From NCBI GenBank assembly GCA_024304985.1, contig JAMWZC010000004.1, forward strand, positions 310,001 through 374,000: a DNA stretch of 64,000 nucleotides. Direction: 5' to 3'. Under the pieces are notes generated by a model. The model had not been told where the DNA came from. It saw only the letters and a program-made list of their open reading frames with translations, and did not search any database. Source of the stretch: Paracoccaceae bacterium. GTDB taxonomy: Bacteria; Pseudomonadota; Alphaproteobacteria; Rhodobacterales; Rhodobacteraceae. Of this stretch, positions 1 through 64,000 are shown piece by piece (positions within the stretch are counted from its first letter, which is position 1; each line of letters starts with the position of its first letter). The position numbers and the translations under genes are program-made.

Positions 1-89
1 GTCAGATGCTGCGCCACCTTGCGCTGCGAGCCGACAGAGGCGGGGCCATAGAGCGCCTCCAGCCCCTCGATCCGGTCGATGAACTCCAT
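1..89 (-). CDS. Pyridoxamine 5'-phosphate oxidase family protein (N-terminal fragment)
   Basis: Only the first 29 codons are inside the window; the gene runs off the left edge. The visible N-terminus reads MEFIDRIEGLEALYG followed by a stretch with SVGSQRKVAQHLT, which resembles the start of the flavin-binding pyridoxamine 5'-phosphate oxidase-like family that begins with an FID.IEGLEALYG segment. The ATG lies one base after the plsC stop codon, so it is the last visible gene of the ftsE-ftsX-plsC run. The assignment rests on the N-terminal signature only. Confidence 0.6.
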   Translation of the reverse strand, partial: MEFIDRIEGLEALYGPASVGSQRKVAQHL

Positions 90-90
90 C

Positions 91-828
91 TCACGCCTCC
101 TTCAAAGATGCCCGCGCCTCGGCGATCAGACGGTCCGAGGCCTCCTCGACCTCCGCCTCCAGCCGCGCCATGAACTCCGCCCGCTCCAGCCCCGGCGGGA
201 TCAGCGGCAGGAATTCCACCACCGCCAGACCGGGCTTGCGATAGATGCCCGTGCGCGGCCAGAACACGCCCACATTCGTGGCAACCGGCGCGCAATCCTG
301 CCCCATCTGTTCATAAAGCGCGCCTGTCCCGATCTTGTAGGGCGCCTTGACGCCGGGGGCCACGCGGGTGCCTTGGCTATAGATGATCAACTGCCCCGCC
401 GCCTGATGGCCCGATGCCACATCGGCCAGCATCTTCTTGATCGCCGCGCCCCGCTTGCCACGGTTCACCGGCACGCAGCCCAACCGATAGGCATAAAGCC
501 CGATCACCGGCGTCCAGAGGATCTCGCGCTTCATGATGAAGATCGCAGCGGGCAGCGCGTTGAAGATCATCAGGATATCCAGAAACGACTGGTGCTTGGC
601 CGCGATCAGCGCCCCTTGCGCGGGCGCTGTGCCGCGCACCTCGCAGCGCAAACCCACCATCCAGCGCGCCGTCCAGAACACCCAGCGGCAATAGGCCTTG
701 CAGCCGCGCCGCGCCCCTTCGGGCGACAGGATCGCACCGGGCAGATAGATCAGCCCGATCACCAGCATCATTGCATACATCTGCACGACAAAGACGAAAG
801 AGCGCAACCAGCGCCATGCGTAAGCCAT
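91..828 (-). CDS. plsC: 1-acyl-sn-glycerol-3-phosphate acyltransferase
   Basis: This 245-residue protein transfers a fatty acyl group to lysophosphatidic acid to make phosphatidic acid at the inner membrane. An N-terminal hydrophobic segment (about residues 10-32) precedes the acyltransferase motif I, seen as KHQSFLD (H and D are the catalytic pair), and a PVNRG motif II. Motif III, usually EGTR, reads SQGTR, so the conserved glutamate is a glutamine. The ATG overlaps the ftsX stop by one base (TGATG), which implies co-translation with ftsX. Paralogues of this kind are common; the exact acyl-acceptor specificity is inferred. Confidence 0.88.
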   Translation of the reverse strand: MAYAWRWLRSFVFVVQMYAMMLVIGLIYLPGAILSPEGARRGCKAYCRWVFWTARWMVGLRCEVRGTAPAQGALIAAKHQSFLDILMIFNALPAAIFIMKREILWTPVIGLYAYRLGCVPVNRGKRGAAIKKMLADVASGHQAAGQLIIYSQGTRVAPGVKAPYKIGTGALYEQMGQDCAPVATNVGVFWPRTGIYRKPGLAVVEFLPLIPPGLERAEFMARLEAEVEEASDRLIAEARASLKEA

Positions 829-1733
829 CAGGACAACTCCCTCAGCGTGCGTTGGGCGGCGTGGCGCGTGGCGGCAAAGGCCACGGCAGCCCCCAGCGGT
901 GGAATGACCAAGGGCCAGATCCAGTGCCAGCCCTGAAACCCGAGACCCGTCAGAAACCCGGCCTCGGCCTGCGCCGATGGCAGGATCAGCACGGCGATCA
1001 TGCCCAGCACCGTCCCCGCGGCAGCCCCGCCCAGCGCGCGCAGGGTGAAACGGCGCACGAAGGCCTGCGCGATGTAGGCGTCACGCGCCCCCACCAGCCG
1101 CAGCACCGCGATCACCTGCGCATTGGCAGCCAGCGCCGCCTGCGCGGCCAGCGTGATCATCGCCGCGGTCGCCGCGCCGATCAAAGCGATGGACAACCAT
1201 CCCAAAAGGCGCAGGCGGTCAGCCGCCATCACCAGGGGCCGCCGCCAGCGGGTGTGGTCGTCCAGCACCGCGCCCGGCACTTCGGCGGACAGGCGCAGGC
1301 GCAGACCTGCGGCGTCATAGCCGGTCTCATCCTCGATCACCTCGATCAGCTGCGGGATGGGCAGGCTTTCGACCGGCAGATCGGGGCCGAACCACGGCTC
1401 CAGCAGGGCGCGTTGCTCCTCGTCGGACAGAGCGCGGGCCGAGGCGACGCCGGGTGTCGTCTCCAGCACGCGCAGCGCGGCGGTGGTCTGCGCCTCGCGC
1501 TGATCCATCGGGGCCGAGATCCGCAGGGTCGAGGCGCGGGCCAACTCGTCGCTCCAGCGATCCGCCAGACGCCCCGTCGCCAGCGACAGCGCCAGCGCGA
1601 AAACCGTCAGAAACGCCATGGCGGCCGCCACAAAAACGGTCAGCCGTGCCGTAAAGCCGGTGGGCGGCACCAGCCGGTCGGCCTGCACGTCCCCGGCCAG
1701 AAATGCGGTGATGCGGGTCAGGTCGGGTGTCAC
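828..1733 (-). CDS. ftsX: Cell division protein FtsX (ABC transporter permease)
   Basis: FtsX is the membrane half of the FtsEX complex, which couples ATP hydrolysis at the divisome to control of peptidoglycan hydrolases. The 301-residue protein has an N-terminal membrane segment (about residues 28-52), a long periplasmic loop, and three C-terminal membrane segments, the FtsX arrangement. It starts at a GTG that overlaps the ftsE stop (GTGA). The short hydrophilic N-terminus before TM1 fits the family. Function follows from topology and from its position directly after ftsE. Confidence 0.92.
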   Translation of the reverse strand: MTPDLTRITAFLAGDVQADRLVPPTGFTARLTVFVAAAMAFLTVFALALSLATGRLADRWSDELARASTLRISAPMDQREAQTTAALRVLETTPGVASARALSDEEQRALLEPWFGPDLPVESLPIPQLIEVIEDETGYDAAGLRLRLSAEVPGAVLDDHTRWRRPLVMAADRLRLLGWLSIALIGAATAAMITLAAQAALAANAQVIAVLRLVGARDAYIAQAFVRRFTLRALGGAAAGTVLGMIAVLILPSAQAEAGFLTGLGFQGWHWIWPLVIPPLGAAVAFAATRHAAQRTLRELS

Positions 1734-2407
1734 AGATCCGCCCCCGCTGTATGCAACCGGCGCTGCGAGATCCGCAGCACCCGCGCCTGCACCTGGCTTT
1801 TGGCGGCGCGGATCAGGTTCATGTCATGGGTCGCGATCATGATCGTCTTGCCCATCCGGTTCAGCTCGACCAGCAATTGCAGCAGGCGTTGCGACATCTC
1901 CCAGTCGATATTTCCGGTGGGCTCATCGGCAAGGATCACTTCGGGCGACATGATGACGGCGCGGGCCAGCGCGGCACGCTGCCGCTCGCCCCCCGACAAT
2001 TCAGCAGGCAGGGCACCGGCCCGCTTGCTCAGCCCGACCCAGTTCAGAAGTTCCGACAGGTTCTCGGACTCGTCGGTGCGGTCCCGTCCCGACACGATCA
2101 GCGGCAGCGCGACATTGTCGGCCACCGGCAGATGATCCAGAAACTGCACGTCCTGATGCACCACCCCGATCCGCCGCCGCGCCAGCGCCACATCATCGCG
2201 CGACATGTCCCGCACATCCGCGCCGAACATGCGGACATGTCCGGCCGTCGGCAGCAAGGCCCCGTAGCACAGCTTGAGGAAGGTCGTCTTGCCCGCCCCC
2301 GAGGGGCCGGTCAGGAAATGAAACGATCCCGGCGACAGGGTCAGGGAAATGTCGCTTAGCAACTCCCCCCCGCCATAGCTCATGGCGACTTGTTCCAGTT
2401 CGATCAC
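1730..2407 (-). CDS. ftsE: Cell division ATP-binding protein FtsE
   Basis: The 225-residue ABC ATPase carries Walker A GPSGAGKTT (about residues 36-44), the signature LSGGERQRAALARA and Walker B VILADEPTGNID, the latter typical of the FtsE/LolD group. It partners FtsX in the cytoplasm at the division site. Translation probably starts at GTG (VIELEQVAMSYGG), with an AAGGGA ribosome site about eight bases upstream. It is the first gene of an operon with ftsX and plsC; the promoter should lie in the 190-bp divergent gap shared with the zinc-ribbon gene. Confidence 0.93.
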   Translation of the reverse strand: MIELEQVAMSYGGGELLSDISLTLSPGSFHFLTGPSGAGKTTFLKLCYGALLPTAGHVRMFGADVRDMSRDDVALARRRIGVVHQDVQFLDHLPVADNVALPLIVSGRDRTDESENLSELLNWVGLSKRAGALPAELSGGERQRAALARAVIMSPEVILADEPTGNIDWEMSQRLLQLLVELNRMGKTIMIATHDMNLIRAAKSQVQARVLRISQRRLHTAGADL

Positions 2408-2598
2408 GGGCGATCCCTTTTCTGCTCTGCACCCTCTTGCCCCAACACGGGCACTGTTGCAATCAGGACGGTGTTTCTGGCCAGTGCGACCTTTGCACTT
2501 TTCCGCCAGTGGTTTACACCATATGGTAGATCAAGCACAGCGCAGGCCGCGGTCAGGCTTGCGGCTCAGGTCAGATATCAGACCCGGCAGGGAACACG

Positions 2599-3735
2599 AT
2601 GCGATTGATTTGCCCGAATTGCGGCGCACAGTACGAAGTGCCAGAGAGCGTCATCCCCGAAACCGGGCGTGACGTGCAATGCTCCAGTTGCGGGCACACA
2701 TGGTTCCAAAGTCATCCGCAGCATGACAGCGCGGCGCAGGCGTCCAATCACGCCCCGGACGGGGAAGATCTGTGGGACGATGCAGACGATGATGATGATG
2801 ACGAAAGCCTCTTTGGCGACGACGATCGTGAGGTCTCACGGCCTGCATCGCGCGCCGATGCGCCGCCCTTCGCAACACAGGAGGATGAGGCAGAGGATGA
2901 GTGGGAAGGGTTTCCCAGCGATCCCGGCCTGACCGACACGCCCCGGCCCGCGGCGGGACTGGTGCCCGATCCCGAAGACCCGGTGTCGCGCCTGCCCGAG
3001 GTGGAGGAAGACGATTACGAGGAAGATCCCGCCCGCGATCTCCCCCCTCCGCGGCGCGGTCTGGACACTTCCGTGGCCGACCTTCTGCGCGAGGAGGCCG
3101 AGCGCGAGGCCCGCGCCCGCGCCGCCGAACGTGGACCCGGACTCGAGAGCCAGCCGGATCTTGGGCTGGACAGCGGCCCGGCCATGCCTGCGGCACCGGA
3201 CGAGGATGCGCTGCGCCGTCAGGAAGAAGCCCGGATGCGGATGGCCCGCCTGCGCGGCGAAGACCCGGTCGTTGAACGACCCGCAACCACGCCGCCCCCC
3301 GCACCGCCCGCCCCACGCCAGCCACAGCCGGATGATGACCGTATCGCTGCCGCCGCCGCCGCTGCCGTGGCGGATTCCCGGCGGGGTCTGCTGCCCGATA
3401 TCGAAGAGATCAACTCAAGCCTGCGTTCGACCTCGGATCGCCGCCCGGCGCGGGCAGACGATCACGACACGCCCGGTCAGTCCGCCGATCCCCGCAATGA
3501 GGTGACGCCTGAGGGCAATCGCGGTTTCAGTCGCGGCTTCTCGGTGACCTTCCTGATCGCGATGCTGCTGCTGGCGCTCTACATCTTCGCGCCCGCTCTG
3601 GTCGAGACCCTGCCCGCCGCCGCCCCAGCCGTCGATGCCTATGTCGCCGCCGTCGATCAGTTGCGCCTTGCGCTGGACGCACAGGTGCAGAACCTGTCGC
3701 GCTGGCTGGCCGAGGTGGCCGGCAGCACGGGCTGA
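2599..3735 (+). CDS. Zinc-ribbon domain-containing membrane protein (MJ0042-type finger)
   Basis: The first 37 residues form a CxxC...CxxC zinc ribbon (CPNCGAQY...CSSCGHTW), the MJ0042 finger-like motif found at the N-terminus of many alphaproteobacterial proteins. A long acidic and proline-rich region follows (about residues 45-300), with several DDDDDE-type runs, and a single hydrophobic segment near residues 315-336 (FLIAMLLLALYIFAPAL). The topology suggests a cytoplasmic zinc finger tethered to the inner membrane. It is divergent from ftsE. No specific function is known to me; the disordered middle is the least conserved part. Confidence 0.8.
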   Translation: MRLICPNCGAQYEVPESVIPETGRDVQCSSCGHTWFQSHPQHDSAAQASNHAPDGEDLWDDADDDDDDESLFGDDDREVSRPASRADAPPFATQEDEAEDEWEGFPSDPGLTDTPRPAAGLVPDPEDPVSRLPEVEEDDYEEDPARDLPPPRRGLDTSVADLLREEAEREARARAAERGPGLESQPDLGLDSGPAMPAAPDEDALRRQEEARMRMARLRGEDPVVERPATTPPPAPPAPRQPQPDDDRIAAAAAAAVADSRRGLLPDIEEINSSLRSTSDRRPARADDHDTPGQSADPRNEVTPEGNRGFSRGFSVTFLIAMLLLALYIFAPALVETLPAAAPAVDAYVAAVDQLRLALDAQVQNLSRWLAEVAGSTG

Positions 3736-3761
3736 CCCGCGCATCCCCCATGTTAAGGCAA

Positions 3762-3792
3762 AAAGGGCGGTCCCATCACCGGGCCGCCCTTT
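3762..3792. terminator. Hairpin between converging genes
   Basis: A nine-pair stem, AAAGGGCGG with CCGCCCTTT, encloses a loop that can extend pairing through TCCC/GGG. It sits between the ends of the zinc-ribbon gene (+) and the TIGR02302 gene (-). T-rich bases lie on either side, so it could serve both genes as a bidirectional terminator. Confidence 0.65.
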
Positions 3793-3829
3793 GCTCTTCT
3801 CCACGCCGCACTTGTCCCGAGGCAGATCC

Positions 3830-6499
3830 TCAGAACCGCTCCAGCAGACGCTTGAGGTAATCCAGTTCCTCATCCGGCCGCTCACCCTCACCGGAACGAC
3901 GGCGGATTTCGTCCAACAGGTCGCGGGCACGACGATAGACATCTTCACCCTGCAACAGGTTCTCGTCAGTGCCGGTCTGCCCGCTCGTGCCGCTGTTGCG
4001 GCCCAGCGGGTCGCGCCGCTCGCCACCGGCGCTGCCCATCTGCTGACCGTCGCCACCACGTTCCTGCCGCTCCGCCTCGGCCAAAGCCTCGCCCATGTTG
4101 CGCATCCCATCGCGCAGGGCATCCATCGCCTCGGCCTGACGGTCTATCGCCTCGGGCAGGTCATTGCCGCGCAGCGCCTGCTCCGCCCCGTCCATGGCGC
4201 GCCCCGCCCGGTCCAGCGCCTCGCGCGCCGCCTCTCCGGCCTCGCCGCCGACACCGGGCAGATTGCCGCGCTGCCGGTTCAATTCGTTACGCAAGGCACG
4301 CTGACGGTCGGCCAATGAGCCTTGGGCATCACCCTGCCCATTGCCCTGCTGGTCGGCACGGTCCTGCCCTTGGCCCTGACCCTGACCTTGACCCGGCTGC
4401 TGGCCCTGACCGGGCTGCTGACCCTGGCCCTGCTGTTGTCCTTGCCCCTGCTGGCCGGGCTGCTGGCCCTGCCCCTGCTGGCCAGGCTGTTGCCCCGGCT
4501 GCTGGCCCTGCTGGCCACCGGGGTTAAACTGTTCCTGCAAGTCGCGGAAGGCCTGATCCGACAGGCCCTGCTGATCGCGCAGCGTCTCGGCCAATCCCTC
4601 CATCGCCTGCTGGCCGGGGGATTGCTGCCCCTGCCCGCCCTGGCCTTGGGTGACCTGCATGTTCTCCATCAGCCGCTGCAATTCCTCCAATGCCTGCTGC
4701 GCCTCGGCCATGCGGCCCTGTTCCATCAACTCCTGAATCCGGTCCATCATGGCCTGCAGGTCGTCCTGACCCATCGTCATGCTGCCCTCGGCCATCTCCT
4801 GCGGGTCCTGCATCGTGCCATCGCGCATCGCCTGCTGCGCCAGCTGGTTCATGTAATCCTGCGTGGCGTCGCGCAATTCCTGCATCAACTCGGCAATTTC
4901 CTCATCCGAGGCGCCATTCTTCATCGCCTCCGACAACCGCTCCTGCGCGCGCTGCAACCGCTCCAGCGCGTCACCCAGATCGCCCTCTTCCAGCAGCAGC
5001 GCCAGATCCCACAGCGCCTGCGCGATCTCGTCGCGCTGCTCGGACTTCAGCCCATAATCCGTCATCGCTTCCAGCCGCCGCAGGATCACCCGCAGCCGCA
5101 GATAGGCGGTCTCGGACCGGAACAACCCTTCCTCGGGGCGATGCGACAGGGTGCGGATCACCTGCGCCACGCGCGGCGCGTTGTCCACCGACCACAACAG
5201 ATCGCGCCGCTGCTCGATCACCGCATTGGCCAGCGGGTCAAAGAACCGCCGCGCGGGCAGGTTCATCTGTTCCGCGCCGCTATCGCCCTGCAACCCCGCT
5301 GCATCGTTAACGGACAACTCGACCTTGACTGGCAGATTCGCCCAAGGATGCTGCGACAGGTTCTCGACCAGCGTCTCGGAAAACGCGGCGCGATTGCCCG
5401 TGATCGGCATCGGCAGGTCCAGCACGATCGCCTCGCGCGGCTCCGGTTCTGCCACAAGCCCATGGCGGCGCGGGATCGCTTCCAGATCCAGCGTGATCCG
5501 CGCCTGCCCGCCCAGAATGCCGTAATCATCCGACGCGGTGAAAGGCAGGGTCATCTGCCCTTCGGCCCGCGCCTGCGCCAGAGCCTGCATCTGATCGGCT
5601 CCAGCCTGCTCCGGGTTGCCAAAGGCCACACGCGGCGGCGCATCGGGGCGCATCTCGACCTGCCAGTCGCGCCCGCCGGGGCCGATGATCGACAGGGTGC
5701 CCGACCGTGTCACGGTGAAATCCTGCGCCGGCGCGGCGGGATCGGCCACCTCGGCCCCCACCGCCTCGGCCAGATCCTGCGTCACGCTCAGCGCGCCCAA
5801 CTCCCCGTAAAGGCGCAGAGTGATACGGCTGCCCTGCGGCACCTCAAGACTGTCAGAAGTCTGATCCGCCAGATACAGCGTCGGCTGCCCGGTATAGGCA
5901 GGCGGCTCGATCCAGCCTTCCCATGTGGGGCCACCCACTGCCGCCTGACCGCCACCGGGCGTCATCTCGGATACCGAACCGACCCGCAGGATCGACCCGA
6001 ACAGCACCGCCACCGCCAGCGCCAGCAACGCCACATAGCGCGTGGCAAAGGGATCGCGCGGGGCCATGTCCAGATCGGGGGCCACCGGTCGCGCTGTCGC
6101 GGCCCGCGCCGCCATGCGCGCCTGATGCGCCTGCCAGACCGCGACGGACGCGGCATCAGAGCCGCCGATCGCCTGACTGTCCAGCACAGCGGAAATCGGC
6201 CGCCCGGGCAGACTTGCATCCAGCCGCGCCAGCGCCTCGGCCCGGGTGGGCCAGCGGAACCGCAGCACACCCCGCAGGCCAGTCACCACAACCCCAAGTC
6301 CTGCAGCAAAGATACCGGCCCAGACCGCCTCGACAGGCAGGCTGTCATGCAATCCCAGCATCAAAGCCGCCAGCGCCAGCACCACAACCGTCCACAAAGG
6401 CCAGAACGCCTGCCACACCCGCTCGGCCAGAAGGCCCGCGCGGGTCAGGAACAGGGGCCAGCGCAGCCGTGCAAGCAGGGTCTGTGGGGTTTCGGTCAT
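3830..6499 (-). CDS. TIGR02302 / DUF4175 family membrane protein
   Basis: This large protein (889 residues from MTETPQTLL) belongs to the TIGR02302 (DUF4175) family of alphaproteobacteria. Two hydrophobic segments near residues 30-75 and another near residue 155 precede a long soluble part. The region encoded at about 4335-4540 is a run of Gln, Gly and Pro (PGQQGQGQQ-type repeats). The C-terminal part is helical and rich in charged and alanine residues. An in-frame ATG 14 codons earlier would overlap lysA; I prefer the internal start at 6499 because it matches the family N-terminus. The cellular role is unknown; it may be a cell-envelope protein. Confidence 0.82.
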   Translation of the reverse strand: MTETPQTLLARLRWPLFLTRAGLLAERVWQAFWPLWTVVVLALAALMLGLHDSLPVEAVWAGIFAAGLGVVVTGLRGVLRFRWPTRAEALARLDASLPGRPISAVLDSQAIGGSDAASVAVWQAHQARMAARAATARPVAPDLDMAPRDPFATRYVALLALAVAVLFGSILRVGSVSEMTPGGGQAAVGGPTWEGWIEPPAYTGQPTLYLADQTSDSLEVPQGSRITLRLYGELGALSVTQDLAEAVGAEVADPAAPAQDFTVTRSGTLSIIGPGGRDWQVEMRPDAPPRVAFGNPEQAGADQMQALAQARAEGQMTLPFTASDDYGILGGQARITLDLEAIPRRHGLVAEPEPREAIVLDLPMPITGNRAAFSETLVENLSQHPWANLPVKVELSVNDAAGLQGDSGAEQMNLPARRFFDPLANAVIEQRRDLLWSVDNAPRVAQVIRTLSHRPEEGLFRSETAYLRLRVILRRLEAMTDYGLKSEQRDEIAQALWDLALLLEEGDLGDALERLQRAQERLSEAMKNGASDEEIAELMQELRDATQDYMNQLAQQAMRDGTMQDPQEMAEGSMTMGQDDLQAMMDRIQELMEQGRMAEAQQALEELQRLMENMQVTQGQGGQGQQSPGQQAMEGLAETLRDQQGLSDQAFRDLQEQFNPGGQQGQQPGQQPGQQGQGQQPGQQGQGQQQGQGQQPGQGQQPGQGQGQGQGQDRADQQGNGQGDAQGSLADRQRALRNELNRQRGNLPGVGGEAGEAAREALDRAGRAMDGAEQALRGNDLPEAIDRQAEAMDALRDGMRNMGEALAEAERQERGGDGQQMGSAGGERRDPLGRNSGTSGQTGTDENLLQGEDVYRRARDLLDEIRRRSGEGERPDEELDYLKRLLERF
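4335..4540 (-). repeat. Gln/Gly/Pro low-complexity repeat inside the TIGR02302 gene
   Basis: On the minus strand the sequence repeats CAGGGGCAGGGCCAGCAG-type units, encoding PGQQ, GQGQ and GQQPGQ. The repeat is in frame and does not disrupt the gene. Copy number is likely to vary between strains, and it is a place where short-read assemblies can collapse. Confidence 0.8.
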
Positions 6500-6531
6500 A
6501 CGATCATCCCGCGGCACTGCGCGGGATAGCG

Positions 6532-7797
6532 TCAGAGCCATTCGGGGATGGTATCGCGATTTATCATTTCGTCAAAGGTCGGACGTCGACGGATAACCGC
6601 GAATTGATCACCCTTGACCAGAACCTCGGGGATCAGGGGGCGGGTGTTGTATTCGCTGGCCATCACCGCGCCATAAGCCCCGGCCGAGCGGAAGGCGATC
6701 AGATCCCCCGCCTTCACCGCAGGCAGGGCGCGCTGCCGCGCAAAGGTATCCCCCGTCTCGCAGACCGGTCCCACCACGTCATAGACATGGGATTCGCTCC
6801 CCGGCGCAGGCTCGACCACCGGCACGATGTCATGATGCGCGTCATACATGGCCGGGCGGATCAGATCGTTCATTGCCCCGTCCACGATCAGGAAATCGCG
6901 CCCCTCGCCCTGTTTCACGTAAATGACCTGACTGACCATCACCCCGGCATTGCCCACGATCAACCGGCCGGGCTCGATCTCGATCTCGCAGCCCAGATGG
7001 CCCAATTCCTCGCGAATCATCCCGCCGTAATCAATCGGCAGGGGCGGCGCGGCGTTCGACCGCTCGTAAGGAATGCCAAGGCCCCCGCCCAGATCCAGCC
7101 GTTCGATCCGGTGACCATCGGCGCGCAGCACCTCGGTCAGTTCGGCTACCTTGCGATAGGCCAGACGGAACGGCTCCAGATCGGTCAGCTGGCTGCCGAT
7201 ATGCACGTCGATCCCCACCACCCGCAGACCCGGCAGGCGTGCCGCATGGGCATAAACCTCGCGCGCCCGCGCAATCGGGATACCGAACTTGTTCTCGCTC
7301 TTGCCAGTGGCGATCTTGGCATGGGTCTTGGCATCGACATCGGGGTTCACCCGCACCGTGATCGGCGCCACCATCTCCAGATCCAGCGCCACGCGGTTCA
7401 GCACCTCCATCTCGGGCTCGCTTTCCACGTTGAACTGCCGCACCCCGCCTTCCAGCGCCAGCCGCATCTCGGCCTCGGTCTTGCCGACGCCGGAAAACAC
7501 GATCCGCTCACCGGGCACCCCCGCCGCGCGGGCGCGCAGGTATTCTCCGCCCGACACCACATCCATGCCCGCGCCCAGCGCCGCCAGCGTCTTGAGGATC
7601 GCCACATTGGACGCCGCTTTCATCGCATAGCAGACCAGATGATCCATCCCCGCCAGCGCCTCGTCGAACAGGCGGAAATGCCGCTCCAGCGTGGCGGTGG
7701 AATAGCAATAGAAGGGCGTGCCGACGACAGCCGCAATCTCGGACAGAGGCACATCCTCGGCATGAAGCGCGCCGTTGCGATAAAGAAAATGATCCAT
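6532..7797 (-). CDS. lysA: Diaminopimelate decarboxylase
   Basis: LysA converts meso-diaminopimelate to lysine with pyridoxal phosphate, the last step of lysine synthesis. The 421-residue fold-type III enzyme shows the PLP lysine in CYAMKAASN, the HIGSQ motif, the glycine-rich phosphate loop GGGLGIPY, EPGR, and the catalytic cysteine motif GPVCETGD. I chose the ATG giving MDHFLYRNG rather than one eight codons earlier, since this matches the family start. It lies in the argH-lipoprotein-DUF2834-lysA-TIGR02302 string, all on the minus strand, probably one transcription unit. Confidence 0.95.
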   Translation of the reverse strand: MDHFLYRNGALHAEDVPLSEIAAVVGTPFYCYSTATLERHFRLFDEALAGMDHLVCYAMKAASNVAILKTLAALGAGMDVVSGGEYLRARAAGVPGERIVFSGVGKTEAEMRLALEGGVRQFNVESEPEMEVLNRVALDLEMVAPITVRVNPDVDAKTHAKIATGKSENKFGIPIARAREVYAHAARLPGLRVVGIDVHIGSQLTDLEPFRLAYRKVAELTEVLRADGHRIERLDLGGGLGIPYERSNAAPPLPIDYGGMIREELGHLGCEIEIEPGRLIVGNAGVMVSQVIYVKQGEGRDFLIVDGAMNDLIRPAMYDAHHDIVPVVEPAPGSESHVYDVVGPVCETGDTFARQRALPAVKAGDLIAFRSAGAYGAVMASEYNTRPLIPEVLVKGDQFAVIRRRPTFDEMINRDTIPEWL

Positions 7798-7866
7798 GCC
7801 CGAAAACCCCTGCTGCGTCACAGCCTCATAACAGGTCGCGCGCCCCGTTCAATGGCGCGCTGCACC

Positions 7867-7890
7867 CGCTTCATCTTGCCATAAATACTC
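7867..7890 (-). repeat. Gene-end repeat, copy A
   Basis: Minus-strand core GAGTATTT-ATG-GCAAGATGAAG, followed by CG, between the DUF2834 stop and the lysA start. It is one of six related copies in this window (others near 18427, 26871, 32251, 45387 and 58105). This is the only copy that lies between two genes on the same strand with the second reading away from it. Confidence 0.7.
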
Positions 7891-7901
7891 AAAAGCCCCG
7901 C

Positions 7902-8219
7902 TCAGACCGGGCGCGTCCGCAGGAAGAGGTAAAGCGGCAATCCGCAACTGACCCCGATGCAGAAGGTGGCCGGAACAGCCACAAGCGCCAGCCAGTTCCG
8001 CCGCACGGCCACTTCGGCAATGATCCAGACCGTCAGCGTGATCGCCGCGATGGTCAGATCCCATGTCAGCCCGGTGGTCGAGGCATTCACATACCAGGCG
8101 TCGATCAGCCCGGACAGGCCGGTGCCCGTCTCGACCATATAGGTGACGAACCAGTACATCGGATGCACCGCACCCCAGATCGCCAGTGCCAGATAGACCA
8201 TCCGCAAGGGCGACATCAT
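7902..8219 (-). CDS. DUF2834 family membrane protein
   Basis: A 105-residue protein with three predicted membrane segments (about residues 5-25, 45-70 and 78-98). The spacing and the segment LAIWGAVHPMYWFV resemble DUF2834 proteins, small integral membrane proteins of unknown role. The chosen ATG overlaps the stop of the preceding lipoprotein gene (ATGA), which supports the start. A second ATG follows immediately. It is part of the argH-lysA string. Confidence 0.7.
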   Translation of the reverse strand: MMSPLRMVYLALAIWGAVHPMYWFVTYMVETGTGLSGLIDAWYVNASTTGLTWDLTIAAITLTVWIIAEVAVRRNWLALVAVPATFCIGVSCGLPLYLFLRTRPV

Positions 8220-8392
8220 AGACCCACCCGCAGGCTGACCGGCCCCTTGTTCAACCCCACACTGGCTGACGGATAGATGCCGCCCCGCGTGACCGAGACA
8301 CCCGCATCCAGCGAGGGGCGCACCGGTGCACCCTCGACCCCGCAAGCGGCCAGCAGGATCAGGGACAGTCCGCAGAATATCAAAACCTTCAT
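8216..8392 (-). CDS. Small lipoprotein (58 aa)
   Basis: A very short gene encoding MKVLIFCGLSLILLAAC and then a polar tail. LLAAC is a lipobox, so the mature protein would begin with a lipidated cysteine at residue 17, leaving about 42 residues. The tail contains VSVTRGGIYPSASVGLN. The stop overlaps the DUF2834 start and the gene lies 25 bases after the previous lipoprotein gene. Rhodobacteraceae commonly have such unnamed lipoproteins between argH and lysA. No function is known. Confidence 0.75.
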   Translation of the reverse strand: MKVLIFCGLSLILLAACGVEGAPVRPSLDAGVSVTRGGIYPSASVGLNKGPVSLRVGL

Positions 8393-8417
8393 CTCATCGC
8401 CCTCGGTTGCCGATGCG

Positions 8418-8606
8418 TCAATTGATGGTGCGCGTCACGCCGATCCGGGCCGTGCCAGATACCGACACGCCGGTCTCGGCAGGCGCTGCCTGCGCGCCCC
8501 GCGCCGCCTCGGCCTGGGCTTCCCCATAGCGATCCGACGGTGCCGCGCAGGCAGCCATCGCCAGCAGCGCGCCACCGATCAGGGTCGTTCTCAGCGTCAA
8601 TCTCAT
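8418..8606 (-). CDS. Small lipoprotein (62 aa)
   Basis: The 62-residue product begins [20 protein letters not shown], a lipoprotein signal with lipobox AMAAC. The mature part is alanine-rich and ends [15 protein letters not shown]. The ATG overlaps the argH stop (ATGA), so it is translated from the same message. Together with the next gene it forms a pair of tiny lipoproteins whose tails share a VSV.. GT/RGG pattern, possibly paralogous. No function is known. Confidence 0.75.
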
Positions 8607-9994
8607 CCCAGCCTGTCCTTCCAGCGGGCCACCTGCGCGCGCACCTGCGCGGGTGCCGTTCCCCCGTAAGACATGCGCGACGCGACCGAGTTTTCAACAC
8701 CCAGCACGCCAAAGACATCCGCCGTGATCCCGGCATGGACCGATTGCATGTCCTCCAGCGCCAGATCCGGCAGATCGCAGCCCCGCGCCTCGGCCATGCC
8801 GACCAGCGTGCCCGTCACATGATGCGCCTCGCGGAACGGCAGGCCCAGCGCCCGCACCAGCCAGTCGGCCAGATCCGTCGCGGTCGAAAACCCCGCCCCC
8901 GCCGCCGCCTGCATGGCGGCCCGGTTGGCGGTCATGTCCCCAACCATCCCCGTCATCGCGGCCAAGGCCAGCATCAGGTTGTCGGCGGCGTCGAACACCT
9001 GTTCCTTGTCCTCCTGCATGTCCTTGGAATAGGCCAAGGGTAGCCCCTTCATCACCATCATCAGCGCCACATTGGCCCCGAAAATCCGCCCGATCTTGGC
9101 GCGGATCAACTCCGCCGCATCCGGGTTGCGTTTCTGCGGCATGATCGACGATCCGGTCGACCATTTGTCCGACATCTTCACGAACCGGAACTGCGCGGAT
9201 GACCAGATCACCAATTCCTCGGCAAAGCGCGACAGATGCATGGCGCAGATCGACGCACAGGACAGATATTCCAGCGCGAAATCCCGGTCACTCACCGCAT
9301 CCAGCGAATTGGCCGTGGGCCGGTCAAAACCCAAGGCCTTGGCCGTCATCTCGCGGTCAATCGGAAACCCGGTGCCTGCCAGCGCCGCCGACCCCAGCGG
9401 CGACTCGTTCATCCGGGCACGCGCATCCGCGAAACGACTGTGATCGCGGCCCAGCATCTCGACATAGGCCATCATGTGATGCCCCCATGTCACCGGTTGC
9501 GCGGTCTGCAAATGGGTGAAACCGGGCATCACCCAATCCGCCCCCGCCTCGGCCTGCGCCAGAAACCCGCGCTGCAACGCCGCGATCCCGGCCATCGCCG
9601 CGTCCATCTGATCGCGCACCCACAGGCGGAAATCCGTGGCCACCTGATCGTTGCGCGACCGCGCCGTGTGCAGTCGCCCCGCAGGTTCGCCGATGATCTC
9701 CTTCAGACGCGCCTCAACATTCATGTGGATGTCCTCCAGCGCGGTCGAGAAAACAAACTGTCCCGTCTCGATCTCTGACAACACCGTGAGCAGCCCTTCC
9801 CGAATGGCCGCAGCGTCGCTATCACTCAGGACACCTGTTGCCGCCAGCATGTCGGCATGGGCCCGAGAGCCGGCAATGTCCTGCGCCGCCATCCGCTGAT
9901 CGAACCCGATCGAGGCATTGATCGCCTCCATGATCGCGTCCGGGCCGGCGGCGAAACGGCCACCCCACATCTGGTTTGAGGTCTTGTCGGTCAT
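8603..9994 (-). CDS. argH: Argininosuccinate lyase
   Basis: ArgH splits argininosuccinate into arginine and fumarate in the cytosol. The 463-residue protein (start [14 protein letters not shown]) shows the superfamily signature [12 protein letters not shown] with the catalytic serine, plus [12 protein letters not shown] and [11 protein letters not shown]. The open frame continues upstream through the divergent thioredoxin gene, but the conserved start is at 9994. It heads a string with two lipoproteins, DUF2834 and lysA, linking arginine and lysine synthesis. Its start lies 21 bases from the divergent thioredoxin start. Confidence 0.96.
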
Positions 9995-10015
9995 ATGCTG
10001 CACCTTGGAGGGAAT

Positions 10016-10573
10016 ATGCGTCTTCTTCGTCAGATCGTCCTTTATACGGCTCTTGCCCTTGGTGCAAACACCGCCCTTGCCGATGTCGCTGCACTTGAGG
10101 CGCTGCGGGATGGCGACATGAAGAAGCTGAACTTCCACAGCACGCCGCAGCCCGTCTCGGACACGCCCTTCGCCACATGGGAAGGCGGTGAGGGGCGGCT
10201 GTCCGATTACGCGGGCAAGCATATCGTGCTGAACTTCTGGGCCACATGGTGCGCCCCCTGCCGCAAGGAAATGCCGCAACTGTCGCAATTGCAGGCCGAA
10301 CTGGGCGGCGACAGTTTCGAGGTCGTAACCATCGCCACAGGCCGCAATCCACCGCAGGCCATGCAGCGGTTTTTCGAGGAAATCGGCGTCGATAACCTCC
10401 CCCTGCACATGGACCCCAAACAGGCGCTGGCGCGCGAAATGGCCGTGATGGGCCTGCCGATCACCGTGATCCTGAACCCCGAAGGGCAGGAAATCGCCCG
10501 CATGCGCGGCGATGCGGACTGGTCCTCCGACAGCGCCAAGGCGATCGTTTCGGCCCTCATCGCCGGGATGTAA
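10016..10573 (+). CDS. TlpA-family periplasmic thiol:disulfide reductase
   Basis: The 185-residue protein has a signal peptide (about residues 1-22, ending NTALA) and a thioredoxin fold with the active site WCAPC in [14 protein letters not shown] and a cis-proline at GLPITVIL. TlpA/ResA-type proteins act in the periplasm, often in cytochrome c or oxidase maturation. The ATG at 10016 is favoured over an earlier in-frame start because it has a GGAGGGAAT ribosome site and opens directly into the signal peptide. It is divergent from argH; the short gap implies overlapping promoters. Confidence 0.9.
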
Positions 10574-10582
10574 GGGCCACGC

Positions 10583-11152
10583 TCACCCCATCCGCGCCAC
10601 ATCGGCATGGCGCGGGCAACCCGTCAGATGATCATTGACCAGACCCGCCGCCTGCATGAAGGCATAGGTGATGGTCGGCCCGCAGAACTTGAAACCCGCG
10701 CGCTTCAAATTCTTGGACAATTTAACCGAAATTTCCGTCTGCGCGGGTACCTCGGACAAATGGCCGAAACGGTTCTGCACCGGCACCCCGCCGACATGAT
10801 CCCAGACCCATGCCGCAAAGCCGCCCTGCCCCTCGATCCGCTCGAAAGCCTGCGCATTCCCGATCATCGCCACCACCTTGCCGCGATGGCGGATGATGCG
10901 CGGATCGTCCATCAGACGGGCAACCTCCGCATCCCCCCAACCTGCGATGACAGCAGGGTCAAACCCCTGAAACGCCTCACGAAATCCCTCGCGCCGCTTG
11001 AGGATGGTGATCCAGCTCAACCCCGCCTGAAACCCTTCCAGACACAGCAATTCCCACAGCGCGCGGCTGTCGCGTTCCGGCACGCCCCATTCCGTGTCGT
11101 GATATTCCAGATAGATCTGATCTGGTCCCGCCCAGCCGCATCTGCCGTCCAT
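10583..11152 (-). CDS. tag: DNA-3-methyladenine glycosylase I
   Basis: Tag removes 3-methyladenine from alkylated DNA as the first step of base excision repair. The 189-residue protein starts MDGRCGWAG and shows YHDTEWGVP with the catalytic glutamate, GLSWITILKRREGFR, and the C-terminal zinc-ligand pattern NDHLTGCPRHADV, with the first ligand at Cys5. Length fits the family. It converges with the thioredoxin gene, with nine bases between the stops. Confidence 0.93.
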   Translation of the reverse strand: MDGRCGWAGPDQIYLEYHDTEWGVPERDSRALWELLCLEGFQAGLSWITILKRREGFREAFQGFDPAVIAGWGDAEVARLMDDPRIIRHRGKVVAMIGNAQAFERIEGQGGFAAWVWDHVGGVPVQNRFGHLSEVPAQTEISVKLSKNLKRAGFKFCGPTITYAFMQAAGLVNDHLTGCPRHADVARMG

Positions 11153-11273
11153 CGCACACCCTTTCCTGCCGTTGCGGACGAGTTTATGAAAATTGGAACA
11201 AAATGGGAATGTTATCTGTTTGGTAAGGGCTGGGGCACAAACATCGACTCCGGGTCAGGTCAGAGGGCAAGCG

Positions 11274-12125
11274 ATGCGTCACGGCAAACGAAGATTCGCG
11301 CATATCGCGGTTGAGGATGCGTCGCCCCTGGATGTCGCGATCTTCACCCGTGACCGCGGCATCGTGGCGATGGTGGCCGCTGCCCTGCGCCACCGCGAAA
11401 CGCTGCTGGCGTTTCAACCCGTCGTGCAATCGCAACGCCCCGACCGGATCGCCTTTTACGAAGGGTTGATCCGCGTGCTGGACGACACCGGCCGGATCAT
11501 CCCGGCGCATGATTTCATCGACGCCGTCGAAGCCACGGAAACGGGCCGCATTCTGGATTGCGTGGCGCTGGAAACCGGGCTGCGCACCCTGCAACGCAAT
11601 CCGCAGATCCGGCTGTCCATCAACATGTCCGCCCGCTCCATCGGCTATCCGCGCTGGATGCGCAGCCTGCGACAGGGGGTGCAATCCGATCCCACCATCG
11701 GCGAACGGTTGATCCTCGAAATCACCGAACGCAGCGCCATGACGGTGCCCGAGCTGGTGGTGCGATTCATGGCCGATCTGCAGACGCGCGGCATCACCTT
11801 CGCGCTGGACGATTTCGGCGCGGGCTATACCTCGTTGCGCTATCTGCGGGATTTCCAGTTCGACGTGATCAAGATCGACGGCACCTTCGTGCGCGGCGTG
11901 AAGGACGACGCGGACAATCAGGTGCTGACCCGCGCCATGGTGGACATCGCGCGGCAATTCGACATGTTCACCGTCGCCGAAAGCGTGGAAAACGTCTCCG
12001 ACTCCCGCTGGTTGTCCAGTATCGGGGTGGATTGCCAGCAAGGGTATTTCTTCGGCGCGCCGACCGTGCATCCGCCCTGGAACAGCCCCTCTCCGCAGGC
12101 GGCCAGACTGCATCGTGCGGGCTAA
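11274..12125 (+). CDS. EAL domain protein (probable c-di-GMP phosphodiesterase)
   Basis: A stand-alone EAL domain of 283 residues. The signature is degenerate at YEGLIRV (EGL for EAL), but the metal- and substrate-binding motifs are present: [35 protein letters not shown] and QGYFFG. The set of acidic residues suggests it can hydrolyse c-di-GMP in the cytoplasm. No sensor domain or membrane segment is present. The start at 11274 gives [15 protein letters not shown]; an upstream in-frame start is less likely. It lies just ahead of phaA, with no obvious link to it. Confidence 0.85.
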
Positions 12126-12250
12126 GGGCATCATCCTGTTGCCGCGGCGGGCCTCATCCAGTATCACACAAGGCAAGGCGGGGAGTCCGGTGCCCGCAAC
12201 CCCGCGTGGCCCCGGATGATCCTCGATCTGCAAATTGGTGGAGGATATAC

Positions 12251-13426
12251 ATGACCAATGTCGTAATCGCCTCGGCAGCGCGCACCGCTGTCGGCTCTTT
12301 CGGGGGCGCATTCGCCAACACGCCCGCCCATGATCTGGGGTCCGCCGTGCTTGAGGCTGTCGTATCCCGCGCGGGCATCGACAAATCCGAAGTGTCCGAA
12401 ACCATCCTCGGTCAGGTGCTGACCGCAGGTCAGGGCCAGAACCCCGCACGTCAGGCGCATGTGAACGCCGGCCTGCCCATCGAATCCTCGGCCTGGTCGA
12501 TCAATCAGGTTTGCGGCTCGGGTCTGCGCGCTGTCGCACTGGCCGCACAGCATATCCAGTTGGGCGATGCGTCCATCGTGGCCGCAGGCGGCCAGGAAAA
12601 CATGACCCTCAGCCCCCATGTCGCGCATCTGCGCGCGGGCGTGAAGATGGGCGATGTCTCCTATATCGACTCGATGATCCGCGACGGTCTGTGGGATGCC
12701 TTCAACGGCTATCACATGGGCCAGACCGCCGAAAACGTCGCCGAAAAATGGCAGATCAGCCGCGACGCGCAGGACGAATTCGCCCTCGCCAGCCAGCACA
12801 AGGCCGAAGCCGCGCAGAAAGCCGGGCGCTTCGACGATGAGGTCATTGATTTCGTTGTGAAATCGCGCAAGGGCGACATCATCATCAACAAGGATGAATA
12901 CATCCGCCACGGCGCCACCATGGATGCGCTGCAAAAACTGCGCCCGGCCTTCACCCGCGATGGCTCGGTCACAGCGGCCAACGCCTCGGGCCTGAACGAC
13001 GGCGCCGCGGCCGTGCTGCTGATGACCGCGGACGAGGCGGAAAAGCGCGGCATCACCCCGCTGGCGCGCATCGCCTCCTATGCCACCGCCGGTCTGGACC
13101 CGTCCATCATGGGCGTCGGTCCAATCCACGCCAGCCGCAAGGCGCTGGCCAAGGCGGGCTGGTCGGTCGAGGATCTGGATCTGGTCGAAGCGAACGAGGC
13201 TTTCGCCGCGCAGGCCTGCGCCGTGAACAAGGACATGGGCTGGGACCCGTCCATCGTGAACGTGAACGGCGGCGCCATCGCCATCGGCCACCCCATCGGC
13301 GCCTCGGGCTGCCGCATCCTGAACACGCTGCTGTTCGAAATGCAGCGCCGCGATGCCAAGCGGGGTCTGGCCACGCTATGCATCGGTGGCGGCATGGGCG
13401 TGGCCATGTGCCTCGAGCGGGCCTGA
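12251..13426 (+). CDS. phaA: Acetyl-CoA acetyltransferase (beta-ketothiolase)
   Basis: PhaA condenses two acetyl-CoA molecules into acetoacetyl-CoA, the first step of polyhydroxybutyrate synthesis. The 391-residue thiolase has the nucleophilic cysteine in [10 protein letters not shown], the catalytic histidine in [13 protein letters not shown] and the second cysteine in [11 protein letters not shown]. The ATG has a GGAGGATATAC ribosome site. phaB follows after a terminator-like hairpin, so the two may be separately adjustable. PhaC was not seen in this window. Confidence 0.95.
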
Positions 13427-13450
13427 TCCGCAGCGGGCGGACGGATATCA

Positions 13451-13480
13451 AGGGGCGCCATCGGGCGCCCCTTTGTTTTT
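13451..13480 (+). terminator. Intrinsic terminator after phaA
   Basis: A nine-pair stem, AGGGGCGCC with GGCGCCCCT, four-base loop, followed by TTGTTTTT. It is placed 25 bases after the phaA stop and before phaB, so read-through or a separate promoter must supply phaB. Confidence 0.85.
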
Positions 13481-13593
13481 CCGCCTATCGGAAAAAAACA
13501 CGCCGGAGCCGCAAAACTTCGCGCAACATTCTTGCGTATCAACACCTTTCAAAGTAACCAAGTTACCGAAGCACAGCCAAATTGGAGGATATC

Positions 13594-14316
13594 ATGGCAA
13601 GAACAGCACTCGTCACAGGCGGATCACGCGGGATCGGCGCGGCCATTTCCATCGCCTTGCGCGATGCGGGCTATACCGTCGCGGCCACCTATGCCGGCAA
13701 TGACGAGGCCGCCGCGGCATTCACCAAGGACACGGGGATCAAGACCTACAAGTGGAACGTCGGCAATTACGAGGAATGCGCCGCCGGAATCGCCAAGGTC
13801 GAGGCCGAAGTCGGCCCCATCGAGGTGCTGGTCAACAACGCGGGCATCACCCGCGACGCCCCCTTCCACAAGATGACCCCGCAGCAGTGGCACGAGGTGA
13901 TCGACACCAACCTCACCGGCGTGTTCAACATGACCCATCCGATCTGGCCCGGCATGCGCGAACGCAAGTTCGGCCGCGTCATCATCATCTCGTCGATCAA
14001 CGGCCAGAAGGGCCAGTTCGCACAGGTGAACTATGCCGCGTCCAAAGCGGGCGATCTGGGCATCGTCAAGTCACTGGCACAGGAAGGCGCGCGCTTCGGC
14101 ATCACAGCCAACGCGATCTGCCCCGGCTATATCGCCACCGACATGGTGATGGCGGTGCCGGAAAAGGTCCGCGAAAGCATCATCGCGCAAATCCCCGCCG
14201 GTCGTCTGGGCGAACCGGAAGAGATCGCCCGCTGCGTGGTCTTCCTCGCCTCGGACGACTCGGGCTTCATCAATGGCTCGACCATTTCCGCCAACGGCGC
14301 GCAATTCTTCGTCTGA
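13594..14316 (+). CDS. phaB: Acetoacetyl-CoA reductase
   Basis: PhaB reduces acetoacetyl-CoA to (R)-3-hydroxybutyryl-CoA with NADPH for polyhydroxybutyrate synthesis. The 240-residue short-chain dehydrogenase has the cofactor motif TGGSRGIG, the NNAG motif, the catalytic serine in ISSINGQKGQF and the YAASK motif. The ATG at 13594 is preceded by TTGGAGGATATC; the open frame also includes an upstream TTG which is probably part of the ribosome site rather than the start. Confidence 0.95.
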   Translation: MARTALVTGGSRGIGAAISIALRDAGYTVAATYAGNDEAAAAFTKDTGIKTYKWNVGNYEECAAGIAKVEAEVGPIEVLVNNAGITRDAPFHKMTPQQWHEVIDTNLTGVFNMTHPIWPGMRERKFGRVIIISSINGQKGQFAQVNYAASKAGDLGIVKSLAQEGARFGITANAICPGYIATDMVMAVPEKVRESIIAQIPAGRLGEPEEIARCVVFLASDDSGFINGSTISANGAQFFV

Positions 14317-14335
14317 TCCGGCCCAAGGCACCCAC

Positions 14336-14365
14336 AGCCCCCTGCCGCAACGCAGGGGGCTTTTT
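14336..14365 (+). terminator. Intrinsic terminator after phaB
   Basis: A ten-pair stem, AGCCCCCTGC with GCAGGGGGCT, six-base loop, followed by TTTTT. It begins 19 bases after the phaB stop codon. Confidence 0.9.
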
Positions 14366-14473
14366 CATGTCCACGTCCGGCCCGTCATGTGCGATCCTGC
14401 ACAGAATACGCGCCGGGATGCGTGTTTTCTGCGCGCCGGTGCAGCGCATATTCTGCTGCAAAGGAGAACCGAC

Positions 14474-15406
14474 ATGCTCACCCAGATCAACGGACTGCAC
14501 CACGTGACCTCGCTGGCCAGCGGGGCACAATCCAACAACGATTTTTTCACCAAGACCCTCGGCCTGCGCCGCGTCAAGAAAACGGTCAATTTCGACGCGC
14601 CCGAAGTCTATCACCTCTATTACGGCGACGAGATGGGCACACCGGGTTCGGTCATGACCTATTTCCCCTTTCCGGGCGCCCGCCGTGGCCGCCCCGGCGC
14701 GGGCGAGGTCAGCGTGACCACCTTCGCCGTGCCCAAAGGGTCGCTGCCCTTCTGGGCAGATCGTCTGGCCACCTTCGACGTGAAGAACATCAAGCCGGAG
14801 ACGCGCTTCGGCGAAAACCGCCTGCGCTTTGACGGCCCCGATGGCGATGGTTTCGCACTGGTCGAGGTGGATGACGACCGCGCTCCGTGGGAAGGTCAGG
14901 GCATCAGCGCCGATCACGCGATCCGCGGCTTCCACTCCGCCGACATGCGCCTGCGCGACGCCGGGGCCAGCGCCGAACTGCTGCGCTTCATGGGCTATGA
15001 ACAGACCGACACCCAAGGCGACATCACCCGCTTCCGCATTTCTGGCGGCAATGGCGCGGATGTCGTGGATATCGAAACCCTGCCCGGCGCCGCCCCGGCG
15101 CAGCAGGGTGCAGGCTCCGTGCACCATCTGGCCTTCTCGGTCACCGACCGCGCCGCGCAGCTAGAGGTGCGCAAGGCGCTTCTGGATACCGGCTGGCAGG
15201 TGACGCCCGTGATCGACCGCGATTACTTCTGGGCGATCTACTTCCGCACCCCCGGCGGCGTCCTCTTCGAAGTGGCGACCAACGAACCCGGCTTCGACCG
15301 CGACGAGGATAGCGCCCATCTGGGGCAAGCCCTGAAACTGCCCAAGCAGCACGCGCATCTTCGCGATGTTCTGGAGCAGCGCTATCTGGAGCCGATCCGT
15401 GACTGA
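14474..15406 (+). CDS. Ring-cleaving dioxygenase (VOC/glyoxalase superfamily)
   Basis: A 310-residue protein made of two VOC (glyoxalase-fold) halves. The first begins GLHHVTSLAS and the second contains SVHHLAFSV, each giving a metal-binding histidine; GGVLFEVATNEPGF provides the C-terminal glutamate. It resembles the MhqO/YkcA group of putative hydroquinone-cleaving extradiol dioxygenases. An AAGGAG site lies eight bases before the ATG. The stop overlaps the start of the next gene, an esterase of the MhqD type, so the pair is probably co-translated. Substrate is inferred by family only. Confidence 0.82.
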   Translation: MLTQINGLHHVTSLASGAQSNNDFFTKTLGLRRVKKTVNFDAPEVYHLYYGDEMGTPGSVMTYFPFPGARRGRPGAGEVSVTTFAVPKGSLPFWADRLATFDVKNIKPETRFGENRLRFDGPDGDGFALVEVDDDRAPWEGQGISADHAIRGFHSADMRLRDAGASAELLRFMGYEQTDTQGDITRFRISGGNGADVVDIETLPGAAPAQQGAGSVHHLAFSVTDRAAQLEVRKALLDTGWQVTPVIDRDYFWAIYFRTPGGVLFEVATNEPGFDRDEDSAHLGQALKLPKQHAHLRDVLEQRYLEPIRD

Positions 15407-16004
15407 CACCTCCTATACCTATGCCGAGACGCGGGGGCGCGCAGGCGCGCCCCTGCTGTTGACTTTTCACGGCACCGGCGGGACAGAACATCAGTTTCAC
15501 GGCTTTGCCGAGCGGCTGATCCCCGGCGCGCATGTCGTCTCGCCGCGCGGCGATGTGCTTGAAGGCGGCATGAACCGCTATTTCCGCCGCACCGGAGAGG
15601 GCGTCTACGACATGGACGATCTGGCCAAGCGGCGCGACCGGATGGCGCGGTTCATTCTGGATCACAAGACCCGCACCGCAGCGGGTCAGGTCGCGGGCCT
15701 CGGCTATTCCAACGGGGCCAATATCCTGATGGCGGTGGCGCTGGACCATCCCGATCTGGTGGACCGCATGGTGCTGATGCACCCGCTGATCCCCTGGACA
15801 CCCGCGCCACAACCGGGCCTCGCGGGACGCCGGGTCCTGATCACCGCCGGGCAACGCGATCCGATCTGCCCGGCACCGCTGACGCAGGCACTGGCGGATT
15901 ACCTGACGGCGCAGGGCGCGGATGTGACGCTGGAATGGCATTCCGGCGGGCACGAGATCACGCAAGGAGAGGTGCAGGCCGTCACCGATTTCATGGCGGC
16001 CTGA
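15399..16004 (+). CDS. Alpha/beta hydrolase (phospholipase/carboxylesterase family)
   Basis: A 201-residue alpha/beta hydrolase with the nucleophile motif GYSNG, the aspartate in AGQRDPICP and the histidine in SGGHEI. It matches the small carboxylesterase family that includes MhqD. The start is a GTG at 15399 overlapping the dioxygenase stop, giving VTDTSYTYAETRG; no other start in this frame fits the family length. The pairing suggests it acts on products or conjugates of the dioxygenase substrate. Confidence 0.83.
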   Translation: MTDTSYTYAETRGRAGAPLLLTFHGTGGTEHQFHGFAERLIPGAHVVSPRGDVLEGGMNRYFRRTGEGVYDMDDLAKRRDRMARFILDHKTRTAAGQVAGLGYSNGANILMAVALDHPDLVDRMVLMHPLIPWTPAPQPGLAGRRVLITAGQRDPICPAPLTQALADYLTAQGADVTLEWHSGGHEITQGEVQAVTDFMAA

Positions 16005-16021
16005 TCCCGTCGCCACCATGA

Positions 16022-16052
16022 TAAAAGGTCAGCCAAATCCATGGCTGACCTT
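16022..16052 (-). terminator. Hairpin after the DUF465 gene
   Basis: A ten-pair perfect stem, AAGGTCAGCC with GGCTGACCTT, eight-base loop. On the minus strand it ends in TTTTAT, which makes it an intrinsic terminator for the DUF465 gene; it also lies between the converging hydrolase gene and could stop both. Confidence 0.82.
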
Positions 16053-16095
16053 GCCCCGACAGGGTCGAGGGCTTGTTCTACGCGTGTTGGGGTAT

Positions 16096-16266
16096 TCAGG
16101 CGTTAGCGCTCAGGCGCTCGATTTCTTCTTTCAGGCGCAATTTCTGCTTCTTGAGGGTGGCGATTTCAGCAGTGCTGACGCCCGGCGCGCGTTGCGCTTC
16201 CTCAACCTTGTCCGAGAGCGTGCGGTGTTTCTTCTTCAGTTCCTCGACATGCGAACTCAAGCTCAT
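16096..16266 (-). CDS. DUF465 (YdcH) family protein
   Basis: A 56-residue coiled-coil protein, MSLSSHVEELKKKHRTL and then a stretch containing APGVSTAEIATLKKQKLRLKEEI. The pattern of leucines with LKKQKLRLKEEI is the DUF465/YdcH signature. I chose the second of two nearby ATGs because the AGGAG ribosome site is seven bases from it and only two from the first. Function of the family is not established. Confidence 0.85.
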   Translation of the reverse strand: MSLSSHVEELKKKHRTLSDKVEEAQRAPGVSTAEIATLKKQKLRLKEEIERLSANA

Positions 16267-16395
16267 TGGCATTCTCCTCTCATATGTGAACATCACATGA
16301 CAAGTGCATCACAGAATCAGCAGCAAGTCACGCTGCACCCGCAGCATCAGGCAAAGAATTTCCAATAGAATTGAAACAATTCATGGTTGCGCCCG

Positions 16396-17148
16396 TCAGA
16401 AAGGCAGCCCCGCCCCGTCGCGCAGCACCGATCCGACCAGCGGGGTATAGCTGTCGCGATCCCCGTCATGCGCCGCACCTTCATGCATCAACACCGAGTC
16501 GCACAGGCGAAAAGCCGCGCGCCCCCCCTTGCGCCCCCGGATCAGCACCAGTTGCGCGGGCCTGCCCCGGCGCGGCGTCAGCGGCAGCACCTCCACCGAT
16601 CCCAGCCGCGCGGTCATCAGCGCCATCAATTCGGGCAGGCGTTCGGCCCGCTGGATAAAGGTCACATAGCCGCCATCGACCACCCGGCGCGCGGCCGCCT
16701 CGACCCAGCCGGCCAGTGATACACGCTCACCCAACGCCGTCTCGCGCCCGGTATCGGTGGCAGGCGTGCTCTGATCCCGCAGGAAATAAGGCGGATTGGC
16801 GATCACATGATCGAACCGCCGCTGGCGCAGATCGGCAGGCAGGGCGGTCAGGTCAGCCGTCACGACCTCGAACGGGGCCGCCATGTCACAGGCATTGCGC
16901 CGCGCCAGATCGGCATAGTCGGGCTGGATCTCCACCCCCGTCAGCGCCAGCCCCGGCACCCGCGCCGCAAGACACAGCGACGCGACGCCCACACCACAGC
17001 CCAGCTCCAGCACCGATTGCCCGGCCCGCGCCGGAACGGATGCCGCCAGCAGCACCGGATCGACCCCCGCACGATAGCCGCGCCGGGGTTGCCAGATCTG
17101 CAACCGCCCGCCCAGAAAGGCGTCGCGGCTCAGCGTGGCCTCATCCAT
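16396..17148 (-). CDS. tRNA1(Val) (adenine(37)-N6)-methyltransferase family protein
   Basis: A 250-residue Rossmann methyltransferase with the SAM motif LELGCGVGVASL, the acidic GVEIQPD, and the amino-methylating motif NPPYFL. The layout matches TrmN6/YfiC proteins that methylate adenine 37 of tRNA1(Val), although related enzymes modify other RNAs or proteins. The start is placed at MDEATLSRDAFLGG, overlapping the end of the DUF2007 gene by eight bases; starts 5 codons further upstream are possible. Confidence 0.8.
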   Translation of the reverse strand: MDEATLSRDAFLGGRLQIWQPRRGYRAGVDPVLLAASVPARAGQSVLELGCGVGVASLCLAARVPGLALTGVEIQPDYADLARRNACDMAAPFEVVTADLTALPADLRQRRFDHVIANPPYFLRDQSTPATDTGRETALGERVSLAGWVEAAARRVVDGGYVTFIQRAERLPELMALMTARLGSVEVLPLTPRRGRPAQLVLIRGRKGGRAAFRLCDSVLMHEGAAHDGDRDSYTPLVGSVLRDGAGLPF

Positions 17149-17356
17149 CGGGTCCCATGCCATTGTCGGTGATGACCCGCAGCGCGGCATCGTAATCCTC
17201 GTCCCGCACCATCAGGCGGCGCGGCAAAATGCCGATGCTGCCTTCAAGGACGCTCATGTTTACGTCGATTTCAAAGCAGTCTATACCCTCGCCCTGAAGC
17301 AAGGATGTGGCCATCGCCATCGAGACCGGATTATTGGTGCGCATCAGTTGTTTCAT
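17141..17356 (-). CDS. DUF2007 domain-containing protein
   Basis: A 71-residue protein, MKQLMRTNNPVSMAMATSLL followed by a segment with NMSVLEGSIGILPRRLMV, the DUF2007 pattern (putative signal-transducing protein). The earlier open frame extends through the divergent gene, but the MKQL start fits the family. It overlaps the methyltransferase start. The role is unknown. Confidence 0.82.
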   Translation of the reverse strand: MKQLMRTNNPVSMAMATSLLQGEGIDCFEIDVNMSVLEGSIGILPRRLMVRDEDYDAALRVITDNGMGPDG

Positions 17357-17411
17357 ACAGGGCAGATAAGGGCATGGTGCGCGATTTGTCGACCCGTGCA
17401 GCAGGGAAAAC

Positions 17412-18413
17412 ATGAGCCTCGACCGCGCTTCCACCAAACCGCATGAATTGCTGGCCCAGCATCTGGCCGAGGGTATGGAGGCGGTGAACGCCCTGATCGC
17501 GGACCGCATGGCCTCGGAACACGCGCCCCGCATCCCGCAGGTGACCGCGCATCTGGTGGGGGCGGGCGGCAAACGCCTGCGCCCGATGCTGACGCTGGCC
17601 GCGGCCGAACTCTGCGGCTACGACGGCCCCTATCATGTGCATCTGGCCGCGACGGTCGAATTCATCCACACCGCAACCTTGCTGCATGACGACGTGGTGG
17701 ATGAAAGCGCGCAGCGCCGTGGAAGGCCCACGGCGAACCTTCTGTGGGACAACAAATCCTCGGTGCTGGTGGGGGATTACCTCTTCGCCCGCGCCTTTCA
17801 GTTGATGGTGGAGCCGGGCAACCTGCGCGTGCTGGAAATCCTGTCCAACGCCGCCGCAACGATTGCCGAGGGCGAGGTGCTCCAACTCACCGCCGCGCAG
17901 GACCTGCGCACGGATGAGGGCATCTATCTGCAAGTCGTGCGCGGCAAGACCGCCGCCCTCTTCTCCGCCGCCACCGAATCCGGCGGCGTTCTGGCGGGTG
18001 CCAGCCCCGCGCAGGTGCAGGCACTGTTCGACTATGGCGACGCGCTGGGGATCGCCTTCCAGATCGTCGACGACCTTCTGGATTACCAAGGCGACAGCAA
18101 GGAAACCGGCAAGAACGTGGGCGACGATTTCCGCGAACGCAAGCTGACCCTGCCCGTCATCAAGGCCGTGGCCCGGGCCACCCCGGAAGAGCGCGCCTTC
18201 TGGTCGCGCACCATCGAAAAGGGCGACCAGCGCGACGGCGATCTGGACCATGCCATCGCCCTGATGCAGGGCCACGCCACCCTCGACGCCACCCGCGCCG
18301 ATGCAATCCGCTGGGCCGACCGCGCCAAGGATGCGATGCAGACCCTTCCCGATCACCCCCTGCGGCAAATGCTTGTGGATCTGGCCGATTACGTCGTGGC
18401 CCGCTTACGCTAA
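17412..18413 (+). CDS. Polyprenyl diphosphate synthase
   Basis: A trans-isoprenyl diphosphate synthase of 333 residues. It shows GGKRLRPML, the first aspartate-rich motif LLHDDVVDES and the second FQIVDDLLDY. Such enzymes make the C40-C50 side chain of ubiquinone (octa- or decaprenyl); the chain length cannot be read directly, and decaprenyl is likely in this group. The small residue pattern before the first motif suggests a long product. It is divergent from the DUF2007 gene with only 55 bases between. Confidence 0.9.
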   Translation: MSLDRASTKPHELLAQHLAEGMEAVNALIADRMASEHAPRIPQVTAHLVGAGGKRLRPMLTLAAAELCGYDGPYHVHLAATVEFIHTATLLHDDVVDESAQRRGRPTANLLWDNKSSVLVGDYLFARAFQLMVEPGNLRVLEILSNAAATIAEGEVLQLTAAQDLRTDEGIYLQVVRGKTAALFSAATESGGVLAGASPAQVQALFDYGDALGIAFQIVDDLLDYQGDSKETGKNVGDDFRERKLTLPVIKAVARATPEERAFWSRTIEKGDQRDGDLDHAIALMQGHATLDATRADAIRWADRAKDAMQTLPDHPLRQMLVDLADYVVARLR

Positions 18414-18426
18414 GCGCTGCCCCTGC

Positions 18427-18450
18427 CGCTTCATCTTGCCGGAAATACTC
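18427..18450 (+). repeat. Gene-end repeat, copy B
   Basis: CGCTTCATCTTGCC followed by GGAAATACTC, 14 bases after the polyprenyl synthase stop and before the converging ispE. It differs from copy A by two bases. Confidence 0.75.
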
Positions 18451-18488
18451 CCGCCGGAGGCTCCGACGGCGCCGCCGGGCGTCCCCCC

Positions 18489-19340
18489 TCAGGACAGGCG
18501 CGCGGCCCGCACCCACCAACCGGGCCGCGTCAAGGCATCCGCCGCCCGCGCCGCCGCATCCGCATCCGCATAAAGCCCGAAACAGGTCGCCCCGGACCCC
18601 GACATCCGCGCCAGCAAACAGCCCGCTGTTGCGCCAATCGCCGCGATCACCTCACCGACGACCGGCGCCGCCGCGACAGCCGCGTCCTGCATGTCGTTGC
18701 GCTGTCCCGCCAGCCAAGCCGCCAGATCCCCCGCATCGGCCCAGCGCGGCAACACATCCGGCATGGCCGCATTGTCCTTGCGCGCCAGACTGCGGAAGAT
18801 CACGGCGGTCGAGACGCTGACCCCCGGATTGACCAGCACGGCATACAGCGGCGGCAAACCCTCCACCGGCGCCACAACTTCACCGATGCCCCGCATCCGC
18901 GCAGCCCGCGCCATCAGGCAGACCGGCACATCCGCCCCCAGTGACAGGCCCTGATCCGCCGGCAAGTGCAGCCCCGGCACCAAGGCCACAGCCCCCCGCA
19001 GCACGGCAGCGGCATCCGAGGACCCGCCCCCGATCCCGGCGGCCGAGGGCAGATGCTTCTCCAACCCGATCTCCAGATCAACGCCCATCCGCGCCGCCGC
19101 CCGCAGCACCAGATTCTCAGGTCCCACCGGCACGCCCGCCGCCATCGGCCCCGTCACCGTCAGCGCGGGCCGATCCGCCCGTCGCAGGGTCAGCCTGTCC
19201 CCGACATCGGCAAAGACCACCAGACTGTCCAGCAGGTGATAGCCATCGGCCCGCTGGCCCGTGACATGCAGCGTCAGGTTGATCTTGGCCGGGGCCAGCT
19301 CCACATGGCCGCGCACTGCCCCGCCCGTGTCAGTTGCCAT
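18489..19340 (-). CDS. ispE: 4-(cytidine 5'-diphospho)-2-C-methyl-D-erythritol kinase
   Basis: IspE phosphorylates CDP-methylerythritol in the MEP pathway to isoprenoids. The 283-residue GHMP kinase shows APAKINLTLHV, the ATP loop LPSAAGIGGGSSDAAA and GSGATCFGLY. The ATG at 19340 overlaps the end of the TPR gene (sequence ATGGCAACTGA). It converges with the polyprenyl diphosphate synthase, which consumes the pathway's products, a sensible pairing. Confidence 0.95.
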   Translation of the reverse strand: MATDTGGAVRGHVELAPAKINLTLHVTGQRADGYHLLDSLVVFADVGDRLTLRRADRPALTVTGPMAAGVPVGPENLVLRAAARMGVDLEIGLEKHLPSAAGIGGGSSDAAAVLRGAVALVPGLHLPADQGLSLGADVPVCLMARAARMRGIGEVVAPVEGLPPLYAVLVNPGVSVSTAVIFRSLARKDNAAMPDVLPRWADAGDLAAWLAGQRNDMQDAAVAAAPVVGEVIAAIGATAGCLLARMSGSGATCFGLYADADAAARAADALTRPGWWVRAARLS

Positions 19341-21051
19341 TCGCCACGCGGGCCAGGGGCTGCGCACCCTCTTCCGCCAGCACCACATCCAGCCCGACCT
19401 CAAGCTTGCGGCGGATTCGCACGGCGTCCTTTTCCTCGGGATCAAAGGACAGGGCACGGGTCCACTGGAATTCGGCCTCGCGATAGCGCCCCACGGCCCA
19501 GAGGACATCCCCCAGATGGTCGTTCACGATCGGATCGACGGGCATCAACTCTGCCGCGCGCTCCATATGGACCACCGCCTCTTCATAGCGGCCAAGGCGG
19601 TATAGCACCCATCCCAGACTGTCCACGATATAGCCGCTGTCAGGGCGCGCCGCGACCGCGCGCTCGATCATGTCCAGCGCCTCGTCCAGCTTGATCTGCT
19701 TTTCCACCAGCGAATAGCCCAGATAGTTCAAAACCTGCGGCTGATCCGGATTCAGTTCCAGCGCCTTGCGGAAATCCGCCTCGGCCTTTTCCCAGTTGTC
19801 CTGCCGCTCATGGGCAATGGCGCGGGCATAGTAGATGAACCAATGCCCCCCATCCTCGGACGGATACAGCGCCACCGCAGTATCATAGGCGGTGACCGCA
19901 TCCCCGAAACGCTCCATCTGGCGCATCAGATCACCCAGCGTGACATGCACGATGGGCAGATCGCCATGGCTGCGGGTCAACTGTTCCAGCACCTCGGACG
20001 CCGCATCCAGCCGGTCCAGTTTGCGCAGCGCCTCGGCCCGGCCCAGTTCCGCCGCATGGAACGAGGGATCGTTTGCGGGCACCTGCTTGTAGGTCGCCAC
20101 CGCAAGCTCGAACTTCTCCATCGATTCCAGCAACGAGGCGCTTTGCAGGATGGCGTCCGTATGATCCGGCCTCAGATAGGACGCCACGCGCGAAAAGAGC
20201 AGCGTGTATTCATCCCCCGCCTCACGGCGCAGGAAAGAGGCCACGGTGTGGAACACCTCGGCGATACCGTCGGTCGGGTTGGTGATCAGGTTGAACGGCA
20301 GCACCGAATCCTCGACCAGCGCCGCCCGCATCGCGGTCAACGCAGGATCAAGATCCGGGCCGAACATCTGGTCCAGCATCTCGACCGCCTCGGGATCGCG
20401 GTCCAACTGGCTAAGGATCTGCACCCGCGCGATGGCGGCGCGACGGGTCAGTTGCAGCGGCCCGCCCGACTCGGCGGCAAAGATCGCCTCGGCCCCCTCG
20501 AAATCCCCCACCATCGCCAGCGCCAGTGCCTTGTGATAGCTGGCAAAGGGGCCAAGCCCGTCTTCGGCGGCCAGCTTGTCGAACGTGGCCAGCGCCGCGC
20601 TCACATCGCCCTTGCCCATCTGGGCCCATGCGATCGTCAGCCCGTCGACCAGCGGCCCGGTGCCGCGTTCCTCGGACATGCGGCTCAGAAGCGCGTCGAA
20701 TTCCCCGTTGCGCGCCTCGGCCGCGGCCAGCACCATGCTCGCGACCTGGCTTTGCAGCCCGTCCGCCTCCATCTTGCGCGCGATGGGCAAGGCCCGGTCC
20801 AGATCGCCCAGCGACAGGAAGGACAGCACCGCGTTCTCCATCAACATCGCGTTGGAGGGATCGCGTGTCAGGGCTTGCGTGAAGTAATCCGCCGCCGCCG
20901 TGTAATCTCCCAACAGCACGGCCTGCCGCGCCGCCAGATAGGCCCCGGTATTCGGCTCGGCCCGGGCACTGCCGCCCATGGCGGACCCGCCGACAAGCGC
21001 CGCGCATACCGCCACGACCAGCGACCGTCCCGCCCATTTTCTGCCCGACAC
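19330..21051 (-). CDS. TPR-repeat protein
   Basis: A 573-residue protein with a signal peptide (about residues 8-31, ending GGSARA) and tandem tetratricopeptide repeats, for example YTAAADYFTQALTRDPSN, ADFRKALELNPDQPQVLNYLG and AVVHMERAAELMPVDP. It likely acts as a periplasmic or outer-membrane scaffold. The start is a GTG at 21051 with GGGAGG seven bases upstream; the longer frame has no good site. It runs into ispE by an 11-base overlap. Confidence 0.82.
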   Translation of the reverse strand: MSGRKWAGRSLVVAVCAALVGGSAMGGSARAEPNTGAYLAARQAVLLGDYTAAADYFTQALTRDPSNAMLMENAVLSFLSLGDLDRALPIARKMEADGLQSQVASMVLAAAEARNGEFDALLSRMSEERGTGPLVDGLTIAWAQMGKGDVSAALATFDKLAAEDGLGPFASYHKALALAMVGDFEGAEAIFAAESGGPLQLTRRAAIARVQILSQLDRDPEAVEMLDQMFGPDLDPALTAMRAALVEDSVLPFNLITNPTDGIAEVFHTVASFLRREAGDEYTLLFSRVASYLRPDHTDAILQSASLLESMEKFELAVATYKQVPANDPSFHAAELGRAEALRKLDRLDAASEVLEQLTRSHGDLPIVHVTLGDLMRQMERFGDAVTAYDTAVALYPSEDGGHWFIYYARAIAHERQDNWEKAEADFRKALELNPDQPQVLNYLGYSLVEKQIKLDEALDMIERAVAARPDSGYIVDSLGWVLYRLGRYEEAVVHMERAAELMPVDPIVNDHLGDVLWAVGRYREAEFQWTRALSFDPEEKDAVRIRRKLEVGLDVVLAEEGAQPLARVANGN

Positions 21052-21151
21052 TGCCACGCCTCCCGGTTGATCCAAGCCTGTTTTCGGGGTCTGCACAGGG
21101 CAAACCCTCTCCTCAAGGATAAAGCCTAGCGTTTCTGCGGCCAAACGCAAT

Positions 21152-21176
21152 GAGAGGCGGCAATTCGCCGCCTCTC
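21152..21176 (-). terminator. Hairpin after ETF-QO gene
   Basis: A perfect ten-pair stem, GAGAGGCGGC with GCCGCCTCTC, five-base loop, about 50 bases past the ETF-QO stop on the minus strand. The following bases (ATTGCGTTTGG) are only moderately T-rich. Confidence 0.7.
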
Positions 21177-21225
21177 TGATCACCTTTCCGCCGCAATACG
21201 GGGCAGGTCTGCCCGATCCTTCCGC

Positions 21226-22875
<1,650 letters not shown>

Positions 22876-23124
22876 GGCTGGCCCCTTTTGACAGTGCGCG
22901 CAAGAAAATTGCGCCGATGGTTACCGCGCCGCAGCATTGCGCGTCAATCACGACACGACGTTAAACCGCTCAAATCGGCGTTTCCAGCGCAGTCGGGCGC
23001 GGTTGCGCCGGTATCCGGCTTCGACTATTGCAAAGGCAATGCGCCCTGGGGCAGGGTGTAGCGCACCAAAACCCGAAAGCAAACCGGGTCATTTCCCGCA
23101 GATCAAGTACACGGAACCCGTTGG

Positions 23125-23595
23125 ATGGAAAAGATACCTATGACCCGCGCGGGACATGCCGCGCTAGAGGCCGAGTTGAAGCAGTTGAAATCCGTCGAAC
23201 GGCCCGCGATCATCAAGGCGATTGCCGAGGCGCGCGAACATGGCGACCTGTCCGAGAATGCGGAATACCACTCCGCCCGCGAAAAGCAGTCCTTCATCGA
23301 AGGCCGCATCAAGGAGCTTGAGGGCATCATCTCGCTGGCCGAGGTGATCGATCCCAAGGCCCTCTCCGGTGCGATCAAGTTCGGGGCCACCGTCACGCTG
23401 GTGGACGAGGATACCGACGAGGAAAAGACCTGGCAGATCGTGGGCGAACACGAGGCCAGCATCGAAAAGGGCCTGCTCAACATCAAGTCGCCCATTGCGC
23501 GCGCCCTGATCGGCAAGGACGAAGGTGATTCCGTCGAGGTTCGCACCCCCGGCGGCGAGAAATCTTACGAAATCGTCAAGATCGCCTATATTTGA
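23125..23595 (+). CDS. greA: Transcription elongation factor GreA
   Basis: GreA rescues backtracked RNA polymerase by stimulating transcript cleavage. The 156-residue protein has the coiled-coil tip with [16 protein letters not shown] (the acidic DxxxE pair) and the C-terminal FKBP-like part with [18 protein letters not shown]. The start [11 protein letters not shown] matches the family. Confidence 0.97.
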
Positions 23596-23622
23596 CCCCT
23601 ATTTGCAGGGAATATCTGGCCC

Positions 23623-24639
23623 ATGGTCGGAAGAAATGACGGGAAATCCACACCGCTTGGGATCTATGATCGCACGCGCGCCGCACAGATCACCTCGATC
23701 GAGGTGATCGCGATTGCGCTGTCGCTGCTCTGGCTTCTGGGCTGCGGGTTGTTCTTCCTTCTGGTCCCCGCCTCCCAGGTCCCGGATGAGGGCGGGGCGC
23801 TGCGCTTCATGATGACGATGCTGGCGATGTTCATGCCGGTGGCGATGATCTGGGTCGGCGCCACCGCCGCCCGCGCCAGCCGCGTAATGCGCGAGGAAAG
23901 CCAGCGTTTGCAGGCCGCCATCGACGCGATCCGGCAGGCCTATGTGGCACAATCCCAGGGCCGCGCGCTGTCAACCGAACCATCTGTCGCCCGCAAACTG
24001 GACGAGATCGCCGCCGCCACGCGCAAGACCGAAACGGCACTGGCCAAGTTCACGTCCAGCCGCCCCCAGACCGCGCCACTGCGACCGAAACCAGAAACCG
24101 CCGCGCAAAACGGGGCCGAGGATCAGGCCAATCTGCCGCTTGGCACCCCCGCCGAGGACATGGGGCCGCCCCTCTCGCGCGAGGATTTCATCCGCGCCAT
24201 GAATTTCCCCGAAACCGCCGAGGATGAAGAAGGTTTCGCCGCCCTGCGCAAGGCCCTGCGCGACCGGCAGGCGGCGCAACTGGTGCAGGCCAGTCAGGAC
24301 GTGCTGACCCTGCTGTCACAGGACGGCATCTACATGGACGACCTGCGCCCCGACATGGCCCGCCCCGAAATCTGGCGCCGTTTTGCCGGTGGCGAACGTG
24401 GCCGCGCCATCGCGGCGCTGGGCGGCATCCGCGACCGCTCCTCTCTGGCCCTCACCGCCGGACGCATGAAGCAGGACCCGATCTTCCGCGATGCCGCGCA
24501 TCACTTCCTGCGCCGCTTCGACAAGATGTTCGCGGAATTCGAGAAAGACGCCACGGATGCCGAAATCTCGGACCTGTCGAACACCCGCACGGCGCGGGCC
24601 TTCATGTTGCTGGGCCGCGTCGCGGGGATCTTCGACTAG
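23623..24639 (+). CDS. Conserved membrane protein of unknown function
   Basis: A 338-residue protein with two membrane segments (about residues 26-50 and 66-84) in the N-terminal third and a long cytoplasmic C-terminal part, including a coiled-coil stretch (RVMREESQRLQAAIDAI) and a helical domain. It follows greA by 27 bases. Its stop codon overlaps the mobB stop on the other strand at a CTAG. No family name was recognised. Confidence 0.75.
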   Translation: MVGRNDGKSTPLGIYDRTRAAQITSIEVIAIALSLLWLLGCGLFFLLVPASQVPDEGGALRFMMTMLAMFMPVAMIWVGATAARASRVMREESQRLQAAIDAIRQAYVAQSQGRALSTEPSVARKLDEIAAATRKTETALAKFTSSRPQTAPLRPKPETAAQNGAEDQANLPLGTPAEDMGPPLSREDFIRAMNFPETAEDEEGFAALRKALRDRQAAQLVQASQDVLTLLSQDGIYMDDLRPDMARPEIWRRFAGGERGRAIAALGGIRDRSSLALTAGRMKQDPIFRDAAHHFLRRFDKMFAEFEKDATDAEISDLSNTRTARAFMLLGRVAGIFD

Positions 24640-25151
24640 GTCGCCCGGAAGCCCAGATCCGACAGAATGAAATCCGCGATCCCGGCCGCGTCGTTCAGAT
24701 CAAAAGCCGCACCATGCCAGCCCATCGCGGCCAAGCCCTGCACCGTCTCACTGGCGACCGCGCGCACGGTGGGGTCATCCGGCGCGATCAGCGGCTGCCC
24801 GGTCGCCGCGCGATGCGCCTCGATCTTGGGGTGAGCGTCGCGCTTGTAACCCTCCACCAGCACCAGATCGACCGGCGACAGCCGCGCCAGCAACGCGGCC
24901 AAGGGCGGCTCCTCCTCGTTCTCGTTCTCATGCATCAGAACCCAGCGCCGGGCTGAGGCCAAAAGCACCTCGCCCGCCCCCGCCTGCCTGTGCCGGAAAC
25001 TGTCCTTGCCGGGCTGGTCGATATCAAAGGCATGATGCGCATGCTTGATGCTGGACACGCTCAACCCGCGTGCCCGGATCTCGGCGATCAACCGCTCCAT
25101 CAGCCCGGTCTTGCCCGAATTCTTCCAGCCGATGACACCGTAAACCTTCAT
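24636..25151 (-). CDS. mobB: Molybdopterin-guanine dinucleotide biosynthesis protein MobB
   Basis: MobB is a GTP-binding accessory protein in the synthesis of the molybdopterin guanine dinucleotide cofactor. The 171-residue protein begins MKVYGVIGWKNSGKTGLMERL (GxxxxGKT P-loop) and has LVEGYKRDAHPKIE, typical of the family. The ATG overlaps the mobA stop (ATGA). It is one of three scattered molybdenum-cofactor loci in this window. Confidence 0.94.
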   Translation of the reverse strand: MKVYGVIGWKNSGKTGLMERLIAEIRARGLSVSSIKHAHHAFDIDQPGKDSFRHRQAGAGEVLLASARRWVLMHENENEEEPPLAALLARLSPVDLVLVEGYKRDAHPKIEAHRAATGQPLIAPDDPTVRAVASETVQGLAAMGWHGAAFDLNDAAGIADFILSDLGFRAT

Positions 25152-25753
25152 GCCTGCACTCCCTTGGCGACAAGATCCCGCGCCCGCGCCAGATCGTCCG
25201 GGGTGTTGATGTTGAAAAACGGATCAACAGCCCCCGTCACCGGAAAGACAACCTCCACCGCGCCCTGCGCCGTCGCGAACGCCATCACACGCCGCGTGCC
25301 GTCCGCCAGCGCCGCGCGCAGCGCCGGGGCCAGCGCCACATCCCACAGCGCAAAGACAGGATGCACCCGGTCGGTCGCAGCGAAAGCCACCGCCCCGCCG
25401 CCTGCCGCCAGTCGCGCCACCAGATCACCCGGAAAAAACGGCGTGTCCCCCGCCACGGTGACGACCGCGTCACAGCCCTGCCCCTGCGCCCAGCCCATCG
25501 CCGCCAGCACACCTGCCAGCGGCCCCGCATCCGCCATCTCATCCGACAGAACCGGCAGATTCCACGCGCCAAACCGCGCCGGATTGCCATTGGCATTCAG
25601 CGCCAGATACGCCACCTGCCCCGACAGCCGCGCGACAATCTCGTCCAGAACAACCTGCCCCTCGGCCAGCGGCAACAGGCATTTGTCGCCGCCCCCCATA
25701 CGCCGCGCCTGCCCTCCTGCCAGAATGACCCCTGCAACCTGCTTGATCGGCAA
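25148..25753 (-). CDS. mobA: Molybdenum cofactor guanylyltransferase MobA
   Basis: MobA attaches GMP to molybdopterin to form the guanine dinucleotide cofactor. The 201-residue protein has the nucleotidyltransferase start VILAGGQARRMGGGDKCLLP and the metal-binding aspartate in VTVAGDTPFF. It is translationally coupled to mobB. Confidence 0.94.
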   Translation of the reverse strand: MPIKQVAGVILAGGQARRMGGGDKCLLPLAEGQVVLDEIVARLSGQVAYLALNANGNPARFGAWNLPVLSDEMADAGPLAGVLAAMGWAQGQGCDAVVTVAGDTPFFPGDLVARLAAGGGAVAFAATDRVHPVFALWDVALAPALRAALADGTRRVMAFATAQGAVEVVFPVTGAVDPFFNINTPDDLARARDLVAKGVQA

Positions 25754-25811
25754 TTGAATCTCCCCCGGCCACCGCTTAGGGGTAGGCCACGCCCCGTTCT
25801 AAAGGCAGATG

Positions 25812-26525
25812 ATGACCCTCACCACCACCAAATCCGTCTATTGGAAGGGCGTCCGCGACGGCGCACCCTTCATCCTTGTGGTCGCGCCCTTCGCCCTTCT
25901 GTTCGGCGTGGTTGCCACGGAAGCCGGGCTGAACGTCTGGGAAACACTGGCCTTTTCGGTCGTCGTGATCGCCGGGGCCGCGCAATTCACAGCGCTGCAA
26001 CTGATGCAGGAGAACGCGCCCACGATCATTGTCCTCGCCTCGGCGCTGGCCGTGAACCTGCGGATGGCGATGTATTCGGCCTCGCTCACCCCGCATCTGG
26101 GGGCCACGCCACTCTGGCAGCGCGCACTCGCCGCCTATGTCATGGTGGATCAGTCCTATGCCTGCTCCATCCTCGCCTACGAGCGCAACCACGACTGGAC
26201 GCCCGCGCAGAAAATGGCCTTCTACTTCGGCGCTGTCACCCCTGTGATCCCGATCTGGTATGCCATGACCGTGGCCGGTGCCCTGATCGGCAGTTCCATG
26301 CCCGCTGGTCTGGCCCTTGATTTCGCGGTGCCCATCACATTCATCGCCATGATCGCGCCGGCGCTGCGGACGCTGGCGCACAAGGCCGCCGCCCTCGCCT
26401 CGGTCGCGCTCGCCCTCGGCTTTGCCTTCGTCCCCTTCAACCTTGGCCTGATCATCGCAGGCATCGGCGGCATGATGGTGGGCGCACAGGTTGAGTTGTG
26501 GATGAGCCGGAGGACACAGCCATGA
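25812..26525 (+). CDS. AzlC family ABC transporter permease
   Basis: AzlC-type proteins form, with AzlD, an exporter of branched-chain amino acids and related compounds. This 237-residue protein has six or so membrane segments and family motifs GAAQFTALQLM, LAVNLRMAMYSASL and MVDQSYACSI. Two ATGs stand in tandem; the second has the better spacing to AAAGG. It overlaps the azlD start (ATGA). Confidence 0.9.
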   Translation: MTLTTTKSVYWKGVRDGAPFILVVAPFALLFGVVATEAGLNVWETLAFSVVVIAGAAQFTALQLMQENAPTIIVLASALAVNLRMAMYSASLTPHLGATPLWQRALAAYVMVDQSYACSILAYERNHDWTPAQKMAFYFGAVTPVIPIWYAMTVAGALIGSSMPAGLALDFAVPITFIAMIAPALRTLAHKAAALASVALALGFAFVPFNLGLIIAGIGGMMVGAQVELWMSRRTQP

Positions 26526-26860
26526 CCGATCTCATCATCGCCAAGGGCACGCTCTGGACCGTCATCATCCTGCTGGGTCTGGGCAGTTTCGGACTGCGCT
26601 TCGTCTTTCTGGGCCTGATCGGCAACCGGCCCATGCCCGACTGGCTGATGCGCCACCTGCGCTACACCGCCGTGGCCGTCCTGCCCGGTCTGGTCGCACC
26701 GCTGGTCGTCTGGCCCACAGCCACCGACGGCGTGCTGGACCTGCCGCGCCTGACGGCCGCGCTGACCACGCTGGCGGTGGGATATTTCACCAAGAACGTG
26801 CTCGCCGCGATTTTCGGCGGGGCAGGCATGCTCTATCTGCTGCTCTACCTGATGGGATAG
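26522..26860 (+). CDS. AzlD domain-containing protein
   Basis: The 112-residue small subunit of the AzlCD exporter has four membrane segments and a central PGLVAPLVVWP motif. The start at 26522 overlaps the azlC stop. Substrate is not evident from sequence; branched-chain amino acids are the family precedent. Confidence 0.88.
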   Translation: MTDLIIAKGTLWTVIILLGLGSFGLRFVFLGLIGNRPMPDWLMRHLRYTAVAVLPGLVAPLVVWPTATDGVLDLPRLTAALTTLAVGYFTKNVLAAIFGGAGMLYLLLYLMG

Positions 26861-26870
26861 ACCAAGCCGT

Positions 26871-26909
26871 CCGCTTCTTCTTGCCGAAAATATCCCCCGC
26901 GGAGCGTCC
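26871..26909 (+). repeat. Gene-end repeat, copy C
   Basis: A 39-base stretch starting CCGCTTCTTCTTGCCGAAAA, identical to copy D at 32251. It lies 10 bases after the azlD stop, between converging genes. The core is the reverse of GATATTTTCGGCAAGAAG. Confidence 0.85.
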
Positions 26910-26936
26910 CCCGCCCGCACCAAGCGTGGCGGCAGA

Positions 26937-27593
26937 TTACTCCGCCACCGCCTGCGCCGCTTGCGCCGCCTTCACCCGCTCGGGATCAAAGGATTCCAGC
27001 GCCTTGAAGCGGTCCGCATCGTCATATTCATAAAGCCGCTGGGTGGTCGCCCCCGGCAACTGGCCGAACTGCGCCGCCAACTGGTTCGGGAACCACGTGG
27101 ACCGGATCGCCCCGTTCAGGCCCGGCACATCGCGCAGCAATTCAGACGTGCTCAGCGCGCATTGCGCCCGCGGAATCGGCCCCTGTGCCAGCACACGGCG
27201 CAGCACATCCTCGGCCACCTCGGGCGACACCTCGACATGCTGCACGATCACATGGAATGTCTCACGCGCGTGAAAGCGGGTGTAGGTATCCTCCATCACC
27301 GGCGTCACACCATAGACCACGTCATTCTTGGTCGCGATGCGCGGATGGCGAAAGGACCCCGCAGGATCAAAGATCACCCGCTGCGACCCGTTCACCATCA
27401 AAGAGGTATGCGCCCCGGACCCGTTGGAATTGTTCACCATGGTGAACAGGGTCAGCGCGGGCGGACCATCATGACGATAGACCTTCTCGCGCAGCTCGGA
27501 ATCCGTCATCGACTGCGATGTTTCGGGCACCGGCGCACAGGCGGAAAGCCCGACCATGACCGCAAGGGCCAATGCGAGACGTGGGATTGTCAT
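26937..27593 (-). CDS. Lipoprotein of unknown function, possible papain-like fold
   Basis: A 218-residue protein with lipoprotein signal (MTIPRLALALAVMVGLSAC, lipobox GLSAC). It contains GSGAHTSLMVNGS near residues 59-71 and RAQCALSTSELL near residues 146-157. In circularly permuted NlpC/P60 enzymes a histidine of this kind precedes the catalytic cysteine; I infer a weak resemblance but cannot confirm it. The protein family is otherwise not recognised. It is followed on the same strand by nothing until the azlD end. Confidence 0.65.
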   Translation of the reverse strand: MTIPRLALALAVMVGLSACAPVPETSQSMTDSELREKVYRHDGPPALTLFTMVNNSNGSGAHTSLMVNGSQRVIFDPAGSFRHPRIATKNDVVYGVTPVMEDTYTRFHARETFHVIVQHVEVSPEVAEDVLRRVLAQGPIPRAQCALSTSELLRDVPGLNGAIRSTWFPNQLAAQFGQLPGATTQRLYEYDDADRFKALESFDPERVKAAQAAQAVAE

Positions 27594-27631
27594 GAAGAAC
27601 CTATCGCGTCGGGGTCCGGACAGCAGACAGA

Positions 27632-27767
27632 TCAGCTGTTGACCAGCGCCATGAACAGCAGGATGCCGATGATCACCACCACGGACCAGACGGTGAAGCG
27701 GACGAATCCCTCAAAGGTCTTTTCCTGAACCTCGGTGTTCATCTCGCCGTGCTTGTGCTCTGCCATT
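27632..27767 (-). pseudogene. aa3-type cytochrome c oxidase subunit IV (frameshifted)
   Basis: The minus strand begins MAEHKHGEMNTEVQEK, a typical N-terminus of the small aa3 oxidase subunit IV, and continues, one base out of frame, with TFEGFVRFTVWSVV and IIGILLFMALVNS, its single membrane helix. Between them is a run of five A (27720-27724) where four would keep the frame; as written, translation stops two codons later (DL then stop). The full product would be 44 residues. This is either a real lesion or a one-base error in a homopolymer. Confidence 0.75.
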
Positions 27768-27856
27768 GGGATCGTCCTTCAAACTGTTCGCGCCGTGCCA
27801 CCGTCCGGTGGCGTCGGGCGTCGGAATACCGCAATTCCCCGGCCCTGTCATCCTGT

Positions 27857-27877
27857 CAAAACGGCGCAGCGCGCGGT
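27857..27877 (-). terminator. Weak hairpin after the DUF6173-like gene
   Basis: On the minus strand ACCGCGC pairs with GCGCCGT (six of seven pairs) around GCT, then TTTTG. It lies about 23 bases after the gene stop. Support is modest. Confidence 0.4.
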
Positions 27878-27900
27878 TTTTCGCGATGCCCTGCCCCGCC

Positions 27901-28356
27901 TCATCCCTTCTCCAGCCGCCGCGCCAGCAGAAAGCCGATCCGCTTGGGCGGCTCTTCCTCGGCCGCCTTGGGCATGGCGCGCAGGATCACGCTCAACTGG
28001 CTGACATGCTGGATCAACTGCGTCGGCACCCCGTCCTCATCCGTGCCGTGAAAGGTCAGGATGTCGGGATCGAAAAACCCCATCCCCTCGATCTGCAACA
28101 CCCCGGCCTCGCTGCCCGCGAATCCCATGGCGACCTCATGTTCCTCGTCCAGCTCCGCCTCGAACTCCTGAATATAGATCACCAGCCGCTCATAGGCCCA
28201 TTCCGCCTCGCTCTTGTCCTCGATATTCACGGAATCCAGATCGGCGGCCACCTGCTTCACGGTCGCCTCGTCGCTGTCGGCATGCACATCGCAGCGGCGC
28301 GGGGTCAGCGGGTCGCGCTCATGCGCCTCGGCCACGGTGCTGATCTTGGTCTCCAT
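27901..28356 (-). CDS. DUF6173-like protein of unknown function
   Basis: A soluble 151-residue protein (start METKISTVAEAHERD). The middle YERLVIYIQEFEAELDEEHEV and the end TDEDGVPTQLIQHVSQLSV...PPKRIGFLL recall DUF6173 proteins, a family of unknown role. No signal peptide or cofactor motif is visible. The start at 28356 lies 27 bases beyond the stop of the MBL-fold gene upstream on the same strand, suggesting one message. Confidence 0.6.
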   Translation of the reverse strand: METKISTVAEAHERDPLTPRRCDVHADSDEATVKQVAADLDSVNIEDKSEAEWAYERLVIYIQEFEAELDEEHEVAMGFAGSEAGVLQIEGMGFFDPDILTFHGTDEDGVPTQLIQHVSQLSVILRAMPKAAEEEPPKRIGFLLARRLEKG

Positions 28357-28382
28357 CGCCCTGCCCCTGTCCCTGCCGGATG

Positions 28383-29426
28383 TCAGCGCGCGACCTGCCA
28401 AAGCCAGGCCCCGTCCGCGCCCATCTCCCGCGTCACTTGGCCAAGTTTATGCAGATGGTTCAGATGCGCAACGGTTTCCACCAGCGCCAGACCATAGGTC
28501 CCCTCGTCGATCCGCCGCTTGAACAGGGGCGCGAAACAGTCCGAGGCCACGCGCGGCCCCTCCAGATGCGCCAGCAGGCGCCGCAAGCCCCCGTGGTGAT
28601 TGTCGACCAGCTGCCGCATCCGGAACGGCAAACCCGTGAAGGGCAGCTTGTGCCCGCCCAAGACCAGATGATCCTCGCGCGCCAACCGTCCCAAACGCTC
28701 GCACGCCTCCAGCCAGTCGGCCAAGGGGTCCGCCTCTGGCTCCGTCGCGTAGACGCCGATATTCGGGCTGATCGACGGCAGGATCTGATCGCCCGAGATC
28801 ACCAGATGGCAATCCCGGCTCCACAGCGTCAGATGCTCCGGCGCATGGCCCGCGCCCATATGCACATCCCAGTCACGCCCCGCCGCACGGATCACATCGC
28901 CCTGCTGCACGCGGACATAGCCGACAGGCAGGGGATGCGCGATATCGGCAAAGTTGAAAGGCCGCTCGTTGCAGCGTTTCTCATAGATCGCGGCATCCAT
29001 CCCCGCCCGCCGCCAGAAGGCCCGCGCCTGCTCGCTCGGCCGCTCCTCGCAATCCAGAATCAGCATCCTGGCCATCAGCCAGGCGGTGCGCGTGGTCCAG
29101 AGTTCCGCCCCCTGTTCCTGCATCAGCCAGCCCGCCATGCCCACATGATCAGGGTGATGATGCGTCAGGATCACCCGCCCCACGGGCCTGCCCTGCAAGA
29201 CCCCCGCCAGCAGATCCTGCCAGATCGCCACGGCCTTTCGCGAATGCACACCCGTATCGACGATGGTCCAGTGATCACCCTCGTCCAGCGCGTAGATATT
29301 GACGTGATCCAGCGCCATCGGCAGGGGCAGCCTGATCCACAGCACGCCCTCCGCCACCTGCAACGCCTGACCGGGGTCGGGTGCTGTCTCCCAAGGATAC
29401 CGGATACCAGCGCCCGCGCCGTCCAT
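28383..29426 (-). CDS. MBL-fold metallo-hydrolase
   Basis: A 347-residue metallo-beta-lactamase-fold hydrolase. The metal motif is LTHHHPDHVG; further ligands are in GAGHAPEHLTL, SGDQILPS and GGHKLPF. The C-terminal part is a winged-helix-like region as in the LACTB2/glyoxalase II-like group. Its ATG overlaps the acyl-CoA dehydrogenase stop (TGATG), so the two are co-translated; a thioesterase role on acyl-CoA products is a reasonable but untested inference. Confidence 0.87.
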   Translation of the reverse strand: MDGAGAGIRYPWETAPDPGQALQVAEGVLWIRLPLPMALDHVNIYALDEGDHWTIVDTGVHSRKAVAIWQDLLAGVLQGRPVGRVILTHHHPDHVGMAGWLMQEQGAELWTTRTAWLMARMLILDCEERPSEQARAFWRRAGMDAAIYEKRCNERPFNFADIAHPLPVGYVRVQQGDVIRAAGRDWDVHMGAGHAPEHLTLWSRDCHLVISGDQILPSISPNIGVYATEPEADPLADWLEACERLGRLAREDHLVLGGHKLPFTGLPFRMRQLVDNHHGGLRRLLAHLEGPRVASDCFAPLFKRRIDEGTYGLALVETVAHLNHLHKLGQVTREMGADGAWLWQVAR

Positions 29427-31144
29427 CACGCGCACAACTCGGCATCAGTCATGGCATAAAGATCCCCGGCCCCGGCCATCGCCTGCGCCAAGAGCCCGGC
29501 ATGCTCCGGCAAAAGCCGGTTGATATAGAACCGCGCCAGCTTGACGCGCGGCCCCTCATCGCCCTCAGCCAAAGCCGCCTTCAGGTGGTAGTGCGCCCCC
29601 AGCACCCGTGCGAAGGCCCGCAGAAACGGCACCGAGCCGGCAAAGCGCGTGGTCATGTCAGACTGCGCCACCAGCCATTCCACCGCCTCGCGCAGCGATT
29701 CGCCGGCCTGCCAGACCTTCTCGGCCATGCCCGGATGGCGGGCGCGCGCCGTCTCGGCATGGGCCTCGATCTCGTCCAGAAGGCGAAACGCCGCCTCGCC
29801 CCCATCCATCATCTTGCGCCCCACAAGATCCATCGACTGGATCCCGTTCGTGCCTTCATAGATCGCCGTCACACGCACATCGCGGCTGAACTGCGCCGCC
29901 CCGGTTTCCTCGACAAAGCCCATGCCGCCATGCACCTGCACGCCCATCTCGGCCACGCTGATGCCGGTATCGGTGCCAAAGGCCTTGGCGATCGGCGTCA
30001 ACAACGCCGCCCGCGCCCTGCACTCCGCCTCGTCCGTCGCGGTGGTCATGTCGATCGCCACCGCACAGGCCATCGCGATCGACCGCGCCGCGAATGTCTC
30101 GGCCTTCATCGTCAGCAGCATCCGCCGCACATCCGCATGATCCAGGATAGGCCCGCGCCCCTCGCCCACAGGCGTGCGCCCCTGCCGCCGATCCGCGGCA
30201 TAGGCCAGCGCGTGTTGCGTCGCCGCCTCAGCCACGCCAATCCCCTGCGCCCCCACCCCAAGGCGGGCGTTGTTCATCATGGTGAACATCGCAGCCATGC
30301 CGTCATGTTCCGCGCCGATCAACCAGCCGGTCGCCCCCTCATACTGCATCACGCAGGTCGGGCTGCCATGCAGACCCATCTTGTGCTCAAGGCTCACCAC
30401 CTTCAGGCTGTTGGCCACACCCGGATTGCCCTTGGCATCCGGGATCAGCTTGGGCACCAGAAACAGGCTGATCCCCTTGGTCCCCGGCTTGCCATCCGGC
30501 AACCGCGCCAGCACCAGATGACAGACATTGGCGCTGAAATCATTGTCACCCCAGCTGATATAGATCTTCTGCCCGGTGATCGCATAGGTCCCGTCCCCGT
30601 TCGGCACCGCCTTCGTGGTCAGCGCGCCCACATCGCTGCCTGCCTGCGGCTCGGTCAGGTTCATGGTCCCGCACCATTCGCCCGTCACCAGCTTGGGCAG
30701 ATAGACCTGCTTGATGGCCTCGCTCGCGTGATGCTCCAGCGCCTCGATCTGGCCCTGCGTCATCAAGGGGTTCAACTGCAACGACAGACAGGCCCCGCTC
30801 ATCATCTCGTTCACCGCCGTGGTCACCGCCATCGGCAGCCCCATCCCACCGAAATCCGGGCTCGCCGCGATGGAGACCCAGCCGCCCTCGGCAATCGCAG
30901 CATAGGCCTCGGCAAAACCGGGCGTGGTGCGGACCTTGCCATTTTCCAGCCGCGCCGGATGCAGATCGCCCGCCCGCTGCAACGGGGCCAGCTTGTCCTC
31001 GCACAGCTTGCCCGCCTCGGTCAGGATCGCATCGGTCACATCCGGCGTGGCATCGGCGAAACGATCCGTGGCGATGACGCGGCCCAGATCGGCGACATGG
31101 TCGAAGATGAAACGGAAATCCGCGACGGGGGCACGGTAGGTCAT
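29426..31144 (-). CDS. Acyl-CoA dehydrogenase (DmdC-like)
   Basis: A 572-residue acyl-CoA dehydrogenase, longer than the usual 380-400, with the extra C-terminal domain typical of the DmdC group that oxidises 3-methylmercaptopropionyl-CoA in DMSP breakdown. Motifs include TMNLTEPQAGSDVGAL (flavin and substrate binding), GMGFVEETGAAQ and AIYEGTNGIQSMDL. The start has GGAGGAG ten bases upstream. Several paralogues of this type exist in marine Rhodobacteraceae, so the substrate remains open. Confidence 0.88.
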   Translation of the reverse strand: MTYRAPVADFRFIFDHVADLGRVIATDRFADATPDVTDAILTEAGKLCEDKLAPLQRAGDLHPARLENGKVRTTPGFAEAYAAIAEGGWVSIAASPDFGGMGLPMAVTTAVNEMMSGACLSLQLNPLMTQGQIEALEHHASEAIKQVYLPKLVTGEWCGTMNLTEPQAGSDVGALTTKAVPNGDGTYAITGQKIYISWGDNDFSANVCHLVLARLPDGKPGTKGISLFLVPKLIPDAKGNPGVANSLKVVSLEHKMGLHGSPTCVMQYEGATGWLIGAEHDGMAAMFTMMNNARLGVGAQGIGVAEAATQHALAYAADRRQGRTPVGEGRGPILDHADVRRMLLTMKAETFAARSIAMACAVAIDMTTATDEAECRARAALLTPIAKAFGTDTGISVAEMGVQVHGGMGFVEETGAAQFSRDVRVTAIYEGTNGIQSMDLVGRKMMDGGEAAFRLLDEIEAHAETARARHPGMAEKVWQAGESLREAVEWLVAQSDMTTRFAGSVPFLRAFARVLGAHYHLKAALAEGDEGPRVKLARFYINRLLPEHAGLLAQAMAGAGDLYAMTDAELCA

Positions 31145-31281
31145 GGGTCTTCTCCTCCGGCGCGCACGTCTGCCGCGACCTTGGCAAAGACGCACGGCGC
31201 TTGTATGCAATGGTATTGCCGTAACGTGAACCGAAGCGCCACAGCCTTCAACCGAAACGCGGCGTCATTGGACCGGACCGC

Positions 31282-32226
31282 ATGACAAAGACCGAACTGC
31301 TTCCGCCCGACGCCGCCGGGATCGCCCGCGCGGCGCAGCATCTCGCGGCAGGCGCGCTGGTCGCCTTCCCGACCGAAACGGTCTACGGCCTTGGCGCCGA
31401 TGCCCGCAACAGCCTCGCCGTGGCCCGGATATTCGAGGCCAAGGGAAGGCCCCGCTTCAACCCCTTGATCGTGCATGTCGCCAGCCTTGAACTAGCGCAA
31501 ACCTATGTCCATTGGTCCCATCAGGCCGAGGTCCTCGCCCGCGCCTTCTGGCCGGGTCCGCTCACCTTGGTCTTGCCGCTCCGCGCCGATGCGGGCCTGT
31601 CCGATCTGGTCACCGCCGACCTGCCCAGCCTTGCCATCCGCGTCCCCGCGCATCCACTGGCGCGCCAACTCCTGACGGCCTTCAACGGCCCCGTCGCCGC
31701 CCCCTCCGCCAACCCCTCGGGCCGGATCAGCCCCACGACAGCGGCCCATGTCATCGCGGGCCTCGATGGCCGGATCGAAGCGGTGCTGGACGGCGGCCCC
31801 TGCCCTGTCGGCCTCGAATCAACCATCATCGGCCTGACCGGCGAACCCACCCTTCTGCGCCATGGCGGCCTCGCCCAAGAACAGATCGAAGCCCTTCTCG
31901 GCCATCCGCTGCAACAGGACACCACCCCCGGCAAACTGACGGCGCCGGGTCAGATGGAATCCCACTACGCCCCGAACGCCCGCATCCGCCTGCACGCCAC
32001 CAGCGCCGCCCCCGGCGAGGTGCTGCTTGGCTTCGGCCCCATGCCCTGCACGCTCAACCTCTCGCCCACAGGATCCCTGACCGAGGCCGCCGCCAACCTC
32101 TTCCCGCATCTGCACAGGCTGGACGCGGGCGATGCAACCACCATCGCCATCGCCCCGATCCCCGAGACGGGCCTTGGCCGCGCCATCAACGACCGCCTGC
32201 GCCGCGCCGCCGCCCCGCGCCCCTGA
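31282..32226 (+). CDS. L-threonylcarbamoyladenylate synthase (Sua5/YciO/YrdC)
   Basis: The enzyme makes threonylcarbamoyl-AMP for the t6A modification of tRNAs reading ANN codons. The 314-residue protein has the YrdC domain (FPTETVYGLGADA, KGRPRFNPLIVHV, RVPAHPLARQLL, PSANPSGRISPT) and a C-terminal Sua5 domain (after PGQMESHYAP). Divergent from the acyl-CoA dehydrogenase. Confidence 0.95.
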   Translation: MTKTELLPPDAAGIARAAQHLAAGALVAFPTETVYGLGADARNSLAVARIFEAKGRPRFNPLIVHVASLELAQTYVHWSHQAEVLARAFWPGPLTLVLPLRADAGLSDLVTADLPSLAIRVPAHPLARQLLTAFNGPVAAPSANPSGRISPTTAAHVIAGLDGRIEAVLDGGPCPVGLESTIIGLTGEPTLLRHGGLAQEQIEALLGHPLQQDTTPGKLTAPGQMESHYAPNARIRLHATSAAPGEVLLGFGPMPCTLNLSPTGSLTEAAANLFPHLHRLDAGDATTIAIAPIPETGLGRAINDRLRRAAAPRP

Positions 32227-32250
32227 CGCGCGTGCCAGGCACCGCACCTG

Positions 32251-32289
32251 CCGCTTCTTCTTGCCGAAAATATCCCCCGCGGAGCGTCC
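32251..32289 (+). repeat. Gene-end repeat, copy D
   Basis: Identical over 39 bases to copy C at 26871. It starts 25 bases after the Sua5-type gene stop, between converging genes. Confidence 0.85.
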
Positions 32290-32319
32290 GGCGCCCATCA
32301 CGGGCACAGGTCTCGAAAG

Positions 32320-32928
32320 CTAGGCCCGCCCCGCCGCCGAGGACAGCGCCAGCGCATCCACCCCCAACCGCCGAAGCGCAGCCTCCCATTTCCCCGCATC
32401 GGGCGTGCCAAACACCAGGTCGGGCGTCGCATCCACCGTCAGCCAGCCATTCTGCGCCAACTCGCCCTCCAGCTGCCCCGGCCCCCATCCGGCATAGCCC
32501 AGCGCCACGATGGCCCGGTCCGGGCCATGCCCTGCGCCCATATCCTCCAGCACATCCACGGTGGCCGTCATCCCGAACATCTCCGCCACGGGCAGCGTTG
32601 TGATCCGCGACCGGTAATCCCCGGAATGCAGCACGAAGCCGCGCGCATGTTCCACAGGCCCCCCGAAATGCACGGGCCGGTCATGCAGGCCGGGGGACAT
32701 GGTGATGCCCACCTGATCCAGCAATCCCCGCAGGCTCAGGTCGGCCACCGGCTTGTTGATGATCAACCCCATCGCGCCATCCTCGGAATGGGCGCAGATC
32801 AGGACCACGGCGCGCGCGAATCGCACATCCCCCATGGCGGGCATGGCGATCAGCAGCTTGCCCGTCAGATCCAGACGATCCGCCTGACCCAAGGGACGCC
32901 CTGTCGATGATGGATCCGTGTCACTCAT
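32320..32928 (-). CDS. YqgE/AlgH family protein
   Basis: A 202-residue protein of the UPF0301 (YqgE/AlgH) family: [38 protein letters not shown] and VHFGGPVE are diagnostic. The family is widespread with no settled biochemical role. The start [10 protein letters not shown] is chosen over an upstream in-frame codon because it matches family length. Confidence 0.92.
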
Positions 32929-33098
32929 GATCTTGATATATGCCCGATCCTGCCAGTTGCCAGACTGCACCTGCCACACGCCTCACACAAGCGGGCATCG
33001 CGGACCGGCCTGACCCAGACCAATGCCGCACGTCTCAACACGCGGCAATCGCCCGAATGTGAGTTGTCCTTGAGCAGCATTTCGCGCATCACCGCTGC

Positions 33099-33944
33099 AT
33101 GACACGCATCATCCCATCCCTTGCTCTGCCGCTCTGCCTCGCCTGGGGCATGTCCCTGACCGCCGGCCTGTTGGCCACGGCGGCGCAGGCGCAGACCGAC
33201 AATCCCGCCGAAATGGTGCAGGCCCGCGTCCTGCCCGGCTGGACCGCCGCGGACGGAGGCCATGTCGCCGCACTCCATCTGACGCTGGCGCCGGGGTGGA
33301 AAACCTACTGGCGCGCGCCGGGCGATGCGGGGATACCACCCGCGCTGGATCTGCAAGGCTCCCACAACCTCGCCTCGGTCACGCCGGTCTGGCCCACACC
33401 CGAGGTGTTCTTCCAGAACGGCATGCAGACGGTCGGCTATGCCGATCAACTGGTTCTGCCGCTCCAGATCGTGGCGCAGAACGGGGCGCAGCCCGCCCGG
33501 ATCGCGGGACGGATGCAGATCGGGATCTGCAGCACGATCTGCGTGCCGGTCGATCTGGATTTCGCGCTGGACCTGCCCGCCAATGGCAGCGCGCCGCAGC
33601 AGGCCCTGATCAAGGCGGCGCTGGCCGATCAACCCGTCAGCGCGGCAAAGGCCAGCGTCGGGGATGTGGACTGCACCCTCAGCACGATCAGCGACGGGCT
33701 CGGCCTGACGGTCAAGATCGACATGCCCAGCGCAGGTGGCACCGAGACGGTGCTGATCGAAACGGCAGACCCCTTGGTCTGGGTGGCCGAAACCGCCAGC
33801 ACCCGGCAGGGTGGCACCCTGACCGCGACCACGGAACTGGTGCATGTGTCGGGTCAGGCGTTCGCGCTGGATCGTTCGGGGCTCCGGATGACCGTGCTGG
33901 GGGCCGACCGCGCGGTCGATATCAAGGGCTGCACGGCGAACTGA
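33099..33944 (+). CDS. DsbD-alpha-like periplasmic protein
   Basis: A 281-residue secreted protein (signal about residues 1-31, ending AQAQ) with a domain like the N-terminal part of DsbD/ScsB: LAPGWKTYWRAPGDAGIPP, and a cysteine pair in GICSTICVPV. In DsbD this domain passes electrons to periplasmic partners. Here it is on its own, without the membrane part, so the electron donor is not evident. Divergent from yqgE-like gene. Confidence 0.85.
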   Translation: MTRIIPSLALPLCLAWGMSLTAGLLATAAQAQTDNPAEMVQARVLPGWTAADGGHVAALHLTLAPGWKTYWRAPGDAGIPPALDLQGSHNLASVTPVWPTPEVFFQNGMQTVGYADQLVLPLQIVAQNGAQPARIAGRMQIGICSTICVPVDLDFALDLPANGSAPQQALIKAALADQPVSAAKASVGDVDCTLSTISDGLGLTVKIDMPSAGGTETVLIETADPLVWVAETASTRQGGTLTATTELVHVSGQAFALDRSGLRMTVLGADRAVDIKGCTAN

Positions 33945-33952
33945 CGGCCCCG

Positions 33953-36900
33953 TCAGCCCACAGCCCCGCGCCGCGCCCGCCGGGCCGCCAACAGCCCCGC
34001 CACACCATAGGCCGACAATAGCAGCACCGTCACACCGCCCAGAAACAACAGCAGCGCCGCCCCCATCGGCGCAGCCGTGGCCACCCCCGGCAACAGCCCG
34101 GCCAGCGCGCCGGGCAGCACGCCCTGCCACACGACCCAACCCAGCGTCAGTGCCAGCCACAGCACCACCCCCGCCACGGTCAGCCGCAACACAGGCGCCG
34201 TGGCCCGCAGCCGCAACCCCCGCCGCAGCGCCACGATCTGCCGCGCCACATCCTGCTGCATCGCCATCAGCGCGGGCACGACCAGCAGCACCAGCACCAT
34301 CCCGAAGCCCAGCCCATAAACCAGCGTAATCACCGTGGGCTTCAGAAATTGCGCCTGCGACGATGTCTCGTAGAGCAGAGGCGCAAGCCCCAGCACCGTC
34401 GTCAACGTCGTCAGCATCACCGCCCGCAACCGATCCGCCGCCCCGTCGATGATCGCGGGAATCAGCCCGCGATCGCGCGCCTTCTCGTCGATCGTCGTCA
34501 CAAGCACGATGGAATCGTTGATGATGATCCCCGTCATCCCCAACAGCCCCACCACCGTGAACATCGACATCGGCACATCCCAGACGGCATGGCCCCAGAT
34601 CGTGCCCACCAGCCCGAAGGGAATCACCGCCATCACCACGATGGGCCGCGTCCAACTGGCGAAAATCCACGCCAGCACGATGTAAATCCCCGTCAGACAC
34701 AGGATCAGCCCGGTCCGCGCATCCGACAGGAAGTCGCTTTCCTGCTCGGACAGCCCCGCCAGCCGATACTCCAGTTGCAACTCCGAGGCGATGCGCGGCA
34801 GGATGTCCGTCTCCAGCGCCCGCATCACCTCGGCGGCGCGGGCCGGATCATCCTCGGAAATGTCGCCCGTCACCGTGATCACGCGCAACCCGTTTTCGCG
34901 CCGCACGGTCGAAAACCCGGCCCGCGCCTCGACACTCACGATATCGGCCAAGGGCACATAGACCCCCGAAGGTGCGCGCAACTGCATCCGCTCCATGAAA
35001 TCGGCGGTCAACTCTCCCTCGGGCAGTTCCACGCGGATCGACGCGCTGCGCGGCCCCTCGGGATAGGTCGCAGCCTCCAGCCCGTTCAAGCGGTGCCGTA
35101 GCACGCGCCCCAACTCGTCAATGGCAAAGCCCAAAGCCTGCCCCTGCGGCGTCAGGTCAAGGATCAGCTCTTCCTTGTCATAGGACAGCGTATCCTCGAC
35201 CGCCGACACCTCGGGGAACGGCGCCAGCGCGGTTTTCAGCGCCTCGCTCGCCGCCTTCAACCCCTCGGCTGTGGCGCCAAAAAACTGCACATTCAGCGCC
35301 TCGCCCGCCGGACCGGACCGCCAGCCCCGGAAACTGACGGTCTCCGCCAAAGGATGCATCTGCACCGCCTCCTGCAAATCCGCCACAAAGGCGAAAGAGG
35401 AATAGGGCCGCAGGTCCGGGTCGATCATCTCGATCGACAGCCCGCCCAGCAGATCCGCCTCGGTATCCTCGGCCCCCGGCAGGCTGCGCCCCGCATTGCC
35501 ACCGATTTCCGCGATCATGTAATCAATCGGATTGCGGCCATGCTCGGCCTCATAACGCGCGGCCACTTCCTCGGCGGCGCGCTGCATGGCCTGCATCATC
35601 TCGATCGTGTCGGCCCGGCTGGCCCCCGGCAGCATCGAGAAATTGCCCGTGACGCTCCCCTGTTCGGGCGAGTTGAAGAACCGCCACGGCACATCCCCCC
35701 GGATCAGCGATCCCACCTGCACCGCCAGCAGCAGGATCACCCCCGCCAGCACCGGATAGCGCGCGGTGACGACCAGACCGATCAGCGGACGGAACGCCCG
35801 GTCCCGCACCCAGTCAAACCCCCGGTTCACATAACGGCTGGGCAGGTCATACCAATGCACCTTTGCCGCATGGGCAAGCGCATGCGCCATGTGATTGGGC
35901 AGGATCAGAAAACACTCCACCAATGACGCGGCCAGCACCGCGATCACGGTAAAGGGGATATCCGCGATCAGGCTCCCCATCCGCCCGCCGATCACCACCA
36001 GCCCATAAAACGCGATCACCGTCGTCAGCATCGCGGCAAAGACCGGCATCGCCATCCGCCGCGCGGCATTCTCCGCCGCCACCACAGGCGGTTCGCCCAT
36101 CCGGTGCCGGGCGTCCGCATGTTCGCCCACCACGATGGCATCATCCACCACCAGCCCCAACGTGATGATCAACCCGAACAGGCTGATCATGTTCAACGTC
36201 AGGCCAAAGGCATACATCAGCGCAATCGCCGCCAGCATCGCGACAGGAATCCCCGCCGCCACCCAAAAGGCCGTGCGCGCATTCAGGAACAGGAACAACA
36301 GCCCCACCACCAGCGCCAGACCCGTCAACCCGTTCGAGATCAGCAGATCCAGCCGCCCCGTGATCTGCTCGGCCCGGGTGCGGATCAGATCGACGGTCAC
36401 ACCTGCGGGCAAGGTCGCCTGCAACGCCGCCGCCACCCGCTCCACATCCCGCTGCGCCCGGATCGCATCCCCGCTGGCCGAACGGTCCACCCGCACGCTC
36501 ATCGCCGGATTGCCGCCCACGAAATAGCCACGCTCCCGGTCCACGCCCAGCTTCTCGATCCGCGCCACATCCGACAGACGCAACACCGACCCGTCCGGAT
36601 TCGACCGCAGCACGATCTGCGCGATCTGATCCGGCGTGGTCCGACCCGCGCCCGTCCGCACGCGGGCATTGGCCCCGGTCACATCCCCTGCCGGATCGGC
36701 CGTCACCTCCGCCGCGACAATCGCCGCGATCTCCGCGATCGAGATGTCATGCGCCATCAGATCGACCGTCGTCACCTCGACCAGCGTTTCGGGCGCGGCG
36801 ACACCCCGCACGGTGGTGCGCGTGATCCCTTCGGCAAACAGCCGCGTCACCAACTCGTCGGCAAAACGCGCCAACTGATCGACGCCGACGGGTCCGGTGA

Positions 36901-37348
36901 TCACCACATCCGTCACGCGGTCACGCCAGATGCCGCGCTGCACCCGCGGCTCCTCGGCCTCGGCGGGCAGGGTCGTGACCTGATCCACCGCCGATTGCAC
37001 ATCCTCGGCCGCGCGGCTCATGTCCCAGTCCGGCTCGAATTCCAGCCGGACCTGCGCCCGCCCCTCACGGCTGTTCGACACCGAGGACGCGACCCCCTCC
37101 ACCGCCAGCAGCGCCGACTCCAAAGGCTGCACGATGGCGCTGTCCACATCCTCGGCCCCGGCCCCGTCCCAGACGACGCTGACGGTCACGTCATCGACCA
37201 CCACATCGGGAAAGAACTGCGCCCGCATGTTGGGCGCGGCGGCCAGCCCCGCCACCACCATCACCACCAGCAGCAGGTTCGCCACCGTCCGGTGCCGCGC
37301 AAAATAGGACAGGATACCGCCCGCCATCGGGGGGATGTCGCGCACCAT
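33953..37348 (-). CDS. RND efflux transporter permease
   Basis: An inner-membrane RND pump subunit of 1131 residues, slightly longer than usual (about 1030-1050). The family pattern is present: N-terminal membrane segment NLLLVVMVVAGL, AQFFPDVVVDDVTVSV, and the central GLVVDDAIVVGEHADARHRMG proton-relay region, with a second cluster GIIINDSIVLVTTIDE. It starts five bases after the adaptor gene stop. An outer-membrane partner gene was not seen. Substrate unknown. Confidence 0.9.
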   Translation of the reverse strand: MVRDIPPMAGGILSYFARHRTVANLLLVVMVVAGLAAAPNMRAQFFPDVVVDDVTVSVVWDGAGAEDVDSAIVQPLESALLAVEGVASSVSNSREGRAQVRLEFEPDWDMSRAAEDVQSAVDQVTTLPAEAEEPRVQRGIWRDRVTDVVITGPVGVDQLARFADELVTRLFAEGITRTTVRGVAAPETLVEVTTVDLMAHDISIAEIAAIVAAEVTADPAGDVTGANARVRTGAGRTTPDQIAQIVLRSNPDGSVLRLSDVARIEKLGVDRERGYFVGGNPAMSVRVDRSASGDAIRAQRDVERVAAALQATLPAGVTVDLIRTRAEQITGRLDLLISNGLTGLALVVGLLFLFLNARTAFWVAAGIPVAMLAAIALMYAFGLTLNMISLFGLIITLGLVVDDAIVVGEHADARHRMGEPPVVAAENAARRMAMPVFAAMLTTVIAFYGLVVIGGRMGSLIADIPFTVIAVLAASLVECFLILPNHMAHALAHAAKVHWYDLPSRYVNRGFDWVRDRAFRPLIGLVVTARYPVLAGVILLLAVQVGSLIRGDVPWRFFNSPEQGSVTGNFSMLPGASRADTIEMMQAMQRAAEEVAARYEAEHGRNPIDYMIAEIGGNAGRSLPGAEDTEADLLGGLSIEMIDPDLRPYSSFAFVADLQEAVQMHPLAETVSFRGWRSGPAGEALNVQFFGATAEGLKAASEALKTALAPFPEVSAVEDTLSYDKEELILDLTPQGQALGFAIDELGRVLRHRLNGLEAATYPEGPRSASIRVELPEGELTADFMERMQLRAPSGVYVPLADIVSVEARAGFSTVRRENGLRVITVTGDISEDDPARAAEVMRALETDILPRIASELQLEYRLAGLSEQESDFLSDARTGLILCLTGIYIVLAWIFASWTRPIVVMAVIPFGLVGTIWGHAVWDVPMSMFTVVGLLGMTGIIINDSIVLVTTIDEKARDRGLIPAIIDGAADRLRAVMLTTLTTVLGLAPLLYETSSQAQFLKPTVITLVYGLGFGMVLVLLVVPALMAMQQDVARQIVALRRGLRLRATAPVLRLTVAGVVLWLALTLGWVVWQGVLPGALAGLLPGVATAAPMGAALLLFLGGVTVLLLSAYGVAGLLAARRARRGAVG

Positions 37349-37353
37349 CCCGC

Positions 37354-38817
37354 TCAGCCCCCGATCCGCTGTTCAAGCCGCTGGACCACATCGGCGGGCA
37401 CACGGTCCGCCTGCAACTGCGCCAGCAGCCGCACCCGCACCTCGGATGGCATCCTGTCATTGCCCTCGACAAAGGCCACCAGACGCGCGCGCCGCTCGGC
37501 CGTCAGTTCCAGCAGATCAGGCCCGGTCTGCGCCTCCTCGCCCGCCGCACGCAGGGGCCGCACCCCGATCCCCGCCCCCAGCAAGGGCGAGCGTTCGACC
37601 ACCACCTCACGCCCCTCCAGACCATCGCCCTGCACCAGAATGTCATTGCCCTGCCGCCGGATCAGCACCACTGGCAACACCTCCAGCCGATCCCCCTCGC
37701 CCAGCACAAGAACCGTGCCGCTGCTGTCCATCGCTGACCCCGGCAGCCGCACCACTGCATCCAAGGGCGGCTCGTCCACCTCGACCGTGACGAAATCGCC
37801 CGGCTTCATCCCGCCCGCATCTTCCAACGCGGCATAGATCAGACGGCCCGACTGCCCCTCGGCCACGGCGGCGCTGTCCCGGCTCAGACGCCCCGCCCGC
37901 ACCAGATCCACGCCGAACACATCCAGCCGCACCCGCACCGGCAGATCGGCCAGCCGCCCGGCACCGTCCAGCAGCCGCGCATATTGCGCGGTTGAGACTC
38001 GAAACGCCACGTCCAGCCGATTGGGATCAATCAACTGCCCCAACTGCTCATTGGCCGTGACCAGCCGCCCCTCGACCAGCGTCACGCCACTCAAAACCCC
38101 GGAAAACCGCGCGCGGATCACCGTATCAGCCAGCCGCCGTACCGCCTCGTCCAGCGCGATGCGGGCCCGGTCCTGTCCGGTGGCGGATTGCGCCACACGC
38201 GCTTCGGCCTGCGCGATGGCCTGCCGCCGGGTCAGGATCGCCGCCCGCGCCGCACTCGCCGCCAGTTCCGCTGTCTCCACCGCCGCATCCGACCCCACCC
38301 CGCGCGCCGCAATGTCGCGCTGCCGCGCCGCCGCGCGTTCACGCAGCGCCAGTTGCTCCTCGGCGGCCAGCAATTCATCCCGCGCAAGGTCCAGCGCCAC
38401 GGCCGCATCCCGCGCCTCGGCCGCAGCATCGCGCAGATCGTTCTGCGTGCGCGCCAAGGCCGCCTCGGCATCCGCAGGGTCGATCCGCAGCAGAACCTGC
38501 CCCTCGGTCACGCTGCCTCCTTCGACAAACTCCGGCGCCAGTTCCAGAACCGTGCCCCCCACAGCCGCGCGAATCTCCAGCGTACGGCGGCTTTCCACCT
38601 GCCCGAAGGCGGTCAGCACCGGCGTCACCGTATCGGCCGCAGCGGTGACGACATTGACCGAAAACAACCGCTCTTGCGCCGCAGGCATCCGCGCCTCCCG
38701 CGCCAGTCGGTCCTGCACCGCGCCCCGGATGGTCTGTCCCGCCATGATCAGCAGGGCCAGCGTCAGGGACAGCAGGAACAGCCCGGTCAGGCTCTGGCGC
38801 AGAAACCGCATCGTCAT
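37354..38817 (-). CDS. RND efflux periplasmic adaptor subunit
   Basis: A 487-residue membrane fusion protein: an N-terminal membrane anchor (residues 8-26), lipoyl halves (IRAAVGGTVLEL and ARFSGVLSGVTLVEG), and a long alpha-helical hairpin rich in alanine (about residues 115-215). It pairs with the permease gene directly downstream. The overall order adaptor-permease, without an outer membrane channel, suggests use of a shared TolC-like protein. Confidence 0.9.
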   Translation of the reverse strand: MTMRFLRQSLTGLFLLSLTLALLIMAGQTIRGAVQDRLAREARMPAAQERLFSVNVVTAAADTVTPVLTAFGQVESRRTLEIRAAVGGTVLELAPEFVEGGSVTEGQVLLRIDPADAEAALARTQNDLRDAAAEARDAAVALDLARDELLAAEEQLALRERAAARQRDIAARGVGSDAAVETAELAASAARAAILTRRQAIAQAEARVAQSATGQDRARIALDEAVRRLADTVIRARFSGVLSGVTLVEGRLVTANEQLGQLIDPNRLDVAFRVSTAQYARLLDGAGRLADLPVRVRLDVFGVDLVRAGRLSRDSAAVAEGQSGRLIYAALEDAGGMKPGDFVTVEVDEPPLDAVVRLPGSAMDSSGTVLVLGEGDRLEVLPVVLIRRQGNDILVQGDGLEGREVVVERSPLLGAGIGVRPLRAAGEEAQTGPDLLELTAERRARLVAFVEGNDRMPSEVRVRLLAQLQADRVPADVVQRLEQRIGG

Positions 38818-38919
38818 TCAATCCTTGATAGGCAGGGATGGCCCCGGCATCAGAGCCTAGTGGCCCGGCAGGTTTTGCCAAGCCACAAGGCCGTTACGGC
38901 CATGATACGCGCGCCGCCG

Positions 38920-39462
38920 CTACTTCCGTCGGTGATGCTCATCAAGACGCGGAAAAATTTCGACAAAATTGCAGGGCCGGTGCCGGTAGTCCAGTTGATA
39001 GGCCAGAATCTCGTCCCACGCATCGCGGCAGGCACCGGGGCTGCCGGGCAGGGCGAATAGGTAGGTGCCCCCCGCCACACCCGCCGTGGCGCGGCTCTGC
39101 ACAGCGCTCGTGCCGATCTTCTGCATCGACACGATGGTAAAGACGGTGCCGAAGGCGTCGATCTCTTTTTCATAGACATCGCGATGCGCCTCAACCGTCA
39201 CATCGCGCCCGGTCAGGCCCGTGCCACCCGTGGAAATGATCACATCTATTGCAGGATCAGCGATCCAGTCACGCAATTGTTGCGCAATTTCCGCGCGTTC
39301 ATCGCGGATAATTGCGCGTTCCGCCAGAATATGCCCCGCATCCGTCAACCGCTGCACCAACGTGTCGCCCGACCGATCCTCGGCCAGACCCCGCGTATCC
39401 GACACGGTCAGAACCGCGATCCTGACCGGCAGAAACTCCTTGCTTTCGTCAATCCGGGACAT
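38920..39462 (-). CDS. moaB: Molybdenum cofactor biosynthesis protein B
   Basis: A 180-residue MoaB/Mog-like protein: VRIAVLTVSDTRG, the ISTGGTGLTGRDVT loop and FALPGSPGACRDAWDE are diagnostic. The family adenylylates molybdopterin before metal insertion or is of unclear role in some species. It follows the LysE gene by three bases. Confidence 0.94.
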   Translation of the reverse strand: MSRIDESKEFLPVRIAVLTVSDTRGLAEDRSGDTLVQRLTDAGHILAERAIIRDERAEIAQQLRDWIADPAIDVIISTGGTGLTGRDVTVEAHRDVYEKEIDAFGTVFTIVSMQKIGTSAVQSRATAGVAGGTYLFALPGSPGACRDAWDEILAYQLDYRHRPCNFVEIFPRLDEHHRRK

Positions 39463-39465
39463 GGC

Positions 39466-40101
39466 TCATCCTTTCTGCATCAGGGCCAGCCTGAGGGCGA
39501 GGCCCGTGAATATCCCCGCGCTGATCCAGCCCAGAACGCGGGCAAAGCGGGAATGCCCGGCCAGCCGCCCCGCCGCCCCCGCGGCAAAGACACCCACCGC
39601 GCCGTTGATGATGAACCCGCCCAGCGACATGACCGCACCATAGATCAGGAACTGCCCCAGCACGGCCCCGCGGGCGGGGTCCACGAATTGCGGCACGAAG
39701 GCCAGCACGAACAGTATGACCTTGGGATTGGTCAGGTTCACCACCAAGCCCTGACCAAAGGCGCGCCACGCCGCGCGCGGACGCACCAACCGCGCCTCGG
39801 CCGCGCCAAGCGGTGCGGCGCGAAGCGCCTGCACCGCCAGCACCAGCAGATAGGCCACGCCCGCCCAGCGGATCACGTCCAGCGCCCCCGGCATCGCCGC
39901 GATCAGCGCGCTCAGGCCGATCCCCGCCAGTCCCGCATGGACAAACACGCCCAGCGCAATGCCCCCGCTGGCAGCAATCGCGGGCCGCGATCCCGCCCGC
40001 AATCCCTGCCCAAGGCAGAACATCATATCCGCCCCAGGTGTCAGGTTCAGCGCCAGCGCCGCCGGCAGAAACGCCAGCAAGACCCACGGATCGACGATCA
40101 T
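39466..40101 (-). CDS. LysE family translocator
   Basis: A 211-residue exporter of the LysE/RhtB superfamily with six predicted membrane segments. The family signature NLTPGADMMFCLGQGLRAG lies at residues 19-37, and NLTNPKVILFVLAFVPQFV follows mid-protein. Amino acids are the usual substrates. The start overlaps the preceding uracil-DNA glycosylase stop (ATGA). Confidence 0.9.
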   Translation of the reverse strand: MIVDPWVLLAFLPAALALNLTPGADMMFCLGQGLRAGSRPAIAASGGIALGVFVHAGLAGIGLSALIAAMPGALDVIRWAGVAYLLVLAVQALRAAPLGAAEARLVRPRAAWRAFGQGLVVNLTNPKVILFVLAFVPQFVDPARGAVLGQFLIYGAVMSLGGFIINGAVGVFAAGAAGRLAGHSRFARVLGWISAGIFTGLALRLALMQKG

Positions 40102-40901
40102 GCCCCCTCCCGCAACCGCGCCTGCACCGCCAGCAGATCAGCCCAGGCCTCGCGCTTGGCCGCCGGGTTGCGCAGCAGATAGGCCGGATGCGTCATCGGC
40201 ATGGCGGGCAGGCCCACCGCCTCGGCCCATTGCCCGCGCAGCCGCAAGATCCCCTTGCGCTGCAACAGCGCATCGCAGGCATGATTGCCCATCAGGATCA
40301 GCACATCGGGACGCGCCAAGGCAATATGCCGCTCCAGAAAGGGGCGCATCATCGCGATCTCACCGGCATCCGGGTCGCGGTTCTGCGGCGGACGCCACGG
40401 CAGGACATTGGTGATGTAGACCGCCGCCTCCCGGTCCGTTGCCTCCCGCGCCAGACCGATCGCCGCCAGCATCCGGTCCAGCAACTGCCCTGCCTGCCCC
40501 ACGAAGGGCCGCCCCTCCAGATCCTCGTCCCGCCCCGGCGCCTCACCCACGACCATCACACGCGCCCCGGCCATGCCATCCGCAAAGACAAGGTTCCGCG
40601 CCCCGCGCTTCAGGTCGCAATGCTCAAAGCCCTCCAGCGCCGCGCGCAACCCGGCCAGATCAGTGGCCCCCGCCGCCGCCCGCTCCGCCTCGGCCACGGT
40701 ATCCACCTGCGCCATCGGCACGATCTGCGGCCGCTGCGGTTCGGCCACAACCGGAGCCACCGCCTTGCGCGCCACAGCGGGGGCCGTATCCGGCAACGCA
40801 TAGCGATCAATCGGGCTGTCCTGAATGCACTCATCCGCACCCAGCGCCATGTGCCATTCCAGAAGCGCCCGCGCGCTGCGATGATCCAGACCCGATTCCA
40901 T
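40098..40901 (-). CDS. Uracil-DNA glycosylase (family 4-like)
   Basis: A 267-residue member of the uracil-DNA glycosylase superfamily. Motifs: GEAPGRDEDLEGRPFVGQAG (catalytic loop), TNVLPWRPPQNRDP and MTHPAYLLRN (second motif). The four cysteines that hold the [4Fe-4S] cluster of family 4 enzymes are not seen; only EHCDLKR remains near the first position. I therefore assign superfamily membership rather than a classical iron-sulfur UDG. Coupled to the LysE gene. Confidence 0.85.
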   Translation of the reverse strand: MESGLDHRSARALLEWHMALGADECIQDSPIDRYALPDTAPAVARKAVAPVVAEPQRPQIVPMAQVDTVAEAERAAAGATDLAGLRAALEGFEHCDLKRGARNLVFADGMAGARVMVVGEAPGRDEDLEGRPFVGQAGQLLDRMLAAIGLAREATDREAAVYITNVLPWRPPQNRDPDAGEIAMMRPFLERHIALARPDVLILMGNHACDALLQRKGILRLRGQWAEAVGLPAMPMTHPAYLLRNPAAKREAWADLLAVQARLREGA

Positions 40902-41006
40902 GCCGTCACCCTACCCTGCCGCAATCCCATGCGAAAGCGCGCGCCGCATCCTTGCCCCAGCCCCGGCACCTTCCTATAAGCAATCAGCACCCCAAAGGAG
41001 GCCCGC

Positions 41007-41969
41007 ATGACTTTCACCCAAAGACATCTGCTGGGGATCGAACCGCTGGCCCCGCATGAGATCACGACGCTTCTCGATCTGGCCGACCAATATGTCGCCC
41101 TGAACCGCCGCGACGTGAAACACGGCGACGTGCTCGCCGGCCTTACCCAGATCAACATGTTCTTCGAGGCATCGACCCGCACGCAGGCCAGTTTCGAACT
41201 GGCAGGCAAACGCCTCGGCGCGGATGTGATGAACATGTCGATGCAGGCCTCCTCGATCAAGAAGGGCGAAACCCTGATCGACACCGCCATGACCCTCAAC
41301 GCCATGCATCCCGACCTTCTGGTCGTGCGCCACCCCCATTCCGGCGCGGTGGACCTGCTGGCGCAAAAGGTGAACTGCGCCGTGCTGAACGCAGGCGACG
41401 GTCGCCACGAACACCCGACACAGGCGCTTCTGGACGCGCTGACCATCCGCCGCGCCAAGGGCCGCCTGCACCGCCTGAACATCGCGATCTGCGGCGACAT
41501 CGCCCACAGCCGGGTCGCGCGCTCCAACATCCTCCTGCTGGGCAAGATGGAAAACCGCATCCGCCTGATCGGCCCGCCCACCCTGATGCCCGCCGGGATC
41601 GGCGAATTCGGGGTCGAGGTCTTTGACGACATGCGCGCGGGCCTGCAGGACGTGGACGTTGTGATGATGCTGCGCCTGCAAAAGGAACGCATGGACGGCG
41701 GCTTCATCCCGTCGGAACGTGAATACTACCACCGCTTCGGGCTGGATGCGGAAAAGCTGGCCCATGCCAAACCCGACGCCATCGTCATGCACCCCGGCCC
41801 GATGAACCGCGGCGTGGAAATCGACGGCACGCTGGCCGATGACATCAACCGCTCGGTCATTCAGGAACAGGTGGAAATGGGCGTCGCCGTCCGCATGGCC
41901 GCGATGGACCTGCTGGCCCGCAACCTGCGCGCCGCCCGCCAACCCGGCGCACAAGGGGTCATGGTGTGA
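41007..41969 (+). CDS. pyrB: Aspartate carbamoyltransferase catalytic subunit
   Basis: PyrB makes carbamoyl-aspartate, the first committed step of pyrimidine synthesis. The 320-residue protein has the carbamoyl-phosphate motif [16 protein letters not shown], the PHSGAVDLL segment and [11 protein letters not shown]. An AAAGGAGG site precedes the ATG. The next gene starts in the overlap GTGA. The gene is followed by two conserved unknown genes and pyrC. Confidence 0.97.
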
Positions 41970-42547
41970 CCGCCCGCCTCACCATCCCGGCAGAGGAGCA
42001 CCGCACGGTCCGCCTCTTCGCCGTCAACCTGCCCGAGGCGCAGGTGACCGACATGCTGCGCGACGCGCCCCCCGCCCCACCGGGCGAACTGCCCCAGGTC
42101 CCCGCCGCCGCCACCCTGCTGGACTGGCCCGCCCTCGACACAAGACATACCGAGCTTTTCGCCATCCGCGACCTCACCGGGCTGGGCCTGACCGGCTACC
42201 TGACCGAGGGGCTGGGTCTGGACGAGGCCGAGATCGCCGCCGACCGCCCCCGCCTTGCCGCACTCGAAGGCTACGTCCTGATCGTGCTGTCCCGCGCCTT
42301 TGGCGGTGACCCTGTCACGCTTGATATCCCCCCTGCCCTGACCCTGATCGGCACCTACCGCGAAAAATCCGCACCCGTCCTGTTCGAGCCGCTCCCCGGC
42401 ACGGCAGGCCAAGGCACCCTGACAGGCAAGCCCGCGCCCGCCGACAAGGTCGCCCGCGCCCGCCTCCTGCGCCTCGCCGCCCTCAGCGCACTGATCCTGA
42501 TGCTGCTGGCCATCGCGCTGGTTGCCGTTCTGGGCGCCGGCGAATGA
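41966..42547 (+). CDS. Conserved protein of unknown function between pyrB and pyrC (193 aa)
   Basis: The product is soluble for about 170 residues and ends in one hydrophobic segment ([24 protein letters not shown]), so it may be a tail-anchored membrane protein. Recognisable local features are few: [21 protein letters not shown] at the start and [16 protein letters not shown] in the middle. It is coupled to pyrB (GTG start in the GTGA overlap) and to the next gene (ATGA). The position in a pyrimidine operon suggests a related role, but no function is known. Confidence 0.72.
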
Positions 42548-42999
42548 CAGGGTCGATGATCCCCTCCATGACCCCCACCGTGACGCTGGAGGCGGAAGAG
42601 GCCGTGCAGCACAGCTTTACCCCCGACCGCCCCACCTATTGGCGCGATCACGCATGGATGGCCGCCGCGGCGATGGGCATCGGCATGGCGATCCTCTGGG
42701 CGATGGGCAACCCGCATGTCTGGACCGGGGCCGTCGGTGGTCTGGCCGCTGTCGCCGTCCGCGCCCTCTACATCGCCTCCGACGAACTCGCCGCCCGCTG
42801 GGACCTGACCAACCGCCGCCTCCTCGGCCCCGGTGGCCGCGCCGTGCCCCTATCGCAGATCAAGGCGCTGAACACACTCGGCTCGGCGGTGCAGATCGTG
42901 ACCCATGGCGGCGACAAACACCTGATCAAATACCAGGCCGACGCCGCCGCCACCCGCACCCGGATCGAACGGGCCATGGGTGGCGACATGACATCATAG
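42544..42999 (+). CDS. Membrane protein with PH-like domain (151 aa)
   Basis: Two adjacent membrane segments (about residues 36-75) precede a short domain with the pattern RWDLTNRRLLGPGGRAVPLSQIKALNTLGSAVQIVT, resembling bacterial PH-like (bPH2/YdbS-type) domains. It begins in the stop of the previous gene (ATGA), so the three genes from pyrB form one translational unit. Function unknown. Confidence 0.7.
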   Translation: MTGSMIPSMTPTVTLEAEEAVQHSFTPDRPTYWRDHAWMAAAAMGIGMAILWAMGNPHVWTGAVGGLAAVAVRALYIASDELAARWDLTNRRLLGPGGRAVPLSQIKALNTLGSAVQIVTHGGDKHLIKYQADAAATRTRIERAMGGDMTS

Positions 43000-43024
43000 G
43001 GGCAACATCCGCCCCACACCGACA

Positions 43025-43067
43025 GCCGTAGGGTGCGTGCTAGCACGCACCAATTCGCACGCGGCAA
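43025..43067. repeat. 43-bp palindromic repeat, copy 1
   Basis: It begins GCCGTAGGGTGCGTGC, has a central TA and then the complement GCACGCACC, and ends in AATTCGCACGCGGCAA. The core GGTGCGTGC/GCACGCACC is a perfect nine-base inverted repeat. Copy 2 begins 47 bases later and differs at two positions. Confidence 0.88.
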
Positions 43068-43071
43068 ATGA

Positions 43072-43114
43072 GCCGTAGGGTGCGTGCTTGCACGCACCAA
43101 TTCGCTCGCGGCAA
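43072..43114. repeat. 43-bp palindromic repeat, copy 2
   Basis: Same as copy 1 except TT for TA in the central pair and CTCG for CACG near the end. The arms GGTGCGTGC and GCACGCACC are again perfect. Confidence 0.88.
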
Positions 43115-43123
43115 GGGGTGAGA

Positions 43124-43150
43124 GGGGTGCGTGCAAGCACGCACCCTACG
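43124..43150. repeat. Inverted partial copy of the palindromic repeat
   Basis: The segment GGGGTGCGTGCAAGCACGCA continues with CCCTACG, which is the reverse complement of the CGTAGGG edge of copies 1 and 2. It lies 9 bases after copy 2. Confidence 0.85.
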
Positions 43151-43166
43151 CCTGAACCGGCGAATG

Positions 43167-43191
43167 CCGCGCCGCAGCGGGTGCGGCGCGG
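43167..43191 (+). terminator. Terminator-like hairpin after the pyrB unit
   Basis: A perfect ten-pair stem, CCGCGCCGCA with TGCGGCGCGG, five-base loop, then TTGTCCTT. It would end transcripts of the pyrB-orf-orf unit before pyrC. The T tract is short. Confidence 0.6.
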
Positions 43192-43282
43192 GTTGTCCTT
43201 CGCCCGGTCTTTGCGCCTCGGTTCAAGTCACCTGCCCGTCAGCCGCGTCAACGATCCGCGCCCTACAATATCCCTCAAATCG

Positions 43283-43298
43283 TTAAAATTTCCCTAAC
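43283..43298 (+). promoter_or_regulatory. Candidate CtrA-like box
   Basis: TTAA, seven bases, then CTAAC, close to the alphaproteobacterial CtrA consensus TTAA-N7-TTAAC with one mismatch. It lies 142 bases before the pyrC start. A match this short can arise by chance in an AT-rich patch. Confidence 0.3.
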
Positions 43299-43337
43299 AA
43301 GAGCCGCCAACGCATTGAAATCATTCAACCCGATTTT

Positions 43338-43354
43338 TGTCCCACGGTGGGACA
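43338..43354. promoter_or_regulatory. Inverted repeat upstream of pyrC (possible operator)
   Basis: TGTCCCAC-G-GTGGGACA, perfect eight-base arms around one base, 86 bases before the pyrC ATG. The symmetry and position fit a dimeric regulator site. No regulator gene is nearby. Confidence 0.5.
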
Positions 43355-43439
43355 GGTCCGGGATGCGGCCCTGTGATCCTGCTGGACCCAAGGGGCGGTG
43401 CAGGGTAAGACGACCCGGACGCCAGTGACCGGGGGCCGC

Positions 43440-44720
43440 ATGACCACGATACTCATCCACAACGCCCGCCTCATCGACCCCGAGGCCGGGACCGTCTCGC
43501 CGGGATCGCTCCTCATCAAGGATGGCCGGATCGCCGCCATGGGGGCCGAGGTCGCCGTGCCCAAGGATGCCCGCTCCATCGACGCCCGCGGCGCCTGCCT
43601 CGCGCCGGGCATCGTCGATATCGGGGTCAAGGTCTGCGAACCGGGGGAACGGCACAAGGAAAGCTTCCGCTCCGCCGGTCTTGCAGCGGCGGCCGGGGGC
43701 GTCACCACCATCGTGACCCGCCCAGACACCACCCCCGCCATCGACAGCCCCGAGACGCTGGAATTCGTGACCCGCCGCGCCAACGAGGCCGCCCCCGTCC
43801 GCGTCCTGCCCATGGCCGCGCTGACCAAGGGCCGCGAGGGGCGCGAGATGACCGAGATCGGCTTCCTGCTGGACGCCGGCGCTGTCGCCTTCAGCGATTG
43901 CGACCATGTGGTGCGCAACACCAAGGTCCTGTCCCGCGCGCTGACCTATGCCCGCAGCCTCGGCGCGCTGGTGATCGGCCATCCGCAGGACCCCGGCCTG
44001 TCGGACGGGGCGGCGGCAACCAGCGGCAAGTTCGCGTCCTTGCGCGGATTGCCCGCCGTCTCGCCCATGGCCGAGCGGATGGGACTGGACCGCGACATCG
44101 CCCTGCTGGAAATGACCGGCGCGCGCTATCACGCCGACCAGATCACCACCGCCCGCGCCCTGCCCGCCTTGATGCGGGCCAAGCGCAACGGGCTGGACAT
44201 CACGGCCGGCACCTCGATCCACCACCTGACGCTGAACGACATGGACGTGGCCGACTACCGCACCTTCTTCAAGGTCAAGCCCCCCCTGCGCGCCGAGGAT
44301 GACCGGCTGGCCGTGGTCGAGGCGCTGCGGGATGGGGTCATCGACATCATCAGCTCCATGCACACCCCGCAGGACGAGGAAAGCAAGCGCCTGCCCTTCG
44401 AGGAAGCCGCCGCAGGTGCCGTGGGGCTGGAGACGCTGCTGCCCGCCGCACTCCGCCTGCACCATGCGGGCGAGCTGACCCTGCCACAACTGTTCCGTGC
44501 GCTGGCCCTGAACCCGGCGAACCGTCTGGGCCTGCCGCAGGGGCGGCTGGCTGTGGGCGCACCGGCCGACTTGGTGCTGTTCGATCCCGACGCGCCCTTC
44601 GTGCTGGACCGCTTCAGCCTGCGGTCGAAATCCAAGAACACACCGTTTGACGGGGCGCGCCTGCAAGGCAAGGTGCGCGGAACCTTCGTCAATGGCACTT
44701 GCGTATTCGGAGACCTGTGA
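43440..44720 (+). CDS. pyrC: Dihydroorotase family protein, apparently lacking catalytic ligands
   Basis: A 426-residue amidohydrolase-fold protein placed with pyrB. Class I dihydroorotases carry an HxH zinc motif after the first strand, a metal-bridging lysine, two further histidines and a catalytic aspartate (TDHAPH). Here the first motif reads VDIGVKVCEPGERHKE (no HxH), the HCED site reads GHPQD, and the aspartate region reads ISSMHTPQDEE. This matches the non-catalytic homologues that associate with PyrB in some bacteria (PyrC-prime/PyrX). The start ATG at 43440 is selected by family length. Its stop overlaps the plsY start. Confidence 0.85.
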   Translation: MTTILIHNARLIDPEAGTVSPGSLLIKDGRIAAMGAEVAVPKDARSIDARGACLAPGIVDIGVKVCEPGERHKESFRSAGLAAAAGGVTTIVTRPDTTPAIDSPETLEFVTRRANEAAPVRVLPMAALTKGREGREMTEIGFLLDAGAVAFSDCDHVVRNTKVLSRALTYARSLGALVIGHPQDPGLSDGAAATSGKFASLRGLPAVSPMAERMGLDRDIALLEMTGARYHADQITTARALPALMRAKRNGLDITAGTSIHHLTLNDMDVADYRTFFKVKPPLRAEDDRLAVVEALRDGVIDIISSMHTPQDEESKRLPFEEAAAGAVGLETLLPAALRLHHAGELTLPQLFRALALNPANRLGLPQGRLAVGAPADLVLFDPDAPFVLDRFSLRSKSKNTPFDGARLQGKVRGTFVNGTCVFGDL

Positions 44721-45325
44721 TGCCGCTGATCGAGACACCCGCAACGCTGCTGATCCTCTGGGCCGTGATCGGCTATCTGCTGGGGTCGGTCCCCTTTGGC
44801 ATGGTGCTGACACGGACCATGGGTCTGGGCAACCTGCGCGAGATCGGATCGGGCAATATCGGCGCGACCAATGTGCTGCGCACGGGCAGCAAGACAGCCG
44901 CCGCCCTGACGCTGCTGCTGGACGGGGCCAAGGGCGCGGTGGCGGTGCTGCTGGCGAGGGCGATGGCGGGCGAGGATGCGGCGCAACTGGCCGCGCTGGC
45001 GGCCATGATCGGCCATTGCTATCCGGTCTGGCTGCGCTTTCAGGGCGGCAAGGGCGTGGCCACGTTCATCGGAGTGATCCTGGCACTGGCCTGGCCCGCG
45101 GGTCTGGCCGTTTGCCTGACATGGCTGGTGGCGGCGGCGGCGAGCCGTATCTCATCACTGGCAGCACTGGCGGCCGCCGCGGTATCGACCATGTGGCTGG
45201 TGATGCTGGGCCATGGGCAGGCCCTGCTTCTGGGTGTGGTTCTGACCCTGCTGATCTTCTGGCGTCACCGCGCCAATATCGCGCGGCTGCGCGCAGGCAC
45301 CGAGCCCAAGATCGGGCAGAAATAA
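44720..45325 (+). CDS. plsY: Glycerol-3-phosphate acyltransferase PlsY
   Basis: PlsY acylates glycerol-3-phosphate from acyl-phosphate, opening phospholipid synthesis. The 201-residue membrane protein has the motifs GYLLGSVPFGMVL, GSGNIGATNVLRTGS and FQGGKGVATFIG, with about five membrane segments. The ATG overlaps the pyrC stop (TGATG). Confidence 0.95.
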   Translation: MPLIETPATLLILWAVIGYLLGSVPFGMVLTRTMGLGNLREIGSGNIGATNVLRTGSKTAAALTLLLDGAKGAVAVLLARAMAGEDAAQLAALAAMIGHCYPVWLRFQGGKGVATFIGVILALAWPAGLAVCLTWLVAAAASRISSLAALAAAAVSTMWLVMLGHGQALLLGVVLTLLIFWRHRANIARLRAGTEPKIGQK

Positions 45326-45339
45326 CAGGCAAGGGTCAA

Positions 45340-45379
45340 GGGGGGCTGTCTGCCCCCCACGCCGAACGTCGTTCGGCGT
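45340..45379. terminator. Two tandem hairpins between plsY and gshA
   Basis: First GGGGGGC with GCCCCCC (45340-45358, loop TGTCT), then ACGCCGAAC with GTTCGGCGT (45359-45379, three-base loop), a perfect nine-pair palindrome. They lie between converging genes and directly precede the repeat copy E. Confidence 0.75.
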
Positions 45380-45386
45380 TCCCCCC

Positions 45387-45407
45387 GAGGATATTTGAGG
45401 CAAGAAG
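45387..45407 (-). repeat. Gene-end repeat, copy E
   Basis: GAGGATATTTGAGGCAAGAAG on the plus strand, the reverse complement orientation of copies C and D. It follows the tandem hairpins and precedes the end of the converging gshA gene. Confidence 0.75.
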
Positions 45408-45430
45408 ACGCGGATCGGAGGGCAGATCCG

Positions 45431-46801
45431 TCAGTAGCTGTATTCAGCGTAGATGCGGCTGAGATCGCCGTTCCAATCGCCGTGATACTTGTCGAGCAGC
45501 TCGTCGGCGGGGGTCTTTCCCGTCTCGATACTATCCTTGAGCGCGTTCAGGAAATGCGTCTCGTCGGGCACGAGACCACCCGCACCGGCGCGGGCGCGGG
45601 CCTTGAGACCCGCTTCGGACAGGGCCAGAACATCGCGGGCCAGATCATGCATGTGGATGTCGCCCACACGGGCCTGAAGCCCATCGACGCTGGCCGCGAC
45701 ACGCAGCCCTTCGCGGGTGTCGGCATCCCAGCCCTTGACGATGTCCCAAGCGGCATCGAGCGAGGATTGATCATACATCAGCCCGACCCAGAAGGCAGGC
45801 AGCGCGCAGAGCCTGCGCCACGGGCCACCATCGGCACCGCGCATTTCCATGTATTTCTTGATCCGCGCTTCGGGGAAGGCGGTGGTCAGATGGTCGGCCC
45901 AATCGCTGAGCGTCGGTGTCTCACCCGGAAGCGCCGACAATTTGCCCGCCATGAAGTCGCGGAAGGACATGCCCAGCGCGTTGATATACTGGCCGTCGCG
46001 GTAGACGAAATACATCGGCACATCGAGCGCGTATTCGGCATAGCGCTCGAACCCCATCCCGTCCTCGAACACGAAGGGCAGCATGCCCGTGCGGGCCGGG
46101 TCAAGATGGCGCCACACGCGGGCACGCCAGCTTTTGTGACCGTTGGGCTTGCCCTCGAAGAAAGGCGAATTGGCGAACAGCGCCGTGGCCACTGGTTGCA
46201 GCGCCAAGGCGACGCGCAGTTTCCGGACCATATCCGCCTCGGAGGCGAAATCGAGGTTCACCTGCACCGTGCAGGTGCGGCGCATCATCGTCTGGCCGCT
46301 GGTGCCGACGCTTTGCATGTAGCTATCCATCAGGCGGTAGCGGCCCTTGGGCATCAAGGGCATCTGGTCATGGGTCCAGATCGGGGCTGCCCCCAGACCG
46401 ATGAAGCCGACACCGACCTTGTCGGCCACGTCCTTGACCTCGCGCAGGTGCTGGTTCACCTCGTCGCAGGTTTCGTGGATTGTCTGGACGGCGGCACCGG
46501 ACAGTTCCAGTTGTCCGCCCGGTTCAAGGCTGACATTCGCGCCATCCTTGACCAGACCGATCAGCTTGCCGCCTTCTTCGACAGGGGCCCAGCCATGGGT
46601 GTCGCGCAGGCCTGTGAGGACCGCCAGCACCGAGCGGGGGCCGTCATAGGGGATGGGTTGCAGCGTATCCTTGCAATAACCGAACTTCTCGTGCTCGGTC
46701 CCGATGCGCCAATCCTCTTTGGGTTTGCAGCCCGACGCCAGGTACTCGACCAGTTGGGAAGGGTGCTCGATCGGCCCGCCGCCGGATTGAGGGATGGACA
46801 T
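45431..46801 (-). CDS. gshA: Glutamate-cysteine ligase (plant-type)
   Basis: GshA joins glutamate and cysteine, the first step of glutathione synthesis. The 456-residue protein matches the plant/alphaproteobacterial class: RIGTEHEKFGYC (ATP/metal site), DGANVSLEPGGQLELSG, MRRTCTVQVNLDF and MEMRGADGGPWRRL. Convergent with plsY. Confidence 0.95.
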   Translation of the reverse strand: MSIPQSGGGPIEHPSQLVEYLASGCKPKEDWRIGTEHEKFGYCKDTLQPIPYDGPRSVLAVLTGLRDTHGWAPVEEGGKLIGLVKDGANVSLEPGGQLELSGAAVQTIHETCDEVNQHLREVKDVADKVGVGFIGLGAAPIWTHDQMPLMPKGRYRLMDSYMQSVGTSGQTMMRRTCTVQVNLDFASEADMVRKLRVALALQPVATALFANSPFFEGKPNGHKSWRARVWRHLDPARTGMLPFVFEDGMGFERYAEYALDVPMYFVYRDGQYINALGMSFRDFMAGKLSALPGETPTLSDWADHLTTAFPEARIKKYMEMRGADGGPWRRLCALPAFWVGLMYDQSSLDAAWDIVKGWDADTREGLRVAASVDGLQARVGDIHMHDLARDVLALSEAGLKARARAGAGGLVPDETHFLNALKDSIETGKTPADELLDKYHGDWNGDLSRIYAEYSY

Positions 46802-46853
46802 GCTGGGCTCTCCGAGTTCTTTGCGCGTGTGTTCAGTGGGCAGGAGTGCCGCG

Positions 46854-47381
46854 TCAACGCGGCAGTGTCAATCGCGCAGGCGGTGCGTCGCGATGCCAGA
46901 TCACGGCGATGTGCGCCCCCTGCGGCCGCATCTGGGACAGAAGCCTTTCCGTGCTGAGGCCCGGAAGGGCGGCGAAGATATCGAAAAGCGCCTCGGCATT
47001 CTCGGCGGTGAGGGGGATGGCCAGCATCGGTTGTCCGGGCTGGTGCAGCCGCCAATGCGCGGGCTGGCCGCTATGGTCGATCTCAAGCCGGTCCAGTTCG
47101 GACAGGGCCACCACGCCGCCGGTGAGGGGGCCGAAATAGGCGACCTGCCCTTCGGTGATGGAGACCACACCCGGCCCGCCACGCCCGGTGACAAAGCGCA
47201 GGCGCTGCAAGCCGGTAAACGCCAAGGCCAGCCCGGCGGCCAGAACCGGCCAGCCGATCCAGCCCAGAAGCCCCGTGCTGCTGGTGACCCACCACAGGCC
47301 CAGAAGCGCGACGGCGGCGCCAAGAAGCACGCCGCGCCAGCGGTGCAGGAGGGTTGCGACTTCGGGGCGAATGAAGCTCAT
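46854..47381 (-). CDS. Membrane protein of unknown function (175 aa)
   Basis: A short N-terminal region, two membrane segments (about residues 16-35 and 38-58) and a C-terminal soluble part with HSGQPAHWRLHQPGQPMLAIP. The ATG overlaps the rsmE stop. It lies between rsmE and gshA on the minus strand. No family recognised. Confidence 0.7.
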   Translation of the reverse strand: MSFIRPEVATLLHRWRGVLLGAAVALLGLWWVTSSTGLLGWIGWPVLAAGLALAFTGLQRLRFVTGRGGPGVVSITEGQVAYFGPLTGGVVALSELDRLEIDHSGQPAHWRLHQPGQPMLAIPLTAENAEALFDIFAALPGLSTERLLSQMRPQGAHIAVIWHRDAPPARLTLPR

Positions 47382-48145
47382 GCGGTGGGCCGGGTCCAGT
47401 CACCCAAGGTTGCCTGCCAAAGGGTCAGCGCGGCGACGGCGGCCGTATCGGCGCGCAGGATACGCGGCCCGAGGCTGACGGGATGGGCGAAGGGCAGCCC
47501 GTGCAGGCGTTTGCGTTCAGCGGGGGAAAAGCCGCCTTCGGGGCCGATCAGGATCGCCCAGGGTTGCGCCGGAGCGGCGGGATTGCGGGCTGGCAATGTC
47601 GGGGCCGCCACTGTCGCCGTGCCGCCATCGGCGAAGCCTTCGTCACAGAACATCAGTTGCCGCCCCTCGGGCCAGTCGGCCAGAAGCCGGTCCAGCCGGA
47701 TCAGACCGGCCACTTCTGGCACGAAAGTGCCGCCGCATTGCTCGGCCGCCTCAACGGCATGGGCTTGCAGCCGGTCCTGCCGGATGCGTTCGGCATTGGT
47801 GAAGTCGGTCTGCACAGGGATGATGCGCGCCGCCCCCATTTCGGCGGCTTTTTCCACGATGAAATCGGTGCGCGCCTTCTTGATCGGCGCAAAAAGCAGC
47901 CATAGGTCGGGGGGCATCCGGAGAGGGCGCGTCTGCGCCTCGCAGGTCAGCAGGCCGCCGCGCTTGGCCGCCTCGGTCACGCGGGCCAGCCATTCGCCGT
48001 CGCGCCCGTTGAACAAGAGCACCCCTGCCCCCTCGGACAGCCGCATCACCCCGAAGAGGTAATGGGCCTGATCCCGGTCCAGAGGAACGGTTTGCCCCGC
48101 ACCCAGCGGTTGGTCTACAAAGAGCCGGATTTTCGCATCAGTCAT
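47378..48145 (-). CDS. rsmE: 16S rRNA (uracil(1498)-N(3))-methyltransferase
   Basis: RsmE methylates U1498 of 16S rRNA. The 255-residue SPOUT methyltransferase has a PUA-like N-terminal region (QAHYLFGVMRLSEG), ARIIPVQTDFTNAE and the knotted C-terminal motif ILIGPEGGFSPAER. Its start lies only 12 bases from the divergent ubiA start, so promoters must overlap coding sequence. Confidence 0.93.
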   Translation of the reverse strand: MTDAKIRLFVDQPLGAGQTVPLDRDQAHYLFGVMRLSEGAGVLLFNGRDGEWLARVTEAAKRGGLLTCEAQTRPLRMPPDLWLLFAPIKKARTDFIVEKAAEMGAARIIPVQTDFTNAERIRQDRLQAHAVEAAEQCGGTFVPEVAGLIRLDRLLADWPEGRQLMFCDEGFADGGTATVAAPTLPARNPAAPAQPWAILIGPEGGFSPAERKRLHGLPFAHPVSLGPRILRADTAAVAALTLWQATLGDWTRPTA

Positions 48146-48157
48146 GAGGCAGACAAT

Positions 48158-49141
48158 ATGACCGCGCAGGATGAGATGCCAGAGGACAACACATCTCCAT
48201 CAGGTCAGGTTGCCGATGCGGTGCGTGGCAACTGGGTCGACCGGCTGGCCCCGCCTGCGACACGGCCCTATCTGCGCCTGAGCCGGGCGGATCGCCCTAT
48301 CGGGACATGGCTTCTACTGCTGCCCTGCTGGTGGGGGCTGACGCTGGCGATGCTGCATGACGGGCAGGCGCGGCCGTTCGATCTGTGGATCTTTGTCGGC
48401 TGCGCGCTGGGCGCGTTCCTGATGCGGGGGGCGGGGTGCACATGGAACGACATCACGGATCGGGACTTTGACGGCGCAGTGGCGCGGACCCGGTCGCGGC
48501 CCATTCCATCGGGACAGGTGACGGCGCGACAGGCGGCGGGCTGGATGGTGGTGCAGGCGCTGATCGCGTTTCTGATTCTGCTGACCTTCAACACGGCGGC
48601 CATCGCGCTGGGGATCATCGCCTTGATCCCCGTGGCCATCTATCCTTTCGCCAAGCGCTTCACATGGTGGCCGCAGGTCTTTCTGGGGCTGGCCTTCAAC
48701 TGGGGCGCGCTGCTGGCCTGGACCGCGCATACGGGCAGTCTGGGCTGGCCTGCGGTGATCCTCTATGTCGCGGGGATTGCCTGGACGCTGTTCTATGACA
48801 CGATCTACGCCCATCAGGACACCGAGGATGACGCGCTGATCGGCGTCAAATCCACGGCGCGGCTGTTCGGGGAGGACAGTCCGCAGTGGCTGACCGGGTT
48901 CATGTATGCCACGACCCTGCTGATGAGTGTCGCCGTTCTGGCGGCCACACGTGCGGTGGGAGCGGATATATTGCCCACTGTCATCGCGTTGGGTGGGCCT
49001 CTGGCCATGCTGGCACATATGCGCTGGCAGATGGCGCGATTCGATCCCGAGGACATGCCAGGCCTTCTGCGCCTGTTCCGCGCGAACCGGGATGCGGGGC
49101 TTTTGCCCCTGCTGTTTTTCGCCGGTGCGGCGTTGGTGTGA
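48158..49141 (+). CDS. ubiA: 4-hydroxybenzoate octaprenyltransferase
   Basis: UbiA attaches the polyprenyl tail to 4-hydroxybenzoate at the inner membrane for ubiquinone synthesis. The 327-residue protein has several membrane segments and the two aspartate motifs CTWNDITDRDFDGAVARTRS and DTIYAHQDTEDDALIGVKST. The start MTAQDEMPEDN is chosen; a second start six codons later is possible. It would use the prenyl chain made by the synthase at 17412. Confidence 0.93.
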   Translation: MTAQDEMPEDNTSPSGQVADAVRGNWVDRLAPPATRPYLRLSRADRPIGTWLLLLPCWWGLTLAMLHDGQARPFDLWIFVGCALGAFLMRGAGCTWNDITDRDFDGAVARTRSRPIPSGQVTARQAAGWMVVQALIAFLILLTFNTAAIALGIIALIPVAIYPFAKRFTWWPQVFLGLAFNWGALLAWTAHTGSLGWPAVILYVAGIAWTLFYDTIYAHQDTEDDALIGVKSTARLFGEDSPQWLTGFMYATTLLMSVAVLAATRAVGADILPTVIALGGPLAMLAHMRWQMARFDPEDMPGLLRLFRANRDAGLLPLLFFAGAALV

Positions 49142-49202
49142 TTGCACCTGCCCCCGTCGCACCCTAAGACAGACCCATCCGGCCACTGCCTGCAGAGGTT
49201 TC

Positions 49203-51164
49203 ATGCGCCTTTCCGCCATCGCCATCGTGACACTGACCTTTTTCGCCGCGGCAGGCGTTTGCCTTGTCGCCGCCGGATTCGCCGTCAGAGCGATCGAGGA
49301 CAATTCCGAATATGGCGTGCGACTGGCGCTGGATGAAAACGACCTGTCATGGGCTGAAGTACAGGCAAACGGGCTTCAGGTTCTGCTGACAGGCACCGCC
49401 CCGACCGAGGCGCTGCGGTTCAAGGCCCTGTCCACGGCGGGCGGCGTGGTCGATGCGGCCCGCGTGATCGACGGGATGGATATCAAGGACAGCGGTAGCG
49501 TCCAGCCGCCGCGATTCTCAGTCGAGATCCTGCGGAACGAAAGCGGGATTTCCCTGATCGGACTTGTTCCGGCCGCCACGGATCGTGAGGCCTTGCTGGC
49601 ACGGCTGGCACCGATCGCGGCGGGAGGCACGGTGACCGACCTGCTGGAGACCGCCGATTATCCGATGCCCGACCAATGGGATCGCGCGCTGAATTTCGGC
49701 ATCCGAGCACTGGAATCGATGCCCCGCTCGAAAGTGTCCATTTCGGCGGATCGCATCTCGATCACGGCCATGACCGACAGTGCGGAGGAGCGGCGCAAGC
49801 TTGAAGTGGATCTCGCACGCCGCGTGCCGACAGGGGTGCGATTGTCGCTGGATATCTCATCGCCGCGTCCGGTGATCACGCCGTTCAACCTGCGCTTTCT
49901 GATCAGCGAGGGCGTTGGTCGATTCGATGCCTGTTCGGCCGATACCCAAGAGGCGCAGGACCGAATCCTTGCCGCCGCCCGCGCCGCCGGAATGGAGGGC
50001 AAGGGCACCTGCACCATCGGGCTAGGCGTGCCTTCGCCCAACTGGGCGCGTGCGGCGGAACAGGCCATTGCAGCGCTGGCCGAAATCGGGGGCGGGTCGG
50101 TCACCTTTACCGATGCCGATATCACCCTGCTGGCTGCGGAAGGCACCGAACAGGCCCTGTTCGACCGGGTGGTGGGCGAGCTGGAAAGCCGTCTGCCTGA
50201 CGTCTTTGCGCTGACCGCCGTGCTGCCCGCACCGGAAATTGCCGAAGGACAGGGACAGGTGACGTTCAGCGCCGCCCTGACACCCGAAGGCAAGGTGCAG
50301 TTGCGCGGCCGGATCGGCGACGAGACCAACCGCAGCATCATGGAAAACTATGCCAAGGCGCGTTTCGGCTCGGAAGCGGTGATCTCGGCGGTGCGCAGCG
50401 ACGAGACCTTGACCGAGGACTGGACCGTGCGGGTTCTGGCGGGGCTGGAGGCCCTGTCGCGCCTGTCCACGGGATCGGCGACCGTCACGCCCGAGACCTT
50501 CTCGGTGACCGGGACCACGGGTAATGACCGCGCCAGCGCGCAGATCGCGGCGCTTCTGGCCGAAAAGCTGGGCGAGACTGCTGATTTCACCATCAACGTC
50601 ACCTATAACGAAGAGCTGGACCCTGTCGCGGCCCTGCCCTCGCCCGAGGAATGCATTCGCCGGATCAACGCCATCCTGTCTACGCGCAAGATCAATTTCG
50701 AACCGGGTTCGGATACGCCGGATGCTGCGGCGGGCGGAATCATCAGCGACATTGCCGACATCCTCAAGGAATGCGGAGAGCTGCCGCTGGAGATCAGCGG
50801 CCATACCGACAGCCAGGGCCGGGTCGAGATGAACCAGCGCCTGTCCGAGGCCCGCGCGCTGGCGGTTCTGAACGAATTGCGCACACGGCGGGTGCTGACA
50901 TCGTCCATCACGGCGGTCGGCTATGGTGTCGACCAGCCCATTGCCGACAACGGCACGGAAGAGGGGCGCGAGGCCAATCGGCGGATCGAATTCCGGCTTT
51001 TGACGAACACGCCCGATGCCGGAACCGCCGCCGAAGACGGCGGCACGGCCGAGGAAGGGGTTGCAGAAGACGCGCAAACCTCGCAGGAAGGTGAGGCGGC
51101 CTCCGATGGGGGCAGCGGCGACGCGACCGCCCCGGATGACGGACAGGAAGAGACCGACGAGTGA
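49203..51164 (+). CDS. OmpA family outer membrane/periplasmic protein
   Basis: A 653-residue protein with a hydrophobic N-terminal segment (about residues 5-27), a long middle region with repeating beta-rich modules that resemble BON-type units (LQVLLTGTAPTEALRFKALS, KVQLRGRIGDETN), and an OmpA-like peptidoglycan-binding domain (INFEPGSDTPDAAAGG, GHTDSQGRVEMNQRLSEARA, REANRRIEF). It ends in an acidic low-complexity tail. OmpA domains bind diaminopimelate of peptidoglycan. The start at 49203 has AGAGGT eight bases upstream. Confidence 0.88.
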   Translation: MRLSAIAIVTLTFFAAAGVCLVAAGFAVRAIEDNSEYGVRLALDENDLSWAEVQANGLQVLLTGTAPTEALRFKALSTAGGVVDAARVIDGMDIKDSGSVQPPRFSVEILRNESGISLIGLVPAATDREALLARLAPIAAGGTVTDLLETADYPMPDQWDRALNFGIRALESMPRSKVSISADRISITAMTDSAEERRKLEVDLARRVPTGVRLSLDISSPRPVITPFNLRFLISEGVGRFDACSADTQEAQDRILAAARAAGMEGKGTCTIGLGVPSPNWARAAEQAIAALAEIGGGSVTFTDADITLLAAEGTEQALFDRVVGELESRLPDVFALTAVLPAPEIAEGQGQVTFSAALTPEGKVQLRGRIGDETNRSIMENYAKARFGSEAVISAVRSDETLTEDWTVRVLAGLEALSRLSTGSATVTPETFSVTGTTGNDRASAQIAALLAEKLGETADFTINVTYNEELDPVAALPSPEECIRRINAILSTRKINFEPGSDTPDAAAGGIISDIADILKECGELPLEISGHTDSQGRVEMNQRLSEARALAVLNELRTRRVLTSSITAVGYGVDQPIADNGTEEGREANRRIEFRLLTNTPDAGTAAEDGGTAEEGVAEDAQTSQEGEAASDGGSGDATAPDDGQEETDE

Positions 51165-51487
51165 ACAGAACCGAATTCATCATCGCGACGGCGGTCATCC
51201 TGTTTGTCGCCTTCAGCCTTGGCTGGTTTGCGAACTGGCTCATCCACCGTTTCACCCGTGTCTCCAAGGCCGATATCGGCGAGCTGGAAAAGATGGCGCA
51301 GGAGTTGCACGAGGCTGAAGAGACCCGCGATCAGGCGATCACCTACATGCAGCAGCGCGAGGCCGAACTGAGCAACCAGTTGACCCAGACCGAGGCCGAA
51401 TTGTCGGCCACGATGGAGGGGCTGCGCGAAGCCCGTCACGAGGCCGAGGAAATGCGCGCCTATATCGAGAAGATGAACCAGCGCTGA
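51161..51487 (+). CDS. Short membrane-anchored coiled-coil protein (108 aa)
   Basis: A GTG start overlaps the OmpA gene stop (GTGA), so the two are coupled. One membrane segment (about residues 6-28) is followed by a coiled coil rich in Glu, Gln and Lys (LEKMAQELHEAEETRDQAIT and onward). The neighbour suggests a cell-envelope accessory protein. No family recognised. Confidence 0.72.
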   Translation: MNRTEFIIATAVILFVAFSLGWFANWLIHRFTRVSKADIGELEKMAQELHEAEETRDQAITYMQQREAELSNQLTQTEAELSATMEGLREARHEAEEMRAYIEKMNQR

Positions 51488-51505
51488 GGCGTGGTCAGCT
51501 TGCGT

Positions 51506-52774
51506 TCAGCCATCCGGCTGGATCAGGAATTCCGTCTCGAACGCCCCCAGCAGGGCGGCGACATCCGCCGCGATCCGCGCGGGGTCGGCATCAGGAAACA
51601 CCTCTGACAGCGTAGCGGCGATCTCGGTGCCGGTGATCGGGTCTTCCAGCAGCGTCCAGATCGCGCGGGCCACCGTGTTGAGGTGGAAATAGCTGTATTC
51701 GGTCGCGTGCCACAGAAACAGATCATCCTGCACGGCGCGCACGGCCACTTGCGGGCTGCGGCGGTAGGCTTGCGTCAGGCTGGCGGGCGGATGCACCACC
51801 GCCTCGATCTCGGCGGGCAGGGCTGAGGCCACCGTTACCCCGGGCGCAGGCAGGACATCCGCGCCAAAGGCCCGGCGCAGCAGATCAACCGCATCTTCCA
51901 GATCGCTATAGACCATCTTGAGGCAAAGCAGGCTTTCGGCCATCCGCGTGACCTGATCGAAATGTTCCGTCCCTTCGCCGGGGGCCGAGATGTTCTGGCG
52001 CACGAGATGCTGCACCGCCTCGGTCGGTTCCATCCGGTGCAGTTGCGCGGGCGCGTCTGGGCCGCGTGCCAGCACGATGAAGGCACTGACGGGCGCGCGT
52101 GTGCCGTGGGGCGCGACATTCGGACCGCAGAGATAGCCATAGCGGCGATCGGCTGGCCCCATATAGGTATCGACATGGGCGCGGAAGGCCGCGCTTACCC
52201 CGGCGGGAAGAGGCAGGCGCAGTCGCGGGGCCAGACCCAGACCGAAAGCCAGACCATCCTCCATCACGGGCAGGATATCGTCGCAGAATACGGTCATGTC
52301 CGGTTCCGCCGTCAGGCGCGAGATCAGGGTGCTTTTGCCCGCCCGCGCGGGACCGGTCAGAACCACCAGATGCCCGTTGATCCGCACAGCCCCGCAATGC
52401 AGACCGAGGCAGCCACGATACTGGTTGCAGAACGCCTGCGAGATGTCGGCAACCACACCACAGGCCGCGCTCGCCGCCATCAACCCGCGCAGCGGCTTGT
52501 CCAGCCACGGGGAATGCAGGTCATAGCGCGCGTTCTGGGCGCGGATCCGGGAGACATGATGCGGCGGATCGGGGGCATCGTCCTGAAGACCCGTCGTCAC
52601 AATCTCGGGTGTCCAGCCGGTCATCAGCGCATTCAGGGCCGACAGCACCTCGTCGGCGTTTTCCAGCACGATGGTGCCGTCAAGGCCGGGATAGCGGAGA
52701 AGTTGCACAACAGGACGAGGGGCGCGCCCAAGGCGCGCCCCGGTGTTGACCTGCGGGTTGTCGCAGGCCGTCAT
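51506..52774 (-). CDS. HPr-kinase-like P-loop domain fused to a PqqD-like domain
   Basis: A 422-residue protein. Residues about 120-310 form a P-loop domain with Walker A GPARAGKST (141-149) and an acidic pair in FCDDILPV (165-166), similar to HPr kinase/phosphorylase-like proteins found in peptide-maturation clusters. Residues about 336-420 resemble PqqD (HLNTVARAIWTLLEDPI and the helical end AALLGAFETEFLIQP), the RiPP leader-binding fold. N-terminal 100 residues are unassigned. The ATG is one base after the stop of the Gly/Ser protein, so they are translated together. I infer a kinase or ATPase that acts on a leader-bearing substrate; the substrate may be the Gly/Ser protein. Confidence 0.78.
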   Translation of the reverse strand: MTACDNPQVNTGARLGRAPRPVVQLLRYPGLDGTIVLENADEVLSALNALMTGWTPEIVTTGLQDDAPDPPHHVSRIRAQNARYDLHSPWLDKPLRGLMAASAACGVVADISQAFCNQYRGCLGLHCGAVRINGHLVVLTGPARAGKSTLISRLTAEPDMTVFCDDILPVMEDGLAFGLGLAPRLRLPLPAGVSAAFRAHVDTYMGPADRRYGYLCGPNVAPHGTRAPVSAFIVLARGPDAPAQLHRMEPTEAVQHLVRQNISAPGEGTEHFDQVTRMAESLLCLKMVYSDLEDAVDLLRRAFGADVLPAPGVTVASALPAEIEAVVHPPASLTQAYRRSPQVAVRAVQDDLFLWHATEYSYFHLNTVARAIWTLLEDPITGTEIAATLSEVFPDADPARIAADVAALLGAFETEFLIQPDG

Positions 52775-52775
52775 G

Positions 52776-53147
52776 TCATCGCCGTCCCGCGCCCGAAGGA
52801 CCGGAGGATCCACTGGGACCAGACCGCCCAGACGAACTGGACGAACCGGAAGAGCTGGATGAGCCCGACGGTCCGGAGGGGCCCGAGGCGCCAGAGGCAC
52901 CCGAGGCACCCGACGCGCCCGAGCCGCCCGGACCAGACCCGCCCGAACCGCCCGGACCCGAGCCGCCGCCCGATCCGCCTGCCCCGCCACCGGAGCCGCC
53001 TGCACCACCGCCGGAGCCGCCGCCCGAGGCGTGGGCCGCCCCCAGATGCATCATGACCGGCGCGACGTAGAGGACACCCGTCGCAAGTCCCAGACGCGCC
53101 AGCAGAGCGCGACGCGACACAGCCGTCTTGGAGTTCTGTTCTGACAT
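52776..53147 (-). CDS. Secreted Gly/Ser/Ala/Pro protein with twin-arginine-like leader
   Basis: A 123-residue protein starting MSEQNSKTAVSRRALLARLG. The leader has SRRALLARLG, a hydrophobic stretch and a likely cleavage AHA-SG after residue 40. The mature part (41-123) contains only Gly, Ser, Ala, Pro and three Arg, in patterns such as SGPGGSG, GASGASG and SSSSSG, with triplets Gly-X-Ser and a C-terminal GAGRR. The ATG at 53147 has AAGGA seven bases upstream. No known family; the leader closely resembles that of the subtilisin gene upstream. Confidence 0.75.
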   Translation of the reverse strand: MSEQNSKTAVSRRALLARLGLATGVLYVAPVMMHLGAAHASGGGSGGGAGGSGGGAGGSGGGSGPGGSGGSGPGGSGASGASGASGASGPSGPSGSSSSSGSSSSSGRSGPSGSSGPSGAGRR

Positions 53148-53218
53148 GTTGTTATCCTTTTCTCTCATCTCACCGCATCAATGAGCGGCTATGTCAGAAG
53201 AACGATGTCCTCTGGTTC

Positions 53219-54595
53219 CTATTCCCCGCTTACCGAAAAAATCTCGCTCGCGTCGCCCTTGCAGTAGCCCGGAGCGGAAACCAGCCCATTGCCGAACACC
53301 GGGTCATAGCCCGCCTCGCCCAGATCCTGCGCGCAATCGACCATCTGGCCGATACTCAGATCCAGCGGGGTGTCCGGTTCCCGCAGTCGTTGCACCGCCA
53401 AGGCTGCGGTGACGAAGGGAACGGCAAAGGAGGTGCCCGATTTCAGACGCCCCCCCGAGATGGAGGCCGCCGTCCACACGCCGACACCGGGGGCGGCAAG
53501 GCTGATATAGGGGCCTTGATTGGCCTGCCTGTAAATGCGCTTCTGACTGTCCACCGCCGTCACGGCCAGCACATGTGGCCATGCCGCCGGATAGACCGGC
53601 GGTGCCCCGGCGCCACCATTGCCCGCAGCGGCCACAAGGGCCACAGACCGCGCCACGGCCTCTTCGGTGATCTGGCGCAGCACGGCATTCTCGGGCCCCG
53701 AGAAGCTGAGATTGATGACGCTGACCCCTTGGTCCAGCAGCAGGTCGATGGCATTGGCCAAAGAAAAGGCATCCGCCTGATCGCCACTGCCACCGCGATG
53801 GAACGCCTCGACCGCGATCAACTCGGCATAGGGCAGCAGCCCCGGCACACGGCTGTCCAGCCGCCCCAGCAGCATCGCGGCGATGGCGGTGCCATGCTGG
53901 CGGCCCGCCGCGTCGCGATCCCCCAGATCGGTCTGGTAAACCGTCAGCTTCTGCCCGGCCAGCGCCTCGTGATCGACATTGATTCCGGTGTCGATCATCC
54001 CGATTTTCGGCGCAAAGGCACTGGGCCAGCCGGACCAGCCGATCATCTGATGCGCGGCGCAGTCTCCATCGCGGCACAGAAAGTCATCCGGCACATAAAG
54101 GTGGTTCACATCCGCCGTCGCCTGAGGCAACAGCCCGGCCAGTTCGGCGCGCGCCTGATCGGGGCTGCGTCCTGCCGGCAGACCCAAACGGACCAGTGTG
54201 CGATCCAGCGACGCATTTTGCCGTGATCCCAGCACGCGGTAGCCGACAGCTTCCGCAGCCGCCAGACTCTGGTTGGAGGGAAGGGTCAGCACGATCTCGG
54301 GCGGAGGAGGCGGGGCGCGACGGCGCGGCGCCTGCTGGACCGGAGCGCGCTGGCGGGAGGCGCGCTGGAACGGATTGCCCCCCTCACCACTCTCACCGGG
54401 ACCCGAGCCGCCGCTGGCACCTCCGCTTGCGCCGCCGCTGCCACCGCCACCGCTGCCGCCGCCCGAGGCGCGCGCCATCCCCAAGGCCGTCAGCGCGGGT
54501 GCGGTATAGGCCATCGTGCCGGCCAGACCGATCCGCCGCAGCAGGGCACGGCGCGCCAGATCGGGGCCTTTGGGTTCGGTTGGTTTGCTGGACAA
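53219..54595 (-). CDS. S8 family serine peptidase (subtilisin-like) with Gly/Ser-rich prodomain
   Basis: A 458-residue secreted protease. From a TTG start at 54595 (AAGGAG 11 bases upstream) it reads MSSKPTEPKGPDLARRALLR, a twin-arginine-like leader, then a Gly/Ser segment (44-73) and a Pro/Arg-rich linker. The subtilase triad is complete: Asp202 in IDTGIN, His234 in GRQHGTAIAAM, oxyanion Asn326 in AAAGNGGAG, and Ser389 in KSGTSFAVPF. A pair of cysteines (FLCRDGDCAAH) and another pair near the C-terminus may form disulfides. It is the first gene of a three-gene string with the Gly/Ser protein and the HprK-like fusion. Confidence 0.87.
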   Translation of the reverse strand: MSSKPTEPKGPDLARRALLRRIGLAGTMAYTAPALTALGMARASGGGSGGGGSGGASGGASGGSGPGESGEGGNPFQRASRQRAPVQQAPRRRAPPPPPEIVLTLPSNQSLAAAEAVGYRVLGSRQNASLDRTLVRLGLPAGRSPDQARAELAGLLPQATADVNHLYVPDDFLCRDGDCAAHQMIGWSGWPSAFAPKIGMIDTGINVDHEALAGQKLTVYQTDLGDRDAAGRQHGTAIAAMLLGRLDSRVPGLLPYAELIAVEAFHRGGSGDQADAFSLANAIDLLLDQGVSVINLSFSGPENAVLRQITEEAVARSVALVAAAGNGGAGAPPVYPAAWPHVLAVTAVDSQKRIYRQANQGPYISLAAPGVGVWTAASISGGRLKSGTSFAVPFVTAALAVQRLREPDTPLDLSIGQMVDCAQDLGEAGYDPVFGNGLVSAPGYCKGDASEIFSVSGE

Positions 54596-54746
54596 GGCGT
54601 GTCTCCTTTTCGGGCGCGGGTGCAGCGGGATATAGCCAGATCGTGGCCAAAGTCCCCTATCTTGGTTTCGAACACGGGCCTTTGCGGCACGACCCGGCCA
54701 TGTTCGGCAGAAACGGGCGGATCTTCGCAGGGCTTCGCATGACGAA

Positions 54747-54771
54747 AACGCGGCCAACCCGGATAAATTCC
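54747..54771 (-). promoter_or_regulatory. Putative ECF-type promoter for the peptidase operon
   Basis: On the minus strand: GGAAT, a 16-base spacer, then CGTT. It lies about 150 bases upstream of the peptidase start. The same elements with a 17-base spacer occur on the plus strand facing the sigma gene. The pattern is like the GGAAC-N16/17-CGTT class used by several alphaproteobacterial ECF sigma factors. Confidence 0.55.
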
Positions 54772-54805
54772 GTAGATCCTGAAAAAATGCGACTATCTCA
54801 CATGA

Positions 54806-54827
54806 CACCGGGAATAATGTTCCGGTG
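54806..54827. promoter_or_regulatory. Imperfect inverted repeat over the sigma-gene promoter
   Basis: CACCGG and CCGGTG are perfect six-base arms around ten bases (GAATAATGTT). The repeat covers the GGAAT element of the plus-strand promoter candidate and could be a binding site for a repressor or activator. Confidence 0.45.
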
Positions 54828-54836
54828 CCTTGCGTT
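54811..54836 (+). promoter_or_regulatory. Putative ECF-type promoter for the sigma/anti-sigma operon
   Basis: GGAAT at 54811-54815, a 17-base spacer, then CGTT at 54833-54836, about 55 bases before the GTG of the sigma gene. Matching motifs on both strands of one 296-base gap suggest the sigma factor drives both divergent units. Confidence 0.55.
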
Positions 54837-54891
54837 GTTTGTCCAGAGCCGGATCTGACCGGACGGCCCACCAGAAGAAAGTGCTTCACCC

Positions 54892-55431
54892 GTGTCTGAT
54901 GTGATCCGCAACGAGATGATCCGGTTGCTGCCCCGTCTGCGGGCCTTTGGCCGCAGCCTGACGGGCGTTCAGGATCAGGCGGATGACCTTGTGCAGCAGA
55001 CCGTGGAAAAGGCGCTGCGCCACATCGACAGCTATGCGCCGGGCACCCGGCTGGACAGTTGGATGTTCCGCATCATGCGCAACACCTGGATCGACGGGCA
55101 CCGCGCCCGCCGCCCCACGGTGACACTGGACGACGTGGAAACCGTCACGCCGCTGGTCGGAGAGGACGGGCGCGATGTGACCGAGAACCGGATCTATCTG
55201 GCGCAGGTCCGCCGGGCGATGCAGGCGCTGCCGGAAGAGCAGCGGACCGTGCTGATACTGGTCTGCGTCGAGGGCCTGCGCTACCGCGAGGTGGCCGAGG
55301 CGCTGGGCATCCCCGAAGGCACGGTCATGAGCCGCCTGTCGCGGGGCAGGCTGGCGCTGGCCGAAGCCTTGGCCGGAACAACCCGCACCGAGGCTCCGGT
55401 GACCGGACAGATACAGGGATTGACCCCATGA
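54892..55431 (+). CDS. ECF-type RNA polymerase sigma factor
   Basis: A 179-residue sigma-70 family factor. The sigma-2 region (about residues 10-78) includes DDLVQQTVEKAL and WMFRIMRNTWIDGHR, and sigma-4 (about 108-160) includes LPEEQRTVLILVCVEGLRYREV and the helix-turn-helix EALGIPEGTVMSRLSRGR. The start is GTG at 54892. It overlaps the downstream gene by four bases (ATGA), the usual layout for a sigma and its anti-sigma factor. Confidence 0.9.
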   Translation: MSDVIRNEMIRLLPRLRAFGRSLTGVQDQADDLVQQTVEKALRHIDSYAPGTRLDSWMFRIMRNTWIDGHRARRPTVTLDDVETVTPLVGEDGRDVTENRIYLAQVRRAMQALPEEQRTVLILVCVEGLRYREVAEALGIPEGTVMSRLSRGRLALAEALAGTTRTEAPVTGQIQGLTP

Positions 55432-56168
55432 CCCATGAAACCGACATGAATGTGAGCGATGAGATGCTGATGGCCCTTGCGGATGGCGAACTGACCGGAC
55501 CCGACGCGAGCAAGCTGATGGCGCGGATCAAGGCCAATCCCGATCTGGCGGCTCGCTATGCGTTGTTCACCGATACCGCCGAGGCGCTGCGACAGGCGAT
55601 GGACCCCGGACCCGTGCCGGATGCCCTGATCTCGACGGTGCTGACGGCACCCACGGGACTGGCCCCGACACAGGCGGCGCAGGCGGCGCCTGTGACACCG
55701 TTGCGGCGCAAAGACCGGGCGGCCGCACGGTCGATGGTCTGGCCGATGGCGCTGGCGGCTTCGCTTGCGCTGGCGGTGGGCGTGGGAGGCTTCCTGACAG
55801 GGCGCAGCCTTGCCCCCGCCCCTGTCGGGCTGGGAACAGCCGCAGCCGCACTGGCCGGGACACCGACGGGCGGCAGCGTCACGCTGGCCGATGGCAGCAT
55901 GGCGCGGGCGCTGGGCAGTTTCGCGACCGATCTGGGCTTGTGCCGGTTGATCGTGGTGGACGCGGCCGATGGTCACGCGGATCGTGCGGTGGTCTGTCAG
56001 GCCGAGGATTCCGCATGGCGCACGGCGCTTTCGGTAACCGAAGGCGGCGCGGGCATGTTCCTGCCCGCATCGGACATGGCCGTCGGCGTGATCGACGAAT
56101 TTCTGGACGGCATCAGTGCCGGGGCGGCCATGACGCCCGAGGCGGAGGCACAGGCGCTGTCGCGCTGA
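55428..56168 (+). CDS. Probable anti-sigma factor
   Basis: A 246-residue protein with an N-terminal anti-sigma-like helix region (SDEMLMALADGELTGPDASKLM), one membrane segment near residues 101-125 (MVWPMALAASLALAVGVGGF) and a periplasmic C-terminal part with two cysteines. The N-terminus lacks the zinc HxxxCxxC motif. Coupled to the sigma gene by ATGA. It would hold the sigma factor at the membrane until an outside signal releases it. Confidence 0.78.
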   Translation: MTHETDMNVSDEMLMALADGELTGPDASKLMARIKANPDLAARYALFTDTAEALRQAMDPGPVPDALISTVLTAPTGLAPTQAAQAAPVTPLRRKDRAAARSMVWPMALAASLALAVGVGGFLTGRSLAPAPVGLGTAAAALAGTPTGGSVTLADGSMARALGSFATDLGLCRLIVVDAADGHADRAVVCQAEDSAWRTALSVTEGGAGMFLPASDMAVGVIDEFLDGISAGAAMTPEAEAQALSR

Positions 56169-56226
56169 TCCCGCCTCGGCAAGAGCTGTGTCAACACACT
56201 CCCGCCACCGTTCGGGACGCGCGGGG

Positions 56227-56523
56227 TTACTCTGTCAGGATCGCGCTGACCTTGAGTGCCCGTTGCAGGCTGCCATCCACCTTGAGCTTGCCGGTCATAT
56301 AGGCGGTCGCAGGGTTCTGATCGCCCGAAAGGATGTTGCGGAACACCTGCTCGGACGCCGCAAGGGTCACATCGGCCTCGTCCGCCTCGGTGCCGGGATG
56401 GGCTCCGTTCGCGTCCAGCAAGACCACACCTTCGCCGGTGATCACCAGTTTGGCGCTGCCCTGAAGATGCCCGGTGACACGGGGACCAAAGAAGGCGATG
56501 AATTCATCCAGAATCGCGGACAT
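56227..56523 (-). CDS. SCP2 sterol-binding domain protein
   Basis: A 98-residue stand-alone SCP2 domain: AKLVITGEGVVLLDANG, ADVTLAASEQVFRNILSGDQNP and AYMTGKLKVDGSLQRALKVSAIL are typical. Such proteins bind lipids or lipid-like acyl groups. Ribosome site GAGGAACC lies eight bases before the ATG. Nothing in the context names a partner. Confidence 0.9.
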   Translation of the reverse strand: MSAILDEFIAFFGPRVTGHLQGSAKLVITGEGVVLLDANGAHPGTEADEADVTLAASEQVFRNILSGDQNPATAYMTGKLKVDGSLQRALKVSAILTE

Positions 56524-56660
56524 GACGAGGTTCCTCTTCGGAAAAGCGTGGCGGGAGGGGTCACCCGAGGATCAACCGGAACCCGCCGCCCTTGCCAAGC
56601 ACGACCTTGCGTCAGGCCAGAGGGATGATGCGGCGACGGGCAAAATCTGCGGGCGGATGC

Positions 56661-57104
56661 CTACCAGCGGGTCAACGCGTCCTCGTCCTCGTCCTTTGCG
56701 GCGACCCAGCTTTCGCCATCGGCGGCCAACTCCTTCTTCCAGAAGGGCGCGCGGGACTTGAGGTAATCCATCAGATATTCCGCCGCCTCGAAGGCGTCCT
56801 TGCGGTGCCGCGCTGCGGTGGCGACCATCATGATCTGCTCGCCGGGGCGCATCGGCCCGAAACGGTGGATCACCAGCACATCGCCCAGCGACCAGCGCGC
56901 CTGCGCCTCGGTCGCGATCTTCTCGAGCGCGCGTTCCGTCATGCCGGGGTAGTGTTCGATCGTCATCTGCCGCAAGGGACGGGACGGATCGTCGCGCACC
57001 ACGCCGGTAAAGGTTACGACAGCCCCCATATCGGTGCGGCTGGCGGCGAAGGCATTGGCCTCGGCCCCCAGATCGAAAGGCTGTTCCTGCACGATGATCC
57101 GCAT
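56661..57104 (-). CDS. moaE: Molybdopterin synthase catalytic subunit
   Basis: MoaE forms molybdopterin from precursor Z with sulfur supplied by MoaD. The 147-residue protein shows MGAVVTFTGVVRD, IEHYPGMTERAL, and the catalytic lysine motif KSRAPFWKKE. It is 11 bases after moaD. Confidence 0.95.
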   Translation of the reverse strand: MRIIVQEQPFDLGAEANAFAASRTDMGAVVTFTGVVRDDPSRPLRQMTIEHYPGMTERALEKIATEAQARWSLGDVLVIHRFGPMRPGEQIMMVATAARHRKDAFEAAEYLMDYLKSRAPFWKKELAADGESWVAAKDEDEDALTRW

Positions 57105-57115
57105 CGCGCCCCCTG

Positions 57116-57364
57116 TCAGCCGCCGGTCATGGGCGGAAAGAAGGCCACTTCGCGTGCGCCTTTCAAAGGCGCATCGAAATCGGTGAGATCCTGATCGACC
57201 GCGACGCGCAGCGCCTTGAGATCGGAAAAGGCCAGCGCATAGCGTTCCTCGCGCGCGCGCAACTCTTCCACCAGTTCCGCCACAGTGGCGGCATCGGTCG
57301 ATACCTGTTCACGCGGGACTCCGATGCGTTCGCGCACCCATGCGAAGTAAAGGACATCAATCAT
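57116..57364 (-). CDS. moaD: Molybdopterin synthase sulfur carrier subunit
   Basis: A ubiquitin-like protein of 82 residues ending FPPMTGG, the C-terminal Gly-Gly that is thiocarboxylated to donate sulfur to MoaE. The ATG overlaps the pgsA stop (ATGA). Confidence 0.95.
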   Translation of the reverse strand: MIDVLYFAWVRERIGVPREQVSTDAATVAELVEELRAREERYALAFSDLKALRVAVDQDLTDFDAPLKGAREVAFFPPMTGG

Positions 57365-58026
57365 CTGTCATCCCTCAGCAGCGGCTGAGCCTTGCGGAAA
57401 TAGTCGATCCCCGTGATCAGGGTCAGCGCAGCCGCGATCCACAGCAAAGCCAGCCCGATATTGCCGGACCAGACCATCCCCTGCAACTTCCAGCCCAGAC
57501 CTTGCAGATCGGGCTGGCGCCCTTCGATGATGGCCATGACCATGGCTTCATCCATCCCGTAGATGATCATGCCGAAGTAATGCTCGAACACGCCCTGAGC
57601 GAAGAGCACGGCAATCGCCACCATCTGCGCGGTTGTTTTCCATTTGGCCAGTTTCGTGACCTTCAGCGTGCCCGCGACATCGCCCAGAAATTCGCGCAGA
57701 CCGGACACAAAGACCTCGCGGAAGAGGATCACGGTGGCGGGCAGCACCAGCCATGGCGACATCGAGGAATACCCCACGATCACCATCAGCGCGATCACCA
57801 CCATCGCCTTGTCGGCAATCGGGTCCAGCATCGCGCCCATCTTCGTCTCTTGCTTCCATTCACGCGCCAGATAGCCGTCGAACCAGTCGGTGATCGCCGC
57901 CGAGACGAACAGGATCAACGCGAACCAATCGGCATAGGGTCGTGTGAAATAGAGGAACATCACGGCCACGCCGGGGGCGGCCAACAACCGTCCTGCGGTC
58001 AGGATATTCGGCAAGGTCCATCTCAT
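57361..58026 (-). CDS. pgsA: CDP-diacylglycerol-glycerol-3-phosphate 3-phosphatidyltransferase
   Basis: PgsA makes phosphatidylglycerol-phosphate. The 221-residue membrane protein has the CDP-alcohol phosphotransferase motif DWFDGYLAREWKQETKMG followed by AMLDPIADK, the DG-AR-G-D-D pattern. It is followed by moaD and moaE on the minus strand. Confidence 0.95.
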   Translation of the reverse strand: MRWTLPNILTAGRLLAAPGVAVMFLYFTRPYADWFALILFVSAAITDWFDGYLAREWKQETKMGAMLDPIADKAMVVIALMVIVGYSSMSPWLVLPATVILFREVFVSGLREFLGDVAGTLKVTKLAKWKTTAQMVAIAVLFAQGVFEHYFGMIIYGMDEAMVMAIIEGRQPDLQGLGWKLQGMVWSGNIGLALLWIAAALTLITGIDYFRKAQPLLRDDR

Positions 58027-58104
58027 GGCCCATTCCTAACGGGTCTTTCAGACTCTGGAAAGGCGATAACACAAGGGACGGCGGCGAGTTGCGACCGTGA
58101 AGTT

Positions 58105-58126
58105 GAGTATTTGCAGAACGATGAAG
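58105..58126 (-). repeat. Gene-end repeat, copy F (divergent)
   Basis: GAGTATTTGCAGAACGATGA followed by AG on the plus strand, a weaker version of the repeat core. It lies beyond the ABC permease stop (minus strand), next to a GC-rich hairpin, so it has the same position relative to a gene end as the other copies. Confidence 0.55.
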
Positions 58127-58146
58127 GGGGCGGCTCGCGCGCCCCC
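58126..58146 (-). terminator. Hairpin after ABC permease gene
   Basis: GGGGGCG and CGCCCCC are perfect seven-base arms, located just past the ABC permease stop on the minus strand and ahead of repeat copy F. There is no strong T tract; a TTC run follows. Confidence 0.5.
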
Positions 58147-58151
58147 CTGCC

Positions 58152-58916
58152 CTAGCTTTGCGGCCGTTCCGCCCAGCCTGCAAAGATCCGCTCCAGTGCG
58201 ACAACAGCGTAATAAAGGACGATACCCAGAACGGCGAGCGCGATGAGCACCGCAAACATGAGCGGGTAGTCGCCGTTCGTCTCGCCGGATTTGAACAACG
58301 CGCCCAGACCGCGGCCGTGGGGTGAGACGATCTCGACCAGATTGGTCCCGATGAAGGCCAGCGTGACCGAGACTTTCAGTGCGCCGAAGAATTCGGGCAG
58401 GGTCTTGGGCAGGGCGATCTTGCGGAAGATGGTGACGCGCGAGGCCCCCAAGCTGCGCAGGATGTCGCGGTATTCGGGCTCGAGCGTGGACAGGCCGATT
58501 CCCACCGACACGGCGATGGGAAAGAACGAGATCAGGAAGGCCATGAGCACGGTGTTGAAATCGTGCTGGCCGATGAAGATCAGCGCAATCACGGGCACCA
58601 GCGTCGCCTTGGGGATGGCGTTGAACCCGACCAGCAGCGGATAGAGCGCATCGCGGGCGATCCGCGAAAAGCCCATCGCCATGCCCAGCAACGTGCCGAA
58701 GAGCACCGCCAGACCCAAGCCGGCGACGGTGCGCCAGAGGGTCTGCCAGCCCATTTCAAGGAACAGATGGCTGTAGCGGGCAAAGGCCGGTGGCAGGTCG
58801 GAGGGCGAGGCCATCTTGTAATTGGGCCACCCATTCACCCAGACGATGAACTCCCAGACCCCCAGAAAGGCCAGAATGGCAAGGGTCGGAACAGCGATTT
58901 TCTGCAAGGTCTCCAT
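58152..58916 (-). CDS. ABC transporter permease (SsuC/TauC-like)
   Basis: A 254-residue inner-membrane permease of the nitrate/sulfonate/taurine or pyrimidine-precursor type, with about six membrane segments and the coupling motif with EYRDILRSLGASRVTIFRKI. Its start overlaps the ATPase stop by one base. The operon order is binding protein, ATPase, permease. The substrate cannot be named from the sequence. Confidence 0.88.
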   Translation of the reverse strand: METLQKIAVPTLAILAFLGVWEFIVWVNGWPNYKMASPSDLPPAFARYSHLFLEMGWQTLWRTVAGLGLAVLFGTLLGMAMGFSRIARDALYPLLVGFNAIPKATLVPVIALIFIGQHDFNTVLMAFLISFFPIAVSVGIGLSTLEPEYRDILRSLGASRVTIFRKIALPKTLPEFFGALKVSVTLAFIGTNLVEIVSPHGRGLGALFKSGETNGDYPLMFAVLIALAVLGIVLYYAVVALERIFAGWAERPQS

Positions 58917-59704
58917 CAGTGCACCTCTCCGTCACGGCCCTGCGCGATACGGATCTGGTCGCGCAGCAGATGCAGCATCTCGGCGGCCTCGGGCGTATAG
59001 AGGCTGTCGATGGTGCGGTCGGCGGGCAGGTCCACGCGCAGCACATGCTGGGTGCGTGCGGGACGGCCCGAAAGCACGATCACCTGATCGCCCAGAAACA
59101 CGGATTCGCGCAGGTCATGGGTGATCAGCACGCAGGTGAAGGGTTCCGCCGCGCGCAGGTCGCGCATCGTCTGCCACAGATCCTCACGCGTGAAGGCATC
59201 CAGCGCGCCGAAAGGTTCATCCATGATCAGAACATCAGGCTTGTGCACGATGGACCGGCAGAGCGAGGCGCGCTGCCGCATCCCGCCCGACAGTTCGGAC
59301 GGTCGCTTGCCCTCGAAACCCTTCAGCCCGACCATCTCAAGCAGATGCATGGCGCGGGCTTCGCGATCGCGCTGCGGCATGCGGGGGGCGACGATTTCCA
59401 GCGGCAGGATCACGTTGTCCAGAATGGTGCGCCATTCCAGCAGCACGGGGTTCTGAAAGGCCATGCCCACTGTCTTGCGCGGGGAGGTCACGCGTTCGCC
59501 ATGCAGCCAGACCTCGCCCTGATCGGGTTTCATCAGCCCGGCTACCAGCCGCGTGAGGGTGGATTTACCACATCCGGACGGGCCAACCACGGCGCAGAAC
59601 TCGCCCTCCGGCACAGAAACATTGAGGTTGTCCAGCACCGGCAGAGGCCCGGCCTTGGTGCGATAGGCGTGGGTCACGCCCTTGATCTCGATGAGATTGG
59701 TCAT
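58916..59704 (-). CDS. ABC transporter ATP-binding protein (SsuB/TauB-like)
   Basis: A 262-residue ATPase with Walker A GPSGCGKST, signature LSGGMRQRASLCRSIV and Walker B VLIMDEPFGALDAFTRE. The FGALDA sequence is typical of the nitrate/sulfonate/taurine group. It is transcribed after the binding protein across a terminator-like hairpin. Confidence 0.9.
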   Translation of the reverse strand: MTNLIEIKGVTHAYRTKAGPLPVLDNLNVSVPEGEFCAVVGPSGCGKSTLTRLVAGLMKPDQGEVWLHGERVTSPRKTVGMAFQNPVLLEWRTILDNVILPLEIVAPRMPQRDREARAMHLLEMVGLKGFEGKRPSELSGGMRQRASLCRSIVHKPDVLIMDEPFGALDAFTREDLWQTMRDLRAAEPFTCVLITHDLRESVFLGDQVIVLSGRPARTQHVLRVDLPADRTIDSLYTPEAAEMLHLLRDQIRIAQGRDGEVH

Positions 59705-59736
59705 GTGCTGGAGAAACCCCGAAACGCGTCACATGG

Positions 59737-59764
59737 AAAAGGCGCCTCCCGACAGGGAAGCGCC
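59737..59764 (-). terminator. Attenuator-like hairpin between binding protein and ATPase
   Basis: On the minus strand GGCGCTTCCC pairs with GGGAGGCGCC (nine of ten pairs) with loop TGTC, then TTTTCC. Placed between the binding-protein stop and the ATPase start, it would raise the amount of binding protein relative to the ATPase and permease, a common arrangement. Confidence 0.65.
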
Positions 59765-59783
59765 ATGATCTGGTTGGTGCCGA

Positions 59784-60791
59784 TCACTCCAGCATCAGGC
59801 TGCCGTCGGTGGGCAGGTAATCGGCGGTGAAATAGAGCGAGGCATCGGGTGCGTTCACGAAATCATAGACCGATTTCGTCTGCTCGATCGCCGTTTCCAT
59901 CCGCGCGGGGTCGATATTGCCCATGCCATTGGCCTTGACCCAGTCGGTCAGGACATTGGCATCCACCGACATCTGCAGGCGGCGCGTTTCAAGCGCGGCA
60001 TCAGCGGCGGGGTTACGCTTGATCAGCGCCTCGATCGCCATGTCGGGATCGGCGATAGCGTCTTTCCAGCCCTTGGCGATAGCCCGCAGGAAACCTGTCA
60101 CGGCCTCGGGGTTGGCGGCGGCGAAATCGGTGTTCACGATCACTGCGTTGCCATAGAGCGCCACGCCATGATCGGCCATCAGAAGAATGGTGATGTCATC
60201 CTCGGGCACGCCCAGACGGATCAGGTTCAGCGTGGACGAGAAGGAGAACCCGGTCACGGATGCCACCTTGCCCTCGGCCAGCATCGGCTCGCGCACGGGG
60301 AAGCCGACGGGTTCCACGGTGATCGACGCCATGTCGAGGCCGTTTTCGGCGGCGAAGATCGGGAACTGCGCCCAGGCACCGTCGGGCGGCGGTGCGCCCA
60401 GAACCTTGCCCGCCAGATCGGCAGGCGCGTTGATGCCCAGCGATTTGCGCCCCACAACCGCGAAGGGCGGCTTGTCATAGACCATCATCGCGGCGATCAC
60501 GGGGGCACCGGGGTTCTGGTCCAGGAATTTCATCAGGCTGTTGATATCGGCAAAGCCGACGGGAAAGGCGCCAGTGGCGACTTTCGGGATGGCGTCAAGC
60601 GAACCTGCCCCTTCGGACACTTCGACGGACAGGCCCTCGGCCTCGAAATAGCCCTTGTCCACGGCGACGAAATAGGGCGCAGCGGGGCCTTCGAATTTCC
60701 AGTCGAGCGCAAAGGGCATCTCGGTCTGCGCGGCCAGCGATGTGGCAAGGGTCATGGCTGCCGCGAGGGCGGTAAAAGTTGTACGGATCAT
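59784..60791 (-). CDS. ABC transporter substrate-binding protein (NMT1/THI5-like)
   Basis: A 335-residue periplasmic protein with signal peptide (about residues 1-21) and the NMT1/THI5 fold: LDWKFEGPAAPYFVAVDKGY then FEAEGLSVEVSEGAGS. Proteins of this kind bind taurine, sulfonates, riboflavin or pyrimidine precursors of thiamine. No thiamine riboswitch is visible upstream. The ATG has GGGAG eight bases upstream. Confidence 0.87.
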   Translation of the reverse strand: MIRTTFTALAAAMTLATSLAAQTEMPFALDWKFEGPAAPYFVAVDKGYFEAEGLSVEVSEGAGSLDAIPKVATGAFPVGFADINSLMKFLDQNPGAPVIAAMMVYDKPPFAVVGRKSLGINAPADLAGKVLGAPPPDGAWAQFPIFAAENGLDMASITVEPVGFPVREPMLAEGKVASVTGFSFSSTLNLIRLGVPEDDITILLMADHGVALYGNAVIVNTDFAAANPEAVTGFLRAIAKGWKDAIADPDMAIEALIKRNPAADAALETRRLQMSVDANVLTDWVKANGMGNIDPARMETAIEQTKSVYDFVNAPDASLYFTADYLPTDGSLMLE

Positions 60792-60966
60792 TGGTCACTC
60801 CCGGTTGGATACTTGCGCCAGTTCTGCATTTCCATCGCAGCAGTTGCACGGGTCCGAGGGACCACAGCCCACTGCGCCGGATTGGTCAGCGCATCTTATG
60901 CCTGATTCCTATGCGGTCACGCCGTTTCTGTCTACAATTTCAGCGGGCGATGGATACGATCCGCGA

Positions 60967-62844
60967 TCAGCCCTTGTCGTGGAAGAAGGCATAAATCGTT
61001 TCGGCCATCGCATCCGAGATTCCGGGCGCGGCCTTCAAATCCTCAAGCCCGGCGCGGCTGACCGCCTTGGCGCTGCCGAAATGCGCCAGAAGCATCCGTT
61101 TGCGCCCTGCGCCCACCCCCGGCACCTCGTCCAGCGGGGTCGCGCCCACGGATTTTGCGCGTTTGGCGCGATGCGTGCCGATAGCGAATCGATGCGCCTC
61201 GTCCCGCAGACGCTGCACGAAGTAGAGCACCGGATCGTTGTGGCGCAGAGCAAAAGGGCGCTGTCCAATGCGGTGGAATTCCTCCTTGCCCGCGTCGCGG
61301 TCAATCCCCTTGGCGACGCCGACCATCGGAATGTCCTGCACGCCATGTTCGGCCATGATCTGCGCCACGGCGCTGACCTGCCCCGCGCCGCCGTCGATCA
61401 GCAGAAGATCGGGCCAGAGGCCAAGCGTGCGGTCGGGGTCTTCCTTTTGCAGGCGTTTGAAACGGCGGGTCAGCACCTCTTTCATCATGCCGAAATCGTC
61501 GCCGGGGGTCAGTTCGTCGCCGCGAATGTTGAATTTGCGATACTGCCCCTTGATGAAACCATCGGGTCCCGCGACGATCATCGCGCCCACGGCATCCGTG
61601 CCCTGAATGTGCGAGTTGTCATAGACCTCGATCCGCTGCGGCGGATTGGGTAGGTCGAACGCCTCGGCCAGACCTTTGAGCAGCTTGGTCTGCGTCGCGC
61701 CTTCGGCCATGCGGCGGGCCAGAGATTCGCGGGCGTTGCGGGCGGCACCCTCCACCAATTCAGCCTTTTCGCCGCGCTGGGGCACAAGGATTTCGACCTT
61801 GCGGCCCAGCTTTTCGGACAGGGCCGCCTGCATCAGATCGGGATTGTCCAGAGGATGCGACAGGATCAATTGCCGGGGCGGTTCCTTGGTGTCGTAGAAC
61901 TGACCGATGAAGGCCTCGAGCACTTCGGGCGCCTCAATATCCGCGCCGATGCGGGGGTAGAAATCGGCATTGCCCCAGTTCTGATGGGCGCGGATGAAAA
62001 AGACCTGCACGCAGGCCTGCCCGCCTTCCATGTGCAGGGCGATCACATCCGCCTCGGCCACGCCGCGCGGGTTGATGCCCTGCACCGTCTGCACCTGCGT
62101 CAGCGCGCGGATACGGTCGCGCAGAGCGGCGGCGCGCTCGAATTCCATGTCGTCCGAGGCTTGCTGCATCTGCGCGGCCAGCGTTTCCTGCACCGCAGTG
62201 GAGCGGCCCGACAGGAAGCGCACGGCGTCGGCGACAGTCGCGGCATAATCGGCTTTCGAGATCTCGCCCGTGCAAGGGGCCGAGCAGCGCTTGATCTGAT
62301 GCAGAAGGCAGGGCCGTGTCCGGCTGGAGAACATCGCATCCGAGCAGTTGCGCAGCAGGAATACCTTTTGCAACTGGTTCAGCGTGCGGTTCACCGCGCC
62401 AGCGCTGGCGAAAGGGCCGAAATACTGCCCCTTGTCCTTGCGCGCGCCGCGATGCTTGGTGATCATCGGAAAATCGTGATCCCCGGTGATCAGGATGTTC
62501 GGAAAGCTTTTGTCGTCGCGCAAGAGCACGTTGTAACGCGGCTTGAGCTGCTTGATGAGGTTCTGCTCCAACAGCAGGGCCTCGGTCTCGGTCCTTGTGG
62601 TCAGAAACATCATCCCGGCCGTTTCCGAGATCATCCGCGCGATCCGCCCCGAATGGCCCGAGGGGCGCGCATAGTTCGACACCCGCGCCTTGAGATTGCG
62701 CGCCTTGCCCACATAGAGCACGCGGCTTTGCGCATCCAGCATCCGGTAGACGCCCGGCGAGCCGTCGAGCGTCTTCAGGTAATCCTGTATCAGGGCATAT
62801 CCGGTGAGGGCCTGCGCCTCGGTCTGGTCGGGTGTGTCGGTCAT
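60967..62844 (-). CDS. uvrC: UvrABC system protein C
   Basis: UvrC makes both incisions in nucleotide excision repair. The 625-residue protein contains the N-terminal GIY-YIG nuclease ([20 protein letters not shown]), a UVR motif ([20 protein letters not shown]), the RNase H-like nuclease ([25 protein letters not shown]), and C-terminal helix-hairpin-helix ([17 protein letters not shown]). The start at 62844 ([11 protein letters not shown]) is chosen; the frame extends another 33 codons upstream. Confidence 0.96.
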
Positions 62845-62992
62845 GCGTTCAGAGGTATGATTCTTTGCGCCTCGCTGCAATCTTTGCCGCGCAGGGGCAA
62901 GGGCAAACATGTCCCCGTTTTCTGTGGATAAGTCTGGAGACAAGTTTTCGCCATCTGGAAATTTTCCTTAGTTCCGGCCCGCTTCGCTGAAT

Positions 62993-63028
62993 TGCCTAAT
63001 TTTTAGGCAGTATTTCAAGCACTTGAAA
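62993..63028. promoter_or_regulatory. Pair of adjacent palindromes in AT-rich island
   Basis: TGCCTAA-TTT-TTAGGCA (62993-63009) and TTTCAAG-CA-CTTGAAA (63013-63028) are both perfect inverted repeats, three bases apart. Such dyads commonly bind dimeric regulators; they lie about 150-180 bases upstream of uvrC. Confidence 0.5.
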
Positions 63029-63081
63029 ACATTCACAAATATTTTCACTCATTGCAAAATACTGAAAACGTTAGGGTTTTT

Positions 63082-63114
63082 GTAACGGTGGCGTAACAGC
63101 GGCGTGAACGGTGC
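63082..63114. repeat. Three 11-bp tandem units
   Basis: GTAACGGTGGC, GTAACAGCGGC and GTGAACGGTGC stand end to end, one helical turn apart. They differ at two to five positions. On the minus strand they lie 240-270 bases upstream of uvrC. Confidence 0.5.
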
Positions 63115-63165
63115 AAAACTTTGACGGGGTTGATGCCGGGAACGGTGATTTGACCTGCCCCGGCG

Positions 63166-63948
63166 TCACTCGACGCCCAGAACGTCCGGTGTTTGCCAAC
63201 CCAGATGCTGCCCGCCATCGACGCACAAAAGTTGCCCGGTGACGGCAGGCGCGTCGAGGAAATACCCCAAAGCCGCCGTGATGTCCGCGGGGTTCGCGCC
63301 GCGCCCCAGAACGGTGGCCGCACGCTGATCGGCGAAGTGCCTGTCCGACTGCCGCGCGCCTTGCAGAGTCGGCCCCGGACCGATGGCATTGACCCGGATA
63401 CGCGGGGCCAGCGCCTGCGCCGAGGTCTGTGTCAGCGCCCAGAGGCCCATCTTGGCCAGGGTATAGGTCATGAACTCGGGCGTGAGCTTGCGCACGCGCT
63501 GGTCGATCATGTTGACGATCAAGCCTTGAGCAAAAGGCTCTCCCGCCGCGTCGCGTCCGGCATCGGGTATGGCGGCGGCCATGGCCTGCGTCAGGATGAA
63601 GGGCGCGCGCAGGTTGCTGTCGAAGTGCCGGTCCCATCCGGTCCGGGTAGCCGTTTGAATAGTGTCATACTCGAAGATCGACGCGTTGTTGACCAGACAG
63701 GTCACGGGACCACCCAGCGCCTGCATCGCGGCGGGGATCAGCGCATGGGTTTCCCCCTCCTCCAGCAGATCCGCCTGAAGGGTCACGGCGCGACGGCCCT
63801 TGGCGCGGATCAGCGTGGCCACATCTTCCGCCTCGGGCTGCGAGGATGCGTAATGCACCGCCACGTCAAAGCCGCGATCCGCCAGATACAGCGCCATGGC
63901 CCGGCCCAACCGCTTGCCCGCCCCGGTCACAAGCGCGATCTTGTCCAT
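63166..63948 (-). CDS. SDR family oxidoreductase
   Basis: A 260-residue short-chain dehydrogenase: cofactor motif VTGAGKRLGRAMA, NNAS in CLVNNASIFEYD, and the catalytic region MTYTLAKMGLWALTQ (YxxxK). The glycine-rich segment GAGKRLG followed by the HYASSQPEAE arginine-less pattern recalls the FolM/pteridine reductase-like SDRs; this is not certain. The ATG at 63948 has GGGGA seven bases upstream; an earlier GTG is possible. Confidence 0.85.
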   Translation of the reverse strand: MDKIALVTGAGKRLGRAMALYLADRGFDVAVHYASSQPEAEDVATLIRAKGRRAVTLQADLLEEGETHALIPAAMQALGGPVTCLVNNASIFEYDTIQTATRTGWDRHFDSNLRAPFILTQAMAAAIPDAGRDAAGEPFAQGLIVNMIDQRVRKLTPEFMTYTLAKMGLWALTQTSAQALAPRIRVNAIGPGPTLQGARQSDRHFADQRAATVLGRGANPADITAALGYFLDAPAVTGQLLCVDGGQHLGWQTPDVLGVE

Positions 63949-64000
63949 GCTCACATCCCCTTTGCCGCATTGTCCCGTTCACCCGCGCACATCTGCCTGC

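Follow-up and report, generated by a model that had tools for sequence, protein, structure and literature searches.

A fused HprK-like kinase and PqqD domain as a candidate leader-guided serine kinase for repeat proteins with Tat-type leaders

Judged from sequence, the conserved core of the locus described here is a pair of genes, one encoding a fusion of an HprK-like kinase with a C-terminal PqqD domain and the other a leader-bearing protein. The fusion is probably a leader-guided serine kinase, in which the PqqD domain, as a RiPP recognition element (RRE), reads a Tat-type signal peptide and the kinase part phosphorylates the repeats behind it. The RRE would grip the motif YxxPx[hydrophobic] in the signal peptide of its clients, the HprK-like domain would then phosphorylate the Ser or Thr that recurs at about every third residue of a low-complexity core, and the modified client would exit via the Tat pathway and be cut by signal peptidase at an AxA site, with one signal peptide doubling as RiPP leader and export signal. 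A Gly/Ser protein would be the main client, a protease with its own active domain a second, exported client, and one more client would be encoded elsewhere in the same genome. In the branch represented here, an ECF sigma factor may drive the operon that encodes it as well as the protease gene and the client-kinase unit.

The locus and its conserved core

The window, a 64,000-nt stretch of a contig from a Paracoccaceae bacterium, contains the five-gene divergent cluster given in a preliminary description, with a sigma/anti-sigma pair opposite the protease, the Gly/Ser protein and the fusion. The fusion gene (51506..52774, minus strand) encodes 422 aa from an ATG at 52774, 1 nt past the client stop; a 500-aa version from a GTG start is unlikely because it would overlap the Gly/Ser gene. 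The client (52776..53147, minus strand, 123 aa) starts at an ATG behind AAAAGGA and consists of a leader and then a repeat core; counted from an earlier ATG, its 130 residues include 41 Gly and 32 Ser. The subtilisin-like (S8) protease (53219..54595, minus strand) has the same leader followed by a Gly/Ser linker, and its TTG start is preceded by AAAAGGAGAC. On the plus strand, the sigma gene (54892..55431) has a GTG start, with 54901 as a possible alternative, and overlaps by 4 nt the anti-sigma gene (55428..56168), whose best model reaches 37.3 bits against a cut-off of 100. No Rfam family (at gathering cut-offs) and no tRNA turned up when the window was scanned.

Conservation of this neighbourhood, whose absence would have told against the preliminary description, is borne out for the two core genes. 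Among the best 80 of 134 relatives, a same-strand ORF with the leader ends no more than 500 nt upstream of the fusion in 76, at a median gap of 13 nt. Genes in these loci were called by script, with leader ORFs added by means of a leader profile. The 80 include seven loci already present in the family sample, of which six (L059, L081, L082, L083, L087 and L125) come from contigs used to train the leader profile, while the seventh, L076, the same locus as L033, does not. Linkage stands at 70 of 74 once those six are removed. Of the four misses, L054 and L069 run into a contig end, and L093 and L095 are Neomegalonema kinases with an ORF that lacks PqqD. A sample of 398 genomes from the phylum contains six further full-length fusions, which may overlap the 80, and all six adjoin a leader gene (E 2.3e-14 to 5.1e-9). 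Carriers are proteobacteria and some sulfate reducers, among them Roseovarius, Limnobacter, Halomonas and Desulfobulbus, and include some metagenome bins.

The association also holds between genomes. With a profile built from 42 leaders of other loci, all 23 fusion-bearing genomes give a match at E 7.9e-10 or better, and none of 22 hand-chosen fusion-lacking genomes (16 unmatched and 6 with weak partial matches) gives a strong one, the best E there being 5.9e-5. At the looser level of E 0.01, this profile matches in five of the 22 and an earlier one in six; the earlier profile included leaders from 20 of 22 fusion-bearing genomes, and its positive side is partly by construction. GC-rich DNA readily yields low-complexity proteins, and an ordinary Tat substrate might lie by chance next to an unrelated kinase. 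Against such an accident stand both the linkage and the co-occurrence, and also the finding that kinases without PqqD lack the neighbouring leader gene; its probability is minimal. The two-gene unit points to an undescribed route by which phosphorylated exported proteins could be made in many proteobacteria.

Leaders, repeat cores and the fusion

An alignment shows one leader common to the Gly/Ser protein and the protease. In the client it covers aa 1-41 (53025..53147, minus strand), with R12R13, a hydrophobic stretch, an AHA site and the motif [YW]xxPx[hydrophobic] as YVAPVM (53052..53069, minus strand); in the protease it covers aa 1-44 (54464..54595, minus strand), the motif reading YTAPAL (54491..54508, minus strand). 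This anatomy of twin arginine, hydrophobic stretch, motif and AxA site is conserved. The form [YW]xxPx[LVIAFYM] occurs in 124 of 124 unique leaders (122 with Y, 2 with W; M at the last position in 37), a count to be read with the proviso that leaders without YxxP are harder to find because the profiles were trained on YxxP leaders. RR or RK is present in 123 of the 124, and AxA follows the motif in 120; both W leaders belong to the two clients of a single locus, L097. Among 25 other N-termini of the same loci with RR plus a hydrophobic stretch, [YW]xxP appears in one. By its twin arginine, hydrophobic stretch and AxA site the leader would be a Tat-type signal peptide, the motif sitting within its hydrophobic part, and two TatC matches in the genome exceed the cut-off. 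The AxA site at its end points to an ordinary signal peptidase. Leader proteins unlinked to the fusion are present in three fusion-bearing genomes. One unlinked candidate client (G206, L136) reads YVAT, not YxxP, which counts against leader-guided phosphorylation.

Behind the leader, the cores are otherwise unlike, and Ser/Thr at every third residue is their common property; many are plain Gly/Ser, and the repeats vary in sequence. Ser/Thr pairs at spacing 3 number 995, compared with 494 in shuffles (two cores under 15 aa were dropped from this test). Spacings 6 and 9 are also raised (1.63x and 1.54x), the remaining ones ranging from 0.65 to 1.07. Taken singly, the period is significant in 76 of 101 cores and not in 25.

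The kinase part of the fusion (aa 22-305; 51860..52711, minus strand), delimited by alignment and fold, is HprK/PEPCK-like: fold comparison matched both PEPCK and HprK folds, and the family profile meets HPr kinase 3tqf at E 8.6e-5. It is related in sequence to HprK-related kinase A (TIGR04352; E 1.2e-9), a model that covers the kinase part only, and membership of that family was rejected at 37.7 bits against an equivalog cut-off of 200. The PqqD/RRE domain (aa 336-420; 51515..51769, minus strand) was placed by profile and alignment. The PqqD identity proposed for the C-terminal part is confirmed by profile PF05402 (E 5.8e-11; 43 bits against a cut-off of 23.4), and in the predicted structure of the fusion (pLDDT 92.2) the domain has a winged-helix fold that matches TbiB1 (5v1v) with a target TM-score of 0.87 and an rmsd of 2.0 A. 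The genome encodes a second PqqD, whose neighbours by eye resemble a PQQ operon.

The window fusion was aligned with 97 further full-length rows, giving 98, of which seven repeat contigs and 91 are distinct; these counts omit L053, where kinase and PqqD are separate genes, and L052, which is truncated. Invariant positions of the kinase part are H126, G146, K147, D165, D166, R184, R186 and R237, and the His-Lys-Asp-Asp set H126/K147/D165/D166 is kept in 91 of 91 distinct fusions. In the RRE, D404 is Asp in 97 of 98 rows and aligns with D70 of LppB, while N366 (Asn in 83, Asp in 13 and Ser in 2 of 98) aligns with N33; the side chains of these two LppB residues contact the YxxP motif, according to PMC13381572. 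One locus, L044, has Ala in place of D404 and a leader that is still YxxP, an observation that weighs against the favoured mechanism. Covariation between a Y-to-W change in the leader and the RRE Asp was considered and dropped: L097 has W leaders and retains D404.

The preliminary description had the fusion recognise the leader of the Gly/Ser protein and modify its serines. The first part survives in that the fusion is accompanied by a repeat protein with a single conserved YxxP leader; for the second, the invariant catalytic residues and the period-3 Ser/Thr make serine modification a good inference.

A comparable grip on Tat signals is known from the redox enzyme maturation chaperones TorD and DmsD, which are cytoplasmic and bind a Tat signal peptide before export. 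They are a different protein family, and the present protein couples its binding domain to a kinase. Were the fusion an export chaperone of this kind, nucleotide binding would time release of the signal and the serines would be a neutral linker or adhesive. The place of the motif within the hydrophobic part of the signal suits such a role, as do cores, many of them plain Gly/Ser, that share little except Ser/Thr spacing; a chaperone without catalysis would also fit the gene linkage. Against it are the catalytic set, invariant in every distinct fusion, and the fact that Ser/Thr spacing is precisely the feature common to unlike cores, and we consider a chaperone unlikely.

The protease and the layout with the ECF sigma pair

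The protease belongs to Peptidase_S8 (E 2.2e-27; 96.6 bits against a cut-off of 21.8); assignment as a QhpE or mycosin protease was rejected at 76.3 and 121 bits, the NCBIfam cut-offs being 165 and 278.75. Among the best 80 of 134 relatives a protease was found in 24 loci and not found in 56, seven of the 80 having less than 4 kb of upstream sequence. It bears the common leader in 22 of the 24. The two leaderless cases are L076, with a different N-terminus and an acidic linker, and L073, with no leader in frame; in genome G026 the protease is unlinked from the kinase. With the leader on 22 of 24, the protease is probably a second client and not a leader peptidase, and the trimming of the Gly/Ser protein that the preliminary description assigned to it is not supported; the enzyme's patchy occurrence and its unlinked position in G026 speak against it too. 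The same observations bear on whether the locus makes a small RiPP natural product, an antimicrobial or a signal, from which the protease removes the leader. An RRE, a kinase, a leader-plus-core anatomy and a protease in 24 loci would accord with this; the leader on the protease, the failure to find the enzyme in 56 of the 80 loci, repeats of varying sequence as cores and the lack of any recognised cyclase or exporter among the eight window proteins scanned make it improbable.

Three ECF-type sites lie in the window: GGAAT-N17-CGTT towards the sigma gene (54811..54836, plus strand), GGAAT-N16-CGTT towards the protease (54747..54771, minus strand) and GGAAT-N16-CGTT towards client and kinase (53201..53225, minus strand), the last overlapping the protease stop codon. 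The pattern was discovered in the sigma-protease spacers and then counted there, making the spacer count one after the fact; used as a fixed pattern, it is present ahead of the client in 21 of the 22 loci with this arrangement, the window counted among them. No such site precedes the window genome's own unlinked client or the client-kinase unit of G026. ECF control of Tat genes was considered for a match to GGAAT-N-CGTT some 1 kb ahead of tatC on C9 and is not claimed, since gene calls there are too poor for a promoter call; a regulon drawn from the whole-genome pattern was set aside as too noisy (74 matches, and 22 with the pattern reversed).

Among the same 80 relatives, the sigma pair occurs with the protease in 22; the protease is present in all 22 sigma loci, and the sigma gene in 22 of the 24 loci with a protease. 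Another branch carries a second leader protein (a weak PepSY match) with a response regulator and a histidine kinase. These partnerships, together with the three ECF-type sites, could suggest an envelope-stress circuit in which client and protease serve the ECF or two-component sensor as outputs and feedback, the protease cuts the anti-sigma factor and phosphorylation tunes the response. Such a circuit is not the core function, because 55 of the 80 loci have neither protease, sigma gene nor regulator-kinase pair within the sequence covered, and as an account of the system it has little probability.

Comparison with known systems

Leader-guided phosphorylation, if true, would bring the recognition of RiPP leaders and export by Tat together in a single pair of proteins. 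The claim, which can be tested directly with one purified protein, one short client and one motif, bears on how heavily phosphorylated proteins for export could arise in bacteria. Genes whose only annotation is 'PqqD family protein', as in 6 of 6 plasmid records, would gain a possible role, as would low-complexity genes of the kind that gene calling missed in the window. That the product is a phosphoserine-rich, cation-binding envelope protein is a guess, and a weakness of the scheme is that it needs the Tat pathway to accept unfolded, phosphorylated repeats. A dedicated proteobacterial pathway for secreted phosphoproteins can be entertained only tentatively; here the RRE-kinase would hold the client from Tat until it is modified, yielding exported polyphosphoserine polymers and a phosphorylated secreted protease under an ECF sigma or two-component switch. 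Phosvitin and silaffin offer a comparison in principle for such polymers. A literature search gave nothing recognisable as the fusion-client system within the sources it reached, most subscription papers and all bioRxiv preprints lying beyond them.

Phosphorylated lasso peptides are made with the kinases PadeK, ThcoK and SyanK and with B1 proteins, and the His-Lys-Asp-Asp set is reported as needed in the kinases (PMC9266682). The likeness extends to an HprK-like kinase with the same four residues, a TbiB1-type RRE and a [Y/W]xxP leader; the lasso peptides have a single C-terminal Ser (PMC9266682), whereas here there are repeats. Macrolactam synthetase/cyclase and B2 peptidase are absent from the eight window proteins scanned, the other window genes, as called, being covered by their N-termini only. 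One locus in our collection, L053, is of lasso type, with separate kinase and PqqD.

The linear polyphosphorylated peptides (LPP) of Popov et al. 2026, a family that its authors call restricted to Bacillota (PMC13381572), combine an HprK-like kinase and an RRE with a YxxPx[hydrophobic] leader, as here, and lack a cyclase, just as none was recognised among the eight window proteins scanned. Their kinase phosphorylates Ser and a signal-peptidase-like enzyme removes the leader, steps that would be the same here. The LPP leader form YxxPx[V/L/I/F/A] is found in 124 of 124 of our leaders when M is also allowed at the last position; the leader alignment does not show the full consensus YxxPxVLxHQxIxFETxxS. 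LPP loci have an SpI peptidase, an NTP transferase and an MsbA-like transporter, none of them recognised in the eight window proteins scanned, and one modified Ser. Kinase and RRE are separate proteins in LPP systems (PMC13381572), whereas in the window they are fused and a discrete RRE gene is lacking. Unlike LPP, the present system has a Tat-like leader, Ser/Thr-repeat cores, a protease that is likely a client too, and proteobacterial and some sulfate-reducer carriers; if the proposed mechanism is true, HprK/RRE chemistry would extend from small Bacillota peptides to repeat proteins and a protease.

A conserved two-gene unit

The locus consists of two divergent transcription units: genes for an ECF sigma factor and its anti-sigma factor lie on the plus strand, and those for a subtilisin-like protease, a Gly/Ser-repeat protein (the client) and an HprK-like kinase-PqqD fusion lie on the minus strand, the last two with 1 nucleotide between them. 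This is the layout given in the preliminary description, whose PqqD-like C-terminal domain was also confirmed, both by Pfam (amino acids 361-415, 5.8e-11, over cut-off) and by a Foldseek match to the RiPP recognition element (RRE) protein TbiB1 (target TM 0.87, 2.0 A). The AlphaFold2 model used (91 sequences; mean pLDDT 92.2, pTM 0.86) resembles PEPCK and HprK as well. The protease matches Pfam Peptidase_S8 (2.2e-27). No Pfam family matched the kinase part over cut-off, and its match to the NCBIfam HprK-related kinase A (1.2e-9) falls under the family cut-off. A profile of 22 relatives matched the solved structures of TbiB1 (1e-7), LppB (9x8z; 3.1e-6) and TfuB1 (5e-5), together with an HPr kinase structure (8.6e-5).

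Among 295 genomes of the same family, 36 had any match to the fusion and 23 a long one, own genome counted; a wider set of 80 named relatives was kept of 134 found among 84,980 species genomes. The sole constant of their neighbourhoods is that a short gene immediately precedes the fusion; its product combines a conserved leader with a core of low complexity. A profile whose training set was 29 leaders, taken from the window and from the family sample, located a same-strand leader gene no more than 500 nt upstream of the fusion in 76 of the 80 loci (median gap 13 nt), or 70/74 once six loci repeating training contigs are set aside. Two of the misses (L054, L069) begin at a contig edge a short way from the fusion, and the other two, from Neomegalonema (L093, L095), have a kinase ORF that lacks PqqD. 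These Neomegalonema kinases (L093:5995-6945, L095:5953-6882) have no leader gene nearby. The neighbourhood conservation anticipated earlier holds for client and fusion. The protease was found in at least 24 of the 80 loci, this being a lower bound since seven of the 80 span less than 4 kb upstream. The conserved core of the locus is two genes, client and fusion.

The full fusion was present in 7 of 398 genomes of a phylum sample, own included, and a leader gene in 6/6 of the others, though these genomes may overlap the 80 relatives. The named carriers include Roseovarius, Paracoccus, Rhodovulum, Yoonia, Limnobacter, Oxalobacter, Halomonas, Vreelandella, Guyparkeria, Desulfobulbus and Mailhella, some of them metagenome bins. 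A different branch, represented by L040, L041, L047, L048, L050 and L051 from the family sample plus L126, has downstream of the fusion a second leader protein, then a response regulator and histidine kinase; two of these second leader proteins were scanned, and both (including L041:9264-9800, downstream of the fusion) match PepSY weakly, under cut-off. On a tree of 98 rows, with group labels assigned by hand, the gammaproteobacterial rows form one group of 19, and the 25 protease/ECF rows and 7 two-component rows fall inside groups of 48 and 24, respectively, neither made of that type alone. One relative carries in tandem another member of the fusion's cluster (L102:7844-9076), the two copies flanking a leader-type ORF of 52 aa.

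The leader and its probable recognition

A first leader-profile search of 44 genomes gave a strong match in 22/22 genomes with the fusion and 0/22 without it. Because 20 of those 22 positives had supplied leaders to the profile, a second was built from 42 leaders, all from other loci. It matched in 23/23 fusion-bearing genomes at 7.9e-10 or better, and the best match in 22 fusion-lacking genomes was 5.9e-5, five having any match at E 0.01; the non-circular repeat agrees with the first count.

Strong leaders also lie away from the fusion in three fusion-bearing genomes, so that the leader follows the fusion in trans too. In the window's own genome the unlinked client (contig C12, L134:6022-6345; core with SRPSRSRPSRYSRPS) sits beside a VWA_CoxE-like gene just under the Pfam cut-off. 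In genome G026 the unlinked leader belongs to a protease with its ECF pair, apart from the kinase, and in G206 to a GGSSS repeat protein (E 8.6e-9) upstream of a signal peptidase S26 gene (L136:6656-7213). Six of the 80 loci, L065 among them, carry close to the fusion a gene whose start is very like that of the own unlinked client.

A twin arginine (RR or RK) is present in 123 of 124 unique leaders and an AxA site in 120, along with a hydrophobic stretch, an architecture that reads as that of a Tat signal peptide. The client would be exported via Tat, with putative signal peptidase cleavage at AxA. TatC matches over cut-off number two in the window's genome (G000 C1:464704-465387 and C9:73875-74561).

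All 124 leaders carry [YW]xxPx[LVIAFYM] (122 Y, 2 W), 13 residues after RR in 100 of them; the two window leaders, excluded from this count, fit the motif too. Other N-termini with RR and a hydrophobic stretch in the same loci, window leaders left out, have [YW]xxP at that place in 1 of 25. PMC13381572 gives [Y/W]xxPx[L/V/I/A/F/Y] as the motif recognised by most discrete lasso-peptide RREs, with crystal contacts described in its section 8. The RRE residue aligned with LppB D70 (D404 of the fusion) is D in 97/98 rows, and that aligned with N33 is N in 83, D in 13 and S in 2. Both W leaders belong to the two clients of a single locus, L097, as expected if one RRE reads both. Two exceptions were seen: L044 has Ala at D404 with YxxP still kept, and the candidate unlinked client of G206 reads YVAT. 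The RRE of the fusion probably binds YxxP in the leader.

Kinase, core and protease

Residues H126, K147, D165 and D166 of the fusion are invariant in 91/91 distinct sequences. According to section 5 of PMC9266682, lasso-peptide kinases have a His-Lys-Asp-Asp set, reported from mutation to be required, and put one or several phosphates on Ser; the LPP (linear polyphosphorylated peptide) kinase, as PMC13381572 describes it, places several onto one Ser. The kinase of L053 aligns with the fusion across the catalytic region (hhalign probability 97.7).

Several loci hold other arrangements. L053, from the same family, is a lasso-type locus with separate PqqD and HprK genes, a 52-aa precursor-like gene and a 621-aa gene resembling a cyclase by eye. 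A permuted fusion, PqqD-like part first and HprK-like second, occurs at L147, L148, L149 and L150, followed at L147-L149 by a gene resembling a nucleotidyltransferase by eye; at L149 a protein of 81 aa with a twin-arginine-type N-terminus is encoded divergently as well (2791-3036). The permuted fusion may mark a related but separate pathway. At L146:1480-2582 separate kinase and PqqD genes lie downstream of a sensor kinase/regulator-like pair (by eye), and a leader search of that locus found no match.

Core composition varies widely, with Gly/Ser, SRP, SYSRP, SAA, SEP and TRP repeats. Ser/Thr pairs at spacing 3 occur at double the shuffled frequency (995 against 494), and spacings 6 and 9 are raised 1.63 and 1.54 times, the remaining spacings up to 8 lying at 0.65 to 1.07 times; tested one by one, 76 of 101 cores were significant and 25 were not. 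These Ser/Thr residues would be modified by the kinase part.

The leader is present on the protease in 22 of 24 loci; the L076 protease has a different N-terminus and an acidic linker, and that of L073 no in-frame leader. Sigma and anti-sigma genes accompany it in all 24 but L090 and L098. Across 23 loci whose protease bears the leader, the protease linker is closer to the client core of its own locus than to those of others (observed mean reached by 0/5000 permutations for 1-, 2- and 3-letter words; median rank of the own client, fifth of 23). Shared ancestry explains part of this likeness, and L067, with an acidic linker, is a clear exception. The protease is most plausibly a client too, exported and governed by the same sigma factor.

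Regulation and relation to known pathways

Inspection of the sigma-protease spacers first suggested the pattern GGAAT-N15-18-CGTT, which was then counted in those same spacers; there it points towards the protease in 16/19, towards sigma in 18/19 and both ways in 16, with shuffles giving at most 1. With the pattern fixed beforehand, 21 of 22 loci sharing the window's layout had a third site before the client (shuffle mean 0.02), which often overlaps the stop codon of the protease. The window has sites at 54811-54836 (plus) and at 54747-54771 and 53201-53225 (both minus). Among 55 other loci the pattern precedes the client in 10 (shuffle mean 0.13), three of which (L073, L076, L077) also have protease and sigma, with a different state or order; neither the own unlinked client nor the G026 client-kinase unit has an exact match. 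The sigma factor presumably acts on these sites. Least certain is the role; a cation-binding, phosphoserine-rich envelope protein would fit the link to sensor-type regulators.

A literature search found no description of the fusion-client system, and plasmid-borne relatives are annotated 'PqqD family protein' in 6/6 public records. The system would work like the LPP and phosphorylated lasso-peptide pathways. Of the LPP features compared here, it lacks the discrete RRE and the full leader consensus, and its carriers lie outside Bacillota.
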